A stretch of DNA of 58,578 nt from Fimbriimonadaceae bacterium. GTDB lineage: Bacteria > Armatimonadota > Fimbriimonadia > Fimbriimonadales > Fimbriimonadaceae. Each line of letters starts with the position of its first letter. The stretch's first letter is position 1. Positions 1 to 58,578 of this stretch are shown piece by piece. Both the position numbers and the translations under genes were made by a program. The stretch spans positions 1 to 58,578 of the forward strand of contig JALOLT010000002.1 in assembly GCA_025455775.1 (NCBI GenBank), read 5' to 3'. Below the pieces are notes generated by a model. The model was not told where the DNA came from, ran no database searches, and worked only from the letters and a program-made list of their open reading frames with translations.

Positions 1-1
1 G

Positions 2-694
2 ATGGAATTCAGAAAGGATCAGTGGCTTTTGCTAGGAGCTGGCTTCGTGAGCCTGCTCTTTATCCTGGTTCCTGTGCTCCGCCCCTTTGCCCTTCCCCTG
101 ATTTATCTCAACACCCACCTTCATGAGTTGGCCCATGCTCTGGCGGCCCTAGGGACAGGGGGCAGGGTCGATCACATCGCAGTATTTGCCAATGGGAGCG
201 GCGTTGCCCTCACTCTCGGAGGAATCGACTGGATCATCGCTTCGGCTGGATACCCAGGAACTGCCCTCATCGGAGCAGCTCTGATCTTGGCAGGCGGGTC
301 GGAGAAGGTTGCCAAGGGAGCCTTGATTGGCCTTGGCTCAGCCATGGCCTTGTCGCTGGTCCTGTTCGTCCGGGGCGATTGGGTCGGAATCTTAACGGCG
401 CTTGTCTGGATCGTTCTCCTTCTCGGCTTGGGTGCTATCCTCAAAGGGCCGGTGCTTATCTTTGTGATCCAATTCTTGGGCCTCCAGTTGGCCCTCACGT
501 CGTTCGAGTCCATCGCTTATCTTGTCCAGATCAGTGCCCTCACCGAGACTCGTTCCGACGCGATGAACATGGAAAAAATGACGAGAATTCCGGCAGTCGT
601 TTGGTCGGTTCTGTGGGCATTTCTGTCCTTGGCTGTCGTGGCGATGTCGCTCAAAATGAGCTGGAAAGGAGGGGTCGTTGAAAGAACAGCGTGA
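2..694 (+). CDS. M50-like (site-2-protease type) membrane zinc metallopeptidase
   Basis: A 230-residue, very hydrophobic protein beginning with ATG at the second base of the window, so its ribosome site is outside view. Several membrane helices are evident. The motif HELAH at residues 41-45 lies at the end of the first membrane segment and is the HExxH zinc site of peptidase family M50B, whose members cut substrates inside or near the membrane. A later acidic ligand is not obvious, so activity is unproven. The next gene starts inside its 3' end, suggesting coupled expression. Substrate unknown. Confidence 0.75.
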   Translation: MEFRKDQWLLLGAGFVSLLFILVPVLRPFALPLIYLNTHLHELAHALAALGTGGRVDHIAVFANGSGVALTLGGIDWIIASAGYPGTALIGAALILAGGSEKVAKGALIGLGSAMALSLVLFVRGDWVGILTALVWIVLLLGLGAILKGPVLIFVIQFLGLQLALTSFESIAYLVQISALTETRSDAMNMEKMTRIPAVVWSVLWAFLSLAVVAMSLKMSWKGGVVERTA

Positions 695-935
695 GCGCTG
701 GGGACTGCACGGAATCGTCCACGGAGGTTCCATCCTCACCTTAGTCTCTTGCCGATACCAAGTCGTGGAGTTCAGCAACAGAGAGGCTCTTTGGACTTAC
801 GAATTTGCCTCTGCCCTTATTTTAAATGGCCTCTGGTGGGGGCTATGGGGCGGGGTTGCTGGCTACTTCCTTGGCCTCGCCCTCTGGGCCTTCGTGTGTC
901 AGGTGTTCAGCTTAGCGGGATGGAGCCACGGTTAA
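678..935 (+). CDS. Small membrane protein, unknown function
   Basis: 85 residues from a TTG start that overlaps the 3' end of the M50-like gene by 17 bases. The start is supported by a strong GGAGG ribosome site a few bases upstream, inside the preceding gene. The N-terminal third is polar; residues about 40-80 are rich in Leu, Trp and Gly and could form one or two membrane helices. No family recognised. Overlap and co-orientation make it a likely partner or co-expressed neighbour of the peptidase. It converges on fhs with only 8 bases between the stops. Confidence 0.55.
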   Translation: MKEQRERWGLHGIVHGGSILTLVSCRYQVVEFSNREALWTYEFASALILNGLWWGLWGGVAGYFLGLALWAFVCQVFSLAGWSHG

Positions 936-943
936 CCCTAAAC

Positions 944-2581
944 TTAGACAAGCCCAACGATCTCCCCTGCCTCGTTTACGTCGATTGACTTGGCGGCAGG
1001 CTCTTTCCCCAGGCCAGGCATCAACAAGATGTCCCCCGCCACTGCCACTAGGAGACCAGCCCCCAAACTGGGCCGGAACTCGCGAATGTTGATCGTGAAG
1101 CCAGTTGGTGCATTTATCAAAGATGCGTCGTCACTGAAGCTGGATTGAGTTTTGGCTACGCATAAAGAGAGTCCCGCGATTCCATGTTTTTTGCACCACT
1201 TCAGGCGCCTGGCAGCTGCCTCGCTGAGCTCGTATCCTTCGCCTCCGTAAACCTTGGTCACCACCTTGTGGAGTCGCTTCTCGACAGGGTCGGCAGAAGT
1301 GTAGAGAGGTTTGAACGAGCTGGGAGTTTCGATGGCTGCCTTAACCCCCTCTGCGAGGCCCCGACAGCCCTCGCCTCCCCTGTTCCAAGGATCCGCCAAG
1401 AACGCCTCGATCCCCAAGCCCTTTGCGAAGGCTAAGATCGTATCAAGATCCTTCTTTGAGTCACTGGCAAAGCGATTCACTGCGACAACAACAGGAGGGC
1501 CATATTGCTTGAGGTGGGAAACGTGGCGACGCAGATTCTCGAGTCCAGCGGTCAAATCCCCGGATCCGTGGTGGGCAAGAGCCCGAACCGTCGCGACCAA
1601 AACAATCGCGTCTGGCCCCCGGCCCAACCTTTCGCACTTGATGTTCAGAAACTTTTCTGCCCCCAAATCCGAGGCAAAACCAGCTTCTGTCACCACGACA
1701 TCTGCCATCCCCAGTCCACACTTCGTGGCAATCAAAGAGGAACAGCCGTGAGCGATATTGGCAAAAGGGCCACCATGCACCAGAGCCGGGCCACCCTCCA
1801 TGGTCTGAACGAGATTCGGCCGAAAAGCGTCCCTCAGGAGGGCAGTCATCGCCCCGTTGGCCCCTAAATCCTTCGCCAAAATCGGCCCACCCTCGAAGTT
1901 CATCCCGATCATGATGTTGCCAAGGCGGGTTTTGAGGTCAGGCAGGGAAGTCGCGAGGCACAAAATTGCCATGACCTCACTGGCAGGCAGAACGACAAAG
2001 CCATCTTCCCGAGCGAAGCCATTGGCGGATCCCCCCAAGCCGACAATAATCTGGCGCAGGGCGCGGTCGTTCATATCGACCGTTCTGGGCCAGGTCGGAC
2101 GCCGCTTATCCGGACGTGGCTCGTGGCCGTGGTGAAGATGAGCATCGAGCATCGCGCTCAAGAGGTTGTGGGCGGCAGAAATCGCAGGGAAGTCGCCGTT
2201 GAAGAAGAGGTTGATTTCCTCCATTGGGAGAACTTGACTGTAGCCCCCGCCGCAGGCTCCCCCTTTATTACCAAAAACTGGGCCCAAGGCTGGCTCGCGA
2301 ATCGCAGGTAGAGCCTTGACCCCAATCTTCTGCAGCCCCTGGGCCAAGCCAACCGTCACTGTCGTCTTCCCCTCACCAGCTGGCGTGGGCGTAATGGCAG
2401 TGACGAGGACTAACTTTCCTTGCTTCTCGCGGGTGAGGCGATCCACCCCTTCGGTCGTTAACTTGCCCTTCGCTCTCCCCAGCGGCTCAAAATCTGTGTC
2501 GGAGAGGCCAGCCTGGGTGGCGATTTCGATAATCGGTTTCACGCTTGCCGACTGAGCGATTGAGAGGTTGGTAAGTCCCAT
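944..2581 (-). CDS. fhs: Formate--tetrahydrofolate ligase
   Basis: 545 residues from ATG at 2581; an ATG at 2596 is also possible, and the frame stays open further upstream. The enzyme joins formate to tetrahydrofolate using ATP, giving 10-formyl-THF for one-carbon metabolism. The P-loop-like motif PTPAGEGKTT near the N terminus and the following family blocks (PALGPVFGNKGGA; RALRQIIVGLGG) are diagnostic, and the length is normal for the family. It is divergent from the oxidoreductase gene across a gap of about 107 bases in which I see no riboswitch. Confidence 0.95.
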   Translation of the reverse strand: MGLTNLSIAQSASVKPIIEIATQAGLSDTDFEPLGRAKGKLTTEGVDRLTREKQGKLVLVTAITPTPAGEGKTTVTVGLAQGLQKIGVKALPAIREPALGPVFGNKGGACGGGYSQVLPMEEINLFFNGDFPAISAAHNLLSAMLDAHLHHGHEPRPDKRRPTWPRTVDMNDRALRQIIVGLGGSANGFAREDGFVVLPASEVMAILCLATSLPDLKTRLGNIMIGMNFEGGPILAKDLGANGAMTALLRDAFRPNLVQTMEGGPALVHGGPFANIAHGCSSLIATKCGLGMADVVVTEAGFASDLGAEKFLNIKCERLGRGPDAIVLVATVRALAHHGSGDLTAGLENLRRHVSHLKQYGPPVVVAVNRFASDSKKDLDTILAFAKGLGIEAFLADPWNRGGEGCRGLAEGVKAAIETPSSFKPLYTSADPVEKRLHKVVTKVYGGEGYELSEAAARRLKWCKKHGIAGLSLCVAKTQSSFSDDASLINAPTGFTINIREFRPSLGAGLLVAVAGDILLMPGLGKEPAAKSIDVNEAGEIVGLV

Positions 2582-2688
2582 GAAGAACCTGATCATACAA
2601 CCTGAGAAAAGCTGAGGGGAATTGGGGAGAAAGAGTCGCCAAGGTTTCGGGAGATCAAGGGGGGCACTTTGCCATACTAACGCTGGAA

Positions 2689-3672
2689 ATGGCTGTTCTG
2701 GTAGGAATCTTTGGCATTGCACACGTCCACGCTCCGAGCTTCGTCGGCTGTTGCCAAGCGGACGAGCGCGCTCGAGTTGTAGGAGTCTGGGACGGAAATC
2801 CCGAGAGAGGGAGAGACTTCGCCACTCCTCGAAATCTGGCTCACTTTGAAAACCAAGAGGAGCTTCTGGGCCAGGTGGACGCAGTGGTAATCTGCAGTGA
2901 GAACATCTACCACGGGGCCTTGATCGAAGTCGCAGTCAAGGCAGGCAAGCACATTCTTTGCGAAAAGCCGATCGCCGCCACCCCTGAAGAAGCGAAAAAG
3001 ATTTCCGATCTCGTGCCCAAAAGCGACAAGGTATCAATGACCTCCTTTCCCTGCCCCTTCTCGCCCACGTGGCGAGCCGCAATGGCGAGGGTGCAAGCAG
3101 GAGAAATCGGCAAGGTGGTAGCAGTCTGCGCCACGAACCAAGGAACATGCCCCTTCGGCTGGTTTGTCGAACCGGAACTGAGCGGCGGAGGAGCCATGAT
3201 TGATCACCTCGTCCATGTCACAGATCTCTTGAACAGACTCCTCGGCCCCAATCCGCTCCAGGTTCAAGCCCAGGTCGGCAATAACATCTATGGCCAAGAA
3301 TGGGAAGATACAGCGATGGTGACTGTCAGCTACGGGGGCGGTGCGTTCGCGACGATTGATTCCTCCTGGAGCAAGCCAGCGGGATACAAGACCTGGGGCA
3401 ACGTAAAGCTCAACATCGTCGGGGAGCAGGGAGTCATCGAGCTGGATCTCTTCGCTCCTGGTCTGGACTATTACTCCGACCGCCATTATCACCTGGGGGT
3501 CGGTGCCAGCCTTGATGCCCTGATGGTGGATGAATTCCTGAGTGCGATCTTGGAGGACCGGGTGCCAGAGGTAACTTTAACAGATGGTCTCCTGGCCTCG
3601 CAGGTTGCCCTGGCTGGCTATGCCTCAGTTCGGCAGGGCGGGGCGGCAGTTTCCGTCCGCTCGCTTTCTTAG
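2689..3672 (+). CDS. Gfo/Idh/MocA family NAD(P)-dependent oxidoreductase
   Basis: 327 residues from ATG 2689. The N-terminal Rossmann half starts VGIFGIAHVHAP in place of the classical GxGxxG, then carries the family motif HILCEKPIAATPEEA, with the catalytic EKP lysine, near residue 95. The C-terminal half is the alpha/beta dimerisation-substrate domain, including GGAMIDHLVHVTDLL. Enzymes of this family oxidise or reduce sugars, inositols and related compounds; the substrate cannot be told from sequence. It is transcribed divergently from fhs, and its stop faces that of tdk. Confidence 0.9.
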   Translation: MAVLVGIFGIAHVHAPSFVGCCQADERARVVGVWDGNPERGRDFATPRNLAHFENQEELLGQVDAVVICSENIYHGALIEVAVKAGKHILCEKPIAATPEEAKKISDLVPKSDKVSMTSFPCPFSPTWRAAMARVQAGEIGKVVAVCATNQGTCPFGWFVEPELSGGGAMIDHLVHVTDLLNRLLGPNPLQVQAQVGNNIYGQEWEDTAMVTVSYGGGAFATIDSSWSKPAGYKTWGNVKLNIVGEQGVIELDLFAPGLDYYSDRHYHLGVGASLDALMVDEFLSAILEDRVPEVTLTDGLLASQVALAGYASVRQGGAAVSVRSLS

Positions 3673-3716
3673 GTTGTATTCTGAGGGCTTTTTTGCAGCT
3701 TGCGCCAGGGCTTGCC

Positions 3717-4313
3717 CTAGGGGGAACTTTTTGGCTTCCGACGCTGGCCCCGGAGCACAACGTGACAGTTGCGACACCTGGCCTCGTAGCTCTCAGTGGC
3801 TCCGATCAGTATGATAGGGTCGTCCCAGTGGGCAGGTTTGCCATCGATGATCCGTTGGGTGTGGCTGGCAGGCTCGCCGCACTGAACACAAATCGCCCTT
3901 AGCTTCACGATCTCATCGGCAACGGCAAGCAGCATTGGCATCGGGCCAAAAGGCACTCGTCGAAAATCCTGATCCAAACCAGCGGCAATGACCTCTTTCC
4001 CAGAGTCTGCAAGGCCTACCAATATCTCGACGATCGAGGAGTCAAAGAACTGAACCTCCTCCACCAAAATCACCTCCGTTTCTGGCCTGATGGCTTCCAA
4101 GAGATCAGGGGTGCTTTTGACCGGAACAGCCTCGTGTTTCACCCCCATGTGGGTCACGACTGCCTCGGAATCGTAGCGGTTATCAACGGCTGGCTTGAAA
4201 ACTTGCACCTTTTTCTTGGCGAAAAGGGCACGGCGAGCCCTGCGAATGATCTCCTCGCTTTTGCCGGCATACATTGATCCACAGACCACGGCCAAATGCC
4301 CCCTTTTCTTCAC
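3717..4313 (-). CDS. tdk: Thymidine kinase
   Basis: 198 residues. Phosphorylates thymidine to dTMP in the salvage pathway. The Walker A loop ([10 protein letters not shown]) lies at residues 12-21, the Walker B/lasso region at [10 protein letters not shown], and a four-cysteine zinc site at CVQC and CRNC, all typical of type II thymidine kinase; length is usual. The start codon overlaps the stop of the upstream FmdB-like gene by 4 bases, so the two are translationally coupled. The last gene of the minus-strand run that begins with the TPR/OGT-like protein. Confidence 0.95.
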
Positions 4314-4636
4314 TCAGAATCTCCCGGGTTCTCCATGTCTGTTTCGAACATCTCTTCCATTTCGTCACTCAAGTCGTCGTCCATTGCCTTGCCAAGCTCT
4401 CTCATGAGCCCCCTCATTTCCGCACTCGTTTCTGGGTCAGATCTGTGCTCTAGGTTATCGGCAATCTCATCGATTCGTGTGTCTTCACTCCGACCCCGAC
4501 GGAATCGACTCACCAAGCGGCGAATCTCTTTGCTCCCACATGAGGGGCAAACTTCATCGTCTGGCTTCGCAACCACCCCGATCAGGAGCGTGAACTTCGT
4601 TTGGCAGGCACTGCACCGATACTCGTAAAGAGGCAT
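4310..4636 (-). CDS. FmdB family zinc-ribbon protein
   Basis: 108 residues from ATG 4636, chosen because MPLYEYRC is the canonical FmdB N terminus; the frame is open further upstream but that part overlaps the preceding gene. CSAC and CPSC form a zinc ribbon in the first 40 residues; the C-terminal half is acidic and Met-rich. Described for the family: putative regulatory proteins without a settled role. Lies between the OGT-like gene (16-base gap) and tdk (4-base overlap). Confidence 0.85.
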
Positions 4637-4652
4637 AAACCGACTTACAAGA

Positions 4653-6380
4653 TTACCGGTTAGAGAGACAAAACTCTTCCCAGGCTTGCCGAATCGCCAG
4701 TCCGAACCTCTCTGCGTACCCTTCCCCATCGCAAAGGGGGCTCGCCAAGAAGTTCGCTTGCTCATCCTTTTTCTCCTGGAGACGAGCGACGAGGCCTTCG
4801 ACAGCAGCTAAAAATTCGTCCTGGTTTCTTGCGGCACGCTCAGGGTGACCCAGGCTTGTATTGATGGTGAGCCCTACTCTAGCGTGGTGGATCTCGCCCA
4901 CCAAACAAACGGTTGGTACTCCCATCTGGGCGAACTCGAGGGTGGTTGTCGTTCCATGGTAGGGAAAGGTATCGAGACAGATATCGACTTTGTTCGCCAT
5001 CGCCAGGTGGTCGCGGTAGGTGGTTGTGTGGGTGTGGATGTCCACTCGTCCTCTTTTAACCCCTCGGCTTTCGAGATCGCTCAGGAGAGACTCCTTCACG
5101 GCAAAATCGCTAAACGACTGGGACTTGAGCAGCAACCGTGACTCTGGAAACTGGCCAAGAACCCTTGCCCAAAGCGAAAGGGTTGCTGGGGTGATTTTGC
5201 TCAGGACACTAAATGACCCGAAGGTCAGGCAGGTTGCCTCGCGCTTTAGAGGGATGTCGAGATGCCTTGGGGCGAAGCACATGAAAGGGGACTCGAGGGA
5301 GAGGGGCTTTTCAGAAATGGTGCGACCGGCTATCTCTTGGGGGTCGGTCAAGTCGTCCACGAGGCGGTAGTCCATGGCAGCCACACCTGTCGTCGCAGGG
5401 TAGCCAATCATCGTGATCTGAATCGGGGCTAGGCGGGTCGCGAAATCCCACAACCTGCCTCCCAGTGTGTGACCGGAAAGGTCGATGGCGATGTCCACCT
5501 TATCTTTCAGCAGCGATTCCCGAAGCTCACTGTGGCTATCAAGCGTCACATTCCGCCACTTTTGGCAGAGGTCTCTGATCTCCTGCGTTACAGAATCTTC
5601 GACCAAGGAGCAGCTGTAGCAAATGACCTCGAACTCGGCTCGATCGAGGTGCTCGAAGAGGGGCTTGGCAAGGCGCATGACTGAATGGTCGCGATAGTCA
5701 CCAGAAAGGAAGGCCAAGCGGAGCTTTCGGTGAGGTGATTTGTTCACGAAAAAGGAGTTCCTTTCCCGTGGAATCAAGTGCCGAAAGACCAGTCGGTGGT
5801 GATTGAGAATCTCCTCCGGGGAGACTTTATCGCTGTAGAGCATCGGCCACACAAAGGCACTTAGAAGCTCGAAGTTTCCTTGCTGATCTAGGGCAGCTTC
5901 CCTCAAAACCTCCAGTGCCTCGTCAACTCTTCTCATCAGAACAAGGACCCTGCTCAGATTGATCGGCGCGTAGGGCCCGGGGGAACCCAATTCAATGGAA
6001 CGCCTTAGGGCTGTCTCAGCTTCTGACAACTTGCCGGCTTGAAGCAGGGCGACACCATATCCATTCCAGGTCTCGCCGTCCTCTGGCTTGATTTCGATCG
6101 CCTTTTGGTAGGCTCCTAAGCTCTCGTCACTGCGTCCGAGTTGGGATAGGGCGGAGCCTAGATTCGCCAGCAGCCCAACATCATCTGGCACCAGGGAGAG
6201 GGCTTTGTGGCATAGATCAATACACTCCCCCAGCTTTCCCAGCTTCAACTTAACCGGAATGAGAACGCTGAGGGCGAGGAGACTGTCTGGCTCGGCCTTC
6301 AGACGTTGGGTTCCCAACTCTTCCCCCCGCTTTGGATCCGATTCCCACTGGAGCTCTTGGAGCAGGTCGCGATCAGCCAT
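4653..6380 (-). CDS. TPR repeat protein with O-GlcNAc transferase-like (SPINDLY/OGT) domain
   Basis: 575 residues. Residues about 20-190 are tetratricopeptide repeats (for example LLANLGSALSQLGRSDESLGAYQKAI). Residues about 215-570 match the glycosyltransferase 41 catalytic domain: LAFLSGDYRDHSV, DIAIDLSGHT, QITMIGYPATTG, the FGSFSVLSKITPATLSLW block and DTFPYHGTTTTLEFAQMGVP. Such proteins transfer a sugar (GlcNAc in eukaryotes; often undefined in bacteria) to Ser/Thr or to other acceptors. Single-protein architecture is complete. Its promoter region abuts rnpB, transcribed the other way. Confidence 0.9.
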   Translation of the reverse strand: MADRDLLQELQWESDPKRGEELGTQRLKAEPDSLLALSVLIPVKLKLGKLGECIDLCHKALSLVPDDVGLLANLGSALSQLGRSDESLGAYQKAIEIKPEDGETWNGYGVALLQAGKLSEAETALRRSIELGSPGPYAPINLSRVLVLMRRVDEALEVLREAALDQQGNFELLSAFVWPMLYSDKVSPEEILNHHRLVFRHLIPRERNSFFVNKSPHRKLRLAFLSGDYRDHSVMRLAKPLFEHLDRAEFEVICYSCSLVEDSVTQEIRDLCQKWRNVTLDSHSELRESLLKDKVDIAIDLSGHTLGGRLWDFATRLAPIQITMIGYPATTGVAAMDYRLVDDLTDPQEIAGRTISEKPLSLESPFMCFAPRHLDIPLKREATCLTFGSFSVLSKITPATLSLWARVLGQFPESRLLLKSQSFSDFAVKESLLSDLESRGVKRGRVDIHTHTTTYRDHLAMANKVDICLDTFPYHGTTTTLEFAQMGVPTVCLVGEIHHARVGLTINTSLGHPERAARNQDEFLAAVEGLVARLQEKKDEQANFLASPLCDGEGYAERFGLAIRQAWEEFCLSNR

Positions 6381-6422
6381 TTTCGTATGCTACCTAGCGA
6401 GATCGGGAGTACACTTTCGAAC

Positions 6423-6747
<325 letters not shown>

Positions 6748-6797
6748 ACCTCCCAAACTTCAGCACATCAAGGCTGGTTCTCGTCATAATTGGGGCG

Positions 6798-7406
6798 ATG
6801 ACGAACGTTGCGCAAGTGTGGGACGAAGCACTCCCAGAAATCATGAAGGGAGTGACTGGCGTGGGCGTCTGGACTGCCCTGAAAGCAGCCAAGCCGATCG
6901 TCTTTGAAGAAGGCGTCTTTGTCTTGGGGCTCGATTCTCACGAGTCTGAGCTGGCCGGCCATTTGCGCTTGCCCCATTCTCGGCAAACGGTCGAGACAGT
7001 AACTGCCCGCCACCTGAATTCGCGCGTCACGCTCCGGATCATCAATGGCACGACTCTGCACGACTGGCAGACAGAAAAGAAGCGAGACGAAGAAAAGCGA
7101 AAACTCCAAGAACAAGCTGTCGCCCGCCAAAGAGCCGAGATCGCAGCCGGGAAGTCTTGGGACACAGTTTATGAGCAGCTCAGCCGCGAATATGCGGCCT
7201 TGCCGAATCGCTCTCTTCCCCAGAACCGGGCAAGATTCTTTATGCAAGCGGTCCAAATTGTGGCTGACGCCCTTCTGGAAACACCGATCACTGATGATCT
7301 CGCAGAACGGCAATATGCAAGGTGCTTGGAGCGAATTTCGCAGTATTGTGAGATTCCAAGCGTTTTTGTCGCTCTCAAGGTGCTCGAAAAGAGCTTCGAA
7401 GGCTAG
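6798..7406 (+). CDS. Protein with DnaA domain I-like N terminus, unknown function
   Basis: 202 residues. Residues 1-80 resemble the protein-interaction domain I of DnaA: an early Trp (VWDEALPEI), then VWTALKAAKPIVFEEGVFVLGL and a C-terminal RVTLRIING strand. No AAA+ or DNA-binding domain follows. Residues about 85-125 are a charged probable coiled coil (EKKRDEEKRKLQEQ), and the rest is helical. The role may be as a DnaA- or helicase-interacting factor; this is inferred from weak similarity. It is followed directly, without a gap, by the MBL hydrolase gene. Confidence 0.6.
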   Translation: MTNVAQVWDEALPEIMKGVTGVGVWTALKAAKPIVFEEGVFVLGLDSHESELAGHLRLPHSRQTVETVTARHLNSRVTLRIINGTTLHDWQTEKKRDEEKRKLQEQAVARQRAEIAAGKSWDTVYEQLSREYAALPNRSLPQNRARFFMQAVQIVADALLETPITDDLAERQYARCLERISQYCEIPSVFVALKVLEKSFEG

Positions 7407-8174
7407 ATGCATCAGCCTTACCTTTTGATCCTGGGTTCCGGCACCAGCAATGGGGTGCCAACCCTGGGGAAGGCTTACCCTCCAGACTTTCTGGCAGACC
7501 AACGCAACCACCGCACCAGAAGCTCATGCCTCCTGGCTGGGCCGGGGGGGAATATCCTTGTTGATGCTGGGCCAGACATGAGACACCAGCTATTGCGCGA
7601 AGGGATTCTGGATGTGGAGTCTGTGATCATCACCCACACCCACGCAGACCACATCATGGGCCTCGATGATATCCGGGCTTTTTGCCTGAAATATCAAAAA
7701 CCAATCCCTGTCTACGCGTCACCAGAATCTCAGGCGGACATCGAGCGCATCTTTCCCTATGCTTTTGCTGAGTCCCGCCCAGGGATTTGGGTACCGAGGC
7801 TTGAGTTTCGAGAGATCCGCCCCCAGCTCGCAGTCGCTGGCCTCACCATCCACACGTTTTTCGTCGACCACGGATCCTTGCCCTGCCTCGCTTTTCGAGT
7901 CAACGACGTGGCTTACCTCACTGACGTCAGCCATATCCCAGAGGGCGTGATGCCTGCCTTGAGGGGCCTCAAGACTCTCGTGCTCGATGCAGTTCGGTTT
8001 CGGCCCCACCCAAACCACTTCCATTTTGAAAAGGCTCTGGAGGTGGCGGAAGAGATCGGAGCAGAAACCACCTACCTGACCCATCTGAGCGACGACTACC
8101 ACCACCCTGTGACCGAAGCAACTCTCCCGAAGGGCATAAAACTCGCATTTGATGGACTTAACATCCAACTTTAA
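7407..8174 (+). CDS. MBL-fold metal-dependent hydrolase (PhnP-like)
   Basis: 255 residues; ATG follows the stop of the preceding gene immediately. The opening LILGSGTSNGVP and the metal motif THTHADHIMGLDD (HxHxDH, residues about 76-81) identify a metallo-beta-lactamase fold of the PhnP/RNase Z-like branch. Further ligands appear at FFVDHGS, DVSH and TYLTHLSDDYHH. Members hydrolyse cyclic phosphodiesters, but the substrate here is not known. Complete and of normal length. A roughly 80-base gap separates it from the next gene. Confidence 0.88.
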   Translation: MHQPYLLILGSGTSNGVPTLGKAYPPDFLADQRNHRTRSSCLLAGPGGNILVDAGPDMRHQLLREGILDVESVIITHTHADHIMGLDDIRAFCLKYQKPIPVYASPESQADIERIFPYAFAESRPGIWVPRLEFREIRPQLAVAGLTIHTFFVDHGSLPCLAFRVNDVAYLTDVSHIPEGVMPALRGLKTLVLDAVRFRPHPNHFHFEKALEVAEEIGAETTYLTHLSDDYHHPVTEATLPKGIKLAFDGLNIQL

Positions 8175-8253
8175 CCTTTTGTTCGCAAAAACCTAACGCT
8201 ATTTCGCAAGTTTGCCCTAATGTAATGAGCCATACTGACCCAGGATATTTACT

Positions 8254-8526
8254 GTGGCGACCAATTCTTCTGGCCAGATTGGCTCTGGATTACCCAAGCT
8301 AGCAGCTGGAACTTTGGCGCTCGTCGCTTTGGGTGCAAGTGTTCTCTCGGACGCAGACCCGGTTGTGACAATGGTGAGAGGCGCAGCAGCCTTTGTCATT
8401 GGGCACCTGGTCGGTTCGATCATCGTCGTCCTGCTGAATCAGCCGCAGAAGAGCGTTCAGCTAGAAGTCGTTGAAGGCCGAGAGGCTCAGAACACAGACC
8501 CCCCCGAGCACGGGCAAGCCGCTTGA
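8254..8526 (+). CDS. Small membrane protein upstream of sigma factor, unknown
   Basis: 90 residues from a GTG start. Residues about 13-32 and 40-60 are hydrophobic and probably form two membrane helices; the tail is acidic and soluble. No family recognised. It is 25 bases upstream of the WhiG/FliA-type sigma gene and in the same direction, so the two are probably one transcript. It might be a membrane partner of the sigma factor, but this rests only on position. Confidence 0.6.
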   Translation: MATNSSGQIGSGLPKLAAGTLALVALGASVLSDADPVVTMVRGAAAFVIGHLVGSIIVVLLNQPQKSVQLEVVEGREAQNTDPPEHGQAA

Positions 8527-8551
8527 TATTCCTGGCAACGAGGTTTTTTGA

Positions 8552-9337
8552 ATGCCCCTGTCTCCTGAACACTTGCAACGCACTTGGATCGACTACAAAG
8601 TCTATAAGAGCCAAGAATCCCGGGTGGAACTTATAAACCACTACTCCTATTTGGTGAAGATTACAGCAGGGAGGCTTGTTACCAGTGTGCCAGGAGGTCT
8701 CGACCGAGAAGACTTGGTGAGCGCCGGCGTCATCGGCCTCATCAAAAGCGTTGACCAATATGATCCCACTCGCGACGTCAAGTTCGAAACTTATGCCATC
8801 GCCCTAATCCGGGGTGCAATCCTCGAAATGCTTCGCGATGAAGATTGGGTGCCCCGCTCCATTCGTGAAAAGCTGAAAGCTCTGGATCGAGCCACGCAAA
8901 AACTTGAAACTCAGCTTGGCAAACCTCCCGCTGTTCGCGAACTAGCTGATTACATGGGATTGAGCGAACAAGAGGTGGGAGAGCTCCAAGTGAGAATGGG
9001 ACGCACCAACGTCTACAGTCTGGACGACATCGTGGGAGGGGGCTCGAGCGATGGCGACGATCACATCCATTTCATCGAGATGATCGTGGATCACGATTCA
9101 AGTCCCGGAGATGAAGTCGAAGGAAAAGAATTGAGGCGAATCCTTGCAGGAGGCGTGGATCGACTGCCAGAGCGCGAAAGACTGGTCATCGCCCTCTACT
9201 ACTTCGAAGGTTTGACCTTTAAAGAGATTGGCAAGGTTTTGGGTGTCAGTGAAAGCCGGGTCTACCAGCTCCACACCCAAGCAGTCGGACGACTTCGAAA
9301 TTTCCTACGAGAGGAGGGTGCCACTCAAGTGGCATAA
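8552..9337 (+). CDS. RNA polymerase sigma factor, FliA/WhiG family (sigma-28 type)
   Basis: 261 residues. Region 2 (LVKITAGRLVTSVPGGLDREDLVSAG, then FETYAIALIRGAILEMLRDEDWVPRSIR), region 3 and region 4 (LPERERLVIALYYFEGLTFKEIGKVLGVSESRVYQLHTQAV) are all present in the order of group 3 sigma factors. FliA controls flagellar genes and WhiG controls sporulation in actinobacteria; no flagellar gene occurs in this window, so the regulon is unknown. GAGG lies 8 bases before the ATG. No anti-sigma (FlgM) gene is recognised, though the two small neighbours (8254 and 9367) are uncharacterised. Confidence 0.92.
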   Translation: MPLSPEHLQRTWIDYKVYKSQESRVELINHYSYLVKITAGRLVTSVPGGLDREDLVSAGVIGLIKSVDQYDPTRDVKFETYAIALIRGAILEMLRDEDWVPRSIREKLKALDRATQKLETQLGKPPAVRELADYMGLSEQEVGELQVRMGRTNVYSLDDIVGGGSSDGDDHIHFIEMIVDHDSSPGDEVEGKELRRILAGGVDRLPERERLVIALYYFEGLTFKEIGKVLGVSESRVYQLHTQAVGRLRNFLREEGATQVA

Positions 9338-9366
9338 CCTGCAAAGGACGCCAAGGAGGTTCCACG

Positions 9367-9594
9367 ATGGGCGACGTCGCAAAGGTGCGCAGCTTGACAT
9401 CTACAACTTTTGGCCGCGAACACCCCCACATTAATACCAATCCCGATCACAAGAAGAGACAAAGCCAAGGCAAGGATCCTGGCCCAGAACTTCTTCAGGA
9501 TCAGCTAGACTTGCACGAAGAAAACGGCCCAGAAGAGGGTCGGAAGAACCTGACAAATGCCCCAGAAGGGAACGGGATCGACATTGCCGCCTAG
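9367..9594 (+). CDS. Small hydrophilic protein, unknown
   Basis: 75 residues, rich in Asn, Asp, Glu, Lys and His, with no membrane segment or Cys. The start is well supported by AAGGAGG about 6 bases before ATG. It lies 29 bases after the sigma factor stop and about 85 bases before the lipoprotein gene, in the same direction. Its composition suggests an intrinsically disordered protein. An anti-sigma or adaptor role is possible from position but unsupported by sequence. Confidence 0.5.
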   Translation: MGDVAKVRSLTSTTFGREHPHINTNPDHKKRQSQGKDPGPELLQDQLDLHEENGPEEGRKNLTNAPEGNGIDIAA

Positions 9595-9679
9595 TGGCAT
9601 GGCACAATTTCTGCACAGGAGTTGTTATCTCTACTATGGGATCGAGCACAAAGCTCGACATCGCAGGGACGGAAAAAGG

Positions 9680-10669
9680 ATGAATTTGAGAAAATCAGTA
9701 CTGTTGGCTGGCCTCGTGGTTAGCGCATTTGTTGTGACCGGCTGCAACCGCGAAGAAAGCGTGGCCACGGTGAACGGCGAGACCATCACCATGAAAGAGT
9801 TCATGGAACACGTTAAGACGAAAGGCACGATCCGCGTCACCTTCCCGAACGGAGGGCCCCAAGTCGAAGCTCAAATCGCTGACACCCTTGCTTATCAGGC
9901 AACCCAAGACCTGATTAGCCGCAAAATCCTTCTCCAATTGGCAAAGGATGACAAAGTCGCTCCAACTGCCGAAGACGTGAATAAGGAAATCGAATTCCGC
10001 AAAAAGCTCCAGCCTTCATTTGTGAGCAACCTCGAACAAAGAGGCTTGAGCCTCGGAGGAATTCGTCGCGCCATCGAAGTTGAGTTGGCCCAAGAGAGAA
10101 TTCTCACGAAAGATATCAAGGTCACTGACGCCGAAGTAGACGCCTACATCAAGAACAACCCGAAGGAATTCGTAGATCCTGCCAGAGCAGAACTTATCTA
10201 TATTCGTGCCAACACGATCGAAAAGCGGGAACAGATTCAGCGCGAGCTCGACTCCGGCAAGGCTTTCAAGACGGTCGCAGCAACGATGAGCGATGACCCG
10301 AATGCAAGACGAAGCCAAGGCCGTTTTGCCGAAAGCCGACTTGACGCCTTCGCCCCTGCCCTTCGATCCGCGGTGGACGCGACTTCCGTCGGGCGAACGA
10401 CCGAATGGCTGATGGATGGCACCTCCTCTGTCAAGTTCATGGTTGATTCCAAGACTCCCGAGAAGCCTCTGACGATCGACGAGACCCGCAGAGAATTTGT
10501 CCGGCGCCAAATCGCCATCAACCGCGGTCGCCAAGCCATTGACCTGCCAAAGCGAATCGCAGAAAGAGTCAAAGATGGCAACGTGAAGATCACTGATCCA
10601 GTTGTCAGCCGATTGTGGGACGGATTCGTGAAGGACGTCCAAGCAGAATCAGCTTTGCCAACTCCCTAG
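9680..10669 (+). CDS. SurA/PrsA-like periplasmic folding lipoprotein (parvulin-type)
   Basis: 329 residues from ATG 9680, chosen because it begins a lipoprotein signal (LLAGLVVSAFVVTGC, lipobox Cys22); the frame is open further upstream. The N-terminal part (VATVNGETITMKEFMEHVKTKG, later DLISRKILLQLAKDDKVAPTAEDV) is the SurA-N/PrsA-type chaperone helix region. Residues about 160-260 resemble a parvulin prolyl isomerase module (AELIYIRANTIEKREQIQ, FKTVAATMSDDPNARRSQGRF) but the match is weak. Expected to fold exported proteins while anchored to a membrane. A hairpin follows its stop. Confidence 0.8.
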   Translation: MNLRKSVLLAGLVVSAFVVTGCNREESVATVNGETITMKEFMEHVKTKGTIRVTFPNGGPQVEAQIADTLAYQATQDLISRKILLQLAKDDKVAPTAEDVNKEIEFRKKLQPSFVSNLEQRGLSLGGIRRAIEVELAQERILTKDIKVTDAEVDAYIKNNPKEFVDPARAELIYIRANTIEKREQIQRELDSGKAFKTVAATMSDDPNARRSQGRFAESRLDAFAPALRSAVDATSVGRTTEWLMDGTSSVKFMVDSKTPEKPLTIDETRREFVRRQIAINRGRQAIDLPKRIAERVKDGNVKITDPVVSRLWDGFVKDVQAESALPTP

Positions 10670-10697
10670 TTCAGCGCTTCCCTTGTGGGGAAAATTC

Positions 10698-10735
10698 GCG
10701 AGCCCTCGGAACGATCCAAAGTTCCGCGGGCTCGC
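10698..10735 (+). terminator. Hairpin after the lipoprotein gene
   Basis: A 15-base arm (10698-10712) pairs with 10721-10735 with a single mismatch and an 8-base loop. It begins 28 bases after the stop. There is no clean T-run after it, so it may be a Rho-type or mRNA-stabilising hairpin instead of a classical intrinsic terminator. Confidence 0.5.
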
Positions 10736-10956
10736 TCTTGCTCTGACCCCGCGGGAATCGTTGAACAAGGAGAGCTTCAAGGAAAAATCTCTCGTGATCT
10801 GGCGAGAGGGAACAGGTTTGGGAAGTTCTGCTGCAGCTAACGAGTTCGGAGAGAACAGGCCTCGGGCTACGAGCGATTCAGGGTGTGCAAATTGACTAAG
10901 CTGGCAATCAAGAACCTACTGAGAGTTCGTGAGGCTCTCTTGCCACAGAGTATCCC

Positions 10957-11349
10957 CTAGTTACAGAAATCCATGAACTGTTTTATCCCAAGGTTTTCAA
11001 AGAGATCGTCATACGTAAGGTGCCCAATTCTTGTTCCTCCTGTGCTAAACCCCCAGTCCCATTCATAGTCGAGCCCACAGGGCGGAATAGGGACAGATTT
11101 CAAATACTGAGGCACCAGCACCGTTGTGTTAATGTCGTCGCAATCTGCGTCTCCTGTGTCGGAGCAATAAAGGAGCCTTGCGTTATTAATCGCCTTGAGG
11201 TCAGCCCTGGCCTTTGCGAGACGCACGTCCCCTCGCGCCTGTTTGAGCCCGGGAGCAGCGATGCTGGCCAGGAGCGCAATAACACCCACCACGACCATGA
11301 GATCCGCCAAAACAAAAGCCCGTCTCAATTGAGGTCTCATAGGATTCAT
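10957..11349 (-). CDS. Type IV pilin/type II pseudopilin-like protein
   Basis: 130 residues from ATG 11349 (MNPMRPQLRRAFVLADLM). A short basic leader precedes a hydrophobic N-terminal helix (VVVGVIALLASIAAPGL), the layout of class III-signal prepilins. Two departures are visible: the position before the mature Phe is Ala instead of Gly, and position 5 is Asp instead of Glu. The mature domain (KARADLKAINNARLLYCSDTGDADCDD) resembles GspG-like pseudopilins. It may be exported and assembled, or may be a secreted orphan. Located after the PEP-CTERM gene on the same strand. Confidence 0.75.
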   Translation of the reverse strand: MNPMRPQLRRAFVLADLMVVVGVIALLASIAAPGLKQARGDVRLAKARADLKAINNARLLYCSDTGDADCDDINTTVLVPQYLKSVPIPPCGLDYEWDWGFSTGGTRIGHLTYDDLFENLGIKQFMDFCN

Positions 11350-11455
11350 ATCGGCATTTTTTCTGGCCCTGCTGTGCAGCCCAGTAAAAGAAAACCTGTG
11401 CGATACCAAAAGAGTTGGTACCGCACAGGCGGAAGCGACAGACCCAAGAACCGAC

Positions 11456-12088
11456 TTAGCTGTTCTTGCGGCGTCGTCGCGCAGCGATCATTCCTGCGCC
11501 AAGGGCCAGAGCAGCCATGGTGAATGGCTCTGGCACTGCACTCGAAGTAAAGCTTGCTGTGTAGGTGGTGGTGTTGGCGGTTGGGCCAGGTCGAGCATTT
11601 GCCAAGGCAAAGCTGAATTGGCGTGAAGTCCAGCTCGCCGGGCCAAATCCATCGACCGCAGTTCCGCTAAATCGGACATTGTTGGTTGCACCTTGGCCAC
11701 CGAAGAGGAGGCCATTAAAGAAGGTGGCGGAATCCCAGTCGATCTTGAGGTACTCGCCAGAGGCATCGCTAAAGGAGACGCCGCCAGGGCCAGCCGTGAA
11801 GAGCCCTGGGATCGCACCAGGAGTCACAGTCACTGGAGCCATCACGATTGAGCTATTCGCTCTGGTGGCACCGCCCAGTAGGTGAACCGTCATGTTGCCA
11901 GGAACAGGAGAAACTCCAGGAGTTGCTCCAGCGGTGGAAATCTGGTTCAGATTCTGGTCAAAGAAAAACATCGGAACGACTGTTCCGCTCGCACTCGGAT
12001 CTTGCGCCGTTGCAACGGTGAAGCTGGCCGACGAAACCCCCGCCAACACCACCGAAGCAAGCCCAATGGCAACCAATCTTTTAAGCAT
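11456..12088 (-). CDS. PEP-CTERM sorting domain protein
   Basis: 210 residues. N-terminal signal peptide (LVAIGLASVVLAGVSSASFTVATAQ), a Gly/Thr/Ala-rich beta-type body, and a C-terminal PEP-CTERM tripartite signal: VPEP near residue 184, a hydrophobic helix, then RRRRKNS. In known systems exosortase (EpsH/XrtA) cleaves after this signal and the protein goes to the surface or to exopolysaccharide. No exosortase gene is in this window. It is transcribed divergently from recA over a 298-base gap. Confidence 0.85.
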   Translation of the reverse strand: MLKRLVAIGLASVVLAGVSSASFTVATAQDPSASGTVVPMFFFDQNLNQISTAGATPGVSPVPGNMTVHLLGGATRANSSIVMAPVTVTPGAIPGLFTAGPGGVSFSDASGEYLKIDWDSATFFNGLLFGGQGATNNVRFSGTAVDGFGPASWTSRQFSFALANARPGPTANTTTYTASFTSSAVPEPFTMAALALGAGMIAARRRRKNS

Positions 12089-12317
12089 TTAGTTTAAGTC
12101 CTCTTCAGTCGAAAGTAGGCAAGTCGCTCCAGTGAGACTTCTGCCCCTCAACACTGGTAATCATATCTGATCTCTCCCTCTCGAAATGGCAGAAGGGAAC
12201 AAATTCCAAGCGCAAGCCTAGCGAAAGCAAAGAAAACACGCAAAAATACTTGCCTTCAGAACCCTCTGAAAATTCTTTCACAATTTCTGCTCACCTGTGG
12301 CAAAAAGCCTTCACTAT

Positions 12318-12326
12318 TGGTATACT
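12318..12326 (+). promoter_or_regulatory. Extended -10 promoter candidate for recA
   Basis: TGG followed by TATACT (12321-12326) matches the extended -10 form TGnTATAAT at all but one -10 position; it lies 60 bases before the recA ATG. No good -35 hexamer is seen at the usual distance, as expected for an extended -10 promoter. No obvious LexA operator is seen nearby. Confidence 0.45.
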
Positions 12327-12386
12327 AATGTCTGCCAGTGAGGCGAACAGGCTCACTCTGGCGTCCAAATTTTTTTGAGGAAACCA

Positions 12387-13451
12387 ATGCCAGCCGATAA
12401 GAATTCATCCAACGACCGAGAGAAAGCTCTTGAAATCGCCCTCCAACAGCTCGAAAAGTCATTCGGCAAAGGCTCCGTCATGCGAATGGGCGGGAATGAA
12501 AAGGAGCAAATCGCCGCCATTTCGACCGGATCACTGAGCTTGGACATTGCCCTTGGAATTGGAGGAATTCCTCGCAGCCGCATTACGGAAATCTACGGCT
12601 CTGAGTCGAGCGGTAAAACGACCCTGGCCCTCCATATCATCGCCGAAGCCCAGCGTAACGGCGGCCTCGCCCTCTTCGTTGACGCAGAGCACGCATTCGA
12701 CACGGAATACGCAAAGAGACTCGGAGTGGATGTGGATCGTCTCTATGTTGCCCAACCGACCACGGGAGAGGAAGCCCTCGAGATCATGGATTCTCTGATC
12801 AAGTCCGGAGCAATGGACATCGTGGTTCTCGACTCAGTCGCTGCCCTTGTTCCGAAGGCAGAAATCGAAGGCGACATGGGTGATGCCCACGTGGGAATCC
12901 AGGCAAGAATGATGTCCCAGGCTCTCCGAAAACTGGGTGGATCAGTCAACAAGACCAATACTGCCGTCATCTTCATCAACCAAATCCGCGAGAAGATCGG
13001 CGTTATGTTCGGCAACCCAGAAACGACCCCTGGTGGACGAGCCCTGAAATTCTGGGCTTCCTGCCGGCTCGAAGTCAGGCGAGGGGAATTTCTGAAGAAC
13101 GGACCAGAAGCCTTTGGTGCCAGAACCAAAATTAAAGTAGTTAAGAACAAAGTCGCTCCCCCTTTCCGAAGTGCAGAGTTCGACATCATCTTTGGAAAGG
13201 GGATCAGTAAATCAGGGGATGTTCTGGATCTCGCCGTTGAGCACAACGTGATCGCAAAGGCAGGAACCTACTACAACTTCAAAGAAACCAGACTAGGCCA
13301 GGGCCGCGACAATGCACGCCAATTCCTGGACGACCACCCAGAAATTCTGAACGAGGTTGAAGGACTTCTCAAGGCAAAGCTGGCACCAGATATCGCCCCC
13401 GAAAAGGCATTGCTTACTGAAAATGGAGTGCCGAAGGCCCTCGACCTCTAA
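12387..13451 (+). CDS. recA: Recombinase RecA
   Basis: 354 residues. ATG 12387 is preceded by GAGG at a suitable distance and gives the usual RecA N terminus ([20 protein letters not shown]); an in-frame TTG 12 bases upstream is less likely. Walker [10 protein letters not shown], the MAW-type motif block, and the L2/L1 segments ([45 protein letters not shown]) are all intact. It drives strand exchange and SOS induction. Followed by a small hairpin and recX. Confidence 0.99.
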
Positions 13452-13471
13452 GGGCTGAAAGGAATTGGGAA

Positions 13472-13494
13472 AGGAAGGCACAACATGCCTTCCT
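13472..13494 (+). terminator. recA-recX intergenic hairpin
   Basis: AGGAAGGCA (13472-13480) pairs perfectly with TGCCTTCCT (13486-13494) around a 5-base loop. No T-run follows, so read-through into recX is expected; a partial terminator between recA and recX is known in other bacteria and reduces RecX relative to RecA. Confidence 0.5.
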
Positions 13495-13525
13495 AATCCA
13501 GATCTTGCCTGAATCTCCCTGTGCA

Positions 13526-13969
13526 ATGGCCAAGCCCAAGGACGCCCTGGAACAAGCACTCGCTTTACTCAAATTCAAAGATCTCACTGAGTTTGAGTTG
13601 CGCACCAAGCTATCCCAACGAGGCTATCCCGAAGCCGAGGTCGAACGAGCCCTTGCTTCACTCAAGGCCTACCACTACCTTGATGATAAGCGGGTGGAAA
13701 AGCGAGAAACGGAGCGACTCGAAGGAGAGTTGGCTGGTCGCCAAAAGATTGAGGCCAAGCTCCAGCATCGAGGCTTGAACGAGGCTCAGGTGGAGACTGA
13801 CCTCCAGAGCGAAAAGCAAAAAGCCTTGAATCTCCTAGGCAAGCGAGTCAAGCCAGGAGACTCCTTCGCCAAGGCAGGGAGGCTCCTGGCTGCCCAAGGC
13901 TACGAAGAAGAAACCATTCGAGAAGCCCTGGAAGAGTTTTTCCCAGATCAGTCAGACTGGAATTCTTGA
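13526..13969 (+). CDS. recX: Regulatory protein RecX
   Basis: 147 residues from ATG 13526; an in-frame TTG at 13505 is an alternative. The typical RecX three-helix repeats are visible: DALEQALALLKFKDLTEFELRTKLSQRGYPEAEVERALASLKAYHYLDD, followed by a second and third copy with YEEETIREALEEFF. RecX caps RecA filaments and inhibits recombination. Position directly downstream of recA is the classical one. Its stop overlaps the rny start by 4 bases (TTGA). Confidence 0.93.
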   Translation: MAKPKDALEQALALLKFKDLTEFELRTKLSQRGYPEAEVERALASLKAYHYLDDKRVEKRETERLEGELAGRQKIEAKLQHRGLNEAQVETDLQSEKQKALNLLGKRVKPGDSFAKAGRLLAAQGYEEETIREALEEFFPDQSDWNS

Positions 13970-15327
13970 CGCCAGAACTTCTCACTGCAATCCTCGTGAT
14001 TGGGGCCCTGACCGGGGCTGCCTTGCTCATGGCAAGGTGGGCTCATGGCTTGGTTCAAAACACGATCAAGGCAGGCGAAGCGAACCTCGCCCTCCTGCGG
14101 AAGAATTTGGAGGACGAGAAGGAAACAGTTGCCAGCGAAGCAAAGATCCTCCAAGCCTTACGAGGCGAGCTCGAAGAACGAGCCGAGGCCCTGCGGGGGC
14201 GAGAAGAACTGCTGAAGGCCGAGCACAAAAGCCAGTGGATCAAAGAAGCCAAATATGAGATCCAAGCGGAAATTGACGAGATCCAGAACAAAGCAATGGA
14301 TGACCTCTGGAGATCCCTCGAGTCCGAAGCTGAAAAGAGACTGATCACAGCCATCCAGCGTCGGACTGCGACTTTAGCAACTCAAGCCACAACCGTAACC
14401 GTCGCTCTGCCCAACGAAGAAATGAAGGCTCGTTTGATTGGGCGAGTTGGGAGGAATATAAAGGCCTTTGAGCAAGTTACTGGAACAGACCTTATCATCG
14501 ACGACACCCCTGAGTGCGTGACGATCTCGAGCTTCGATCCCAAAAGGCGGGAACTGGCAAAACTGACCCTGATGAACCTGATGATCGATGGGAGAATCCA
14601 TCCGGCGAGAATTGAAGAGCTCCACAAGAAATCGGTTGAGATTCTTGACGAAAGCCTCGAGGAAACAGGAGCAGAGGCAGCCCAGCGCTCAAAAGTGGCA
14701 GGCCTCTTACCAGAAGTTCTCCGCACTCTTGGAGAGCTCAGATTCCGAGCCAGTTATGGTCAAAACGTTTTGGAGCACTCGGTCGAAGTCGCGGAACTCG
14801 CCGGGATGATCGGAGCCAGCCTAGGCCTCGAAACTTCCCGGCTCAGGAAGGCAGCCCTCCTTCATGATATCGGGAAGGCCTTGCCCACAGAGTGGGGAGA
14901 AGCCCACGCATTGGCAGGCATGAAATTCTTGGCTCATCATGGAGAAAAGGACTCTGAGATCCTGAACGCTGTGGGGGGACATCACGGAGAGATTCCATCC
15001 GAAGGATGCCTCAATCCCCTTGTGATAGCTGCAGACCAGCTCAGTGCTTCGCGCCCAGGGGCTAGGCGGGAGAATCTAGCCCTCATCACGGAACGTCAAG
15101 AAACCCTCGAAGCCCTGGCCAGGGGCTTTCGGGGAGTCAAGGAAGCCTACTCGCTCCAAGCTGGCAGGGAATTGCGCGTCTTTGTGGTTCCGGAAGAAAT
15201 CGACGACGCAGGGGTCAGTCGCCTCGCTCAGCAGCTGGTGAGGGCAATTCGGGGCCTCAAGGAGTATCCTGGGCCGGTTCGGGTGACCGTCTTTAGGGAG
15301 ACAAGGGTGACCGAAGCAACAGGGTAG
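13966..15327 (+). CDS. rny: Ribonuclease Y
   Basis: 453 residues from TTG 13966, sharing TTGA with the recX stop; no ATG lies before the membrane helix, so the rare start is likely. Order: N-terminal membrane helix (LTAILVIGALTGAALLMARW), long coiled coil to about residue 130, KH domain (GRVGRNIKAFEQVTGTDLIIDDTPECV), HD domain with LLHDIGKA and HHGEKDSE, and a C-terminal family tail (GRELRVFVVPEEIDD). It initiates mRNA decay at the membrane. About 60 residues shorter than Bacillus RNase Y, mostly in the coiled coil. Confidence 0.96.
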   Translation: MTPELLTAILVIGALTGAALLMARWAHGLVQNTIKAGEANLALLRKNLEDEKETVASEAKILQALRGELEERAEALRGREELLKAEHKSQWIKEAKYEIQAEIDEIQNKAMDDLWRSLESEAEKRLITAIQRRTATLATQATTVTVALPNEEMKARLIGRVGRNIKAFEQVTGTDLIIDDTPECVTISSFDPKRRELAKLTLMNLMIDGRIHPARIEELHKKSVEILDESLEETGAEAAQRSKVAGLLPEVLRTLGELRFRASYGQNVLEHSVEVAELAGMIGASLGLETSRLRKAALLHDIGKALPTEWGEAHALAGMKFLAHHGEKDSEILNAVGGHHGEIPSEGCLNPLVIAADQLSASRPGARRENLALITERQETLEALARGFRGVKEAYSLQAGRELRVFVVPEEIDDAGVSRLAQQLVRAIRGLKEYPGPVRVTVFRETRVTEATG

Positions 15328-15367
15328 TGCTGGATTTTTGGCTTTACCAGGTTTGAGGTTGAAGAAG

Positions 15368-16180
15368 ATGGATCATAAGCCAGGGAATGACTGTTATCGA
15401 ATTCTGTTTTTAGGTGATGTCGTCGGGCGTCCCGGGCGAAATGCTGTTCACGAATACATGAACTCCTTGGTGAATACCTTTCACCCCACATTTGTGATCA
15501 TCAACGGCGAAAACAGCGCGGCAGGAGTTGGAATCACTCCGGACATCGCCGAAAGCTTCTTTCGCGAAGGTGCCGATGCGATTACTTTGGGAAATCATGC
15601 CTTCCACAAAAGGGAGATCGAAGCCTATCTCAACAAGGATAAGCCCATAGTTCGCCCCTGGAATATGCCAAAGGGAACCCCTGGTAGAGGCTTTACGATC
15701 CTCGAGAAGGCTGGGATACGCCTGGCAGTTGTCAATCTCTGTGGCAGAGTCTACATGGATCAATATGGAGACCCCTTCGCCCTGATTGACGAGACCTGGC
15801 CTAGCTTCGAGGGGGCCCACGTCTTTATTGACTTCCACGCAGAGGCCACCAGCGAAAAGATCGCCTTCGGTTTTCACGTCGATGGTAAAGCGGCAGCCGT
15901 GGTTGGAACTCACACCCATGTCACGACAGCAGATGAGCAAATCTTGCCAAAAGGGACGGCTTACATCACAGATGTGGGGATGTGTGGCCCTTGGCCAAGC
16001 GTTCTGGGTATGGATCGGGAGATAATTCTTCGCAAGTTTCGCACGACTTTGCCAACAAGGTTTGAAGTTGCTGAGGCTCCGGGTGTAATCTCTGGGGTGA
16101 TCGTAGACGTCTTAAAAGAAACAGGGCGTGCGACCGACATTCGGCGGGTGCGCCGACCCAAACAAGGCGACGACATATGA
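15368..16180 (+). CDS. YmdB-family metallophosphoesterase (2',3'-cAMP phosphodiesterase type)
   Basis: 270 residues from ATG 15368. ILFLGDVVGRPGRNAV, the ENSAAGVGIT block, LGNHAFHKREI and VVGTHTHVTTADEQILPKGTAYITDVGMCGP are the metal-binding blocks of the DUF1385/YmdB family. In Bacillus YmdB hydrolyses cyclic nucleotides, interacts with RNase Y and affects biofilm/motility decisions; the same gene order after rny is conserved here. Its stop overlaps the next start (ATGATGA). Confidence 0.92.
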   Translation: MDHKPGNDCYRILFLGDVVGRPGRNAVHEYMNSLVNTFHPTFVIINGENSAAGVGITPDIAESFFREGADAITLGNHAFHKREIEAYLNKDKPIVRPWNMPKGTPGRGFTILEKAGIRLAVVNLCGRVYMDQYGDPFALIDETWPSFEGAHVFIDFHAEATSEKIAFGFHVDGKAAAVVGTHTHVTTADEQILPKGTAYITDVGMCGPWPSVLGMDREIILRKFRTTLPTRFEVAEAPGVISGVIVDVLKETGRATDIRRVRRPKQGDDI

Positions 16181-17178
16181 TGAATAAAACCCTTCGCTTG
16201 GTATTTTTGCCAACAATGGCCCTGGTTTCATTGGCGGCTTTCGGCCAGAACCTGTACGAATCAACAAGAACCACACCCGACCAGGGGATTTCTCTGCGAT
16301 CCTGGGGGGGTGGATTGGTCTCTGAGACCCAAGAAATGGCCTTTGAAGGGGCTGGTTCGATTCGGATTTCCTCCCGGAACTTTTTCCAGGGCGGGATTCT
16401 GAATTTTTCCCGGCCCGTCAATTTGAGCCAAGCAAGAGCCAACAAGGATAACTTGTTGCACTTCACGATTCACGCTGGCGCGACCGGAAACGCAGGCACT
16501 GGCCCGATGGGGCCGATGGGGCCTGGCAGAGGCGGCATAGGGCCAGGCACTATGGGTGGCCCTGGCACGATGGGTGGCCCTGGCGGTTTACCTGGCGGTG
16601 GCCAGCGAGGACCTGAAGATGATCGTGGCGGATCTCCGATGGGTCCGGGAGCAGGCGCGGCAGCCGCTCCGACCTCCATGCAGCGTTTGAGAGTGGTGAT
16701 TGCTACCACAGATGGAAAGCGAAGCGAAGCCTACCTTGACGTAAGAAACCTGCGCGGCGACGAGCGGGGCTGGTTCCGGGTTGGAGTTCCTCTCCAGGCG
16801 ATCAATGGCTTCGATAAAACGAACGGCGAAGTTTCATCCATATGGTTAGGAAGTGACGTGAGTTCGACGTTTTTTATCGGCAACGTTCGCATCTTGGCAG
16901 ATGCGACGCCCATTTTTGCTGACGTCAGCCGCCGCGAGTACAACTTGGCCCTTGGGGACGAGGTGACCTTTAACGGAACCGCCACTGGTGGTGCGAGTGC
17001 CCTCAAGTTTGAGTGGGACTTTGCCAATACTGGTGCCTTTGTTCCAATGGCAGAGGGTTCGGCTGTTCGCCATCGTTTCCGCCGCCCTGGTGACTTCGTG
17101 GTCGTCTTGCGCGTCAGCGACGTCTATGGCCTGAAAGAGCCCTACACGGTTCGGCTGAACGTAACCGTTAATCCGTAG
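16177..17178 (+). CDS. Secreted PKD-domain protein with Gly/Pro/Met-rich collagen-like stretch
   Basis: 333 residues. Signal peptide (LRLVFLPTMALVSLAAFGQ). Residues about 107-155 form a low-complexity region of GPMGP, GTMGGP and GGPG units, resembling a short collagen-like or flexible spacer. A beta-rich domain follows (RLRVVIATTDGKRSEAYLDVRN) and then, from about residue 250, a PKD domain (GDEVTFNGTATGGASALKFEWDFANTG, FVVVLRVSDVYG). Probably an extracellular or periplasmic adhesion or scaffold protein. Overlaps ymdB by 4 bases, so it is co-transcribed with the RNA-decay genes, an unusual pairing. Confidence 0.8.
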   Translation: MMNKTLRLVFLPTMALVSLAAFGQNLYESTRTTPDQGISLRSWGGGLVSETQEMAFEGAGSIRISSRNFFQGGILNFSRPVNLSQARANKDNLLHFTIHAGATGNAGTGPMGPMGPGRGGIGPGTMGGPGTMGGPGGLPGGGQRGPEDDRGGSPMGPGAGAAAAPTSMQRLRVVIATTDGKRSEAYLDVRNLRGDERGWFRVGVPLQAINGFDKTNGEVSSIWLGSDVSSTFFIGNVRILADATPIFADVSRREYNLALGDEVTFNGTATGGASALKFEWDFANTGAFVPMAEGSAVRHRFRRPGDFVVVLRVSDVYGLKEPYTVRLNVTVNP

Positions 17179-17212
17179 GTTGACCAGGAATCAGACTCGA
17201 GAAAGCTTCATC

Positions 17213-18082
17213 ATGATGGACAGGCCCGCCCCCGACCCAGAGGGCGGGCTTAAATCTTTATATCACCCGAGCAGTCTTCGTGCTCGGATCTTTACAGGTG
17301 TTACCCTGGGAATGGTCTCCCTGGGGATCGTTTCTGCGACATCTTCCTGGGTGATCTTGGGCCTCTTGATCGTTGCCACTTGGTTTTGTGCCAGCGAAGC
17401 GGCAGACTTGGTCTGCCAGCCCCGCTGGATTTGGCTGCTCCTGACTTTTGGGTGCGTTTTCGCCAGCCTGTTAGCCGGAACCGCCACGGCTGCCTACCTG
17501 AGTGGTGCTTTGTCTGTGGTGGGAGTCCTGGCATTGTCCCTGCGCTTTTTTAACCAAAAGGTTAATTGGCTTGACTTTCTTGGTGTTGGTTGGGTTGCTG
17601 GCCCGATGGTGGCAGGGATGTGGCTCCATTCTTTAACGGCTGGCACGCCGACTGGGTGGTTTGCCATGAATGGCCTGGTTTTATGTCTCGTTCCGATCTG
17701 GATCGGTGACACGATGGCCTACGTGATCGGAAAGAGCTTTGGGAAGACGAAGATGGCTCCCCAGATCAGTCCCAAAAAGACCTGGGAAGGAGCTGGCGGC
17801 TATCTTTTGGGGAGTGTTGGGTCTGCTTTGGTGCTGGGATTGATTACGAACTGGCCCCTCATGGCATGTCTTGCCGTTGGTCTATCGGCCGGGGTTTTCG
17901 GTCAGCTGGGTGATCTTTTCCAATCGAGCCTTAAAAGAGCAGCTGGACTAAAGGATAGTGGAGCACTGCTCCCGGGGCATGGAGGAGCTTTGGATCGATT
18001 GGACTCGTACCTGCTCTCCGTTTTGCCGAGTGCGCTTGTGCTGCTTGCCACTTATCCTTCTTTGTTTCACGTGAAACAATAG
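17213..18082 (+). CDS. cdsA: Phosphatidate cytidylyltransferase
   Basis: 289 residues from ATG 17213; an in-frame TTG at 17180 is possible but has no ribosome site. Multiple membrane helices. The CDP-diglyceride synthetase signature is present near the C terminus: APQISPKKTWEGAGGYLLGS, then GDLFQSSLKRAAGLKDSGALLPGHGGALDRLDS. It makes CDP-diacylglycerol for phospholipid synthesis. The last codons (SLFHVKQ) are written by a perfect parS site, so coding sequence and partition site overlap. Confidence 0.95.
   Translation: MMDRPAPDPEGGLKSLYHPSSLRARIFTGVTLGMVSLGIVSATSSWVILGLLIVATWFCASEAADLVCQPRWIWLLLTFGCVFASLLAGTATAAYLSGALSVVGVLALSLRFFNQKVNWLDFLGVGWVAGPMVAGMWLHSLTAGTPTGWFAMNGLVLCLVPIWIGDTMAYVIGKSFGKTKMAPQISPKKTWEGAGGYLLGSVGSALVLGLITNWPLMACLAVGLSAGVFGQLGDLFQSSLKRAAGLKDSGALLPGHGGALDRLDSYLLSVLPSALVLLATYPSLFHVKQ
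18063..18078. other. parS centromere site 1
   Basis: TGTTTCACGTGAAACA is an exact match to the chromosomal parS consensus TGTTNCACGTGAAACA bound by ParB/Spo0J. It is a perfect palindrome (extended to 18 bases, 18062-18079) inside the last codons of cdsA, ending just before the stop. Such sites cluster near the replication origin in most bacteria. Confidence 0.93.
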
Positions 18083-18094
18083 GGAGATACTTGC

Positions 18095-19099
18095 ATGGAA
18101 TCTTCGAGCATCGTTTCTGTCGAGTCTCTGTCTAAAGAGTTCCGCCTCGCTGTTAAAGAGCCAGGCGCCCAGGGGATCATCAAGGGCTTGTTTCGGCCTC
18201 GTCACAAGACAGTCCAGGCAGTGACAGATATCACGTTCTCGATTCAACCAGGGGAGATCGTTGGCTTTCTCGGCCCAAACGGGGCAGGCAAAACAACCAC
18301 GATCAAGATGCTGTCTGGGATCCTTTTCCCGACCTCTGGCAAGGCGACTGTCCTCGGCTACACGCCTTTCGATCGAAAGCCAGAGATGCTCCGCCAGATT
18401 GCTCTTGTGATGGGAAACCGGCAGCAGCTCTGGTGGGATTTGCCGGCTTGGGATAGCTTTGTGGTTCTCAGAGAGGTCTATGATGTCGATAAGAAGAAGT
18501 TCAAGCGGCGGGTTGACCACTTGGTTGAATCCCTCGGGCTCACCGACAAAGTTCAAACCCAGGTTAGGAAGCTGAGCCTTGGCGAGCGCATGAAGTGCGA
18601 ACTTGTGGCAGCTCTCATTCATTCTCCCAGGGTTCTTTTCCTCGATGAGCCAACCATCGGCTTGGATCTCGTCAGCCAGAAACGGATTCGGGAATTCTTG
18701 AGGGAGTTCAATCGGGAGGAAGAGTGCACAATTCTCCTGACAAGCCACTACATGCAGGACGTCGAAGAGCTTTGCGAGAGAGTCATTATCATCAACCACG
18801 GAGCCCTTGTCTACGACGGCACTCTCCAGGCATTAACCCTTGCCTTTTCCCAACACAAGTCAGTCCAGATCACCCTCACAGAACCTGTTCCGTCCGATAC
18901 TCTTGCCCAGTATGGGACAGTGCTCAGCCTCGACGGCAACGTCGCTATACTGGAAATGGCTCGCGAGGAACTCGCCGTGCGTACAGGACTACTCTTGGCG
19001 AACCTGCCGGTCGTCGATATCTCAGTCCCTGATACCGATGTCGAGGATGTCATCACCAAAGTCTTTACTTCCAGCCTCCCCGGCCCCAAAATTGACTGA
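18095..19099 (+). CDS. ABC transporter ATP-binding protein (ABC-2 / COG4586-like)
   Basis: 334 residues. Walker A FLGPNGAGKTT at residues 58-68, Q-loop region ALVMGNRQQLWW, the family-specific signature LSLGERMKCEL in place of LSGGQ, Walker B RVLFLDEPTIGLD, and the switch His in TSHYMQDVEELC. The NRQQLWWDLPAWDS block is typical of the COG4586 group that normally sits beside two ABC-2 membrane permeases. Here no permease is adjacent; valS follows. The gene lies between two parS sites about 1 kb apart. Substrate unknown. Confidence 0.92.
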   Translation: MESSSIVSVESLSKEFRLAVKEPGAQGIIKGLFRPRHKTVQAVTDITFSIQPGEIVGFLGPNGAGKTTTIKMLSGILFPTSGKATVLGYTPFDRKPEMLRQIALVMGNRQQLWWDLPAWDSFVVLREVYDVDKKKFKRRVDHLVESLGLTDKVQTQVRKLSLGERMKCELVAALIHSPRVLFLDEPTIGLDLVSQKRIREFLREFNREEECTILLTSHYMQDVEELCERVIIINHGALVYDGTLQALTLAFSQHKSVQITLTEPVPSDTLAQYGTVLSLDGNVAILEMAREELAVRTGLLLANLPVVDISVPDTDVEDVITKVFTSSLPGPKID

Positions 19100-19103
19100 G
19101 ACT

Positions 19104-19119
19104 TGTTTCACGTGAAACA
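19104..19119. other. parS centromere site 2
   Basis: A second exact TGTTTCACGTGAAACA, here extended to a perfect 20-base palindrome, CTTGTTTCACGTGAAACAAG (19102-19121). It lies in the 74-base gap between the ABC ATPase stop and the valS start. The spacing from site 1 is 1041 bases. Confidence 0.94.
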
Positions 19120-19173
19120 AGTGCGACACTGGTACGCTCCCTGTGTCTTCAAGACAGGAAGAAAGACAACACA

Positions 19174-21777
19174 ATGAGCGACACAGCCTATAACGCCCCT
19201 AGCGTAGAACCCAACTGGTACCAAGCCTGGGAAGCGGCCGGACTCTTCAGTCCCCAGCCAGAAAGCCAAAAGCCCAACTATTCCATCACAATCCCCCCAC
19301 CTAACATCACAGGTTCTCTCCACATGGGACACGCCCTGTGCTATCCCCTGCAAGACCTCCTGGGAAGATACAAAAGGCTGAAGGGCTACAATGTCTTGAT
19401 CCTGCCAGGACAAGACCACGCAGGGATCGCAACCCAAACCGTCGTCACCAAAAACCTCAAGAAAAAAGGGATCCAGCCCCACGAAATCGGGAGAGATGCC
19501 TTTGTCGAGCACGTATGGGAATGGCGACACGAAAGCGGCAACACAATCCTCAACCAATTCCGTGCCCTGGGCTGCGCATTCGACTGGAGCAAACTGCGCT
19601 TTACCCTCGACCAAGACTACGCACAGGCAGTTCTGAAAGTCTTTATCGATTGGTACGAAAAAGGACTCATCTACAAAGGCCTCAGAGTCATCAACTGGGA
19701 TCCCACCCTCAAAACGAGCGTCAGCGATATCGAAACCGAACGGAAAATCACCCAGGGCAAACTCTATCACATCAAATACCCCTTCAGCGACGGCACAGGC
19801 CACATCACCATCGCCACCACCAGGCCAGAAACCATGCTCGCCGACGTAGCAGTCGCAGTGAACCCCAAAGACGAGAGATACCAATCCCTGATCGGTAAAA
19901 CCCTATCCCTGCCTCTCACAAACCGCGAAATCCCCCTCATTGCCGACGAATACCCAGACCCAGAATTCGGGACAGGAGCTGTCAAGGTGACGCCAGCCCA
20001 TGATCCAAACGACTTCGAAATCGGCAAGCGACATAACCTCCCAATCCTCTTTATGATGGACGAAAGGGCAAAAGTAACAGAACTCGGAGGGATCTACCAA
20101 GGCCTCGACCGCTTCGAAGCCAGGAAGAAAGTCGTCCAAGACCTCGAAGAACAAGGTTTTCTCGAAAAAATCGAGGATCACGAAATCGCCCTCATCATCA
20201 GCGACCGATCCAAAGACGTCATCGAACCTTATGCCAGTGAACAGTGGTTTGTGAACCAAACCGAACTCGCCAAAGAAGCGATTCGAGTCGTCGAGAATGG
20301 ACAAATCCAATTCCACCCAGCCCGCTACAAGGAAGTCTATCTCGATTGGATGAACAACATCCGAGATTGGTGCATCAGTCGCCAACTTTGGTGGGGACAC
20401 AGAATCCCAATCTACTACACAGAATCTGGAAAGACAATCGCTGCCCTCAACTGGGAGGACGCCCAGGCTAAGGCAGGAGAAGACAAAATCCTCCGGCAAG
20501 ACGATGACGTCCTCGACACCTGGTTCTCAAGTGGACTATGGCCCTTCGCAACCTTAGGATGGCCACAAAGCGAGACAGAACTCAAGCAATACTATCCAAC
20601 CGATGTCCTGGTCACTTCCCGAGAAATCCTCTACCTCTGGGTTGCTCGGATGATCATGATGGGAATGTCATTCATCGGCGAAATCCCCTTCCGAAACGTC
20701 TACATCTACGCAACTGTGCTCACCGAAGACGGGAAGAGAATGTCCAAGAGCCTGGGGACTGGGGTGGACCCAATGGAAGTGATCGAGACGAAAGGGGCAG
20801 ACGCCATCCGCTACACCCTCTTCGCTCAAACCGGACTCAACCAAGACCTGCGCTACTCAGAAAAACGAACCACCGAAGCTAGAGCCTTCTGCAACAAGGT
20901 CTGGAACGCGAGCCGGTTTGTCCTGATGAACCTCGAAGGATTTGTCCCTGGCAAGCCAATGCCAGAGCCAAACGAATTCGACCAGTGGATTCTCAGCCGC
21001 CTGGCCCACACAGAAAGGGAAGTCACAGAAGGGATCGATCAATATGATATTCAAAGGGCAGTTGCTGCCCTCACGTCCTTCTTTTGGAACGAGCTCTGCG
21101 ATTGGTATATTGAGGTCTCAAAAGGAAGACTACAACAGAGTGAAGAGCGCGATGCCCCCCAGTGGGTTCTTTTTACCTGCCTGGAAGCCTATCTCAAAAT
21201 GCTGCATCCCATCTTGCCTTTCGTGACAGAGGAAGTCTACTCCCTCCTGCCAGGTCGAACAAAAGGCGAATTCCTGATGGCGAGTGAATGGCCTGAGATC
21301 CCGGAAGACTGGGCGAACCCAAGTCTCGAAGCCAAAGTGTCGCGCCTTTTGGAAACAACCAGGGCGATGAGAGCTCTCCGGGCAGAGCTTGGTCTGGCCC
21401 CAGGCAGGGTTATCCCAGAGGCAAATTACGAAGGCGACCTTCAGGGAGGAGAAAAAATCCTCGCCTCACAAGCCTGGATCACGACCCTGAAATCAGGCAA
21501 ACCGAGCGAAGGGAAGTTCGTCTCGACAACCGTGAACGGCATAGACCTCCATCTCACAACCGCTCAACTCATTGACGAAAGCAAAGAGCTCCAAAGGCTT
21601 GCCAATGAGGCTACAAAACTGGAAGCAGAACTAGTTAAAGTAGAGCTTCAGCTAAATAATCCTCAATTTATCGAGAAAGCAAAGCCAGATCTCGTCGAAA
21701 AGGCCAAGAGTCAAAAGCAGGAGATCTTGGAGAAACTCGCCAAGAACAAAGACCGTCAAAAGCTGTTTAACGGCTGA
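19174..21777 (+). CDS. valS: Valine--tRNA ligase
   Basis: 867 residues. Charges tRNA-Val. The class I HIGH motif appears as PPPNITGSLHMGHAL (about residues 39-53) and the KMSKS loop as GKRMSKSLGTG (520-530). The editing (CP1) domain and the C-terminal coiled-coil arm (LQRLANEATKLEAELVKVELQLNNPQFIEKAKPDLVEKA) are present, confirming ValRS over IleRS or LeuRS. The 74-base leader holds a parS site and is too short for a T-box riboswitch. Its 3' end overlaps the convergent comEC hydrolase gene by 11 bases. Confidence 0.98.
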   Translation: MSDTAYNAPSVEPNWYQAWEAAGLFSPQPESQKPNYSITIPPPNITGSLHMGHALCYPLQDLLGRYKRLKGYNVLILPGQDHAGIATQTVVTKNLKKKGIQPHEIGRDAFVEHVWEWRHESGNTILNQFRALGCAFDWSKLRFTLDQDYAQAVLKVFIDWYEKGLIYKGLRVINWDPTLKTSVSDIETERKITQGKLYHIKYPFSDGTGHITIATTRPETMLADVAVAVNPKDERYQSLIGKTLSLPLTNREIPLIADEYPDPEFGTGAVKVTPAHDPNDFEIGKRHNLPILFMMDERAKVTELGGIYQGLDRFEARKKVVQDLEEQGFLEKIEDHEIALIISDRSKDVIEPYASEQWFVNQTELAKEAIRVVENGQIQFHPARYKEVYLDWMNNIRDWCISRQLWWGHRIPIYYTESGKTIAALNWEDAQAKAGEDKILRQDDDVLDTWFSSGLWPFATLGWPQSETELKQYYPTDVLVTSREILYLWVARMIMMGMSFIGEIPFRNVYIYATVLTEDGKRMSKSLGTGVDPMEVIETKGADAIRYTLFAQTGLNQDLRYSEKRTTEARAFCNKVWNASRFVLMNLEGFVPGKPMPEPNEFDQWILSRLAHTEREVTEGIDQYDIQRAVAALTSFFWNELCDWYIEVSKGRLQQSEERDAPQWVLFTCLEAYLKMLHPILPFVTEEVYSLLPGRTKGEFLMASEWPEIPEDWANPSLEAKVSRLLETTRAMRALRAELGLAPGRVIPEANYEGDLQGGEKILASQAWITTLKSGKPSEGKFVSTTVNGIDLHLTTAQLIDESKELQRLANEATKLEAELVKVELQLNNPQFIEKAKPDLVEKAKSQKQEILEKLAKNKDRQKLFNG

Positions 21778-22612
21778 GAGTCCAGCGTCCATAATTCGGC
21801 ACAAAGGTCAGGGTTCCGTCACGATCAGTACGTTTGAGGCGGATCCCTGCTCGCCGTAATCTCTGCAGAGTCTGCCAGGCAGGGTGGCCATAGTTGTTTG
21901 TCGCTCCCACGCTCGCGATCGCCGTTTCTGGTTGAATCACTTCCAGCAGCTCAACCGAAGTTGAAGTGCTGCTCCCGTGGTGACCGAGCTTGAGCAAGGA
22001 CGCAGGCGGGAGACCTTTCCTGATCAAAGCCTGCTCGCCGGTAGAGGGCAAGTCACCAGTCAACAAAGCGCGAGACCCAGCAATCTCGATCAGAGTGACC
22101 AAGCTCAGGTCATTGTCATCCTTTGTCCCCAGAGCTGGTAGAACCCAAAAAGTGAGATTGGCCTCGCCGATCTTCCGTGTGCGACCTTGCTTCAAGTAGG
22201 TGATGGGAACCCCTCTCAGAGCTGGTTCAGAGCTTACAGCTTGCCACACGGGATGACTTCGAAAGTCATCGCGAATCACGATTTCACGGATCGGAATCTG
22301 GCGGGCGATCCCAGGCAGGCCCCCCACGTGATCCTGATCTGGATGGGTCACGACAAAGAGGTCGATCTGCCTCACTCCGGTTCGTTTCAGCCACGGCACG
22401 ACGAGACGGGCACCTGCGTCAAAGCTCGGAGTGGCTGGCCCTCCGTCAATCAGGATAGCCTTGCCTTCGCTTCTCACTAAGGTTGCATCCCCTTGGCCAA
22501 CAGACAAGAACGACAGTGAGTTCACGTGACTCCATGGAATCGCCTGGGAGCCAAAGATCCCGACAGATGCAAAAATCACCAATCCAGCCCCGAGCTTAAA
22601 GCGATCGATCAC
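21767..22612 (-). CDS. ComEC C-terminal-type MBL hydrolase, separate gene
   Basis: 281 residues from GTG 22612, supported by GGAGG 4 bases upstream and by overlap (17 bases) with the end of the membrane ComEC gene. One short N-terminal hydrophobic segment, then the ComEC/Rec2 hydrolase domain: LSFLSVGQGDATLV, ILIDGG, VVTHPDQDHVGGLPG (HxDxDH), LLTGDLPSTGEQAL, LKLGHHGSSTSTS. In one-piece ComEC this domain is thought to degrade the non-transforming DNA strand during uptake. Here it is encoded as a separate polypeptide. Confidence 0.87.
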   Translation of the reverse strand: MIDRFKLGAGLVIFASVGIFGSQAIPWSHVNSLSFLSVGQGDATLVRSEGKAILIDGGPATPSFDAGARLVVPWLKRTGVRQIDLFVVTHPDQDHVGGLPGIARQIPIREIVIRDDFRSHPVWQAVSSEPALRGVPITYLKQGRTRKIGEANLTFWVLPALGTKDDNDLSLVTLIEIAGSRALLTGDLPSTGEQALIRKGLPPASLLKLGHHGSSTSTSVELLEVIQPETAIASVGATNNYGHPAWQTLQRLRRAGIRLKRTDRDGTLTFVPNYGRWTLSR

Positions 22613-23999
22613 GAGGCCTCCAGAGTAAGAATGCTCCAACCACGAAAGGAATGAGCCAGAAGAGCGAAAAATAGGAGACTGAGACTGAGGCCAGGGGAAA
22701 GCGTGACCCTCCATTAATCACGAACTCTATGAGCCACAGAAGGGGCAAAGCGAGGCCTTGGTACACAAAGCTCCCCAGGTTTGGCAAAACCCAGGAAATC
22801 ATCCAGGCACCCAGACTTACGACAATCGCCAGATCCACTAGGGGCACGACAACAAGATTGATAACAAAGCCAATGAGAGAGGCTTCTCCGAACGACCAGG
22901 CAGTCAGGGGGGCAGTCGCGAGGGAGACGACCAAGCTGGTTTTAACAGTTTGCCAAAACTTCTCGCGCCACGTCATGTTTGATAATGCGCGAGCCGAAGG
23001 CACGAAGAGAACCAGAGAGCCGACAGCAAAGATCGAAAGCCAAAAGCCCAGATCCTGGATCGTCCGCGGAAACAAAATCAGATAGATCAGAGAAGCAACA
23101 GAAAGGGTTGTGAGCCCATCGCTCTGGCGTCGGAAAAGATAGGCGCCGACAAAGAGCAGGCTCATCAGAGCAGCTCGAACGATGGGAGGCCGAAACCCTG
23201 CTGCAGCCGCGTAGAGTGCCAGAAGCCCAGCCAGGATTCCAATCTTGAATTCAGGCTTGATCGGTAAGGGAAGCAATAGCAAAGTCAGGAAACCTGCCGC
23301 AACCATCACATGAAGACCAGAAGTAGAAACAATGTGAACTGTACCAGTTCGCCTCAAATCCTCATAAAAGTGAGGTTCCAGCCCGGAAGTTACATTGAAA
23401 CAAAGGGCTGCGGCAAGCATTTGTCGGTCTTGTGGGTCTGAGCGACGCACAAAGTCAACAAAGCTTTGACGGGTTAAGGTCGCCCATCGCCAAAAGGCTG
23501 GCCCCTCTCGGATCAGCTTCACCCCCCCGGTCAATCTCAGCCTTCCTGCCGCTTCTTCCACTGCGAAGGCACCGGGGGAGAGGGCAATTTTCTCCCCTTT
23601 GACCTGAAAGACGTCCCCCCGGCTCACGACCATCGCGGCAGGAAATGTGGTTCGGAGTTTCTCGCCACTAGGGGTCGCGACGACAGCGGAGAGACTATCG
23701 CGGACGAGCGAAGGCACAGAAGAAACTGTGACGAGGCCAGAGTAAGAGCTCTTTTCCTGAATCCTCGCCACTGGGGGAGGGCTGAGGACGGTTCCCAAAA
23801 TCAGGCCTGCCATCCAGAAAAGGATTTGCTTGCGGAAGGCAAAGAACAAGGGAACAATCGCCAAAAGTGACCAGCCACCAGAGGGGATCAGGCCACATCC
23901 GCTCAAAAAGGCGAGAAAAACGAGGAAGGCAGGTCGACCTTCGAGTTCGAGGCGAAGTTCTTCCAGCTCGCGAAAAAGCGGCTCTAGTGGTTTCGCCAC
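22596..23999 (-). CDS. comEC: ComEC/Rec2 DNA-uptake channel, membrane portion
   Basis: 467 residues from GTG 23999 (an in-frame upstream extension would overlap most of the DUF721 gene). N-terminal helices, an OB-like periplasmic part (about residues 80-170), and the Competence domain with the motif VHIVSTSGLHVMVAAGFL and FRPPIVRAALMSLLFV. It forms the inner-membrane channel for single-stranded DNA in natural transformation. The hydrolase domain that normally follows is carried by the overlapping downstream gene. Overlaps the DUF721 gene by 16 bases. Confidence 0.88.
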   Translation of the reverse strand: MAKPLEPLFRELEELRLELEGRPAFLVFLAFLSGCGLIPSGGWSLLAIVPLFFAFRKQILFWMAGLILGTVLSPPPVARIQEKSSYSGLVTVSSVPSLVRDSLSAVVATPSGEKLRTTFPAAMVVSRGDVFQVKGEKIALSPGAFAVEEAAGRLRLTGGVKLIREGPAFWRWATLTRQSFVDFVRRSDPQDRQMLAAALCFNVTSGLEPHFYEDLRRTGTVHIVSTSGLHVMVAAGFLTLLLLPLPIKPEFKIGILAGLLALYAAAAGFRPPIVRAALMSLLFVGAYLFRRQSDGLTTLSVASLIYLILFPRTIQDLGFWLSIFAVGSLVLFVPSARALSNMTWREKFWQTVKTSLVVSLATAPLTAWSFGEASLIGFVINLVVVPLVDLAIVVSLGAWMISWVLPNLGSFVYQGLALPLLWLIEFVINGGSRFPLASVSVSYFSLFWLIPFVVGAFLLWRPRDRSL

Positions 24000-24283
24000 G
24001 GACGGACGCCTACTCTCAGATTCATAAAGAGACCTGATTCTTGGGCGAGTTGATTCAGACGGGAGACAATATCTTCTTGTCTCGTGCGGATTTCTTGGGC
24101 CCAGGCCGATCCAGAGGCACGCACCCAAACAGTCCCATGGTCATATCGCTCCGGCTGGCAGTGTTCGGCCAAAGTTGGCCCAACGACCTCTTCCCACCGC
24201 CTCATCACCATCTGGGCCTTCGCCGCCTTTAAAACCTCAGGGCGATCCAGGCTCCCTGCCAAAACTTCAGAGAGTCGCTTCAT
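23984..24283 (-). CDS. DciA-like helicase-loader protein (DUF721)
   Basis: 99 residues. The single domain KAAKAQMVMRRWEEVVGPTLAEHCQPERYDHGTVWVRASGSAWAQEIR is the DUF721/DciA fold. DciA is the ancestral loader of the replicative helicase DnaB in bacteria without DnaC/DnaI. The gene lies between recF and comEC and overlaps both (17 and 16 bases), so the set is one translationally coupled operon. A functional match to DciA is inferred from family and context. Confidence 0.85.
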   Translation of the reverse strand: MKRLSEVLAGSLDRPEVLKAAKAQMVMRRWEEVVGPTLAEHCQPERYDHGTVWVRASGSAWAQEIRTRQEDIVSRLNQLAQESGLFMNLRVGVRPWRNH

Positions 24284-25373
24284 GATGTCCCATCCGACCA
24301 GATTGTACTAGAAAGATCGTGGAAGAACGAAGGAGTTCTCCACCGACTTGTCCAGGTTCTGTACAAGTTAGAAAAACCTGACCTCCTTCATTCAAGGCAG
24401 CTGAGACTAGGGCTGACCGTCGATTCTGATCCAAATCACTGAAAACGTCGTCTAGGAGCAAAACAGGGGGAAAGCCAAAGACCTCTCGCGCAGATTCCAA
24501 AACCGCAAGTTTAAGTGAGATCACACTGGTTCTTTGTTGCCCTTGAGACCCAAACGTTCGAACCGCCTTCCCCCCGACCTCGATGAGGAGCTCATCTCGG
24601 TGGGGGCCGCACGTTGTGGTTCCTCTTGCCAGGTCTTCGCGCCGCGACGAGAGAGCAAGGGCCAAATCTTGCTCACGTGGCTCGTAGGTCAAGAGAAACC
24701 CTTCTCCCGGAGCGAGTCTCTGGTGAGCTGACTGGGCAACTGGATTTAGCCAAGTAATCCAATCTTGTCGGATCCTGCGAATCTCCGTTCCATGCTCAAC
24801 CATCTGGTCTTCCCATGCTTCGAAGGCCTCTGGATAAAAAGATCCTTCTTGAGCTTGTTTCAGGAGGGCGTTTCGCTGTTCCAGAGCTCTGCGATAGATG
24901 GTGAGATGCCGGAGATAGGCAGGGTAGATCTGGGCCAGTTCGGTATCCAGAAAGTGGCGTCGCTCACTCGGTTCTCCAGTCGCAATTCCGAGGTCTTGAG
25001 ATGAGAAGCAGATTGTTGGCAGACGTCCGATGACATCTGAGGCACGAGGCAGAGAAACGGAGTTGACCAAAACCTTTTTTCTGCTACCGAGGGCCAGTTG
25101 AACCGCTAGGGCGGAGCCCATCGGATTCAGGGTCGCAGAGACCCTTGCTTGGGTGGCTCCGTGGCGGATGGCCAGAGAATCCTTTGATCCGCGGAGAAGA
25201 CGTCCGGTAGAGAGCAGGGAAATCGCCTCAAGGCAGTTCGTCTTTCCCTGGGCATTCTCGCCACAGATCAGATTGACCCCTGGGGCGGGATGAATGGTCT
25301 CACTCTCGTAATTCCGAAAATCGTGGAGCGTCATCTCACTCACTCGGATCGGTTCCCGTTCCGTCACAGGCAC
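24267..25373 (-). CDS. recF: DNA replication and repair protein RecF
   Basis: 368 residues. Walker A GENAQGKTN (residues 38-46), ABC-type signature FGSQGQQRTSVISLKLA, and Walker B PPVLLLDDVFSDLD define RecF, an SMC-like ATPase that helps load RecA on gapped DNA. MTLHDFRNYES near residue 14 is the canonical opening, so an internal start is possible. First gene of the recF-dciA-comEC operon. In many bacteria recF follows dnaA-dnaN; neither is present here. Confidence 0.96.
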   Translation of the reverse strand: MPVTEREPIRVSEMTLHDFRNYESETIHPAPGVNLICGENAQGKTNCLEAISLLSTGRLLRGSKDSLAIRHGATQARVSATLNPMGSALAVQLALGSRKKVLVNSVSLPRASDVIGRLPTICFSSQDLGIATGEPSERRHFLDTELAQIYPAYLRHLTIYRRALEQRNALLKQAQEGSFYPEAFEAWEDQMVEHGTEIRRIRQDWITWLNPVAQSAHQRLAPGEGFLLTYEPREQDLALALSSRREDLARGTTTCGPHRDELLIEVGGKAVRTFGSQGQQRTSVISLKLAVLESAREVFGFPPVLLLDDVFSDLDQNRRSALVSAALNEGGQVFLTCTEPGQVGGELLRSSTIFLVQSGRMGHHEATL

Positions 25374-25427
25374 CTCAGAGCGGAGAGCGTTTCGGTTCTC
25401 CCCCTTGTTTTCTTTAGGAGACTTTCT

Positions 25428-25529
25428 ATGAAAGAAACTTTATTGTTCTTATTAAGGTGGGGAAAAGGGTCTGAAAGGTCTTGGAATGCCGCCCAAAAGG
25501 GGTTATTCGTAGCAGTTTTGGAGCTATAA
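25428..25529 (+). CDS. Possible 33-residue peptide gene in the recF-RDD gap
   Basis: A short frame from ATG 25428 with AGGAG 8 bases upstream, an excellent ribosome site by position. The product (starting MKETLLFLLRWGKGSERSWN) could be an amphipathic or membrane-associated peptide. It lies on the strand opposite to recF in the 308-base gap between recF and the RDD gene. No homology is recognised and chance is not excluded. Confidence 0.3.
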   Translation: MKETLLFLLRWGKGSERSWNAAQKGLFVAVLEL

Positions 25530-25559
25530 GAATAACAGATCCTCTTGGGGACAGAAAGG

Positions 25560-25641
25560 GGAAAAGAGGGAGGTATTTGTCGCAAAGAGGAAAGGTCGTT
25601 GGGGGCTTGCTGAGCCTTCCCACACTTTTCCCCTCTTTTCC
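25560..25641. repeat. Inverted repeat in the gap upstream of recF
   Basis: GGAAAAGAGGG (25560-25570) and its exact complement CCCTCTTTTCC (25631-25641) are 60 bases apart. The gap also contains purine-rich runs. It could be a terminator for the RDD gene with a large loop, or part of the recF promoter region; nothing else is recognised between 25374 and 25681 apart from the small peptide frame. Confidence 0.35.
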
Positions 25642-25681
25642 TCAAAAGGTCCCCCAAGGTTGTTCCATTCTCGTTTGGCCC

Positions 25682-26422
25682 TCAGACGAGCTTCCTTTGA
25701 CGGCCATACTTCATGACAACCGCTTCCATTTGGTAAATCGGGTGGACGTTTGGGATCGGCTCAATTTTATGTTCTTCAGCGAAAGGCTCCCAAATTTCCG
25801 CGATTGATCTTGCCTGAGTCACGGGAGGGAGTTCAGGAAATCTGTCGCAGAGTCTTTTGATGGCGTGGTAGTCCTCGAGAGTCATCCCCTTCAATTCGCC
25901 AATCGAATTTTCAAAGACATGTTCCCCATATTGGTGAGGGGCAGGAGAGAAATTCGATCTCGCCCTTGGTTCGTGAACCACCACTGTGTGAGAAACAAGA
26001 TCGCCAATGCGTTGAGATTGTTTATTGAGGAACATGCAAACAAGATCGACTATGAAGAGGGGAGGGAAACGGAGCAAATTGCGAAGAATCGCTCCAGAGG
26101 GTGTAACGGGGGTGCCATCGGCTGACATGACCCGCAAGTTCAGGATCTTCTTTCCCAGTGTTTGGCCCCGCCATAGGGCCTCCTGGAGCCCAAAGTAGAG
26201 ATAGAAACCAAAGGTGAAGAGCAAGACCTGCAGAAGCAAAACAAGGTCGGGAATCACGAGGGCCAAAATGGCAGTAACCGTCGAGGCAGCGTAAAAGAAC
26301 ATTCCCAGAAAGATGGCATCGAGGATAAAGGCGCCGGCACGACTTCCGAAGGCAGCGAGGTTAAAGGTCACCACCACTTTATCGGGAGTCAGGACATGCA
26401 ATCGGTCGATCACGAGTATCAT
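25682..26422 (-). CDS. RDD family membrane protein
   Basis: 246 residues. AFGSRAGAFILDAIFLGMF opens the RDD domain (R and D residues in the first helix); RGQTLGKKILNLRVMSADGTPVTPSGAILRNLLRF and QRIGDLVSHTVVV are the typical later blocks. Three to four membrane helices and a soluble tail of about 85 residues. Function of the family is mostly unknown; some are transport-related. Divergent from the DUF58 gene with only 22 bases between start codons. Confidence 0.88.
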   Translation of the reverse strand: MILVIDRLHVLTPDKVVVTFNLAAFGSRAGAFILDAIFLGMFFYAASTVTAILALVIPDLVLLLQVLLFTFGFYLYFGLQEALWRGQTLGKKILNLRVMSADGTPVTPSGAILRNLLRFPPLFIVDLVCMFLNKQSQRIGDLVSHTVVVHEPRARSNFSPAPHQYGEHVFENSIGELKGMTLEDYHAIKRLCDRFPELPPVTQARSIAEIWEPFAEEHKIEPIPNVHPIYQMEAVVMKYGRQRKLV

Positions 26423-26444
26423 CGTACCATTCGGTCAAAGTGCG

Positions 26445-27758
26445 ATGATTGTTCCCACCCCCCGGCTTTGGTTCCTGGTTGCCTTAGGATTACCTGTGGC
26501 TGCTTTGGGGATCTTGATCCCGGGATTTGAGTATTTACTTATCCCTTATAACCTCGCCTTGCTGATTCTGTTCTTGGTTACAGGAAACTTGGCCAAGAGG
26601 TGGGATCCCCTTTCAGTGCGTCGCCAGACAGATCACCTCTTGAGCGCACGAGTTCCCAACCAAGTGAGGTTGATCATCGAAAACATGACCACTCAGTCGT
26701 TGGTCGTGAAACTTCGGGATGATCCGCCTGACACAACAACCGCCACGACCCCCAACAGCTTCGACCTGGTTCTCGCACCAGAGGAGAAGGTGACACGGCA
26801 GTACACCATTGTTCCGCTCGAGCGAGGTTCCCAGCCATTCGAGGGCACCTTTGTGAGATTTCTGGCACCCCTGGGCCTTTGCTGGGTGCAAAAGCAACTG
26901 GCAAACCGAGAGGAGGTGCGCGTTTACCCGAACGTCCAAGCTCTGAAGGAGTTTGAACTGCTGAAGCAAAAGGGCCACCTGGCCTTGATGGGAATTCGTA
27001 AGAGCCGAATCAAGGGGCTCGGCCAAGAGTTTGAGAGTTTGAGAGACTATCACGAAGACGATTTTCGTAAGATCGACTGGAAAGCTTCTGCCAGGCGCAA
27101 TCGGCTTGTCGTGCGGAACTATGAGCAGGAAAAGAACCAGGCCGTGGTGATCTGCGTGGATGTGGGCCGCCACCTTTTGGCCGAAGTCGAGGGAACGAGC
27201 AAGATTGATCACATATTGGATGCGAGCCTGATGCTGCTTCACGCTGCGGAGCGAGCTGGCGATCAAACTGGCCTTCTGCTCTTCAATGATGTTGTGAAGC
27301 GATACATCGCCCCGAAGAGAGGGAAAGCCCAAGTCGCTGCGATTCTCAACACGATTCACGATACACGAGCCGAGCCGGTCCAGCCTGACTACATTGGAGC
27401 CTTCGCTTACCTTGGGACTCGCTGGAAAAGGCGATCTTTGATGATCGTCTTTAGCGATGCGGAAAATGAGGATCAGGCTCGCGAGCTTCTCGCCGCGCTT
27501 GGCCATCTTGCCAAGCGTCATCTTTTGCTTCTTGTGAGGGTGAGTGACCCCCGATTGAGCGAACTCACCAATCTACCGATCGAGTCCCGGGCAGACCTTT
27601 CCCGCCGGGCTTCGGCTCTTTGGTACAAGGCGGATCGCCGAAAGGCAGAGGCGGTGCTCAGGAGTGGAGGGTTTCAGACTCTTGATTCTGAACCAAGCGA
27701 ACTGAGTTCCAAGCTCGTGGGAGCCTACCTACGAGTAAAAGAGCTGAACTTGATCTAG
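26445..27758 (+). CDS. DUF58 domain (vWA-like) protein
   Basis: 437 residues from ATG 26445. Two N-terminal membrane helices, a beta-rich middle part, and the DUF58 core with GLGQEFESLRDYHEDDFRKIDWKASARRNRLVVRNYEQEKNQ followed by the vWA-like VVICVDVGRHL (DxG in place of DxSxS). Usually encoded beside MoxR AAA+ ATPases, where a role in complex assembly or cell-envelope stress is proposed; no MoxR is adjacent here, but RDD proteins often co-occur in the same neighbourhoods. Converges on the GH10 gene. Confidence 0.88.
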   Translation: MIVPTPRLWFLVALGLPVAALGILIPGFEYLLIPYNLALLILFLVTGNLAKRWDPLSVRRQTDHLLSARVPNQVRLIIENMTTQSLVVKLRDDPPDTTTATTPNSFDLVLAPEEKVTRQYTIVPLERGSQPFEGTFVRFLAPLGLCWVQKQLANREEVRVYPNVQALKEFELLKQKGHLALMGIRKSRIKGLGQEFESLRDYHEDDFRKIDWKASARRNRLVVRNYEQEKNQAVVICVDVGRHLLAEVEGTSKIDHILDASLMLLHAAERAGDQTGLLLFNDVVKRYIAPKRGKAQVAAILNTIHDTRAEPVQPDYIGAFAYLGTRWKRRSLMIVFSDAENEDQARELLAALGHLAKRHLLLLVRVSDPRLSELTNLPIESRADLSRRASALWYKADRRKAEAVLRSGGFQTLDSEPSELSSKLVGAYLRVKELNLI

Positions 27759-27807
27759 ATCCGGTTGAGCCCTATTTCCTTTTTTCGAGAAGCTGACCCT
27801 GAGGAAA

Positions 27808-29559
27808 CTATCGAACAGTAAGGGTAAATGGAGCCGAGCCTTTGGCAAGGTCAAGAAAGAACTCCTGGCCGTCCACTGTCACCTTGTAGCGACCCAAATG
27901 GCAACGCAACGAGAAGAACCCGGCCGAAGAGGTTTTGCCTGACCCTGTGGTCCACCATTCCTGTCTGATCAAAGAGTTCCAAGCTCGACCTGGGCCAGTG
28001 AACTGGCCGTCCGGACGGAACATCACCCTCATTCCCCAAGTTTGAACACCGATGACTGAAGGATGGCTGTACATTGCGATCAAGAAATCGCGAGCGTAAT
28101 CATGGGCGAGTTCTTCATCTTCTTGGATCAACGTAAACTCTGTAACTCGAATGGGGAGATTGAACACGGCAAACTGATTGAGAATTTCAATCAATCTCCT
28201 GGGGTCGTTAAACGAACCTCCCATATGGCCCTGGAATCCGAGGACGCTCAAGGGTGCCTTGTTTTGGAGAAGAAACTTGACGTTTCTCTCATACTCCTGA
28301 ATGGCGACAGTGTTGTGGCGACTCGGCAAAATGGAATAGTCGTTGAGAGCAAGCCGTACTCCTGGGGCTCGTTCGTGAGCTCGCTTGAACCACTCAACCA
28401 TCACTTGCCGACCGGCAGCGTCCATGATATCGTGGTTGTCTCTGGGTTCGTTCAAGACATCCCATTCCTGAACAAAGCCTTTTGTTGCGCCGAGTATTTC
28501 ATCAATGTGGGAAAGAGCAAGTCGGTGCATTGTCTCGCCGCTGAGAGGCCCGTTTGGGCCAGGCTGGACAAAGGCAGGGAGATTTCTGTATCCTGGCCAA
28601 ACGAGGACGTGGCCCCGAAAAGCGAGGTTATTCTGTTGAAACCACTTGAGTGCTTCAAGGGCATGAGACTTTCCAATGTCTGGCCCAAACTCGCAAAGCC
28701 ACGCAGGCCACTTTGTGTCATTTTCGAATGAACCGGCATTAAAGAGGCTGAGGAATCTTTGTCGAGTGGCATCGTTCTCTGGGCCGAGCAGGGAGCGAGC
28801 TGGCAAGGCACAACCAAATTCGAAGGCTGGCCTGACCATTTCAACCTTTACACTTCTGCCGGCTATTGCTTGGCCTTTCTGATTGATTAGCTTGATTTCC
28901 AAGGGCGCGGTGCGAAGGGCTTCGATGCGCTTTTGGGCCTCCAAACGCCAAGGAGCTGATGCCTCACGTCCCGTGTATGAACCAACAGTTCTAGGCAAAC
29001 TTTCAATTCTGGTTCCTGCCGGGTAGACCCAAAGTTCAAGGCCACCGATTTCAAGGGTCTGACGAACCTCGCCACACGAGAGCTTGATAAAGAGATCATC
29101 AGGCCCGAAATCGGAACTAATTCGGCCAGGAATCCAAAACTCCTGCCACCCTCCATCCACAGTCACGACACGGGAGATCGGAGCAGACCAAGGCTCCCTC
29201 CTCATGGCCACTTGGATGTTGGCAAGTGCCATCCCTGACTCATCCAGAGAACGGACCTCGCGCATAAAGACCCTCATCAGAAGGACTTCGCCAATCTTGA
29301 AGCTTCTGGGAATTGGACGGCCTACTTCAGCATCCCACTGCATACCCCGTTCTGCGACCTCGATTTGGATGGCCTGCCGAAAGGGCATTCCTTGGACGTC
29401 AACAATCCTACTTTTCCCCTTCGGATGAGTGCCCACCTCGTAGGCTCCCAGTGAGTCGTTCAGGATTAGCCTTTCCCCGCCAAGTGGGGCAACCTGCTGA
29501 GAGAGGGCAAAAGTGGCAAGAGCCGTGGCAAGAAGCCAGCAAACAGATCTAAGAAGCAT
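27808..29559 (-). CDS. Secreted glycoside hydrolase family 10 protein (endo-xylanase-like)
   Basis: 583 residues from ATG 29559, chosen because it gives a signal peptide (LLRSVCWLLATALATFALSQQ). Residues about 25-200 form a beta-rich, carbohydrate-binding-like region. The GH10 barrel spans about 230-545: FRGHVLVWPGYRNLP, the acid/base Glu in EWDVLNEP (about residue 371) and the nucleophile Glu in IRVTEFTL (about 474). Members cleave xylan. Complete, stand-alone, with no other polysaccharide genes nearby. Confidence 0.9.
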   Translation of the reverse strand: MLLRSVCWLLATALATFALSQQVAPLGGERLILNDSLGAYEVGTHPKGKSRIVDVQGMPFRQAIQIEVAERGMQWDAEVGRPIPRSFKIGEVLLMRVFMREVRSLDESGMALANIQVAMRREPWSAPISRVVTVDGGWQEFWIPGRISSDFGPDDLFIKLSCGEVRQTLEIGGLELWVYPAGTRIESLPRTVGSYTGREASAPWRLEAQKRIEALRTAPLEIKLINQKGQAIAGRSVKVEMVRPAFEFGCALPARSLLGPENDATRQRFLSLFNAGSFENDTKWPAWLCEFGPDIGKSHALEALKWFQQNNLAFRGHVLVWPGYRNLPAFVQPGPNGPLSGETMHRLALSHIDEILGATKGFVQEWDVLNEPRDNHDIMDAAGRQVMVEWFKRAHERAPGVRLALNDYSILPSRHNTVAIQEYERNVKFLLQNKAPLSVLGFQGHMGGSFNDPRRLIEILNQFAVFNLPIRVTEFTLIQEDEELAHDYARDFLIAMYSHPSVIGVQTWGMRVMFRPDGQFTGPGRAWNSLIRQEWWTTGSGKTSSAGFFSLRCHLGRYKVTVDGQEFFLDLAKGSAPFTLTVR

Positions 29560-29757
29560 GACGAGGAGTTTACTAACTGGATCCCAGGCAGATGCATTTT
29601 CGGATGCAAGAAATCGCGTCAGGTTAGCTACCCATCCGAAAAAGAGACACCACAATCCTGGCAACCTCAAGGGTGCAGGGGTGGCTAACAGCGATCCGAC
29701 TATTAAGAACGTGAACGAAAGGCCGAGGCAAGATGCCGAGGCTACCGAGGAAATGTA

Positions 29758-31143
29758 GTGCGAAACGGATTGCGCCCATCAGCCAACGCTCGAAACAGTA
29801 CCCATCTCAAAATCGACCCCCGAGTCGTCCTCACGAGTCAGATTTTGGAATTGAGCCAGCTGGAGCTGGAAAATGCCATCAACACGGAACTGATGGAAAA
29901 TCCAGCCCTCGAGAAGCTGGAGGACTTTGAGGAGGCAATCAGTCTCGAAGAGATTTACCGAGCCGTCGCACCTTGTGAACTTAAGCCCTCTGGTGGCGAC
30001 CATGAACTGAGGCGCAGCCTGCCGAACGACTCCGAGCAGGACGTGGACTGGCTCGACCTTGCCTCGAGCGATGACAGCCTGTGGGATCACCTCCTGGCTC
30101 AACTCCGGATCACCCTTCCCGAAAGGATGACCCCTCTCATGGTCTATTTGGTCGGATCCATCAACGATCGTGGATATCTGACCTGCACAGTGGAGGAAGC
30201 TGCTCTGGATTGCGGTGCTTCGCTCGAAGACGCAGAAACAGTTTTGATGGCTCTTAAGAACTGTGAGCCAGCTGGTGTGGGAGCCTGTGATCTCAGGGAG
30301 TGCCTAATTTTGCAGCTTCGCGATGCCCTTACCGATGCCGAGAAGCTCGCCAGAGTCATGTTGCGCAGGAACTGGGACGACTTGGTGGCGCGCAACACCA
30401 GGGCGATCCAGCGATCCTATGGTCTCCCGGAGTCTCTCGTTCAAGAAGCCTTCGACGTGATTCTCAGCCTGAACCCATTCCCAGGCGAAGGGTTTATCAG
30501 CAATGCGGCGGCCGGGAGCAATCGAGATAAACCATTTTCGACCAAGCCGGATGTCGTGATTATCATGGATCAAGCTGGCTTTATCGTCGAGGTGCCAGGC
30601 CCGAACCAGATTTGTCTCCGCGTGAACCCTGCCTATGAGAAACGCAGAAAGGAAGTCGGGCAGAAGTTGGCCGATGCTGCCGAGAAGCGTCACCTCACAG
30701 AGTTTTGCGACCGTGCTCATCGATTCCTCGATGCTCTCACTCAGCGACGCATCCAACTGGCCAGGATAGGGCGGTATCTGGTTGAGTTCCAAAGCGGATT
30801 TGTGCGCACCGGGGAGAGTATGTTCCTGGTGCCTCTCACCAGAACTCAAATGGCGAAGGATCTGGGGGTTCACGAAAGCACGATTAGCCGTGCCACAAAT
30901 GGAAAGTTTGTGCAGCTGGTCACAGGAGACGTCGTGAGCTTCGACCTCTTCTTCAAACCAGCCCTGAGAGTGCAAAAGATGATCGAAGAGATCTTGGCCA
31001 CCGAGAACCCCGACAGCCCCTTTAGTGACGAGCGAATCGCCAAGATGCTCGAAAGCCGGGGAGTAAAAGTCGCGAGGCGAACGGTGAACAAGTATCGAGA
31101 TCGGTCCAAGATGCTCTCGAGTCGGATGCGAAAAGCCAGTTAA
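29758..31143 (+). CDS. rpoN: RNA polymerase sigma-54 factor
   Basis: 461 residues from GTG 29758 with GAGG 8 bases upstream. Region I is abbreviated (LKIDPRVVLTSQILELSQLELENAINTELMENPALE), then the core-binding region, the HTH (MAKDLGVHESTISRATNGKFVQ), and the RpoN box ARRTVNKYRD at residues 439-448. It directs transcription from -24/-12 promoters, needing AAA+ activators; none is encoded in this window. Divergent from the GH10 gene. Confidence 0.96.
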   Translation: MRNGLRPSANARNSTHLKIDPRVVLTSQILELSQLELENAINTELMENPALEKLEDFEEAISLEEIYRAVAPCELKPSGGDHELRRSLPNDSEQDVDWLDLASSDDSLWDHLLAQLRITLPERMTPLMVYLVGSINDRGYLTCTVEEAALDCGASLEDAETVLMALKNCEPAGVGACDLRECLILQLRDALTDAEKLARVMLRRNWDDLVARNTRAIQRSYGLPESLVQEAFDVILSLNPFPGEGFISNAAAGSNRDKPFSTKPDVVIIMDQAGFIVEVPGPNQICLRVNPAYEKRRKEVGQKLADAAEKRHLTEFCDRAHRFLDALTQRRIQLARIGRYLVEFQSGFVRTGESMFLVPLTRTQMAKDLGVHESTISRATNGKFVQLVTGDVVSFDLFFKPALRVQKMIEEILATENPDSPFSDERIAKMLESRGVKVARRTVNKYRDRSKMLSSRMRKAS

Positions 31144-31239
31144 GAGTCGCGACAAGAATCACATTGGGGCCTTTGCTGACCGAAGCGGGGCCCCAAAAAC
31201 ATGTCCGTGCGGGACGGAGTAGGTTAAACTGGAATAGAA

Positions 31240-32178
31240 ATGGCCCAGCGCCTGCCGGAATGGCTTACAATTCGATTGCCTCGCCCTGAAACGATCAAAG
31301 AGGTCGAGACCCTGATGCGCTCCAAGAGTTTGCACACTGTATGCGAAAGCGCGAGGTGTCCAAACCTGCCAGAGTGCTGGAGCAAAAACACTGCCACCTT
31401 CATGATCCTGGGAGATACCTGCACCAGGAGTTGCGGTTTCTGCGCGATCAAGGTGGGACGGGGCCTCGAGGTAGACCCCTTCGAGCCCCTGAACGTCGCC
31501 CTTTCTGCCAAAAAGATGGGGATGAAGCATGTCGTCGTGACAAGCGTTGCCCGCGATGACCTGAAAGACGAAGGAGCGGAGCAGTTTGCCAAAACAATCA
31601 GGGCCTTGCATAAGGAAATTCCCCACATCATCGTGGAAGTCCTGACGCCAGACTTCAAGGGCAAAGAAGACTGCATGCGCATTGTCTGTGACGCTCATCC
31701 CGAAATCTACAACCACAATATCGAAACTGTTGAGCGGCTTCACACCATCGTGAGGCCCCAGGCAAAGTACTCCCGCACGATGGGATTGCTCGAGAAGGTC
31801 AAGGAAATTGACCCCACGATCTATACCAAGTCGGGATTGATGCTTGGCCTTGGGGAGACCAAAGTCGAGGTCATCAAGACCTTGGAGGACTTACGCAAGA
31901 TTGGCGTCGACGCTGTGACGATCGGCCAGTACCTTCGCCCGACCATGAAGCACCTGCCGGTGGTGGAATACATCCATCCGGACATCTTCGCCGAGTATGA
32001 GAAGATCGGGGAAGACATGGGCTTTGCCTTCGTCGCCAGTGGCCCCTTCATTCGAAGTAGCTACAACGCGATCGCCTTTAGTGAGAAAGTGATGAAAGAG
32101 AGGTTGGAGCGGGTCGAAGTCGAAGCAGTCACCCCCCAACGCACTCTCTTGCCAGAAGCTTCCGGGCTGTCGCAGTAG
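31240..32178 (+). CDS. lipA: Lipoyl synthase
   Basis: 312 residues. Radical-SAM enzyme inserting sulfur into octanoyl groups. The auxiliary cluster cysteines C35, C40 and C46 (CESARCPNLPEC) and the radical-SAM cluster C61, C65 and C68 (CTRSCGFC) are in place, as are the family blocks HNIETVERL and SGLMLGLGET and the closing RSSYNA. Monocistronic by position, with a 95-base leader. Confidence 0.97.
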   Translation: MAQRLPEWLTIRLPRPETIKEVETLMRSKSLHTVCESARCPNLPECWSKNTATFMILGDTCTRSCGFCAIKVGRGLEVDPFEPLNVALSAKKMGMKHVVVTSVARDDLKDEGAEQFAKTIRALHKEIPHIIVEVLTPDFKGKEDCMRIVCDAHPEIYNHNIETVERLHTIVRPQAKYSRTMGLLEKVKEIDPTIYTKSGLMLGLGETKVEVIKTLEDLRKIGVDAVTIGQYLRPTMKHLPVVEYIHPDIFAEYEKIGEDMGFAFVASGPFIRSSYNAIAFSEKVMKERLERVEVEAVTPQRTLLPEASGLSQ

Positions 32179-32262
32179 TTCCGCAAGCCCTCTTGCATCA
32201 CGGGTCACCTCCGCAAGCCCCGCCTCGCCGAGCCAACCCCCTCCCCGCCGAGTCGGGGCAGG

Positions 32263-32422
32263 CATCCCTAAGTCCCTTCTCCCCCGGAGGAGAGAAGGGA
32301 TTTTTCAGGCTCAAGGGCTCGTTCTTTATCGTGAATCAGACGGTCTCGCCAAAGCCCCTCTCCCCCGTATTGTTACGGGGGAGGGGGTATGGGGTGAGGG
32401 GGACCTCGGCGAAGCCGAGGTC
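32263..32422. repeat. Cluster of three palindromes in the lipA-tamB gap
   Basis: The 374-base gap (32179-32552) has no gene. It holds (1) TCCCTTCTC 32273-32281 pairing with GAGAAGGGA 32292-32300, a member of a repeat also seen at 42651 and 48701; (2) a C/G-rich hairpin about 32355-32387 around CCCCCGTA/TACGGGGG; and (3) a perfect 9-base stem with GAA loop, 32402-32422. They resemble REP-type intergenic elements or terminators. Confidence 0.6.
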
Positions 32423-32552
32423 AGAGGAGTTTCCACCGCGCACGAAGAAACGCCTGAACAATCTCTCACTGTTCCCCCGTCCCGTCTTGTAAACTACCCC
32501 CTAGGCAACGGCGTGGGCGTTTCCCCCTGGTTGCCTAAGGCACGAGTAACGA

Positions 32553-35500
32553 TTGCGAAAGATCCTGCAGGTCATTTGGATAGGATTTCTCGGGCTTTCC
32601 CGAGGGTTGGTGGCATGGGTGCCGCCGCTTCTCGTCGTGGCTTTCGGAGCCATTTACCTTGCTCAGTGCCTCCAGCTTCTCACCTCGCCTGGCACAGGGG
32701 TGAAGCTCCTCTACGAAGGAGAAGGAGGGGTTTATTCGGTCACGTCAGAAACCTACGTGATCGATCCTGTGGCAAGGGTTGTGAACCTCACCGACGTCGT
32801 GATCCGAGATGAGAACCAACAGGAGTTTGGCCGGGCGAAGCAGGTCACTGCTTTCCTGGCTGGGCCTTCCCCCCGAGTCAAAATAAGTGACGCCATTCTC
32901 AGAGTCATCCGCCAGTCGGATGGGGCCTTTGATGTCCTGCAGGCCTTGCCAAAGGCTGATCCGGCCCAGCCAGATGCTGCCCTTTCGATCGAAGTAAACC
33001 GCGCCAAAGTGGTTCTCGTGGACCAGACCGCCCCGGAGGCGCGGACTTCGGAATTCCACTTGCGGAATCTCAGCGTGGCAAATGGCGCAGGCCACACCCT
33101 CGCGAGAAGTGTCGTCGAACTGGAAGGCGGGACTGTTCCCCTGAAACTTCAGCTATCCCAAGAGGGAGACGGGTTCGTCGCATTCGACCTGAAGGACTTC
33201 GACCTTGCCCCCCATCTTCCCCTCATCAAGAGTTTCTTGCCAAAGGAGAGCCTTTCCCAAATTGAGCCTTTGAATGCGAGCTTGTGTCGCCTCACAGGGC
33301 CGGTTCGTGTGAGTTGGATCCCAGAATCGGCACCCCTGGTTTCGGCTGATTTAGCAGTGGTTGCAGAAGGCCTCTCCCTTCGGCGGACTCTCGCCAACGG
33401 CAATTTGCGGGGGACCGTGCGCACCGACGGGAATCGCTTCCGAATTGCGGCAACGCTTCGGGAGCCAGGTCGTTCTGCTGTGTTTGATGGGGAGGTTACT
33501 CTTGCTCCTCAATTCAGGGTGGCTGGGAATGCGATTGTCGAAGTGGATTCTTCCCGATCTGTGTGGTCAGATCTGGCCCCCTTGCTGCCCAAAAATAGCT
33601 CGTTCCGGGCCGTGACCTATCGGGGCTGGATCGCCACCGATGGCCAGGGCTTTGAGGCCGACGGTGCTCTTTCCGCGGGAGAGATCGTTGCGAATGGCCA
33701 GAAGGTCACTCAAGTCCAGGCCAAGATTGCTACGAATGGCGAGGCATTGAGGGCGGACATCGAAAGAGCCACCTTTCAAGGCGAGTCGTTCACTGGTTCG
33801 CTTTCGACCAATTTTCGCCGTCAAACCCTGGAGGGAGCCTTTTCGGCGAGGCTTGGGACAAACCTCCTCCGGGGTCAGGAGTGGGCAAGCAAGCTTCAAG
33901 GCGAGGCCTTGGTCACGGCTCTGGTCTCTGGCACATACCAAAAGCCAATCGTAGCGGTTGAGGCCAAGGGCCAAGCCTCGTACCAGGTCACTCCTGGGCG
34001 TCTGGCAGTGCTCGGTCCCTTTGTGGCAAGAGGAACTTGGGAAGATCAAAGGCTTAAGATTGATCGAATCGATGGCGTCTCAAGCTACGGAAGGATCACG
34101 GGGGGCGGAACCTACTCGGAAGCAGATGGGATCGACATTACCCTGAGCGCCTATGGAATCGATCTGAGAAAATTTGACGAGCGTCTCTCGGGAACCGCCT
34201 TTGTTCAGGCGAAGATTGTCGGTACGCCAGAGGAGCCGGTTTTGATGGGCAGGGTTGAGACCTATCGAACAAAGTTTAACGAATTCGTGGTTCCCCTTGT
34301 CTCGGCAAACATCTCGGCGAACCTCAAAACTGTGGCAGCGAGCGATGTCATCGCAAATTTTGGATCAGGAAGTGTGGAGGGACAGCTCGTCCTAGATCTG
34401 GGTTCTGGCAAGATCGAGGGCGAATTTGCCAGTACTGGGCTTGACCTTACCGAGTTTACGAACCAAGATCTCAACGTTCGCTTTGCTATTCCTCGTGCTG
34501 TTATCACTGGTTCGCTGGAACAGCCAATTGTTGCAGGTCGCGCCACCCTGGGCAAAGCCTTGATCGCGGGGGCACCGATTGACGAGGGCTCGGTGAGCTT
34601 TGAAGTGTCCCCTCAGGGCGGAACCCTTTCGGAGATCCTGGTTTCGATCGAGAATGGAAGGCTGGCTGGCTCTGGCACCCTGACATTTGAACCAAAGTTT
34701 TCGGCGTCGCTTTCTGGTGAAGTCACCTCGATTCCACTGCAGGCCCTGGTTCCTCCTGAGTCAGGAATCCAAGCTTCCGGCACTTGCCAGGGTCAAGTGA
34801 GCGTTGAGTTTGTTCAAGATAAGCCACTTAAAGCTTCTTTTAAGGGCAGGGTGAATCGCTTAGAAGTGGCGGGAAGCTTCTTAGGTTCTGGGCCAGTTTC
34901 CGTCTCGCTGCAAGACGACTTGCTTGCTGTCGAGGGACAGATTGGTCAGTTGAGTCGCTTCGTGGTTTTTCGTGGAGGAGAGTATTCCTTGGCGAATCAG
35001 TCGGTGAAGGGTGATTTAGAAGTCGTCAACTATTCCCTTGAAGACCTGGTCGAAACCCTCGTTGGGGCTGATGTCAAAATCGACCCTGAGGTTCTGCGGA
35101 CTCTGCGACAGTCGAGTGGCAGGATCAGTGCCCTTGCTTCATTCTCTGGCAAGTCGGATGAACTCGATATCGACCTCCGAAGCCTCACGGTGCGAGATCT
35201 GGAAATCAATGGCCAGGCGATGGGAGAAATCGAACTGCAGCTGAGCAAGAAAGGTCTGGATTGGGAGGTTTCGAACCTCTCCTATCGCAGGATGGGATTG
35301 GGTGATGTCGAATCAGTCGTGTCAGGGGCAGGAAGATTTCGCGATTCTCCCGATGGCAAGATTGAAGCAACTCTGTCAGTTACAAACTATGACCTATCGG
35401 CTCTTTCTGTCTTGTTCCCTGAACTACCGCTTGCCTCAGGAACCCTGAACTCAACGGCGGTGATCTCCGGCGGCAGAGAGGACTTTATAGCCAGATTTTC

Positions 35501-37097
35501 AGTTGACCTGAATCAGTTAGGGCTCCGAAGCGAGGAGGGCGGAGTGGTAGCCATCCCTCTGACCGTCTCCTTCGCCCCGGTTGTTTATGACCACGTTACC
35601 AGGCAGATTCGAGGGAGAGGCAGAGCTTTATTCCGAGGCCTCGAGGCGGAAATTGACTTGGCCTCCATCCCCTTGGCTGCTTTTGAAGAAAATCCTTCGG
35701 CAAGGGCGGAGGCGAGCCTTTTGGTTCCCGGCGTGACCTTAGCGAGGATTAACCAGGATCTTGGGATTTTTGATGATGCCAAGACGGAAGGATTGGTGAC
35801 AGCAAGGCTTAACCTTTCGGGAAATCGCTCTGGGTATCAGTTGACGGGACGAGCCGAGCTGGTTTCAAGTGATTCAGGCAAGTTGCCCACTGTCACCCTT
35901 AAACAATCTGGCCAGACCTTGATGGACTTGCGTCTTTCAGCTGAGCTTCAAGAAAACAAGGTAGCCCTAACGGGGGGTTGGCGCGAGCAGAAGGGAGGCG
36001 TTGCCGAGCTTTCGGCTCTGGCTGACCTAGCCGGGATCCTGGGGGCGAGAGTCAGATTCGAAGACGCTCTCGAAGAACTTCCAGTTTCCGGTAAGTTAGA
36101 AGTTAGAAACTATATTATATCGCAAACCTTGCCCCAGGCCAGTCGCCCGAGCATGACGACTCTTTTGGGGAAATTGCAGGTTTCGGGCAACCCTCGCCGA
36201 CTTGTGGTCGGGGGCGACCTTGCTTTTCGAGATACGACCGTCTACTTGCCTCCTGTCTTTCCTGAGCCAGTGGCTGGCCCTGTTCCTCCGGTGGAGGTTG
36301 AGTTCAACTCTCTCACCTATCGATTTGACGAAAACTCGACCTTGGTATTGCCAACCGGGCGACTCAAAGCCTTGGGTGAAGGCCAGATTAATGGCACTTT
36401 GACGCAGCCAGAGTTTCGGGGCAACTTCCTGGTTTCGGAAGGTCAGATTCGTACAGCAACAAACCGCATCTTCATTGATCGGGGGGCTCTGAATGTCAGC
36501 TATTCGGCTGGAGCAAATCGACTGAGTGTCTTGACGGACTTGAAAGGACGAACAAGCGCGACAGTGCGCAAGGGAATAGGGATCTTTACAAGTTATCGCA
36601 TTGATGTTGATATGAAGGGCGATCTCTTGGCACCCAATGGCCTGACGATTTCCGGGACAAGTGATCCGCCGGATCTCAGCCAAGAAGACATCAAGGCAAT
36701 CCTGGGTGAACGGGCTTTGTTTCAAGATGTCTTGGCTGGGATTCAGGGGGGCGACTCAGGGGCTCTTCGGAGCAGCCTCTTCTCAGTGGCTGTCCCGAGC
36801 CTCACGGATTTGTTTACAGCCGAACTGGCTGGAGGACTTGGCCTCGACTACCTTGCCTTTGATTACAACCCCTTCGACGGGCCGATTGTCTTGGCAGGAA
36901 AGAGGCTTGGAAGAGGATTTACTCTCGAAGCGAATCGCCAGCTTCTTCCGCAGGCGGTTGAAAGGGTGAAGTTTGATGTCCGTCTCACGTACCGAGTGCC
37001 TAGCCAAAATCCCTTTGTGAGCAACGTTCGGTGGGGATTTGGGTTCGATCAAGACACACCGTGGAGGATTTCGGTCGATTATTCGATCCGTTTTTGA
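32553..37097 (+). CDS. TamB-like translocation and assembly module protein (DUF490)
   Basis: 1514 residues, from a TTG start; a GTG at 32608 is an alternative. One N-terminal membrane helix (VPPLLVVAFGAIYLAQCLQLL), then more than 1000 residues of repeating beta-strand segments (AsmA/TamB-like groove), and a C-terminal DUF490 block (LLAPNGLTISGTSDPPDLSQEDIKAILGERALFQDVL... LGLDYLAFDYNPF). TamB bridges the periplasm and works with a BamA-family barrel in lipid transport or outer-membrane protein assembly. bamA follows 76 bases downstream, the classical arrangement. Confidence 0.9.
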   Translation: MRKILQVIWIGFLGLSRGLVAWVPPLLVVAFGAIYLAQCLQLLTSPGTGVKLLYEGEGGVYSVTSETYVIDPVARVVNLTDVVIRDENQQEFGRAKQVTAFLAGPSPRVKISDAILRVIRQSDGAFDVLQALPKADPAQPDAALSIEVNRAKVVLVDQTAPEARTSEFHLRNLSVANGAGHTLARSVVELEGGTVPLKLQLSQEGDGFVAFDLKDFDLAPHLPLIKSFLPKESLSQIEPLNASLCRLTGPVRVSWIPESAPLVSADLAVVAEGLSLRRTLANGNLRGTVRTDGNRFRIAATLREPGRSAVFDGEVTLAPQFRVAGNAIVEVDSSRSVWSDLAPLLPKNSSFRAVTYRGWIATDGQGFEADGALSAGEIVANGQKVTQVQAKIATNGEALRADIERATFQGESFTGSLSTNFRRQTLEGAFSARLGTNLLRGQEWASKLQGEALVTALVSGTYQKPIVAVEAKGQASYQVTPGRLAVLGPFVARGTWEDQRLKIDRIDGVSSYGRITGGGTYSEADGIDITLSAYGIDLRKFDERLSGTAFVQAKIVGTPEEPVLMGRVETYRTKFNEFVVPLVSANISANLKTVAASDVIANFGSGSVEGQLVLDLGSGKIEGEFASTGLDLTEFTNQDLNVRFAIPRAVITGSLEQPIVAGRATLGKALIAGAPIDEGSVSFEVSPQGGTLSEILVSIENGRLAGSGTLTFEPKFSASLSGEVTSIPLQALVPPESGIQASGTCQGQVSVEFVQDKPLKASFKGRVNRLEVAGSFLGSGPVSVSLQDDLLAVEGQIGQLSRFVVFRGGEYSLANQSVKGDLEVVNYSLEDLVETLVGADVKIDPEVLRTLRQSSGRISALASFSGKSDELDIDLRSLTVRDLEINGQAMGEIELQLSKKGLDWEVSNLSYRRMGLGDVESVVSGAGRFRDSPDGKIEATLSVTNYDLSALSVLFPELPLASGTLNSTAVISGGREDFIARFSVDLNQLGLRSEEGGVVAIPLTVSFAPVVYDHVTRQIRGRGRALFRGLEAEIDLASIPLAAFEENPSARAEASLLVPGVTLARINQDLGIFDDAKTEGLVTARLNLSGNRSGYQLTGRAELVSSDSGKLPTVTLKQSGQTLMDLRLSAELQENKVALTGGWREQKGGVAELSALADLAGILGARVRFEDALEELPVSGKLEVRNYIISQTLPQASRPSMTTLLGKLQVSGNPRRLVVGGDLAFRDTTVYLPPVFPEPVAGPVPPVEVEFNSLTYRFDENSTLVLPTGRLKALGEGQINGTLTQPEFRGNFLVSEGQIRTATNRIFIDRGALNVSYSAGANRLSVLTDLKGRTSATVRKGIGIFTSYRIDVDMKGDLLAPNGLTISGTSDPPDLSQEDIKAILGERALFQDVLAGIQGGDSGALRSSLFSVAVPSLTDLFTAELAGGLGLDYLAFDYNPFDGPIVLAGKRLGRGFTLEANRQLLPQAVERVKFDVRLTYRVPSQNPFVSNVRWGFGFDQDTPWRISVDYSIRF

Positions 37098-37173
37098 CCA
37101 AAGGGGCCTATCCGCCGGTATAACGACGAGGCAGGTCATCCGTCTCTATCAGTGATCTCAGTTAGGAGTTTTG

Positions 37174-39006
37174 GTGTTGGTTCGTCCTCTTATCGCAATT
37201 TTGCTCATTGGCCTGGTGGCAATCGCCAGTGCAAACTCGACCATCAGGTCAATCGTCGTCAGGGGAAACCAGGAAGTTTCTGAGGCAGCCATCTTGGCGG
37301 CGATGAGAACCAAGCAAGGGGCGCCCTTGGTTCCAGAGGATCTGCGAAGGGATGAAGAATCGATCCGCCGCCTGGGATTCTTCCGGGCCGTCTCGATTCT
37401 CACCCGTCAGGCAACCGAGACGGAAGTGGAGCTTTTTGTAGAAGTCTCAGAGTTTCCCTTGATCAAAGAACTGAGGATCACAGGAAATACTGCCATCTCG
37501 ACCGAAGACTTGGAAAAGCTGATTCTGCCGATCCAAGAACTCGGCAAGATCTGGAACAGTCGAAACGCGGCTCCCATTCGCGACGCCATTGGCGGGGCTT
37601 ATGAAAAACGAGGTTTCTTTGTTCAGTTTAGTGGCGAAGTCGAGCCTGATAGTCAGGGAGACGGAACCCTCCTCATTCGCATTGTCGAGCCGACTGTTGA
37701 GTCGATCACCCTCACTGGCTTGAGCAGAACGAAGCCAGAAACGGTCAAGCGCATTATGCGCACCAAGCCTGGTCAGGCCTTTTCGATTACCGATTGGCGC
37801 CGCGACATGGAAGATTTGGGCGTCACTTACTGGTTCCGCGAGATCAAACCGAGCCGAGAAGACGGCGATACGCCGGGGGGATTCAAGCTCAATCTTGAGT
37901 TTACCGAAGAGCGAACTGGAATCTTCAACGCTGGTATCGCCCTTGACCCCCAGAGCCGACTCGTTGGCTTCCTCAGCTACAACGATACAAACTGGCAAGG
38001 TCTTGGGCAAAGCACTGGGCTTCAGTTGAGCCAAGCGACCGCCGGTGGAGGGCCATCGGCTGAGCTGGCCTTTGGAAACCGGTTCTACGACTCCAAGAAC
38101 ACTCAGTTTTCAGCAAGAGTCTTCAGTAAAGTTATCTATAACTTCACAGGGGGCAACCAGTTCTTTGGAGGTGGAACCACGACCGAGGAAGAGTTTAACG
38201 AACGGCGAACCGGCTTTACTGTGAGCTTCAACCGGCCGGTCGGACAAAACTACCGAGCCACGGTCGGCCTGAATGCGCGAAACGCCCGCACGATCAACCT
38301 TCGCACCTCAGCGAACAACAATAATAACTTTATTCAGCAAGACGGCGACTTGGTGACTCTCCAGGTCGGGGCGGAATATGACACCTCTCGGCCAGCGGCA
38401 GAACCCTTTAATGGGCAGAACTTTAGCTTGTTGCTTGAGCCTGGCTATTCAAACATCACGCGGGTTGGTGGCGGTGTCGGGGGAAGCCAAGGCCTTCTGG
38501 GCTCGAATCTCTTCTTGCGATCCACAGTCGAGTACCGGCAGTACTGGAGTAAGGATCCTGCCAGGCGAATGACCCGAGATAATCGAATGCAAACGCCAGA
38601 GGAAGTAGCCTTGCTCCCTCGTCCTGTCTTCGCGTTCCGGGCCCGTTACGTCAACATCACTGGCAACGTCCCCTTCTTCGAGCAGTCGTTTGTCGGGGGA
38701 GCAGACTCTTTGCGGGGTTACGACAACCAGAGATTCTGGGGTAACCAATCGATCCTCGCCACCGCCGAATACCGGTTCCCGCTTCAAGCCAACTTTAGCC
38801 TGATAGGGTTTGCCGACTATGGCGGAGCCTGGGGCGGCTACGGCAACTTCTCGAACTTTACGCAATCGAGCAGTCCTAACTTGAAGCTTGGTTACGGGGC
38901 AGGACTTGCCTTCCGAGTGCCAGGCCTTGGGGCGATCCGGATCGACTTTGCCTTCAACCAAGAGGGCGGAAGTCGCACGCACTTTGTCTTCGGAGCTCCC
39001 TTCTAG
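37174..39006 (+). CDS. bamA: Outer-membrane assembly factor BamA/Omp85
   Basis: 610 residues from GTG 37174 (AGGAG 5 bases upstream; TTG codons at 37171 and 37177 also possible). Signal peptide, then about three POTRA domains (IRSIVVRGNQEVSEAAILAAM; IKELRITGNTAISTEDLEKLI; VESITLTGLSRTKPETVKRIM), and a C-terminal 16-strand-type barrel ending in Phe. The barrel has the Omp85 motif FVGGADSLRGYDNQRFWGN (the usual VRGY loop). Fewer POTRA domains than the five of E. coli. Could alternatively be a TamA-type partner of the TamB just upstream. Confidence 0.92.
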   Translation: MLVRPLIAILLIGLVAIASANSTIRSIVVRGNQEVSEAAILAAMRTKQGAPLVPEDLRRDEESIRRLGFFRAVSILTRQATETEVELFVEVSEFPLIKELRITGNTAISTEDLEKLILPIQELGKIWNSRNAAPIRDAIGGAYEKRGFFVQFSGEVEPDSQGDGTLLIRIVEPTVESITLTGLSRTKPETVKRIMRTKPGQAFSITDWRRDMEDLGVTYWFREIKPSREDGDTPGGFKLNLEFTEERTGIFNAGIALDPQSRLVGFLSYNDTNWQGLGQSTGLQLSQATAGGGPSAELAFGNRFYDSKNTQFSARVFSKVIYNFTGGNQFFGGGTTTEEEFNERRTGFTVSFNRPVGQNYRATVGLNARNARTINLRTSANNNNNFIQQDGDLVTLQVGAEYDTSRPAAEPFNGQNFSLLLEPGYSNITRVGGGVGGSQGLLGSNLFLRSTVEYRQYWSKDPARRMTRDNRMQTPEEVALLPRPVFAFRARYVNITGNVPFFEQSFVGGADSLRGYDNQRFWGNQSILATAEYRFPLQANFSLIGFADYGGAWGGYGNFSNFTQSSSPNLKLGYGAGLAFRVPGLGAIRIDFAFNQEGGSRTHFVFGAPF

Positions 39007-39050
39007 GGATTCCATCGCCAACAGCTTTGTATAGGAGCAGAACAAAAAAC

Positions 39051-39686
39051 ATGGAAAGAAAGAAACTTGCGTTCGGAGGGGCCGCAGCCTGCTTGCTCCT
39101 TCTTGGCCTCTTCGTTGGCTCTGGTTTTCAGGCAAAACCAGAGAAGTTTGCGATGGTTGACGTCAACCGGCTTGTGAGCGAAAGCAAGCAGGGGGCAGCC
39201 TTCCGCCAGAATGTCCAAAACGCTGGACGGGCTCGCGAAGAGCTTGTGCGATTTGTGGATACCAACCGTATCATCACCGAGGAACAGGCTGGCAGGCTGA
39301 AAGAGCTTGCCCTGAAGCAAAATCGAACCGATCGGGAAAACCAGGATCTGGAAAGGCTCAGAGGTGAGATTGTTGCGGCAGCCCGCGCTTTTAACACCTT
39401 GAATACCAAGAGCGACCCAACGGCGGCCGACCGTGCAGAATTAAGTCGGATGAACGCCCTCAGCAACGCGACTGATGCCCTCCTCCAGCAGTGGAGTCAG
39501 GAATTCAACACAGACATCGAACGGCTGGTCAGCGAGGGTCAAGAAGCTCTCTTGGTCACGGCTCGGGATGTGGTGAAAGATGTGGCCCAGCGCAGGGGTG
39601 CTACCCTGGTCTTCCCCAACCAAGTCGTCATCTGGGCTGCCGATGACTTGACCGAAGACGCGGTCAAGGCGATGAACGCGCGCTAA
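39051..39686 (+). CDS. OmpH/Skp-like periplasmic chaperone
   Basis: 211 residues from ATG 39051. Signal peptide (AACLLLLGLFVGSGFQA), then FAMVDVNRLVSESKQGAAFRQNV, the OmpH opening strand, and a long alpha-helical hairpin, ending in a strand (GATLVFPNQVVIWAADDLTEDAVKAMNAR) as in Skp. Skp carries unfolded outer-membrane proteins across the periplasm. Lies between bamA and a coiled-coil lipoprotein, the standard bamA-skp-lpxD context. Confidence 0.88.
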   Translation: MERKKLAFGGAAACLLLLGLFVGSGFQAKPEKFAMVDVNRLVSESKQGAAFRQNVQNAGRAREELVRFVDTNRIITEEQAGRLKELALKQNRTDRENQDLERLRGEIVAAARAFNTLNTKSDPTAADRAELSRMNALSNATDALLQQWSQEFNTDIERLVSEGQEALLVTARDVVKDVAQRRGATLVFPNQVVIWAADDLTEDAVKAMNAR

Positions 39687-39710
39687 AGATCACTCTCAGG
39701 AGCCCCTTTT

Positions 39711-40766
39711 TTGGCAACAACCCCTTCCCTGATTTTTGGAAAGAAACACAGGGAGGGTTTTTTTTGGTTTTGGGCTGGCTGCGCTTTACTCGTCCCTTTT
39801 TGTGCCACTGGGTGTGGGCCACAACCGACTCCAGTCTTGATCCGCGATGAAGTTCGAGAGGATCTAGCCCCCCTCTTGCCTGGCCCAAGTGCTGCCAGGA
39901 AAACAGCAGGATTAAGGAGCAAAACCGCAACTTTGCCGAGTCTGCCGAGTGAAGTGATCACCCCAAGGGGGTTTCAAGCCGAAGCAGCCGCCGCTGCGGC
40001 GCTCCGCCGACGCATTCGAGACCAGGCGTTTGAAAGGGTCAGGTTCGACCTGGTGCAAAGGGCGAATCGTGAGGTTTCGGCCGAGGCAAGAGAGAAACTC
40101 CAGGCTCTTACGGAAAGGTTCGAGTCCCAAACGAAGGAAATCTTGGAAGAGCTGCGGTTGATCTTTGAATCTCACGCCAGGCAGGTCGGGCCAAAGAGGG
40201 TGACCCTCGCCTTTCTCGTCGGGTTTCCCGACCCAGACCCTGGCTCGGAGCGACAAGCGAGGGGAAAAGAGCCAGAAGAGATTCGGCGCCTTCGAGAAGC
40301 CCAACAGGTGAGGAGTGAAATTGCCCAGCTAGAGGCTGAGTACCGGAGGAGCACCGATGACGCCTTGGCGCGACTCTACCGGGAGTTTCGAGAGGGAATC
40401 GCGAAGCTGGATCAAGAGAATCGGGAGGAGCTGGGGAGGCGAACCGCCGAATCTGAGCAACAAGCGCGAGAAATAGTAAGGGATTCTGTCCCAAAAGTTC
40501 AAGAAACGATGCTAGATGCTCCAAAGCAGCTCCCACCAGTCTCGAATAGGGAGGTAGGTATTTCTTCTGCTCCATCGGCTCGCCGCCAAGCCACCCCTAT
40601 CCAGCCAGCAAGCCCCGCGAGATACACTGATGAAAGGCGGTGGGAGGATCAGAAGGAGACGTTCCTGCAATCCCGCAATTACCGGCTTGCTCAGCCAGGT
40701 GAAAAAGGCAAAGATGTCACGGAGGAATTTCTGAAATGGCGACGGCAGTTCGCGAATGGTCTCTAG
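39711..40766 (+). CDS. Coiled-coil lipoprotein of the outer-membrane cluster, unknown
   Basis: 351 residues from TTG 39711 with AGGAG 9 bases upstream; no other in-frame start precedes the signal. A lipobox (FCATGC, Cys35) marks a lipoprotein. Residues about 75-240 are charged and helical, with heptad-like Leu/Glu/Arg (predicted coiled coil). No family recognised. It overlaps lpxD by 31 bases. Position between the Skp-like gene and lpxD implies a role in envelope assembly, perhaps as a Skp/BAM accessory. Confidence 0.7.
39722..39770 (+). terminator. Terminator-like hairpin with T-run inside the lipoprotein start
   Basis: CCTTCCCTG pairs with CAGGGAGGG, with one imperfect position, and is followed by eight T residues. 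This looks like an intrinsic terminator for the upstream OmpH-like gene, yet it lies inside the first 20 codons of the next gene. It could act as an attenuator reducing expression of the lipoprotein-lpxD-lpxC part. Confidence 0.4.
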
Positions 40767-41770
40767 GCGAGATCGCGACGTTCTTGGGCGGGCAGGTTCT
40801 TGGCGACTCTGCCACCAGAATTCGACGTCCCGTTCCCGCCGGTCAGGCTGATCCTACTGGGATCACCTTTGCCATCGACGAAAAGTTCTTGCGCAAGGCG
40901 GCAAGCCAGCAAGTCGGTGGGATCATCGCCCCCCTTGAGCTCAGTGCCCCGGGGCAGAACTTGGTGCTGGTCGCTGACCCCCGCACGAGTTTTGCCATGG
41001 TTTTGGCACTGATGAGCCGATCCTTACCTCTCAACGACGGGATTCATCCGACAGCGATCATTGATCCGACGGCGACCCTCGACCCAACTGCTCAGATTGG
41101 CCCCTATGTTGTGGTCTCACAAGGAGCGGAGATCGGGCCAGGCGTCAAGATTTATGCTCAGTGCTATATTGGTGATCAGTGCAGGATTGGATCGGATTCT
41201 ATTCTTTATCCAAGAGTTGTTCTAGTGCAAGATGTTACTCTGGGCAAGGGTTGCATCTTGCACCCAGGAGTGGTTTTGGGAACCGATGGCTTTGGATTCG
41301 TGTGGGATGGCCAAAACCAGGTCAAGGTTCCCCAGGTCGGGGGAGTGATTTTGGAAGATGGCGTCGAGATCGGGGCTAACACTTGTATCGACCGGGCGAC
41401 CTGTGGCGAGACTGTGATCGGAAAAGGCACGAAGCTAGACAACCTCATCCAAATTGGTCACAACTGCAAGGTGGGTGCCAACACTGTAATGGCAGCCCTT
41501 GTGGGGATTAGTGGATCTGTGACGATTGGGGATCAGGTCACGATTGGGGGACAGGCAGCTGTGAGCGACCACGTGACCATTGGGAGCAACATCACCCTGG
41601 GGGGCAGAACAGGGGTCGTCAGCGATCTGAAAGAGCCTGGGGAGTATTTTGGCTTGCCTCCCGTTCCGATGCATCAGGCGATGAGGGCGATGGCCCTGAG
41701 CCAAAGACTTCCGGATCTCTTCAAACGGCTTCGCGAATTAGAGCGAGAGGTGGAGAAGCTCCGCCCATGA
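40736..41770 (+). CDS. lpxD: UDP-3-O-acylglucosamine N-acyltransferase
   Basis: 344 residues. Third step of lipid A synthesis. N-terminal uridine-binding domain ([25 protein letters not shown]), then a left-handed beta-helix of hexapeptide repeats from about residue 105, with the catalytic His in [11 protein letters not shown] and the C-terminal block [21 protein letters not shown]. Normal length. Starts inside the preceding gene and overlaps lpxC by 4 bases (ATGA). Confidence 0.96.
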
Positions 41771-42588
41771 CGTCGGTTTATCCTCGCTTTACCGTCGGCC
41801 AGTCAGTTTCTTGGTCAGGGGTTGGTTTGCATTCTGGCCTTGACGCAACCATCCGTCTTCATCCTGGTGAAGAGGGCCTCTGGCTTCGCCAAGGCTATGA
41901 CCGCTTTCCCGTAGGCGTCGCAGAAGTCAGTTCGACCGAGCGCTGTACTTGCCTGCGAACTGTAGGGACAGTCGAACACTTCCTGGCTGCCCTGGCGGGA
42001 CTGGGTCTGACCGATGGCGAGATTGAGATTGATGGCAGAGAGGTGCCAGGACTTGACGGGAGTGCTCAGGGTTTCGTGGAGGGCCTCGCAGCAGGGGGGA
42101 AAGTGCTCTGTGGAAAGCTCGAGGTCGAAGGCCCTTTTGCGCGGGTTTATCTCCCACCTGGCTTGCCCCGTCTCTCCGCAGGGAAGGGGGAGGGCCACTG
42201 GCGCTACGTTTACGACCGTGGAGACCTTTGGCCAGGACAGCAGGCCAGCGAAGTCTTTCTCACTCCATCGACTTTCGCTCGTGAACTCGCTCCCGCCAGA
42301 ACCGTGGTCTTGACCGAAGAGCTTGAGATGGTTCGGAAGCTGGGCCTCGGCCGTGGCCTGTCGGAACAGAGCGTGGTGATCATCGGCCAGACTGGCTATG
42401 AAGGCTCGGTGCGTTTCGAGAACGAGCCAGCCCGCCACAAATTGTTAGATCTGATCGGGGATATCTCCCTCACTGGCTGCCCTCTCAACCACTTGAATGT
42501 TGTGAGCGAAAAAGGGGGCCATTCGAGCAATATCGCCTTGGCTAAAAAGCTGAGCGAGGCCATTAGAATCGAACGGCTCAAATCCTAG
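41767..42588 (+). CDS. lpxC: UDP-3-O-acyl-N-acetylglucosamine deacetylase
   Basis: 273 residues, somewhat shorter than the usual about 305 but complete. The committed step of lipid A synthesis. Zinc ligands H71 (TVEHFLAAL), H224 and D228 ([10 protein letters not shown]) and the catalytic Glu next to H71 are visible, with [10 protein letters not shown] and the C-terminal [11 protein letters not shown]. Last gene of the envelope cluster; the gap that follows carries a palindromic repeat. Confidence 0.95.
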
Positions 42589-42650
42589 GGACTGGGGATG
42601 TAAGAGACACGCTTTGGTTCACCATCAACTGTGGGAGGTCGAGGCCAAAA

Positions 42651-42690
42651 TATCCCTTCTCTCCTCCGGGGGAGAAGGGATTTAGGGATG
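42651..42690. repeat. Dispersed palindromic repeat copy in the lpxC-regulator gap
   Basis: ATCCCTTCTC pairs with GGGAGAAGGGAT across an 8-10-base centre, followed by TTAGGGATG. It matches the copies at 32263 and 48701. The remaining gap (42589-42975) also has a short hairpin near 42788-42815 around ACCCCGTA/TACGTGGG, and otherwise nothing recognised. Its hairpin could double as the lpxC terminator. Confidence 0.6.
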
Positions 42691-42975
42691 AAGGGGTTGG
42701 ATTTTCGGGCGGGGGATCTGTTATCGGAAAACTCCCGGCTGAGGCTCAAAGTTCGTCTGTTCGAATGAGCTCGGTTTCACCGAGTTCCTCCTCACCCCGT
42801 AAAAATACGTGGGAGAATGCGACCATCGTCCCCCGGGATAGGGAGCGAGTGCTCTTTCTTGCGATGGGCCCCTTGCGATGAGAAATTGCGCAGAAATGAC
42901 GATGTGGAGTTCACCTGCGCGAAAGTACTTCCCCGGAATCCCGCTGCGGTTCCGGGTAGCCTTCTGTCTGGAGCG

Positions 42976-45720
42976 ATGCCCAAACAGCCTCAGTCCTATT
43001 CGTCCACCGCGCTTTGGCACGCTCGGCTCTTTGGGGCGTTCCGGCTGGAGTCGGCAACCCAGACAGTCCAGAAGTTCGAGTCGAATCGCACGGCTGCGCT
43101 GTTGGTGTATCTCATACTCCATCCGGATGAGGCCCACACGCGCGAATCCCTGTCTGACCGGATTTGGCCGGACGCCGATCTCACCAACGGGCAAAACCGG
43201 TTGAAGCAGGCGCTCGCCTCACTCCGGCGTTTGGTGGAGCCACCTGGTGTGGTGCCTGGTTCGGTCTTGGAAGCAACTCGTGGAACGATCATGCTCCGCA
43301 AGGGGGCCATTGATTCTGATTTCGCCGCATTCGTGGAGGCCGAGAAAGCTGGGGACAAAGACGCGCTTGCCCGATTGGCCACCGGCGAGTTCTTGCCTGG
43401 TCTCTACGACGAGTGGCTGGACGATCTTCGGCTTTGGGTCGATGGGGTTCGCAGCGAGGCGGAAGGTGGGATCCCCCGCGAGGTTTTCCGGGTCGCGGGC
43501 CAAACCGCGCACGAACCTAGTCCCCGCCAAATCCAGCTCCCGGTGGCGATTACACCCTGCTTCGGACGCGAGGACGAGATGTCTGCGCTACTCGGTTTGA
43601 TCGAAGAGTTCCGCTTGGTCACCGTGACGGGGGTTGGTGGCACTGGGAAGACCAGGCTCACGCTGCAGGTCGCACGGGCCGCATCTCAGACCCGGGTGTG
43701 CATGGTCCCGCTCGCTGAAGTCGAGCAACCCGAGGGGATTCTTCCCGCTCTGATCGAATCTCTCGGCCTCATCCTGGGGCCGCGACAAGCGCCACTCGAC
43801 CTACTGCGTCAATCCCTTGCGTCTTCAACCACGCTCTTGGTACTCGATAATATGGAGCAATTGGTGGGGGAGGGAACGGCTTTGATTGTGCGACAGCTGC
43901 TTGCTGAACTCCCAGAACTGACGCTCCTCGTCTCTTCTCGGGTGCCGCTTGGGGTGGAGTCGGAGGTGGACTTTCCGCTCTACCCTCTGCCAATACCAAG
44001 CCCGCTGCAGGATCTGCAATCGGTGGCAGCACTGCCTGCGGCGCAGCTTTTGGTGGAACGGGCTCGGCGCTCGCGGGCCGACTTCCAGATTACCGAACGC
44101 AACCATGAAGCGGTGCGTTCGCTCCTTGTGCATTTGGGCGGGATGCCGCTCGCCATCGAGCTTTGCGCGGCGTGGGCACATGTGCTCTCGCCGGCCCAGA
44201 TGCTGGCCCAGCTCCGCCAAGGGGCCGACCTCCTTGTGAGCAACCGCAAGGACATCCCGGCTCGGCAGCGCTCACTCGTCGACGCTTTCGCCTCCACTCT
44301 CTCTCTCCTGCCACAGGATCAACGCGATCTCCTGATTCGGTTGAGTGTGTTCCGGGGCGGGGTCCGGTTGGAGTGGCTTGAAGAGGTGCTGGACGCCCCA
44401 GGGCTCATGGGGCCAATTCTTGACTTGGCCAGGGCCGCCCTCATCCAGCCGGTCTCAGACGGAGACCGCTTCCGGTACTCGCTCTTGGAGAGCCTGCGAC
44501 AGTTCGCAACCGAATTACCTGATCCATCCGGCCTCCGGCTGGATACTCACGACCGCTTGATTAGGCGGTTCCTCGGCTATGCGGTGAAGAGCGCGTCTCG
44601 CGAGCCGATCGCGATGCTCGGCGTTGAGCACGAAGGGGACTGGTGGCGATTCTGGCGCGAGGAGTGGGACAACCTTCGAGTCGCGATTCAGTTTGGGCTG
44701 GCAGCTGGGCGAGCAGGTGAATGCGTCTCGATGTTGGAGGCCGTGGAGTGGTTTGTGCAGGTGGACTCGCGCGAGCCGGAAGTGGTCGGGTGGCTTGAAG
44801 CCTGCCTTGAGTCCGATGGCCACAGCGCAGAGTCGCGCCATCGCGCTGAGATTCTGCTTGCCTATGCTCGGCGAAAAGCCGCCTCGGTTGCCGCCGTTAG
44901 AGAGCAACTGGAATCGTTGCTGCCGAGGTCACGAGGCATCGGGGGAGGATTGCTCGCAGAACACCTTTGGCGAATCGCCAATCTCACGGTGATCCTTGGC
45001 GAGTTCCAACATTGCGAAGGGATGCTGCTGGAGGCCCTCGCCCTGAGCCACGACGTTGGGACGGAGTCGCGTATCCATATGCTGCTCAGTCATGTGTACG
45101 CCGACCGGGGTGAGACAGAACGCGCCGAGGCAGCTCTGGACGAATGTGCCCGGGCCGCGCGGGCGGCTCGGCTCCAGAACGAACTTTTCTACGTTGCCCA
45201 CGACCGGGCGAAGCGCTACCTTCAGCAAGGCCTCCATGGCGGCGCCCTGGAAGTGCTGGCCGAAGTTCTGGAGGAACCAGCGCTGGTCTACAACCGGCGC
45301 CTGGTGGCGCGTTGCTTCAACCTTCGGGGCGAAGCACTCTATGCACAAAACCAGGCCAATCAGGCTTTCATCACTTACGCGGACGCGGTGATGGCTCACG
45401 CCGAGATCCAAGATTCCACCGGCATCATGTATCCGCTCTGGAATCTCGGGACATATCTCATTGCCAACAACCGGCACCGGTTTGGAGTGCTCTTTTTTGG
45501 CGCGGCCTATGGGTTCTACCAAAGGTCGTTCGCGGAGACATTCGAAGAGAACGATCAGGCCGAATTCGATCAGTCGATCGCCTCGGCGCGTGAAGCACTC
45601 GGGGCGGAAGTCGCCGCTGCACTCTTGCGACGTGGGCGAGCGATGGGGCTTGCTCAGTGCAGGGCGGCGGCGCAGGATCTCAAGGCTGCGCTCTTGGCCG
45701 AAGGCCACCCGACACCCTAG
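42976..45720 (+). CDS. AfsR/SARP-type transcriptional regulator with NB-ARC (STAND) ATPase and TPR
   Basis: 914 residues from ATG 42976; the frame is open for 53 codons upstream. Order: OmpR-type winged helix (ARLFGAFRLE, RTAALLVYLILHPDEAHTRESLSDRIWP) and bacterial transcriptional activation domain to about residue 160, NB-ARC ATPase with P-loop TGVGGTGKTR near 219-227, Walker B LLVLDNMEQL, GMPLAIELCAAW, then TPR-like helices to the end. STAND regulators are ATP-dependent switches that activate transcription on ligand or partner binding. G+C at third positions looks higher than in upstream genes. A SARP-like operator lies before the next gene. Confidence 0.88.
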   Translation: MPKQPQSYSSTALWHARLFGAFRLESATQTVQKFESNRTAALLVYLILHPDEAHTRESLSDRIWPDADLTNGQNRLKQALASLRRLVEPPGVVPGSVLEATRGTIMLRKGAIDSDFAAFVEAEKAGDKDALARLATGEFLPGLYDEWLDDLRLWVDGVRSEAEGGIPREVFRVAGQTAHEPSPRQIQLPVAITPCFGREDEMSALLGLIEEFRLVTVTGVGGTGKTRLTLQVARAASQTRVCMVPLAEVEQPEGILPALIESLGLILGPRQAPLDLLRQSLASSTTLLVLDNMEQLVGEGTALIVRQLLAELPELTLLVSSRVPLGVESEVDFPLYPLPIPSPLQDLQSVAALPAAQLLVERARRSRADFQITERNHEAVRSLLVHLGGMPLAIELCAAWAHVLSPAQMLAQLRQGADLLVSNRKDIPARQRSLVDAFASTLSLLPQDQRDLLIRLSVFRGGVRLEWLEEVLDAPGLMGPILDLARAALIQPVSDGDRFRYSLLESLRQFATELPDPSGLRLDTHDRLIRRFLGYAVKSASREPIAMLGVEHEGDWWRFWREEWDNLRVAIQFGLAAGRAGECVSMLEAVEWFVQVDSREPEVVGWLEACLESDGHSAESRHRAEILLAYARRKAASVAAVREQLESLLPRSRGIGGGLLAEHLWRIANLTVILGEFQHCEGMLLEALALSHDVGTESRIHMLLSHVYADRGETERAEAALDECARAARAARLQNELFYVAHDRAKRYLQQGLHGGALEVLAEVLEEPALVYNRRLVARCFNLRGEALYAQNQANQAFITYADAVMAHAEIQDSTGIMYPLWNLGTYLIANNRHRFGVLFFGAAYGFYQRSFAETFEENDQAEFDQSIASAREALGAEVAAALLRRGRAMGLAQCRAAAQDLKAALLAEGHPTP

Positions 45721-45753
45721 TCTCACCAGCTCCTCCTGGAGGTCTAAGGGGAT

Positions 45754-45784
45754 TTACGCTGGACTTACGGATCCATTCTAGGAT
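45754..45784 (+). promoter_or_regulatory. SARP-like operator and promoter
   Basis: TTACGCT (45754-45760) and TTACGGA (45765-45771) are direct heptamers with a 4-base spacer (11-base period), followed after 7 bases by TAGGAT (45779-45784), a fair -10 (TAnnnT). In streptomycetes SARPs bind heptamer repeats with a 4-base spacer about 8 bases upstream of the -10, replacing the -35. The site lies 53 bases before the secreted-protein start and just after the SARP-type gene. Inferred from spacing. Confidence 0.5.
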
Positions 45785-45836
45785 CCACTTATCTGCTTCG
45801 CCTCCTTCGCGAATCAGGCAGACAAGGAACCTATTC

Positions 45837-47111
45837 ATGAAGTCAACCGGTGCCCTGAAACTTAGCGTCGTCGTCTTAGCGATGACCCTCTCCGGCCACG
45901 CGCTCGTCGCCCAGTCTGTTCTCCCCTCCCTGCTCTTGGCAAACGCGCCCGAGTCCAATCCCGCCCCTCAGATTGACAAGGTCACCCTTGTGAACCTCAC
46001 GTTTGGCAACAACCCCACTGTCGTGGTGAAGAACCCCGAAGGCAAGCAGCGGACGATCTCGGTCCGTCTCGATGCAAAGATCTCGAACGACAAAACGACC
46101 GGAACGCTTACCAAGATGGCCCAAACCGAGATCGGCAAGTCGATTCACATCATGACGCAGCGTACGGCGGGGGCAGTGAGTGTCACCAGGATGTGGGATG
46201 CCGAGAGTTACGCGGATTGGGTGAACGCCCACAACGGCACCCGCAACGGTCAGGTCCGAGGGCTTTTCCCCAAGGCCCTCCATCTTGGCGACCACGTGTA
46301 CACAATCACAGACAACACCCGTTTCGTGTTGGAAGGCAAGAACGTCGGACGCAAGAAGCTGGAGGGCCGCGACGTGCTCTGGGTGAAGTGTGTGGTGAAG
46401 AATGGTGTCGCCCTTGCTGATGTCATCGCGGACACCTCCACCTCGATTGGGGCCACGCCAACTGGTACCAACACACGCCCGCAGAGCGGCGGTCGACCGC
46501 CATCGGTGAGCAACCCGAACGGCCCTCGCACACGGGGCGAAAGCGGCACCTCGCCCACCGAGCGCGGGGGGCGGCCGGATTCAGTGGGTGACGGAACGAA
46601 GTCTCCCACCGAGCGTCCCAGCACCGCCCGCACGATGACGATTGAAGAACGCGCACGTCAGGACGAAATCGGTTGGAAGGTGAAGGTGACACTGGAGATC
46701 CTCGACTCGGATGACAATCCGACCACGGGAGAAGCGACTGAGCCGCTTGTTGATGTCGCCAACGAAGTCTCACGCAAGGTTGGCGTCGGCGATCAAAGGG
46801 TGGAGGTCTACGCAAACTTCTCGATCTTCGGCTCCTCGAGCATCGAATGGAAACGCGAGGACGCCGAAGACCGCAAGCACATGAAGGGCGACAAGATCGT
46901 GCTCAAGGACAACAACCAAGAGTGGCGTCTGATCAAGCACGGCAAGCTCATCTTCCAGGGCTACTTCCGCGACCGGGATCAGCTGAGCAAGGACGACGAG
47001 CTGATTGACATCGATAAGAGCTGGCCGATGTACGACCTGTGGGTTGCGAAGCGCACCGTCGTCAAGCTCGGCGATTCGAAGGCTCAGTTCATCATCGAGG
47101 TGGAGAAGTGA
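45837..47111 (+). CDS. Secreted protein of unknown function, Pro/Gly/Ser/Thr-rich linker
   Basis: 424 residues from ATG 45837, giving a signal peptide (LKLSVVVLAMTLSGHALVAQ). No recognised domain. Residues about 45-200 and 265-424 are beta-rich and polar; about 205-265 is a linker rich in Pro, Gly, Ser, Thr and Arg (GGRPPSVSNPNGPRTRGES). Shares GTGA with the next gene (4-base overlap), so a coupled two-gene unit downstream of the SARP-type regulator. High G+C, resembling the regulator gene and unlike genes before 42.6 kb. Confidence 0.7.
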   Translation: MKSTGALKLSVVVLAMTLSGHALVAQSVLPSLLLANAPESNPAPQIDKVTLVNLTFGNNPTVVVKNPEGKQRTISVRLDAKISNDKTTGTLTKMAQTEIGKSIHIMTQRTAGAVSVTRMWDAESYADWVNAHNGTRNGQVRGLFPKALHLGDHVYTITDNTRFVLEGKNVGRKKLEGRDVLWVKCVVKNGVALADVIADTSTSIGATPTGTNTRPQSGGRPPSVSNPNGPRTRGESGTSPTERGGRPDSVGDGTKSPTERPSTARTMTIEERARQDEIGWKVKVTLEILDSDDNPTTGEATEPLVDVANEVSRKVGVGDQRVEVYANFSIFGSSSIEWKREDAEDRKHMKGDKIVLKDNNQEWRLIKHGKLIFQGYFRDRDQLSKDDELIDIDKSWPMYDLWVAKRTVVKLGDSKAQFIIEVEK

Positions 47112-48073
47112 AGGCACTCCTTGTTGTGCTGGCTGCAGTTACTTGCGGCCAGGCCATGTCCCAACAGATCACCGAGGCCGAAAAGCAACGGACCCAGCAA
47201 GTGTGGGAGAGCCTCATGCGCGACGTCCAGCCCTACCGCGATAGTCTCGCGAGCTGGTCAGTGGAGTTCGACTCCGAGAAATGGTATGCCCAGAATCGAG
47301 TGATGCCTGACGCGCCTGAGGATTACAAGAAGATCCTTGATGACCTCGCGGCGGTGGAGAAACTCATTACCAGCGAGAAGTACGCCGGGGTGAAGGGCTA
47401 CTTTGGACCAGACGACGATATCCTCCACCGACCCCAACACTGGCTCGAGATCTGCAAGGCGCGGGTCGAGATCACCCAGCGGGTAGTGAAGCGCGAGCTC
47501 TCGCGGATCCTCCGTCCGCAAATCCTTCCGGTTCAGCTCATGGCCGAGCGCGTCCGTGACTTCTCCGGTTGGGGCCTCAGTGAAGATGGCCTTGCCGTGG
47601 TGATGGGCAACCGCGAACCGATTCGAAAGCGAACACTCGAAAAAGCCTCCGCCCTGTTCGCGGCAGTGGGAATGTCGATGGAAGGCACCCAGGTTCCGGA
47701 GTTGGAGAAAGCCTGCGACGACCTCGTGAAGGCGGCCGAGGAATGGGCACCGAAGGCTAAGCGTGAAAACTCGGCGACGATTGCGTCCATCAACGCCCCG
47801 CTCAAGGCGCGTTGGGCGAGTGGGGCCTGGAGGAATCGCAAGATTCTCGCCATCAATACTGCGTCGGCCTCCTGGAACGTCACACGCAACGCGGCAGGAA
47901 CCCCGCTCTACCGCACGTGCAACGTCTCCGTACTTTTTGAGATTCCCGGTTATGCCTATTGGATCGAGTACAACGGTCAAGTGAGGGAGAACTACCAGGG
48001 AGGGGGAGCCTATAGCTTCGTTACATCGAACGTGGCCCCCGAATATCGAATTTTGACGAAGCGGACCAAGTAA
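47108..48073 (+). CDS. Secreted alpha-helical protein of unknown function
   Basis: 321 residues from GTG 47108, which overlaps the previous stop (GTGA) and opens a signal peptide (MKALLVVLAAVTCGQAMSQQ). Mostly charged and helical (RTQQVWESLMRDVQPYRDSL; ITQRVVKRELSRILRPQ), with a beta-type C terminus (NVSVLFEIPGYAYWIEYNGQ). No family recognised. Pairs with the secreted protein upstream. Its stop lies in the arm of a long bidirectional terminator. Confidence 0.7.
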   Translation: MKALLVVLAAVTCGQAMSQQITEAEKQRTQQVWESLMRDVQPYRDSLASWSVEFDSEKWYAQNRVMPDAPEDYKKILDDLAAVEKLITSEKYAGVKGYFGPDDDILHRPQHWLEICKARVEITQRVVKRELSRILRPQILPVQLMAERVRDFSGWGLSEDGLAVVMGNREPIRKRTLEKASALFAAVGMSMEGTQVPELEKACDDLVKAAEEWAPKAKRENSATIASINAPLKARWASGAWRNRKILAINTASASWNVTRNAAGTPLYRTCNVSVLFEIPGYAYWIEYNGQVRENYQGGGAYSFVTSNVAPEYRILTKRTK

Positions 48074-48120
48074 GGGCATGCGCGGCCCCCGAACAAGGGG
48101 GCCGCGTTGCTTACTTGGTC
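48063..48120. terminator. Bidirectional terminator between convergent genes
   Basis: A perfect 10-base G/C stem (48081-48090 with 48097-48106, loop GAACAA) sits inside a longer inverted repeat, GACCAAGTAAG (48063-48073) with CTTACTTGGTC (48110-48120). The outer arms contain the stop codons and last codons (Thr-Lys-stop) of both convergent genes. Confidence 0.75.
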
Positions 48121-48554
48121 TTGCCCCAAGCGAGCGAGATCTCGACCGGAGCGTCAGCAGATTTGCGCAGAAGCGTCACGGACTGTTTGCCCTTCCGGTC
48201 GTCAAAAAGTTCTTTCGAAAACATGCTGACCGCACCGGCGTTCTCGCTCTTGTTGAATTCCAGCCCCTTCACCCGCTCGGTATAGAACTTCGCGATGGTG
48301 TCGATGCTGTCATTGGAAGTGAAGACACCAGTGTAAAGTTCCTCATTCGGGGTTTTGAGGGCAAAGCTTCTGTCGCTCACAAGGGTCGCCCCTGGATAAA
48401 TGGGCATCCCTAAATTCTTTTCGGTAATCTCCCCAGCCGATCCGGTCTCCCTTCGTGCGCCTGATGTCGGCGAAGAGGTCGTGGTGGGTTTGCTTGAATC
48501 GCAACCGAGAAGTCCGCAGCCCAGAAGGGCCAAAAGGAAAATGGCGGGTTTCAT
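48111..48554 (-). CDS. Small lipoprotein, unknown
   Basis: 147 residues from ATG 48554; the frame is open upstream, but this start gives a clean lipoprotein signal (MKPAIFLLALLGCGLLGC, lipobox Cys18). A Ser/Thr-rich linker follows, then a single alpha/beta domain (LGMPIYPGATLVSDRSFALKTPNEELYTGVFTSNDSIDTIAKFYTERV). This PIYPGA...FYTERV pattern occurs in many bacterial lipoproteins of unknown role. Converges on the secreted pair. Confidence 0.75.
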   Translation of the reverse strand: MKPAIFLLALLGCGLLGCDSSKPTTTSSPTSGARRETGSAGEITEKNLGMPIYPGATLVSDRSFALKTPNEELYTGVFTSNDSIDTIAKFYTERVKGLEFNKSENAGAVSMFSKELFDDRKGKQSVTLLRKSADAPVEISLAWGKTK

Positions 48555-48700
48555 CAGGCTTATTCTAGGCTTTGACCGTAAGCCTTCCGTAAAGAATGAT
48601 CCGCAACCAAAATTTTGCCCCCAGCAACAAGTGCCTCGGGAGGAGTTCATTCGGCGAGAGGTCTTTGAGGTTTGTCGCGGGAGAAAACGCTCGGCCCACC

Positions 48701-48742
48701 CATCCCTAAATCCCTTCTCTCCTCCCGGGGGAGAAGGCACGG
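48701..48742. repeat. Dispersed palindromic repeat copy before the ANTAR gene
   Basis: CATCCCTAAATCCCTTCTCT with CCGGGGGAGAAGG, the third copy of the element at 32263 and 42651. The right arm is degenerate here (GGCACGG replaces GGATTTAGG). It lies in the 314-base gap 48555-48868, in which no gene is recognised. Confidence 0.55.
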
Positions 48743-48868
48743 AGGAAACTTTAGCGAGATGAGTGAGCGGGGGAGCAAGTCCCAACCTACCCTTGCGGAA
48801 GGATCCCTTCAAATCCTGCCAAAACCACGCCTCGAATCGAGACTCACGATGGTGACTTTGGCGAGGCT

Positions 48869-49435
48869 TTACACACCGCTGGCGAGAATGATGGCCTCGG
48901 CGATTTCCTTCATGGATTTGCGGGCATTCATCGACTGTTGCTGAATTCTGCGATAGGCCTCGGCTTCCCCAAACCCCTGTTCGCTCATCAGAATTCCCTT
49001 TGCCTTTTCGACCACCTTGCGGGCCTCAAGTCTTTCGCTCAAGGTCGTGACTTCTTCTGTGAGGCGGACATTTTGCTCGAACCTGCTTCTGGCCACTTCG
49101 ATGGCAGGGGAGAGGTCACTTGGCTTGAAGGGCTTCACAAGATAGCCAAACACCCCTGCTTCCTTCGCTCGCTCGATCAACTCTTGGTCGCTGTAGGCAG
49201 TCAGAAGAATGACAGGGGCGATTGCATTGCCAGCGATTTGAATAGCGGAGTCTATTCCGTCCATCACTGGCATTTTTACGTCCAAAACACAAATATCTGG
49301 TTCGTGCTGTTTGGCCAAATCCAGCGCTTGCTGGCCATCTTCGGCTTCCGCCACAACCTCATAGCCGAGGTTTTCTAACATCTGCTTCAGATCCAACCGG
49401 ATGATCGGATCGTCGTCTGCAATCAATACTCGCAT
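48869..49435 (-). CDS. ANTAR-domain response regulator (AmiR/NasR type)
   Basis: 188 residues from the second of two adjacent ATGs (49435), 6 bases after AGGAG. Receiver domain: VLIADDDPIIR, phospho-acceptor Asp in CVLDVKMPVMDGID, Thr in LTAYSD, Lys in LVKPF. A short coiled coil joins the C-terminal ANTAR domain (LEARKVVEKAKGILMSEQGFGEAEAYRRIQQQSMNARKSMKEIAEAI). ANTAR proteins bind two-hexaloop RNA and prevent transcription termination. No cognate kinase gene is adjacent. Confidence 0.93.
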   Translation of the reverse strand: MRVLIADDDPIIRLDLKQMLENLGYEVVAEAEDGQQALDLAKQHEPDICVLDVKMPVMDGIDSAIQIAGNAIAPVILLTAYSDQELIERAKEAGVFGYLVKPFKPSDLSPAIEVARSRFEQNVRLTEEVTTLSERLEARKVVEKAKGILMSEQGFGEAEAYRRIQQQSMNARKSMKEIAEAIILASGV

Positions 49436-49559
49436 CATGGACTCCTTAATAAATGGTGCCAAGAATCACAACAGCGTGAACTAGTGAAGAACAAAGGATA
49501 CCAACAGTTACAAATGTTGTGTAGGACAACCCAATTCTCTGTGAAGCTAAACTAGGGAC

Positions 49560-50459
49560 GTGCTTCAGATTTTAGAAAGATTGCTCGATGGCCCGATCGA
49601 CTATGCCGGCCTTTTCCCCCCGGCCCAGAAGTCTATCGACGATGCCTTGAACGAATATTTGCGGTGGATGGAGTCGGAAGAATCGTGGATTCTGAACCGC
49701 TTCGTTTGCTCGACAAAGGACTTAGGCCATCTCGCCAGGGCCCTGGAGCGCAAGGGTTTTTCGAGTGATGACGATACAGCGCTCCCTGTCTGTGCTGTCG
49801 GGGCCCCAATCCTCGATGCAGCCGATGGGCCAGCCTCGCTTCTTTATGACCTCGAGCAAATTCGCGGCTATGGAGTCATCGAGGTCGAGGCCTACGAGAT
49901 TAGGCTCCCTACTGGCAAGGCAGGCGAAGGGCTTGTCAAGAGATTGAAGCGAGAAAAGTGGGACACGATCGATCTCTATGTCGAGTTCGGGTGGGGAACA
50001 GAGGCAGAGGAATCGATGCACGAAGCTGCCAGCATCATCGAGGAATTGGGCTTCAAAGCCAGGACAGGGGGCACGTCGGCTGATGCCTTTCCATCGGTGA
50101 CTGATGTCGCTGGCTTCATCGGGCTCGTCACTGCCCTGGAAGCTCCCTTTAAGTTCACGGCCGGCCTCCATGAACCCTTTCCTACCGAAGACAAAGAGCT
50201 CGGGGTTCACCGTCAGGGTTTCCTCAACGTCTTGATCGCGAGTGCTTTGGCAATGAGCCAAGACTTGACTCGAACAGAACTAGAGTCCATCCTGTCGGCA
50301 GATGCAAAGGGCTTCCAGTTTATGGAGGACGAGATCATTACCGCGAACCACACTTTGACTCTCGAAGAGGTGGAGGAATGGCGAGACTGGTTCGGCGGAT
50401 TTGGTTCTTGCTCAGTCTCCGAGCCATTGGCAGGACTGAAGCGCTTGAATCTCCTCTAA
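49560..50459 (+). CDS. Conserved protein of unknown function
   Basis: 299 residues from GTG 49560. Cytoplasmic, no signal. The opening LLDGPIDYAGLFPPAQKSIDDALNEYLRWM recalls an unnamed conserved family found in several bacterial phyla; no function known to me. Alternating alpha/beta segments (IEVEAYEIRLP; WDTIDLYVEFGWG; FKARTGG; FKFTAGLHEP) suggest a TIM-barrel-like fold. Its stop overlaps by 4 bases with the convergent gene. Confidence 0.75.
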   Translation: MLQILERLLDGPIDYAGLFPPAQKSIDDALNEYLRWMESEESWILNRFVCSTKDLGHLARALERKGFSSDDDTALPVCAVGAPILDAADGPASLLYDLEQIRGYGVIEVEAYEIRLPTGKAGEGLVKRLKREKWDTIDLYVEFGWGTEAEESMHEAASIIEELGFKARTGGTSADAFPSVTDVAGFIGLVTALEAPFKFTAGLHEPFPTEDKELGVHRQGFLNVLIASALAMSQDLTRTELESILSADAKGFQFMEDEIITANHTLTLEEVEEWRDWFGGFGSCSVSEPLAGLKRLNLL

Positions 50460-50869
50460 AATTCTCCCACGACGAAGACTTCGCCCCCGAGGATGTCTTC
50501 CTCGTCCTCCTGGACAATGGCGACATCAAACCGATAACGGCCTGGCCGATAAAACACGAAGTTCTCATCCCAAGGTACTGGCAAAACCTCGAAAGTTCGG
50601 CTGGTCATTGAATGGTTCGGGCCAGGCATCAGGGTTGCTCGCCAATTCGTGAGAGTTCTGCCGTCCTCGTCAATCAGGCGAACGATGACGTCAAAACTTT
50701 TGCCGTAGTCCTCTGGTTCAGATTCGAGTTCGAAGGCCAGGCAACAGGGGCCGAGCTGGGCTGGGTAGCTCACTGGCCTGAAGCGGTTGAAGAGTCCAAA
50801 AAGGACGGGATTCCCGCTCGATACCAGGCGGTCGGCTGATTCACAAAGGCGGCAGAGGGCAAGTTTCAT
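50456..50869 (-). CDS. DUF6941-like small protein
   Basis: 137 residues. KLALCRLCESADRL, YPAQLGPCCLAFELESE, FDVIVRLIDEDGRTL and FYRPGRYRFDVAIVQEDEE make a beta-sandwich-like pattern that recalls DUF6941 proteins; the match is from memory and moderate. No signal peptide. Convergent, with a 4-base overlap, on the preceding conserved gene. Confidence 0.6.
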   Translation of the reverse strand: MKLALCRLCESADRLVSSGNPVLFGLFNRFRPVSYPAQLGPCCLAFELESEPEDYGKSFDVIVRLIDEDGRTLTNWRATLMPGPNHSMTSRTFEVLPVPWDENFVFYRPGRYRFDVAIVQEDEEDILGGEVFVVGEF

Positions 50870-50944
50870 AAGGGTTTCTCTTGCTAAGTCCCGAAGAATG
50901 AGTTGTTTCCTATCCTTTCACGCGTCAAACTAGTGAGTGGCCCT

Positions 50945-52561
50945 ATGTTAGCTCCTATCGTGGCTCTGGTGAGCCTTGTTGCTCCTCAGGCAAGCCAACC
51001 AACCAGCTTTTCGCCAATACCGGGGAGTAGCTCTGCCTTTCAATCAACCATTCGTCGCGTGATCGATGCATCCCAGCAAGGCGATTTTAAGAAGGCCAAG
51101 GCCCTTGCAGCCCAGCTTCCGCGAAAGGAATTCGTGATCACCCTGAATGACGGGAACCTCACTCCAGGACGGCGGGAAACCTTTAGGCGGGCCTTCCAGC
51201 TCGCAGCTGACGCCTGGACGCGCCTCGTGCCATCTCTCAAGATCACTTTTGGCTCTGGCAAAGATATCGTGGTGAGCTACGCCGACAGCCTTCCCGTCGA
51301 CGAGGAGACGAAGCTCCCTCGGGGCCTCGCACTCTTTATAGGGGAAGATGCCAGCGAACCAAGGGTCGAGGGGGTGATTGCCCTAAACCGAATGAGCCCC
51401 CCTGTGGCGGTCGAGTTCCCAGGCATTCGCCAGGAAGCCCTCTTCCTCATTGGATCGTTTTTGGGCTTGGAGCGAGGGATTCGCCCCAATTCAGCCATGG
51501 GTCGGAGCGACGGGTTAGGCGCAGCAGCTTCTAGCCCAGCTCCTATTGAGGCAAACCTCGCAAGAAGGAACATCGAACTAGCGGAACGGCTCACAAGGGC
51601 AGTTGAATCCAAGCAAAAACTCTCGTGGGCTGCTCCAGAAGTCTTTATTGACGCTGTCACGGTTGATCTCGGGACAGTGCCCCAGGGCCCGATAGCCCAA
51701 GCGAGCTTTTCCGTGGCTAATCGCGGCTCCGGCGACCTTTCCTTTACCCTTGTACCTGACTGCTCTTGCTTCGCATTTGATTTCAACAATGTGGTCAAGC
51801 CAGACACTGCAAACAACGTCAGTGTTTACATGAACACGATGGACTTTCCTGGTCCGATCAACAAGCAGGTGCTCGTCTACACGAACGATCCAGAAAACCC
51901 AGTTCGCCTGCTCCGATTTACTGGGATGGTTATGCCAGCCTATCGCTTTGTCGAGCAAGGAGGTTTTCCAGGAGTCGTTTATCTTTCTGAGACTGGCGGC
52001 CAGATGAGCCTGATTCTGACCATCGACCCAGCCAATCCCTTCAAAATCAAAACAGCAACGGTGAATGGGCCGAGCGCAGTGGCAGCCTTCGAGCCCTGGG
52101 AAGGAGTCATGGCCCCCTCCCCAGGCGCCTCTCCCGTTCCCCAAAGAGGATACAAAATCGACATTTTGGTTGCCCCCGGGATCGCCAGCGGGAGAGTTTC
52201 TTCCACCCTGTTAATCGAAACGGATCATCCGAGCTTTAAAACTCTGCTCCACCCCTTTCTGGTTCAAAAAGGGATTTCTGCCAACCCGACGACCCTCTTC
52301 CTAGGAGAGATTTCCTCAAAGCCCCTCCGAGCCTTTGTGATTCTTTCCCAACCAGGGAAGCCATTTCAGGTGCAGCGGGTGACGAGTGATAGCCCAACCA
52401 TCAAGCCATCTTTTGAACGATTGCCAAATGGAGACTACAAAATCGTCGCTGAATTAGATGGCACCCAGCTCGCCGGAACCTTCCGGGCGAATCTGGTGGT
52501 GACCCTTTCCGGGGCGGACGAGAAGGAAATGATTATCCCAGTCCAGGCATCGGTGAGATGA
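50945..52561 (+). CDS. Exported DUF1573-containing protein
   Basis: 538 residues from ATG 50945 (an in-frame TTG at 50903 adds 14). N-terminal signal peptide (LAPIVALVSLVAPQAS). Residues about 235-330 form a DUF1573 Ig-like domain (VDLGTVPQGPIAQASFSVANRGSGDLSFTLVPDCSCFAF, with a CSC motif, and VYTNDPENPVRLLRFTG); further Ig-like repeats follow. The last codons overlap the next start (ATGA), so the protein is made with the cytochrome below. Confidence 0.82.
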   Translation: MLAPIVALVSLVAPQASQPTSFSPIPGSSSAFQSTIRRVIDASQQGDFKKAKALAAQLPRKEFVITLNDGNLTPGRRETFRRAFQLAADAWTRLVPSLKITFGSGKDIVVSYADSLPVDEETKLPRGLALFIGEDASEPRVEGVIALNRMSPPVAVEFPGIRQEALFLIGSFLGLERGIRPNSAMGRSDGLGAAASSPAPIEANLARRNIELAERLTRAVESKQKLSWAAPEVFIDAVTVDLGTVPQGPIAQASFSVANRGSGDLSFTLVPDCSCFAFDFNNVVKPDTANNVSVYMNTMDFPGPINKQVLVYTNDPENPVRLLRFTGMVMPAYRFVEQGGFPGVVYLSETGGQMSLILTIDPANPFKIKTATVNGPSAVAAFEPWEGVMAPSPGASPVPQRGYKIDILVAPGIASGRVSSTLLIETDHPSFKTLLHPFLVQKGISANPTTLFLGEISSKPLRAFVILSQPGKPFQVQRVTSDSPTIKPSFERLPNGDYKIVAELDGTQLAGTFRANLVVTLSGADEKEMIIPVQASVR

Positions 52562-53799
52562 AACTGGTTCTCTGGCTCGTGGCTGGGTGTTTGGCAGTTT
52601 TTGGCGTGACAAGCCAGGCCAGGCAGCCCCAGGCTTACCAAGTCATCATCACTGGGGACACCTTCGGCTACCTCTCTCCTTGCGGGTGTGTGAAGCCTAT
52701 GACAGGAGGAGTCCGCCGCAGGATCTCCGCGATCAAAAGCTTGAAAGGAGAGGGGGAGGCTCTGGTCTTGGATATTGGAGCCCTCGTAAAAGGAACGAAG
52801 CGCCAAGACGAGATGAAGGCAGAGACCTTGGCAGAGATCATGCGCCTCGCTCAGGTTGACCTCATCAACCTCACCTCGCTCGAGACTCAGATGGGAGACG
52901 GGGTTGTGGGGGCCTTGCAGCGCCTCAGTGGAGAGGCCCTGACCAGCTCTCTGCTCCCAGCTGACAACCAGTGGGGAGTCCGCCAGAGCGTGGCAAAGGG
53001 ACCCTTCCTGGTTGGGGCGATCGACGAGCAGCTCTTGGGGCGACCCAACCTGAATCGGGATGAAAGCCTCCGCTCTCTGTTGCAAGAAGCGAGGGAGGCA
53101 GATCTTGTCCCTCTCTTGGTCACAAATTCGCCCCTCGCCACGGCACGGGAGATCGCCAAGCGGTTCCCTGAGTTCCGCCTTATCACTTACCGAGATTCGT
53201 CAAACCCAAGCGACCAATGGATTAAGGAAGGTGACTCAGTTTTGATCTCGCCAGGTGAGCGAGGGAAGTTCGTTTTGTCCCTCGGCTGGAACGGGAAGAC
53301 CTTTGATCGCTTTGCCGCCCTTTCCCTCGGGCCTGAGTTTCCCGACGACCCGGATTCTTCCAGAATCTACCGAACCTACTTGGGAAGAGTGACGGACGAA
53401 AAGCTCCTCGACCTCCTGCCGCGCAACCCAACCGCCGACTTCATTGGCACCAAGGCTTGTGCTCCCTGCCATGGAAAAGCCTATGAGGTGTGGGTACGTT
53501 CCGAACATGCCTCCGCCCTGAAAACCCTCGAAGAGGAGTTCCACGATCGCGACCCAGACTGCACGTCTTGCCATGTCGTTGGACTCGAATCGACCAAAGG
53601 CTTCCGGGATCGGAAGATCACTCCCCATCTTGCAGACGTCGGTTGCGAATCGTGCCATGGGCCAGGCAAGGCCCACGCGATGAACCCCGTTAAGGTTAAA
53701 ATGGATCGGCTGGGAGAGGCTTCTTGCCTGAAGTGTCACAACCAGGAACACTCCCCAACGTTTGAGTGGAAAACCTATTGGGAAAAGATCGCCCACTGA
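52558..53799 (+). CDS. Exported tetrahaem cytochrome c with N-terminal metallophosphatase-like domain
   Basis: 413 residues. Signal peptide, then a domain that begins YQVIITGDTFGYLSPCGC and continues ALVLDIGALVKG, resembling 5'-nucleotidase/metallophosphatase folds but with incomplete metal ligands. Four CxxCH haem motifs lie at residues 301 (CAPCH), 335 (CTSCH), 363 (CESCH) and 390 (CLKCH), giving a c554-like C-terminal electron-transfer module. Periplasmic. Redox partners are not identified. Coupled to the DUF1573 gene by a 4-base overlap. Confidence 0.88.
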   Translation: MKLVLWLVAGCLAVFGVTSQARQPQAYQVIITGDTFGYLSPCGCVKPMTGGVRRRISAIKSLKGEGEALVLDIGALVKGTKRQDEMKAETLAEIMRLAQVDLINLTSLETQMGDGVVGALQRLSGEALTSSLLPADNQWGVRQSVAKGPFLVGAIDEQLLGRPNLNRDESLRSLLQEAREADLVPLLVTNSPLATAREIAKRFPEFRLITYRDSSNPSDQWIKEGDSVLISPGERGKFVLSLGWNGKTFDRFAALSLGPEFPDDPDSSRIYRTYLGRVTDEKLLDLLPRNPTADFIGTKACAPCHGKAYEVWVRSEHASALKTLEEEFHDRDPDCTSCHVVGLESTKGFRDRKITPHLADVGCESCHGPGKAHAMNPVKVKMDRLGEASCLKCHNQEHSPTFEWKTYWEKIAH

Positions 53800-53839
53800 A
53801 TGGGACGAGCCTGGCCCAGGCGGGCAGGCATCATGACTT

Positions 53840-54090
53840 GGTGAATTCTGGTTTTACTATGGGATAGCCCATTTTAATAACCTATGGTGCCGCTCCAAAT
53901 GGTTAAATATTCATTGATGCCATATGATTTAATCTCGGTCAGTATATTGATCAATAAATAGGTTTGTGGAAAACCCGGTGAAAAAATCTTTCGAACTGTA
54001 GTCGTTCTGGCCCCGTATTCAACAGTAGGAATTTTGTAAAGGTTTTTTGCGAAGAAGTTAAAAAAAATACCTGTGCCAATGGGCTTGATC
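53840..54090. other. A+T-rich gap upstream of the DnaA-like AAA+ gene
   Basis: The 364-base gap 53800-54163 is the most A+T-rich gene-free stretch noted in the window. It contains TGTGGAAAA at 53966-53974, the complement of TTTTCCACA, which fits the DnaA box TTWTNCACA, and a perfect 12-base palindrome TATTGATCAATA (53945-53956). An antisense 105-codon frame spans part of it and is probably spurious. Whether it has an origin or regulatory role is unknown. Confidence 0.4.
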
Positions 54091-54163
54091 CCGCCCCCGA
54101 TACTCTGCACAATGGAGGGGTCAGCGAGGAAGAGGCACAGACCTCTCGCGAGGACAGATTGCA

Positions 54164-55141
54164 ATGGCAGCTTTGATTGGTTTTGGTTCAATAGGGACTA
54201 CAGGCGTGATGGTTCACAGAAATTCCTCCCACCCTGGGGTTCGTCCGATCGCGACGCTCCCCTTCAATATGCAGGCAGTGGAGGTCGGGATGAGGTTTGG
54301 CGAGGGCTTGATTCCTTACGCTCTGATCGTCGGCCCCAGCGGATGGGGAAAGACACATGTGCTTCGCTGTGTAGAAGACTCCCTGGAAAGAAGTTCGAAG
54401 CAGGTGGTAAGAGCAAAGGCGGTCGATTTCCTGCGGTCTTCACTGCGCCCAGAAGGGCCAGAGCTGCTCCTCCTCGATGACTTAAGTGACGCAATGAGGA
54501 CGCCCAAGCTCCGTCACAGCCTCAGACTGATGCTTGAAAGGCGACTCAGGGCGAAGCGACCGACCTTGGTGGTCTTCACTGGCTCGAAGGTGACCCCGGA
54601 AATGCTTCAGATCCTTCCGAGCTCTCGCCAGTGGGAGACGGCTCAGGTTTGCGAGCCGAGCGAGGGCGAGAAATCGAGTATCGTGGCCTATTTGGCAGAA
54701 AGAATCGGACTCTCCCTTTCACCTTCCTTGGCGCGGATGATGGCTAGGCATTTAGACGGGAATGGGAGGACATATCTTGGTGCCCTCGAGCGTCTAAAGT
54801 TATGTGACCAAGATTGGACACGGCCCAGTGATCTTTGTCGGGCGGTCGGAGTGCTAGCGCCCCACCTCTCTTCCCATACATGGGATCCCCGCGACGAGGT
54901 GTTTGAAGCTGTGACTCAGGTCGTCGGCGAAGACTCCTCCCAGCTAACTGACCTCTGCAGCTACGTCATGCTCAGGGAGATGCAATTCTCGGAAGGCTAT
55001 GTAGCTAGTTTCTTAAAAGCATCCCCCAGTCGAATTTATCGGAATGCTCGAAGAGTGAGCGAATCTATGAGTGACCCCCGAACGGCCGCCCTAGTTCAGT
55101 CTTGCCGCTTCGCGGTCGTCACCCGCCTTTCAAGCTGCTAA
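54164..55141 (+). CDS. DnaA/Hda-like AAA+ ATPase
   Basis: 325 residues from ATG 54164 (GAGGA 9 bases upstream). Walker A GPSGWGKTH at 57-65, Walker B ELLLLDDLSD (100-109), a sensor-I-like strand LVVFTGSKV and a lid region PSEGEKSSIVAYLAERIGLSLSPSLARMMARHLDGNGRTYLGALERL follow the DnaA/Hda order. The tail (LCSYVMLREMQFSEGYVASFLKASPSRIYRNARRVSE) resembles DnaA domain IV but lacks the RDHSTV signature, so DNA-box recognition is probably different or lost. Could be a regulator of initiation, a helicase-loading factor or a divergent initiator. Confidence 0.75.
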   Translation: MAALIGFGSIGTTGVMVHRNSSHPGVRPIATLPFNMQAVEVGMRFGEGLIPYALIVGPSGWGKTHVLRCVEDSLERSSKQVVRAKAVDFLRSSLRPEGPELLLLDDLSDAMRTPKLRHSLRLMLERRLRAKRPTLVVFTGSKVTPEMLQILPSSRQWETAQVCEPSEGEKSSIVAYLAERIGLSLSPSLARMMARHLDGNGRTYLGALERLKLCDQDWTRPSDLCRAVGVLAPHLSSHTWDPRDEVFEAVTQVVGEDSSQLTDLCSYVMLREMQFSEGYVASFLKASPSRIYRNARRVSESMSDPRTAALVQSCRFAVVTRLSSC

Positions 55142-55194
55142 TGCAGTTTGGCCCGAATGATGCAAGGAATCCCTTGCTTGACTAGGTTTGTGCC

Positions 55195-56427
55195 ATGAGG
55201 CAATTAAGTGATATTCGATTGGATCGTTCCGTCTTTCGCTCTGAAGAGCTTGCCGGGGATGCCCTGGTGCGCATGCAAGCGGAAGGCGCGAAGGCTGCCT
55301 CGGTTTTGGAAGATGACCTGATCTGCGGATTTGTGACCCTCGAATCTGTCACCCTAGCAGATGGGGAGACCAAGCTCGGTGACCTGCAAAGAGCCTTTGG
55401 GACAAGCCTCTCTGGAACTACTACCATTCGGGCTGCCGCCAAGGTGATGGCTCTGACCAAAGAGGATGTGGTTGCAGTGATGGCAGATGAGAAAGTTCTC
55501 GGCCTGCTGAGTGCGACTGCCTTGCTGGGTGAGCTCGGGAACTCCTGGGATCCCCTCACTGGCCTTTCGTGGAGCGATCGCCTGAGAGAGTGGGGAACGG
55601 AGCAACTCGAGTCAGGCCACGAAATTTCCATCGTCTTCATGGATATTGATGACTTTGGCCTCTACAACAAAAAGTTCGGCCACATAGTGGGGGATAAGGT
55701 GATCAAAGCTCTAGCCGAACACCTGGGGGGCATCACCAGTGTTGAGACAGACGTGTTGGTTCGATATGCAGGGGACGAGTTCGCAATTGGCACGGTGCGG
55801 GCTCGCGAGCAAGCAGAAGAGATGGTTCTCCACCTTTCGGAACTCGCCTTTCGAGTAGAAGGGGTCGAAGAGCCAGTTCGATTTAGTTATGGCTTAAGTG
55901 GCGGAAAAAGAACAAAAGAACCCTCGCGTCACCATGTCCAGGCAACTCTCGACAATCTGATTAACTTGGCGAGTCAGGATTGCCTGGAACGCAAGGCAGC
56001 CCGCAAAGTCCAAGAGGCTGGGAAAGGGGTTCGAAAAATTGTGGTTGCATCCCCAGCCGCTGAGCCAGTCATCAGCGACGTCAGGGTCCATCGGGAGTCT
56101 GTGATGGTAGCCCTCACCAGCGAAGGGAGGCTGATCGAAGGGGTCGCCCAGCGCAGTGGCCCAGGCCTGGTAGCCCCCGTGATTGCTGCAAGCCGCCAGG
56201 CCCTTGAAACTTTGCTCCCTGGTTCCGTCATCACGATCTCCGAACCCTTGCTCCATGTAGGCGAAGGGGGGCGGACTATGATCTCGGTGGACGGGACAGT
56301 CGAGCGAGACGGCCAGGTCACCCTGGTAAATGCAACCCATCCTGTGCAAGGCGATTTGGGGCGCACTGTGGCAGCCGCAGTGATTCAAGCTGTCCTGAGT
56401 GCTCAGCCAGGGGCTGAAGACTCGTAA
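55195..56427 (+). CDS. Diguanylate cyclase-like GGDEF protein with CBS-like and C-terminal domains
   Basis: 410 residues. Residues 1-115 look like a CBS pair (CGFVTLESVTLADGETKLGDL, VVAVMADEKVLGLLSATALLG). The GGDEF domain spans about 120-275: DPLTGLSWSDRL, VFMDIDDFGLYNKKFGHIVGD and AGDEF at 192-196, an active-type variant. The I-site RxxD is absent (VETD). Residues about 290-400 are a separate repeat-like alpha/beta domain (VRVHRESVMVALTSEGRLIEGVAQRSGPG). Cytoplasmic, apparently catalytically competent. Confidence 0.85.
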   Translation: MRQLSDIRLDRSVFRSEELAGDALVRMQAEGAKAASVLEDDLICGFVTLESVTLADGETKLGDLQRAFGTSLSGTTTIRAAAKVMALTKEDVVAVMADEKVLGLLSATALLGELGNSWDPLTGLSWSDRLREWGTEQLESGHEISIVFMDIDDFGLYNKKFGHIVGDKVIKALAEHLGGITSVETDVLVRYAGDEFAIGTVRAREQAEEMVLHLSELAFRVEGVEEPVRFSYGLSGGKRTKEPSRHHVQATLDNLINLASQDCLERKAARKVQEAGKGVRKIVVASPAAEPVISDVRVHRESVMVALTSEGRLIEGVAQRSGPGLVAPVIAASRQALETLLPGSVITISEPLLHVGEGGRTMISVDGTVERDGQVTLVNATHPVQGDLGRTVAAAVIQAVLSAQPGAEDS

Positions 56428-56559
56428 AGCCCTGTATGGGCGCCCAGGAGGCGGCGGCCGATTCACTTCGGGGCAAACCAGTGTCTTCAACAATTGGGGC
56501 AGGCTAACGGCACCAGCCTCCTTCTAGCATCAATTTGCACGCCTTGTTGAGAGCGATTC

Positions 56560-56630
56560 TTAAAACCCCGCCTCCCCGCGGCCACACCCTCGCCCCGCCT
56601 CCGGCGGGTCTCCGCCTCGGCGGGGTTTAA
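56560..56630. repeat. Nested G/C-rich inverted repeat before the recombinase remnant
   Basis: TTAAAACCCCGCC (56560-56572) faces GGCGGGGTTTAA (56619-56630), enclosing an inner CCCGCC/GGCGGG hairpin near 56594-56609. The 208-base stretch 56428-56635 has no recognised gene. May be a terminator for the GGDEF gene or an end of the mobile remnant. Confidence 0.45.
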
Positions 56631-56635
56631 GGGCA

Positions 56636-57035
56636 GTGGGGGCTTCGATGATTGTAGTTGGCGGCTCCTTGCACGAGGGATCGGCGGCCAATCCTCGTCT
56701 GGTCGAGTGTCTCGATGCCCTGGGTGGCGGGCTTGCGGCCCTCGGATTGGCTCTTTCCTGCCTTCGATACCCGTGGGACGATTCAGTCTTCCCGCCCGAT
56801 GAGCAGAGGAGACGTCTTGCGAATGGTGAAGCGACGGCTCTTGCGCGCCGGGATTCCGCCGGTGTTTTCTAGGCACTCCTTCCGGTCGACTGGCATCACG
56901 GCGTTTCTTGCCAACGGAGGTTCACTCGAAACCGCCCAACAACTCGCCAACCACGCCGACAGCAGAACAACTAAGCTCTATGACCGAAGAGCAACGAGGC
57001 TTGAGTTGCAGGAGATTGTGAGGATTCGGTACTGA
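56636..57035 (+). pseudogene. Tyrosine recombinase/integrase remnant, 5'-truncated and frameshifted
   Basis: The 3' part in the frame ending at 57035 reads MSRGDVLRMVKRRLLRAGIP, RHSFRSTGITAFLANGG, QQLANHADSRTTKLYDRR: the catalytic HxxR, second H and Tyr of tyrosine recombinases. A preceding piece of the same family (GGSLHEGSAANPRLVECLDA) is read in another frame from 56636, so a frameshift lies near 56735-56760. The N-terminal two thirds, with the first catalytic Arg, is missing. Inactive relic of a mobile element. Confidence 0.7.
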
Positions 57036-57258
57036 AGAAGCCCTCTGCTTATCGCCTCGGCAAGACCCAGCGGAAGTTAGGAAGAGATAAATCTTCTATT
57101 CAACTTCGTCTTCTATACGAGATGCCAAGATCAAATCTGCCTCTATTCGAAGGGGTTAGCTACCTGCATAGTTTAGGTGGAGAGACCTCTTCACCTTCCG
57201 GCAAGGCAAATCAGAGTACCCTGGCTTGGCTGGGAAGCGTTCTGCACACCAACCGCTA

Positions 57259-57588
57259 TCAACGAAGCGATGAGTCCTCAAGATCCTTATTCCTTTTTGT
57301 TGTCCGCCCGAGCCGGACATTTAAGAAAACCTTTGTCGATGTGGATGTTAAGTCCGGACTAAGGCATAAGCCTACAGGAATCAGAAACAAAAGCTGATTC
57401 CATGTGAACTTTAGATGGCCAAATGAGGCGAGCAGCAGCAAAACCAAAAAGGAAAGCGACGCGCTAATCAAGGGTATCCACCCCCGGAGAGAAATGTGCT
57501 TCGAACTAAACACTCTGCTTCTCAGCACAAGAGTAGTTACCAGGAAACAAACTACTACCACAATTGTGGTTAAGATCGAGTCATTCAT
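57259..57588 (-). CDS. Small membrane protein, candidate immunity protein for the RHS tip
   Basis: 109 residues from ATG 57588, which overlaps the RHS stop by 8 bases (ATGAATGA); a TTG 9 bases upstream is also possible. Three hydrophobic segments are visible (TTIVVVVCFLVTTLVL; WIPLISASLSFLVLLLLASF; QLLFLIPVGLCL) followed by a basic tail. Small overlapping genes right after polymorphic toxin tips usually encode immunity proteins; no family recognised. The 223-base gap 57036-57258 has nothing recognised. Confidence 0.55.
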   Translation of the reverse strand: MNDSILTTIVVVVCFLVTTLVLRSRVFSSKHISLRGWIPLISASLSFLVLLLLASFGHLKFTWNQLLFLIPVGLCLSPDLTSTSTKVFLNVRLGRTTKRNKDLEDSSLR

Positions 57589-58285
57589 TGCTGCCAAATA
57601 CTGCCCCCCAAGATTCGCTGTAGGCAGGACTTAAGAAGTAAGCCAACAGAGCAGAATAAACACCCACAATTGCTCCAACCTTGCCAGCCGCCATGAGGGC
57701 CACTCCGATTTTTCCCTTGTTCGTTTTGAGCAACGACAGATGAATTCTTTTGACTAGTTCAGTGAGTGAGAGATTTCCATACTTTGCCGCCTTAACGTCT
57801 TGCAATAGGGTAAGCGCAAAACTACCGATAGCGCCAACCACTGCATCTGTTGCGAGCTTCATTACTCCATCTGGCCTGTAGCGATTATTGAGAAGAACCC
57901 GTACCCAAGAAGTGAGGCCAGCTGCGACAAAAAACGCAAGACCTTGAGTGAGAGCTGCGAGAAATCCCATCCAAACAGCTTGGGCAGCCTTGCCGTCTGG
58001 ATCGTTCGGAATGGTTGGGATGTTTCCGACATATGCATACCAATTGCCGCCGTCGCCGATAGGATCTTCGCTGATAAACCTCCCGCTACCCGGCTCGTAG
58101 AACCTCGCCCTCATATAGATCAGCCGAGACTCATCGTCTTGCACATGGCCGAGGTTGGCGCAGTAGCGTTGCTTCGGCCCGCCGGTCGCGGAGCCAGATC
58201 TCACCCCGCCCCAGACGTCATACGACCTCTGATTGCCAATGCTCCAAGAAGTGCCGGCCGCATTTTTGCGCAGCGTCGCAACCAT
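57581..58285 (-). CDS. RHS repeat-associated core fragment with unique C-terminal tip (orphan toxin cassette)
   Basis: 234 residues from ATG 58285; the frame is open to an in-frame TAA at 58375. The RHS core end is clear: RLIYMRARFYEPGSGRFISEDPIGDGGNWYAYVGN and DPDGKAAQ. Upstream codons (GPGGEQRESETTTVYPLYDTHGN) are also RHS-like, so the 5' part has been lost. The tip of about 130 residues is hydrophobic in stretches (VWMGFLAALTQGLAFFVAAGL; VGAIVGVYSALLAYFL), consistent with a membrane-acting effector; no toxin family recognised. Probably silent as it stands. Confidence 0.75.
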   Translation of the reverse strand: MVATLRKNAAGTSWSIGNQRSYDVWGGVRSGSATGGPKQRYCANLGHVQDDESRLIYMRARFYEPGSGRFISEDPIGDGGNWYAYVGNIPTIPNDPDGKAAQAVWMGFLAALTQGLAFFVAAGLTSWVRVLLNNRYRPDGVMKLATDAVVGAIGSFALTLLQDVKAAKYGNLSLTELVKRIHLSLLKTNKGKIGVALMAAGKVGAIVGVYSALLAYFLSPAYSESWGAVFGSNE

Positions 58286-58368
58286 ATTCCCATGAGTATC
58301 ATACAGCGGATAGACGGTCGTTGTTTCAGATTCTCGCTGCTCGCCGCCCGGCCCGGTGCCACGCCCTT

Positions 58369-58526
58369 CCCTTTAGGGTCGCTTCGCGACCAAAAGGGAC
58401 TGCGCCCCGGTCGGCGAAGCCGACACTAGAAAAATGAGCGAGGGAAGCGTCCCGGATGCGCTACTTCTCCATCTGCCAGTCCCTCTCCCGCCGCGGCTGG
58501 GCGGAGACTTTTGCAAGGCAAAAGTC
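58369..58526. repeat. Cluster of perfect hairpins upstream of the RHS fragment
   Basis: Three short palindromes: GGTCGC/GCGACC with TTC loop (58377-58391, in a longer imperfect stem 58369-58401), GTCGGC/GCCGAC with GAA loop (58410-58424), and GACTTTTGC/GCAAAAGTC with AAG loop (58506-58526). Their style matches the GAA-loop hairpin at 32402-32422. The TAA that interrupts the RHS frame lies within the first one. No gene is recognised between 58376 and the window end. Confidence 0.6.
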
Positions 58527-58578
58527 GAGGGTCTGGCTCGGGCAGGCGCGGCGAGGAGTCTTTGCTCAGGTGGAAACA

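Follow-up and report, generated by a model that had tools for sequence, protein, structure and literature searches.

The locus

The window, by which we mean the whole stretch of 58,578 bases that was analysed, is the complete contig C99 of the genome studied here (G000). The features that concern us are the following.

56658..57035, plus strand: tyrosine recombinase/phage integrase, C-terminal fragment only, in convergent orientation to the cassette (PF00589, E 3e-11)
57259..57588, minus strand: partner gene, with its ATG at 57588, for a 109-residue membrane protein; a candidate immunity protein, judging by its hydrophobic helices and its position behind the tip
57581..57988, minus strand, stop codon included (57584-57988 without it): tip, a hydrophobic C-terminal domain of 135 residues; a candidate membrane-active toxin, judging by two Kyte-Doolittle segments and low GC
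57989..58350, minus strand: the end of a truncated RHS core (stub), C-terminal plug included (TIGR03696, E 5.4e-17), with neither a start codon nor a ribosome binding site of its own
58355..58578, minus strand: GC-rich, hairpin-rich, non-RHS repeat immediately 5' of the stub and reaching the contig end

Counted from its first ATG, the RHS-end reading frame occupies 57581-58285 on the minus strand, with its stop codon at 57581-57583, and it is open only as far back as a TAA at 58373-58375. Residues 22-98 of the stub frame match the Rhs_assc_core model TIGR03696; homology begins at about 58350 and the core remnant amounts to some 115 residues, for which the best match among solved structures is Tse5. 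The match is followed by DPDGK and then by the unique tip. The plug motif is kept at the core end as DPIG-X17-DPDG (DPIG at 58055-58066, DPDG at 57992-58003), with both aspartates present. A DPXG-X18/19-DPXG aspartyl-protease plug motif has been described (PMC10684867), and it cuts the toxin off in Tse5 and other Rhs proteins; the spacing in the window is one residue shorter than in this Enterobacteriaceae motif.

An earlier sequence-only reading of this DNA had described an RHS core end followed by a tip of roughly 130 residues with hydrophobic stretches, and the core match and the length of the tip bear this out. The tip contains small-xxx-G-xxx-small motifs (AGKVGAIVG, GAIVGVYSA) and no GxxxGxxxG, and its GC content is 0.489 versus 0.577 for the core. 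It is predicted at low confidence to be all-helical in a single-sequence AlphaFold model; the folds obtained in this way for tip and partner are poor (pLDDT 58 and 61). The partner start overlaps the tip stop by 8 bases, exactly as first read, and an alternative TTG start at 57597 would give 112 amino acids. The partner had also been described as a three-helix protein. It is indeed a membrane protein, with two strong hydrophobic segments, but the third segment is weaker, and three helices are plausible rather than certain.

Neither protein matches a family in Pfam, NCBIfam or PADLOC, as had been suspected. A search of PHROGs returned the core and a marginal holin match (E 0.06), and a sequence search of the PDB returned the core only: Tse5 was aligned just over residues 8-98, and no homology to Tse5-CT was found. 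No full-length RHS protein with exactly this tip came to light in 291 genomes of the phylum, GTDB contigs or plasmids; no close relatives of the tip were found in GTDB contigs, and the tip search of plasmids was empty. An alignment of the core end (A1) gave nothing confirmed against GTDB and viral contigs, and Rfam gave nothing. One weak tip match (L028, in G092) was dismissed as a short-chain dehydrogenase. Two weak partner matches (L030, L031) were likewise set aside, since they have no RHS linkage, one of them contains stops and the other lies within a large glycosyltransferase-like protein. Away from RHS genes the partner was not found in 101 genomes, so the small gene is not seen unlinked.

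It had further been claimed that the 5' part of the RHS gene is gone. RHS homology does run out near the TAA, about 228 bases short of the contig end, and what lies between the TAA and the contig end, 203 bases, is the hairpin-rich, non-RHS repeat. However, the window is a complete contig, and the missing 5' part is therefore in part a contig-end effect; the 5' part is absent as far as the visible sequence reaches.

Other cassettes in the same genome

Two further orphan stubs with the same core type are present in G000, on contigs C26 and C167. The 5' boundary of RHS sequence (GGEQRES...TTTVYPLYDTHG) is common to all three stubs, in two different contexts. The stub on C26 is internal to a continuous contig: a PEP-CTERM gene and a tRNA-Arg precede it, and behind it come an overlapping membrane protein of its own and a decayed integrase piece related to that of the window (C26:33228-33338, 68% identical). 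The stub on C167 carries a short soluble tip with no clear partner, and the repeat copy 5' of it, which like that of C99 stands at a contig end, is 98% identical to the one on C99. The outermost 74 bases of C99 exactly match the end of C26, from which it is plausible that C26 joins either C99 or C167. A longer RHS gene of the same core type (more than 1,050 amino acids, cut by the contig start) lies on C135; it ends in a different membrane tip, and its four-helix partner overlaps the tip by 14 bases.

Several other observations were made in this genome. Truncated tyrosine-recombinase C-termini stand convergently behind two different RHS tip cassettes, at 56658-57035 in the window and at the C26 position given above. 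A GC-rich palindromic intergenic repeat at 56560-56640 has copies of 80-85% identity on C130 and C62. At 55195-56427 a protein with a degenerate GGDEF-like motif (YAGDEF) is encoded, apparently joined to other signalling domains. Finally, many other short stubs in G000 carry a second RHS core type (YYDSSTGRFLTRDPIKDG); their tips are varied, and most of them have a small overlapping ORF downstream.

L019 and L021-L026, on contigs C130, C161, C159, C68, C62, C138 and C139: loci of the second core type

Survey of the phylum

Of 291 genomes of the phylum, 49 contain RHS core ends recognised by a profile of the core end in the window, 133 in all; 126 tips were measurable. There are 93 short stubs with an upstream stop and 20 full-length genes, the latter with a signal-peptide-like N-terminus and a DUF6531 plug. 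Some single-contig genomes, G006, G059 and G017 among them, contain tandem arrays of four to eight cassettes. The tips have a median length of 133 amino acids (114-152 between the 5th and 95th percentiles), start with DxxG in 123 of 126 relatives, and contain at least one predicted membrane segment in 95 of 126, a quarter of the family being without one. Behind the conserved core they are hypervariable: mean column identity is 8%, and the only conserved polar residue is the boundary aspartate. This is not the behaviour of an ordinary housekeeping end of RHS proteins. GxxxGxxxG is found in 29 of the 126 tips versus 19 +/- 4 in shuffled tips, a modest excess. None of the tips gave a convincing match to a Pfam or NCBIfam family; individual tips had hits with E values between 5e-4 and 1e-2, which were dismissed as noise from hydrophobic composition.

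As for the downstream gene, which was expected always to follow, a small ORF whose start lies between -30 and +60 relative to the tip stop is present behind 112 of the 126 tips, that is, behind most and not all, and 77 of these ORFs overlap or touch the tip. Of the 86 partners of membrane tips, 74 are membranous, and of the 26 that follow soluble tips, 12 (p 8e-5); 7% of antisense controls at the same places are membranous. We prefer this control to random positions, which give inflated values because the loci hold other cassettes. Among 69 pairs of homologous tips, the similarity of the partners exceeds background in 23, where 5% would be expected, and the partners are usually less than 30% identical. 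GC falls from 0.573 in the core end to 0.503 in the tip and 0.482 in the partner, and tip GC is below core GC in 118 of 124 cases.

Distant relatives and possible movement of cassettes

The only relatives found for the window tip are distant. A tip in genome G180 is 31% identical over the full window tip (phmmer 1e-4), and one in G017 was reached through it. An iterated profile of the tip family collects 16-18 members, but reversed decoys score E 1e-3 to 1e-2; hence we claim kinship for the window, G180 and G017 tips, and not for one superfamily.

The genome G180, a single contig, contains two copies of a block of 2,902 bp with two tip/partner pairs. The copies lie about 128 kb from each other and are 100% identical, and the 5' edge of the block falls within the RHS core end.

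L098:1255-4156: block copy that is an orphan stub after a ribosomal-protein-S1-like gene
L099:4242-7143: block copy behind a full-length RHS body

In the full-length gene the frame is broken just before the core end (about 4142-4181 of L099), and the tip frame behind the break is open; the break could be real or a sequencing error. This duplicated block is the nearest we have to direct evidence of cassette movement. It joins the stubs on C26 and C167 and the tandem arrays of relatives in agreeing with the original idea of a silent orphan tip cassette.

Presentation of the hypothesis

In our opinion, the locus is probably a displaced, translationally silent polymorphic-toxin cassette, an rhs-CT/rhsI orphan module whose product would insert into membranes and which brings its own immunity protein. 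Its nature as a cassette is well supported. Membrane action of the tip is what its hydrophobicity and the type of its partner suggest, and the survey is consistent with a candidate membrane toxin/immunity pair.

We envisage the following course of events. The orphan tip is probably not produced. Recombination in the common core end could move tip and partner together onto a full-length RHS gene, whose product, with its signal peptide, DUF6531 plug and YD shell, would enclose the tip. The aspartyl-protease plug would then release the tip by cutting at the DPxG site, and delivery to neighbouring cells would take a route other than a type VI secretion system (T6SS). By analogy with Tse5/Tsi5 and the CDI ionophores, the freed tip may insert into the inner membrane of the target as a helix bundle and depolarise the cell, and the partner, seated in the producer's own membrane, would block the cognate tip. 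Even as an orphan, the partner alone may still protect.

Alternative explanations

The silent cassette could be accepted and the mode of action disputed: the tip might be a membrane-embedded enzyme, or might jam a membrane protein, instead of forming a pore or ionophore. We regard this as unlikely, though it is the strongest of the alternatives. Indeed, no catalytic or pore family was recognised, and membrane immunity would be compatible with such an activity too. However, the tip is largely hydrophobic helix with small-xxx-small motifs, the boundary aspartate is the sole polar residue conserved across tips, and the nearest analogues with membrane immunity that have been studied by experiment act by depolarisation.

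It is less likely still that the locus is a pseudogene in decay, left behind when RHS genes turned over, that the small ORF is a by-product and that neither protein is made. The stub without a start, the fragmentary integrase beside it, the surrounding repeats and the short soluble tip on C167, which has no clear partner, all fit decay. Against this, tip and partner each keep an open frame with a membrane pattern, very diverged cassettes commonly show the overlap, antisense controls are almost never membranous, and expression of orphan immunity genes is known elsewhere.

A third explanation, that the RHS gene is whole and was merely cut by the assembly or interrupted by a short repeat, we consider very improbable. 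The window does end 203 bases upstream of the stop that precedes the stub, and the repeat creates a branch between contigs. Yet those upstream bases are not RHS sequence, the overlapping end of C26 is free of RHS for about 0.4 kb before the partner of another cassette is met, and C26 itself shows an orphan within a continuous contig.

It is hardly credible that the tail simply anchors an RHS wall protein in the membrane in the ordinary way and that the gene behind it has nothing to do with it: hydrophobic tails do end many RHS proteins of the phylum, but they are hypervariable behind their conserved core, travel in arrays and co-occur with a membrane partner.

Implications of the hypothesis

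Returning to the silent membrane-toxin cassette, a broader proposal can be made, for and against which we would lay equal weight. The phylum, which appears to do without T6SS, may keep a large repertoire of hypervariable RHS toxins that insert into membranes, stored as tandem silent cassettes beside RHS genes that bear signal peptides and each accompanied by a membrane immunity protein of two to four helices. Such a repertoire would parallel the CDI ionophore family independently on RHS proteins, with the window pair as one unseen type. The T6SS sheath gene VipB/TssC (PF05943) was not found in 61 genomes (G000 and 60 related ones), the E. coli control being positive. Few worked examples exist of pore-forming RHS tips with membrane immunity. 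If the proposal is true, more than 90 membrane tips with membrane partners on one conserved core end would make a natural panel for the study of recognition between helical toxins and their immunity proteins. A further question that it poses is by what route RHS toxins exit and enter cells without T6SS.

Relationship to known systems

Earlier work has described orphan Rhs toxin/immunity modules (PMC3150448, PMC3967940), cassettes of polymorphic toxins (PMC3482391), pore-forming tips of RHS proteins (PMC9637101, PMC10684867) and, on CdiA, large families of ionophores (PMC11630599). Our search of the literature on RHS toxins in Armatimonadota found nothing specific. The cassette type is thus a known one, whereas the tip/partner family of the window and a membrane-tip repertoire in a T6SS-less phylum appear to be undescribed.

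Tse5-CT/Tsi5 of Pseudomonas aeruginosa resembles the window family in its RHS shell, its DUF6531 plug and its aspartyl-protease plug (DPxG...DPxG), and it resembles the window pair in a hydrophobic tip of about 130-150 residues with an adjacent gene for an immunity protein with transmembrane segments. The differences are that sequence similarity was not found beyond the core, that the sheath gene was not found in the 61 genomes searched, G000 included, and that full-length relatives of the window family have a signal-peptide-like N-terminus, not a PAAR-like one.

The ionophore toxins of contact-dependent inhibition (CdiA-CT of the EC93 type, with CdiI) are likewise a large and very diverse set of helical membrane tips, and their immunity proteins, which are small (72-100 amino acids), hydrophobic and fast-diverging, resemble the partners of the window family. 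In contrast to them, the window family has an RHS core in place of the CdiA scaffold with its VENN boundary, and its partners often have three hydrophobic segments and not a two-helix hairpin. The CDI ionophores depolarise cells; for the window family depolarisation is a prediction.

The third comparison is with the orphan rhs-CT/rhsI and cdiA-CT/cdiI modules of Salmonella, Dickeya and E. coli. The window family differs from these in its core lineage and its mostly membrane-type tips, and no main gene directly ahead of the window copy is visible on the contig. The likeness lies in the architecture: these too are 3' fragments that have been displaced and lack start codons, and an immunity gene goes with each. 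They form arrays behind a main gene with which they can recombine, and functional orphan modules are known among them.
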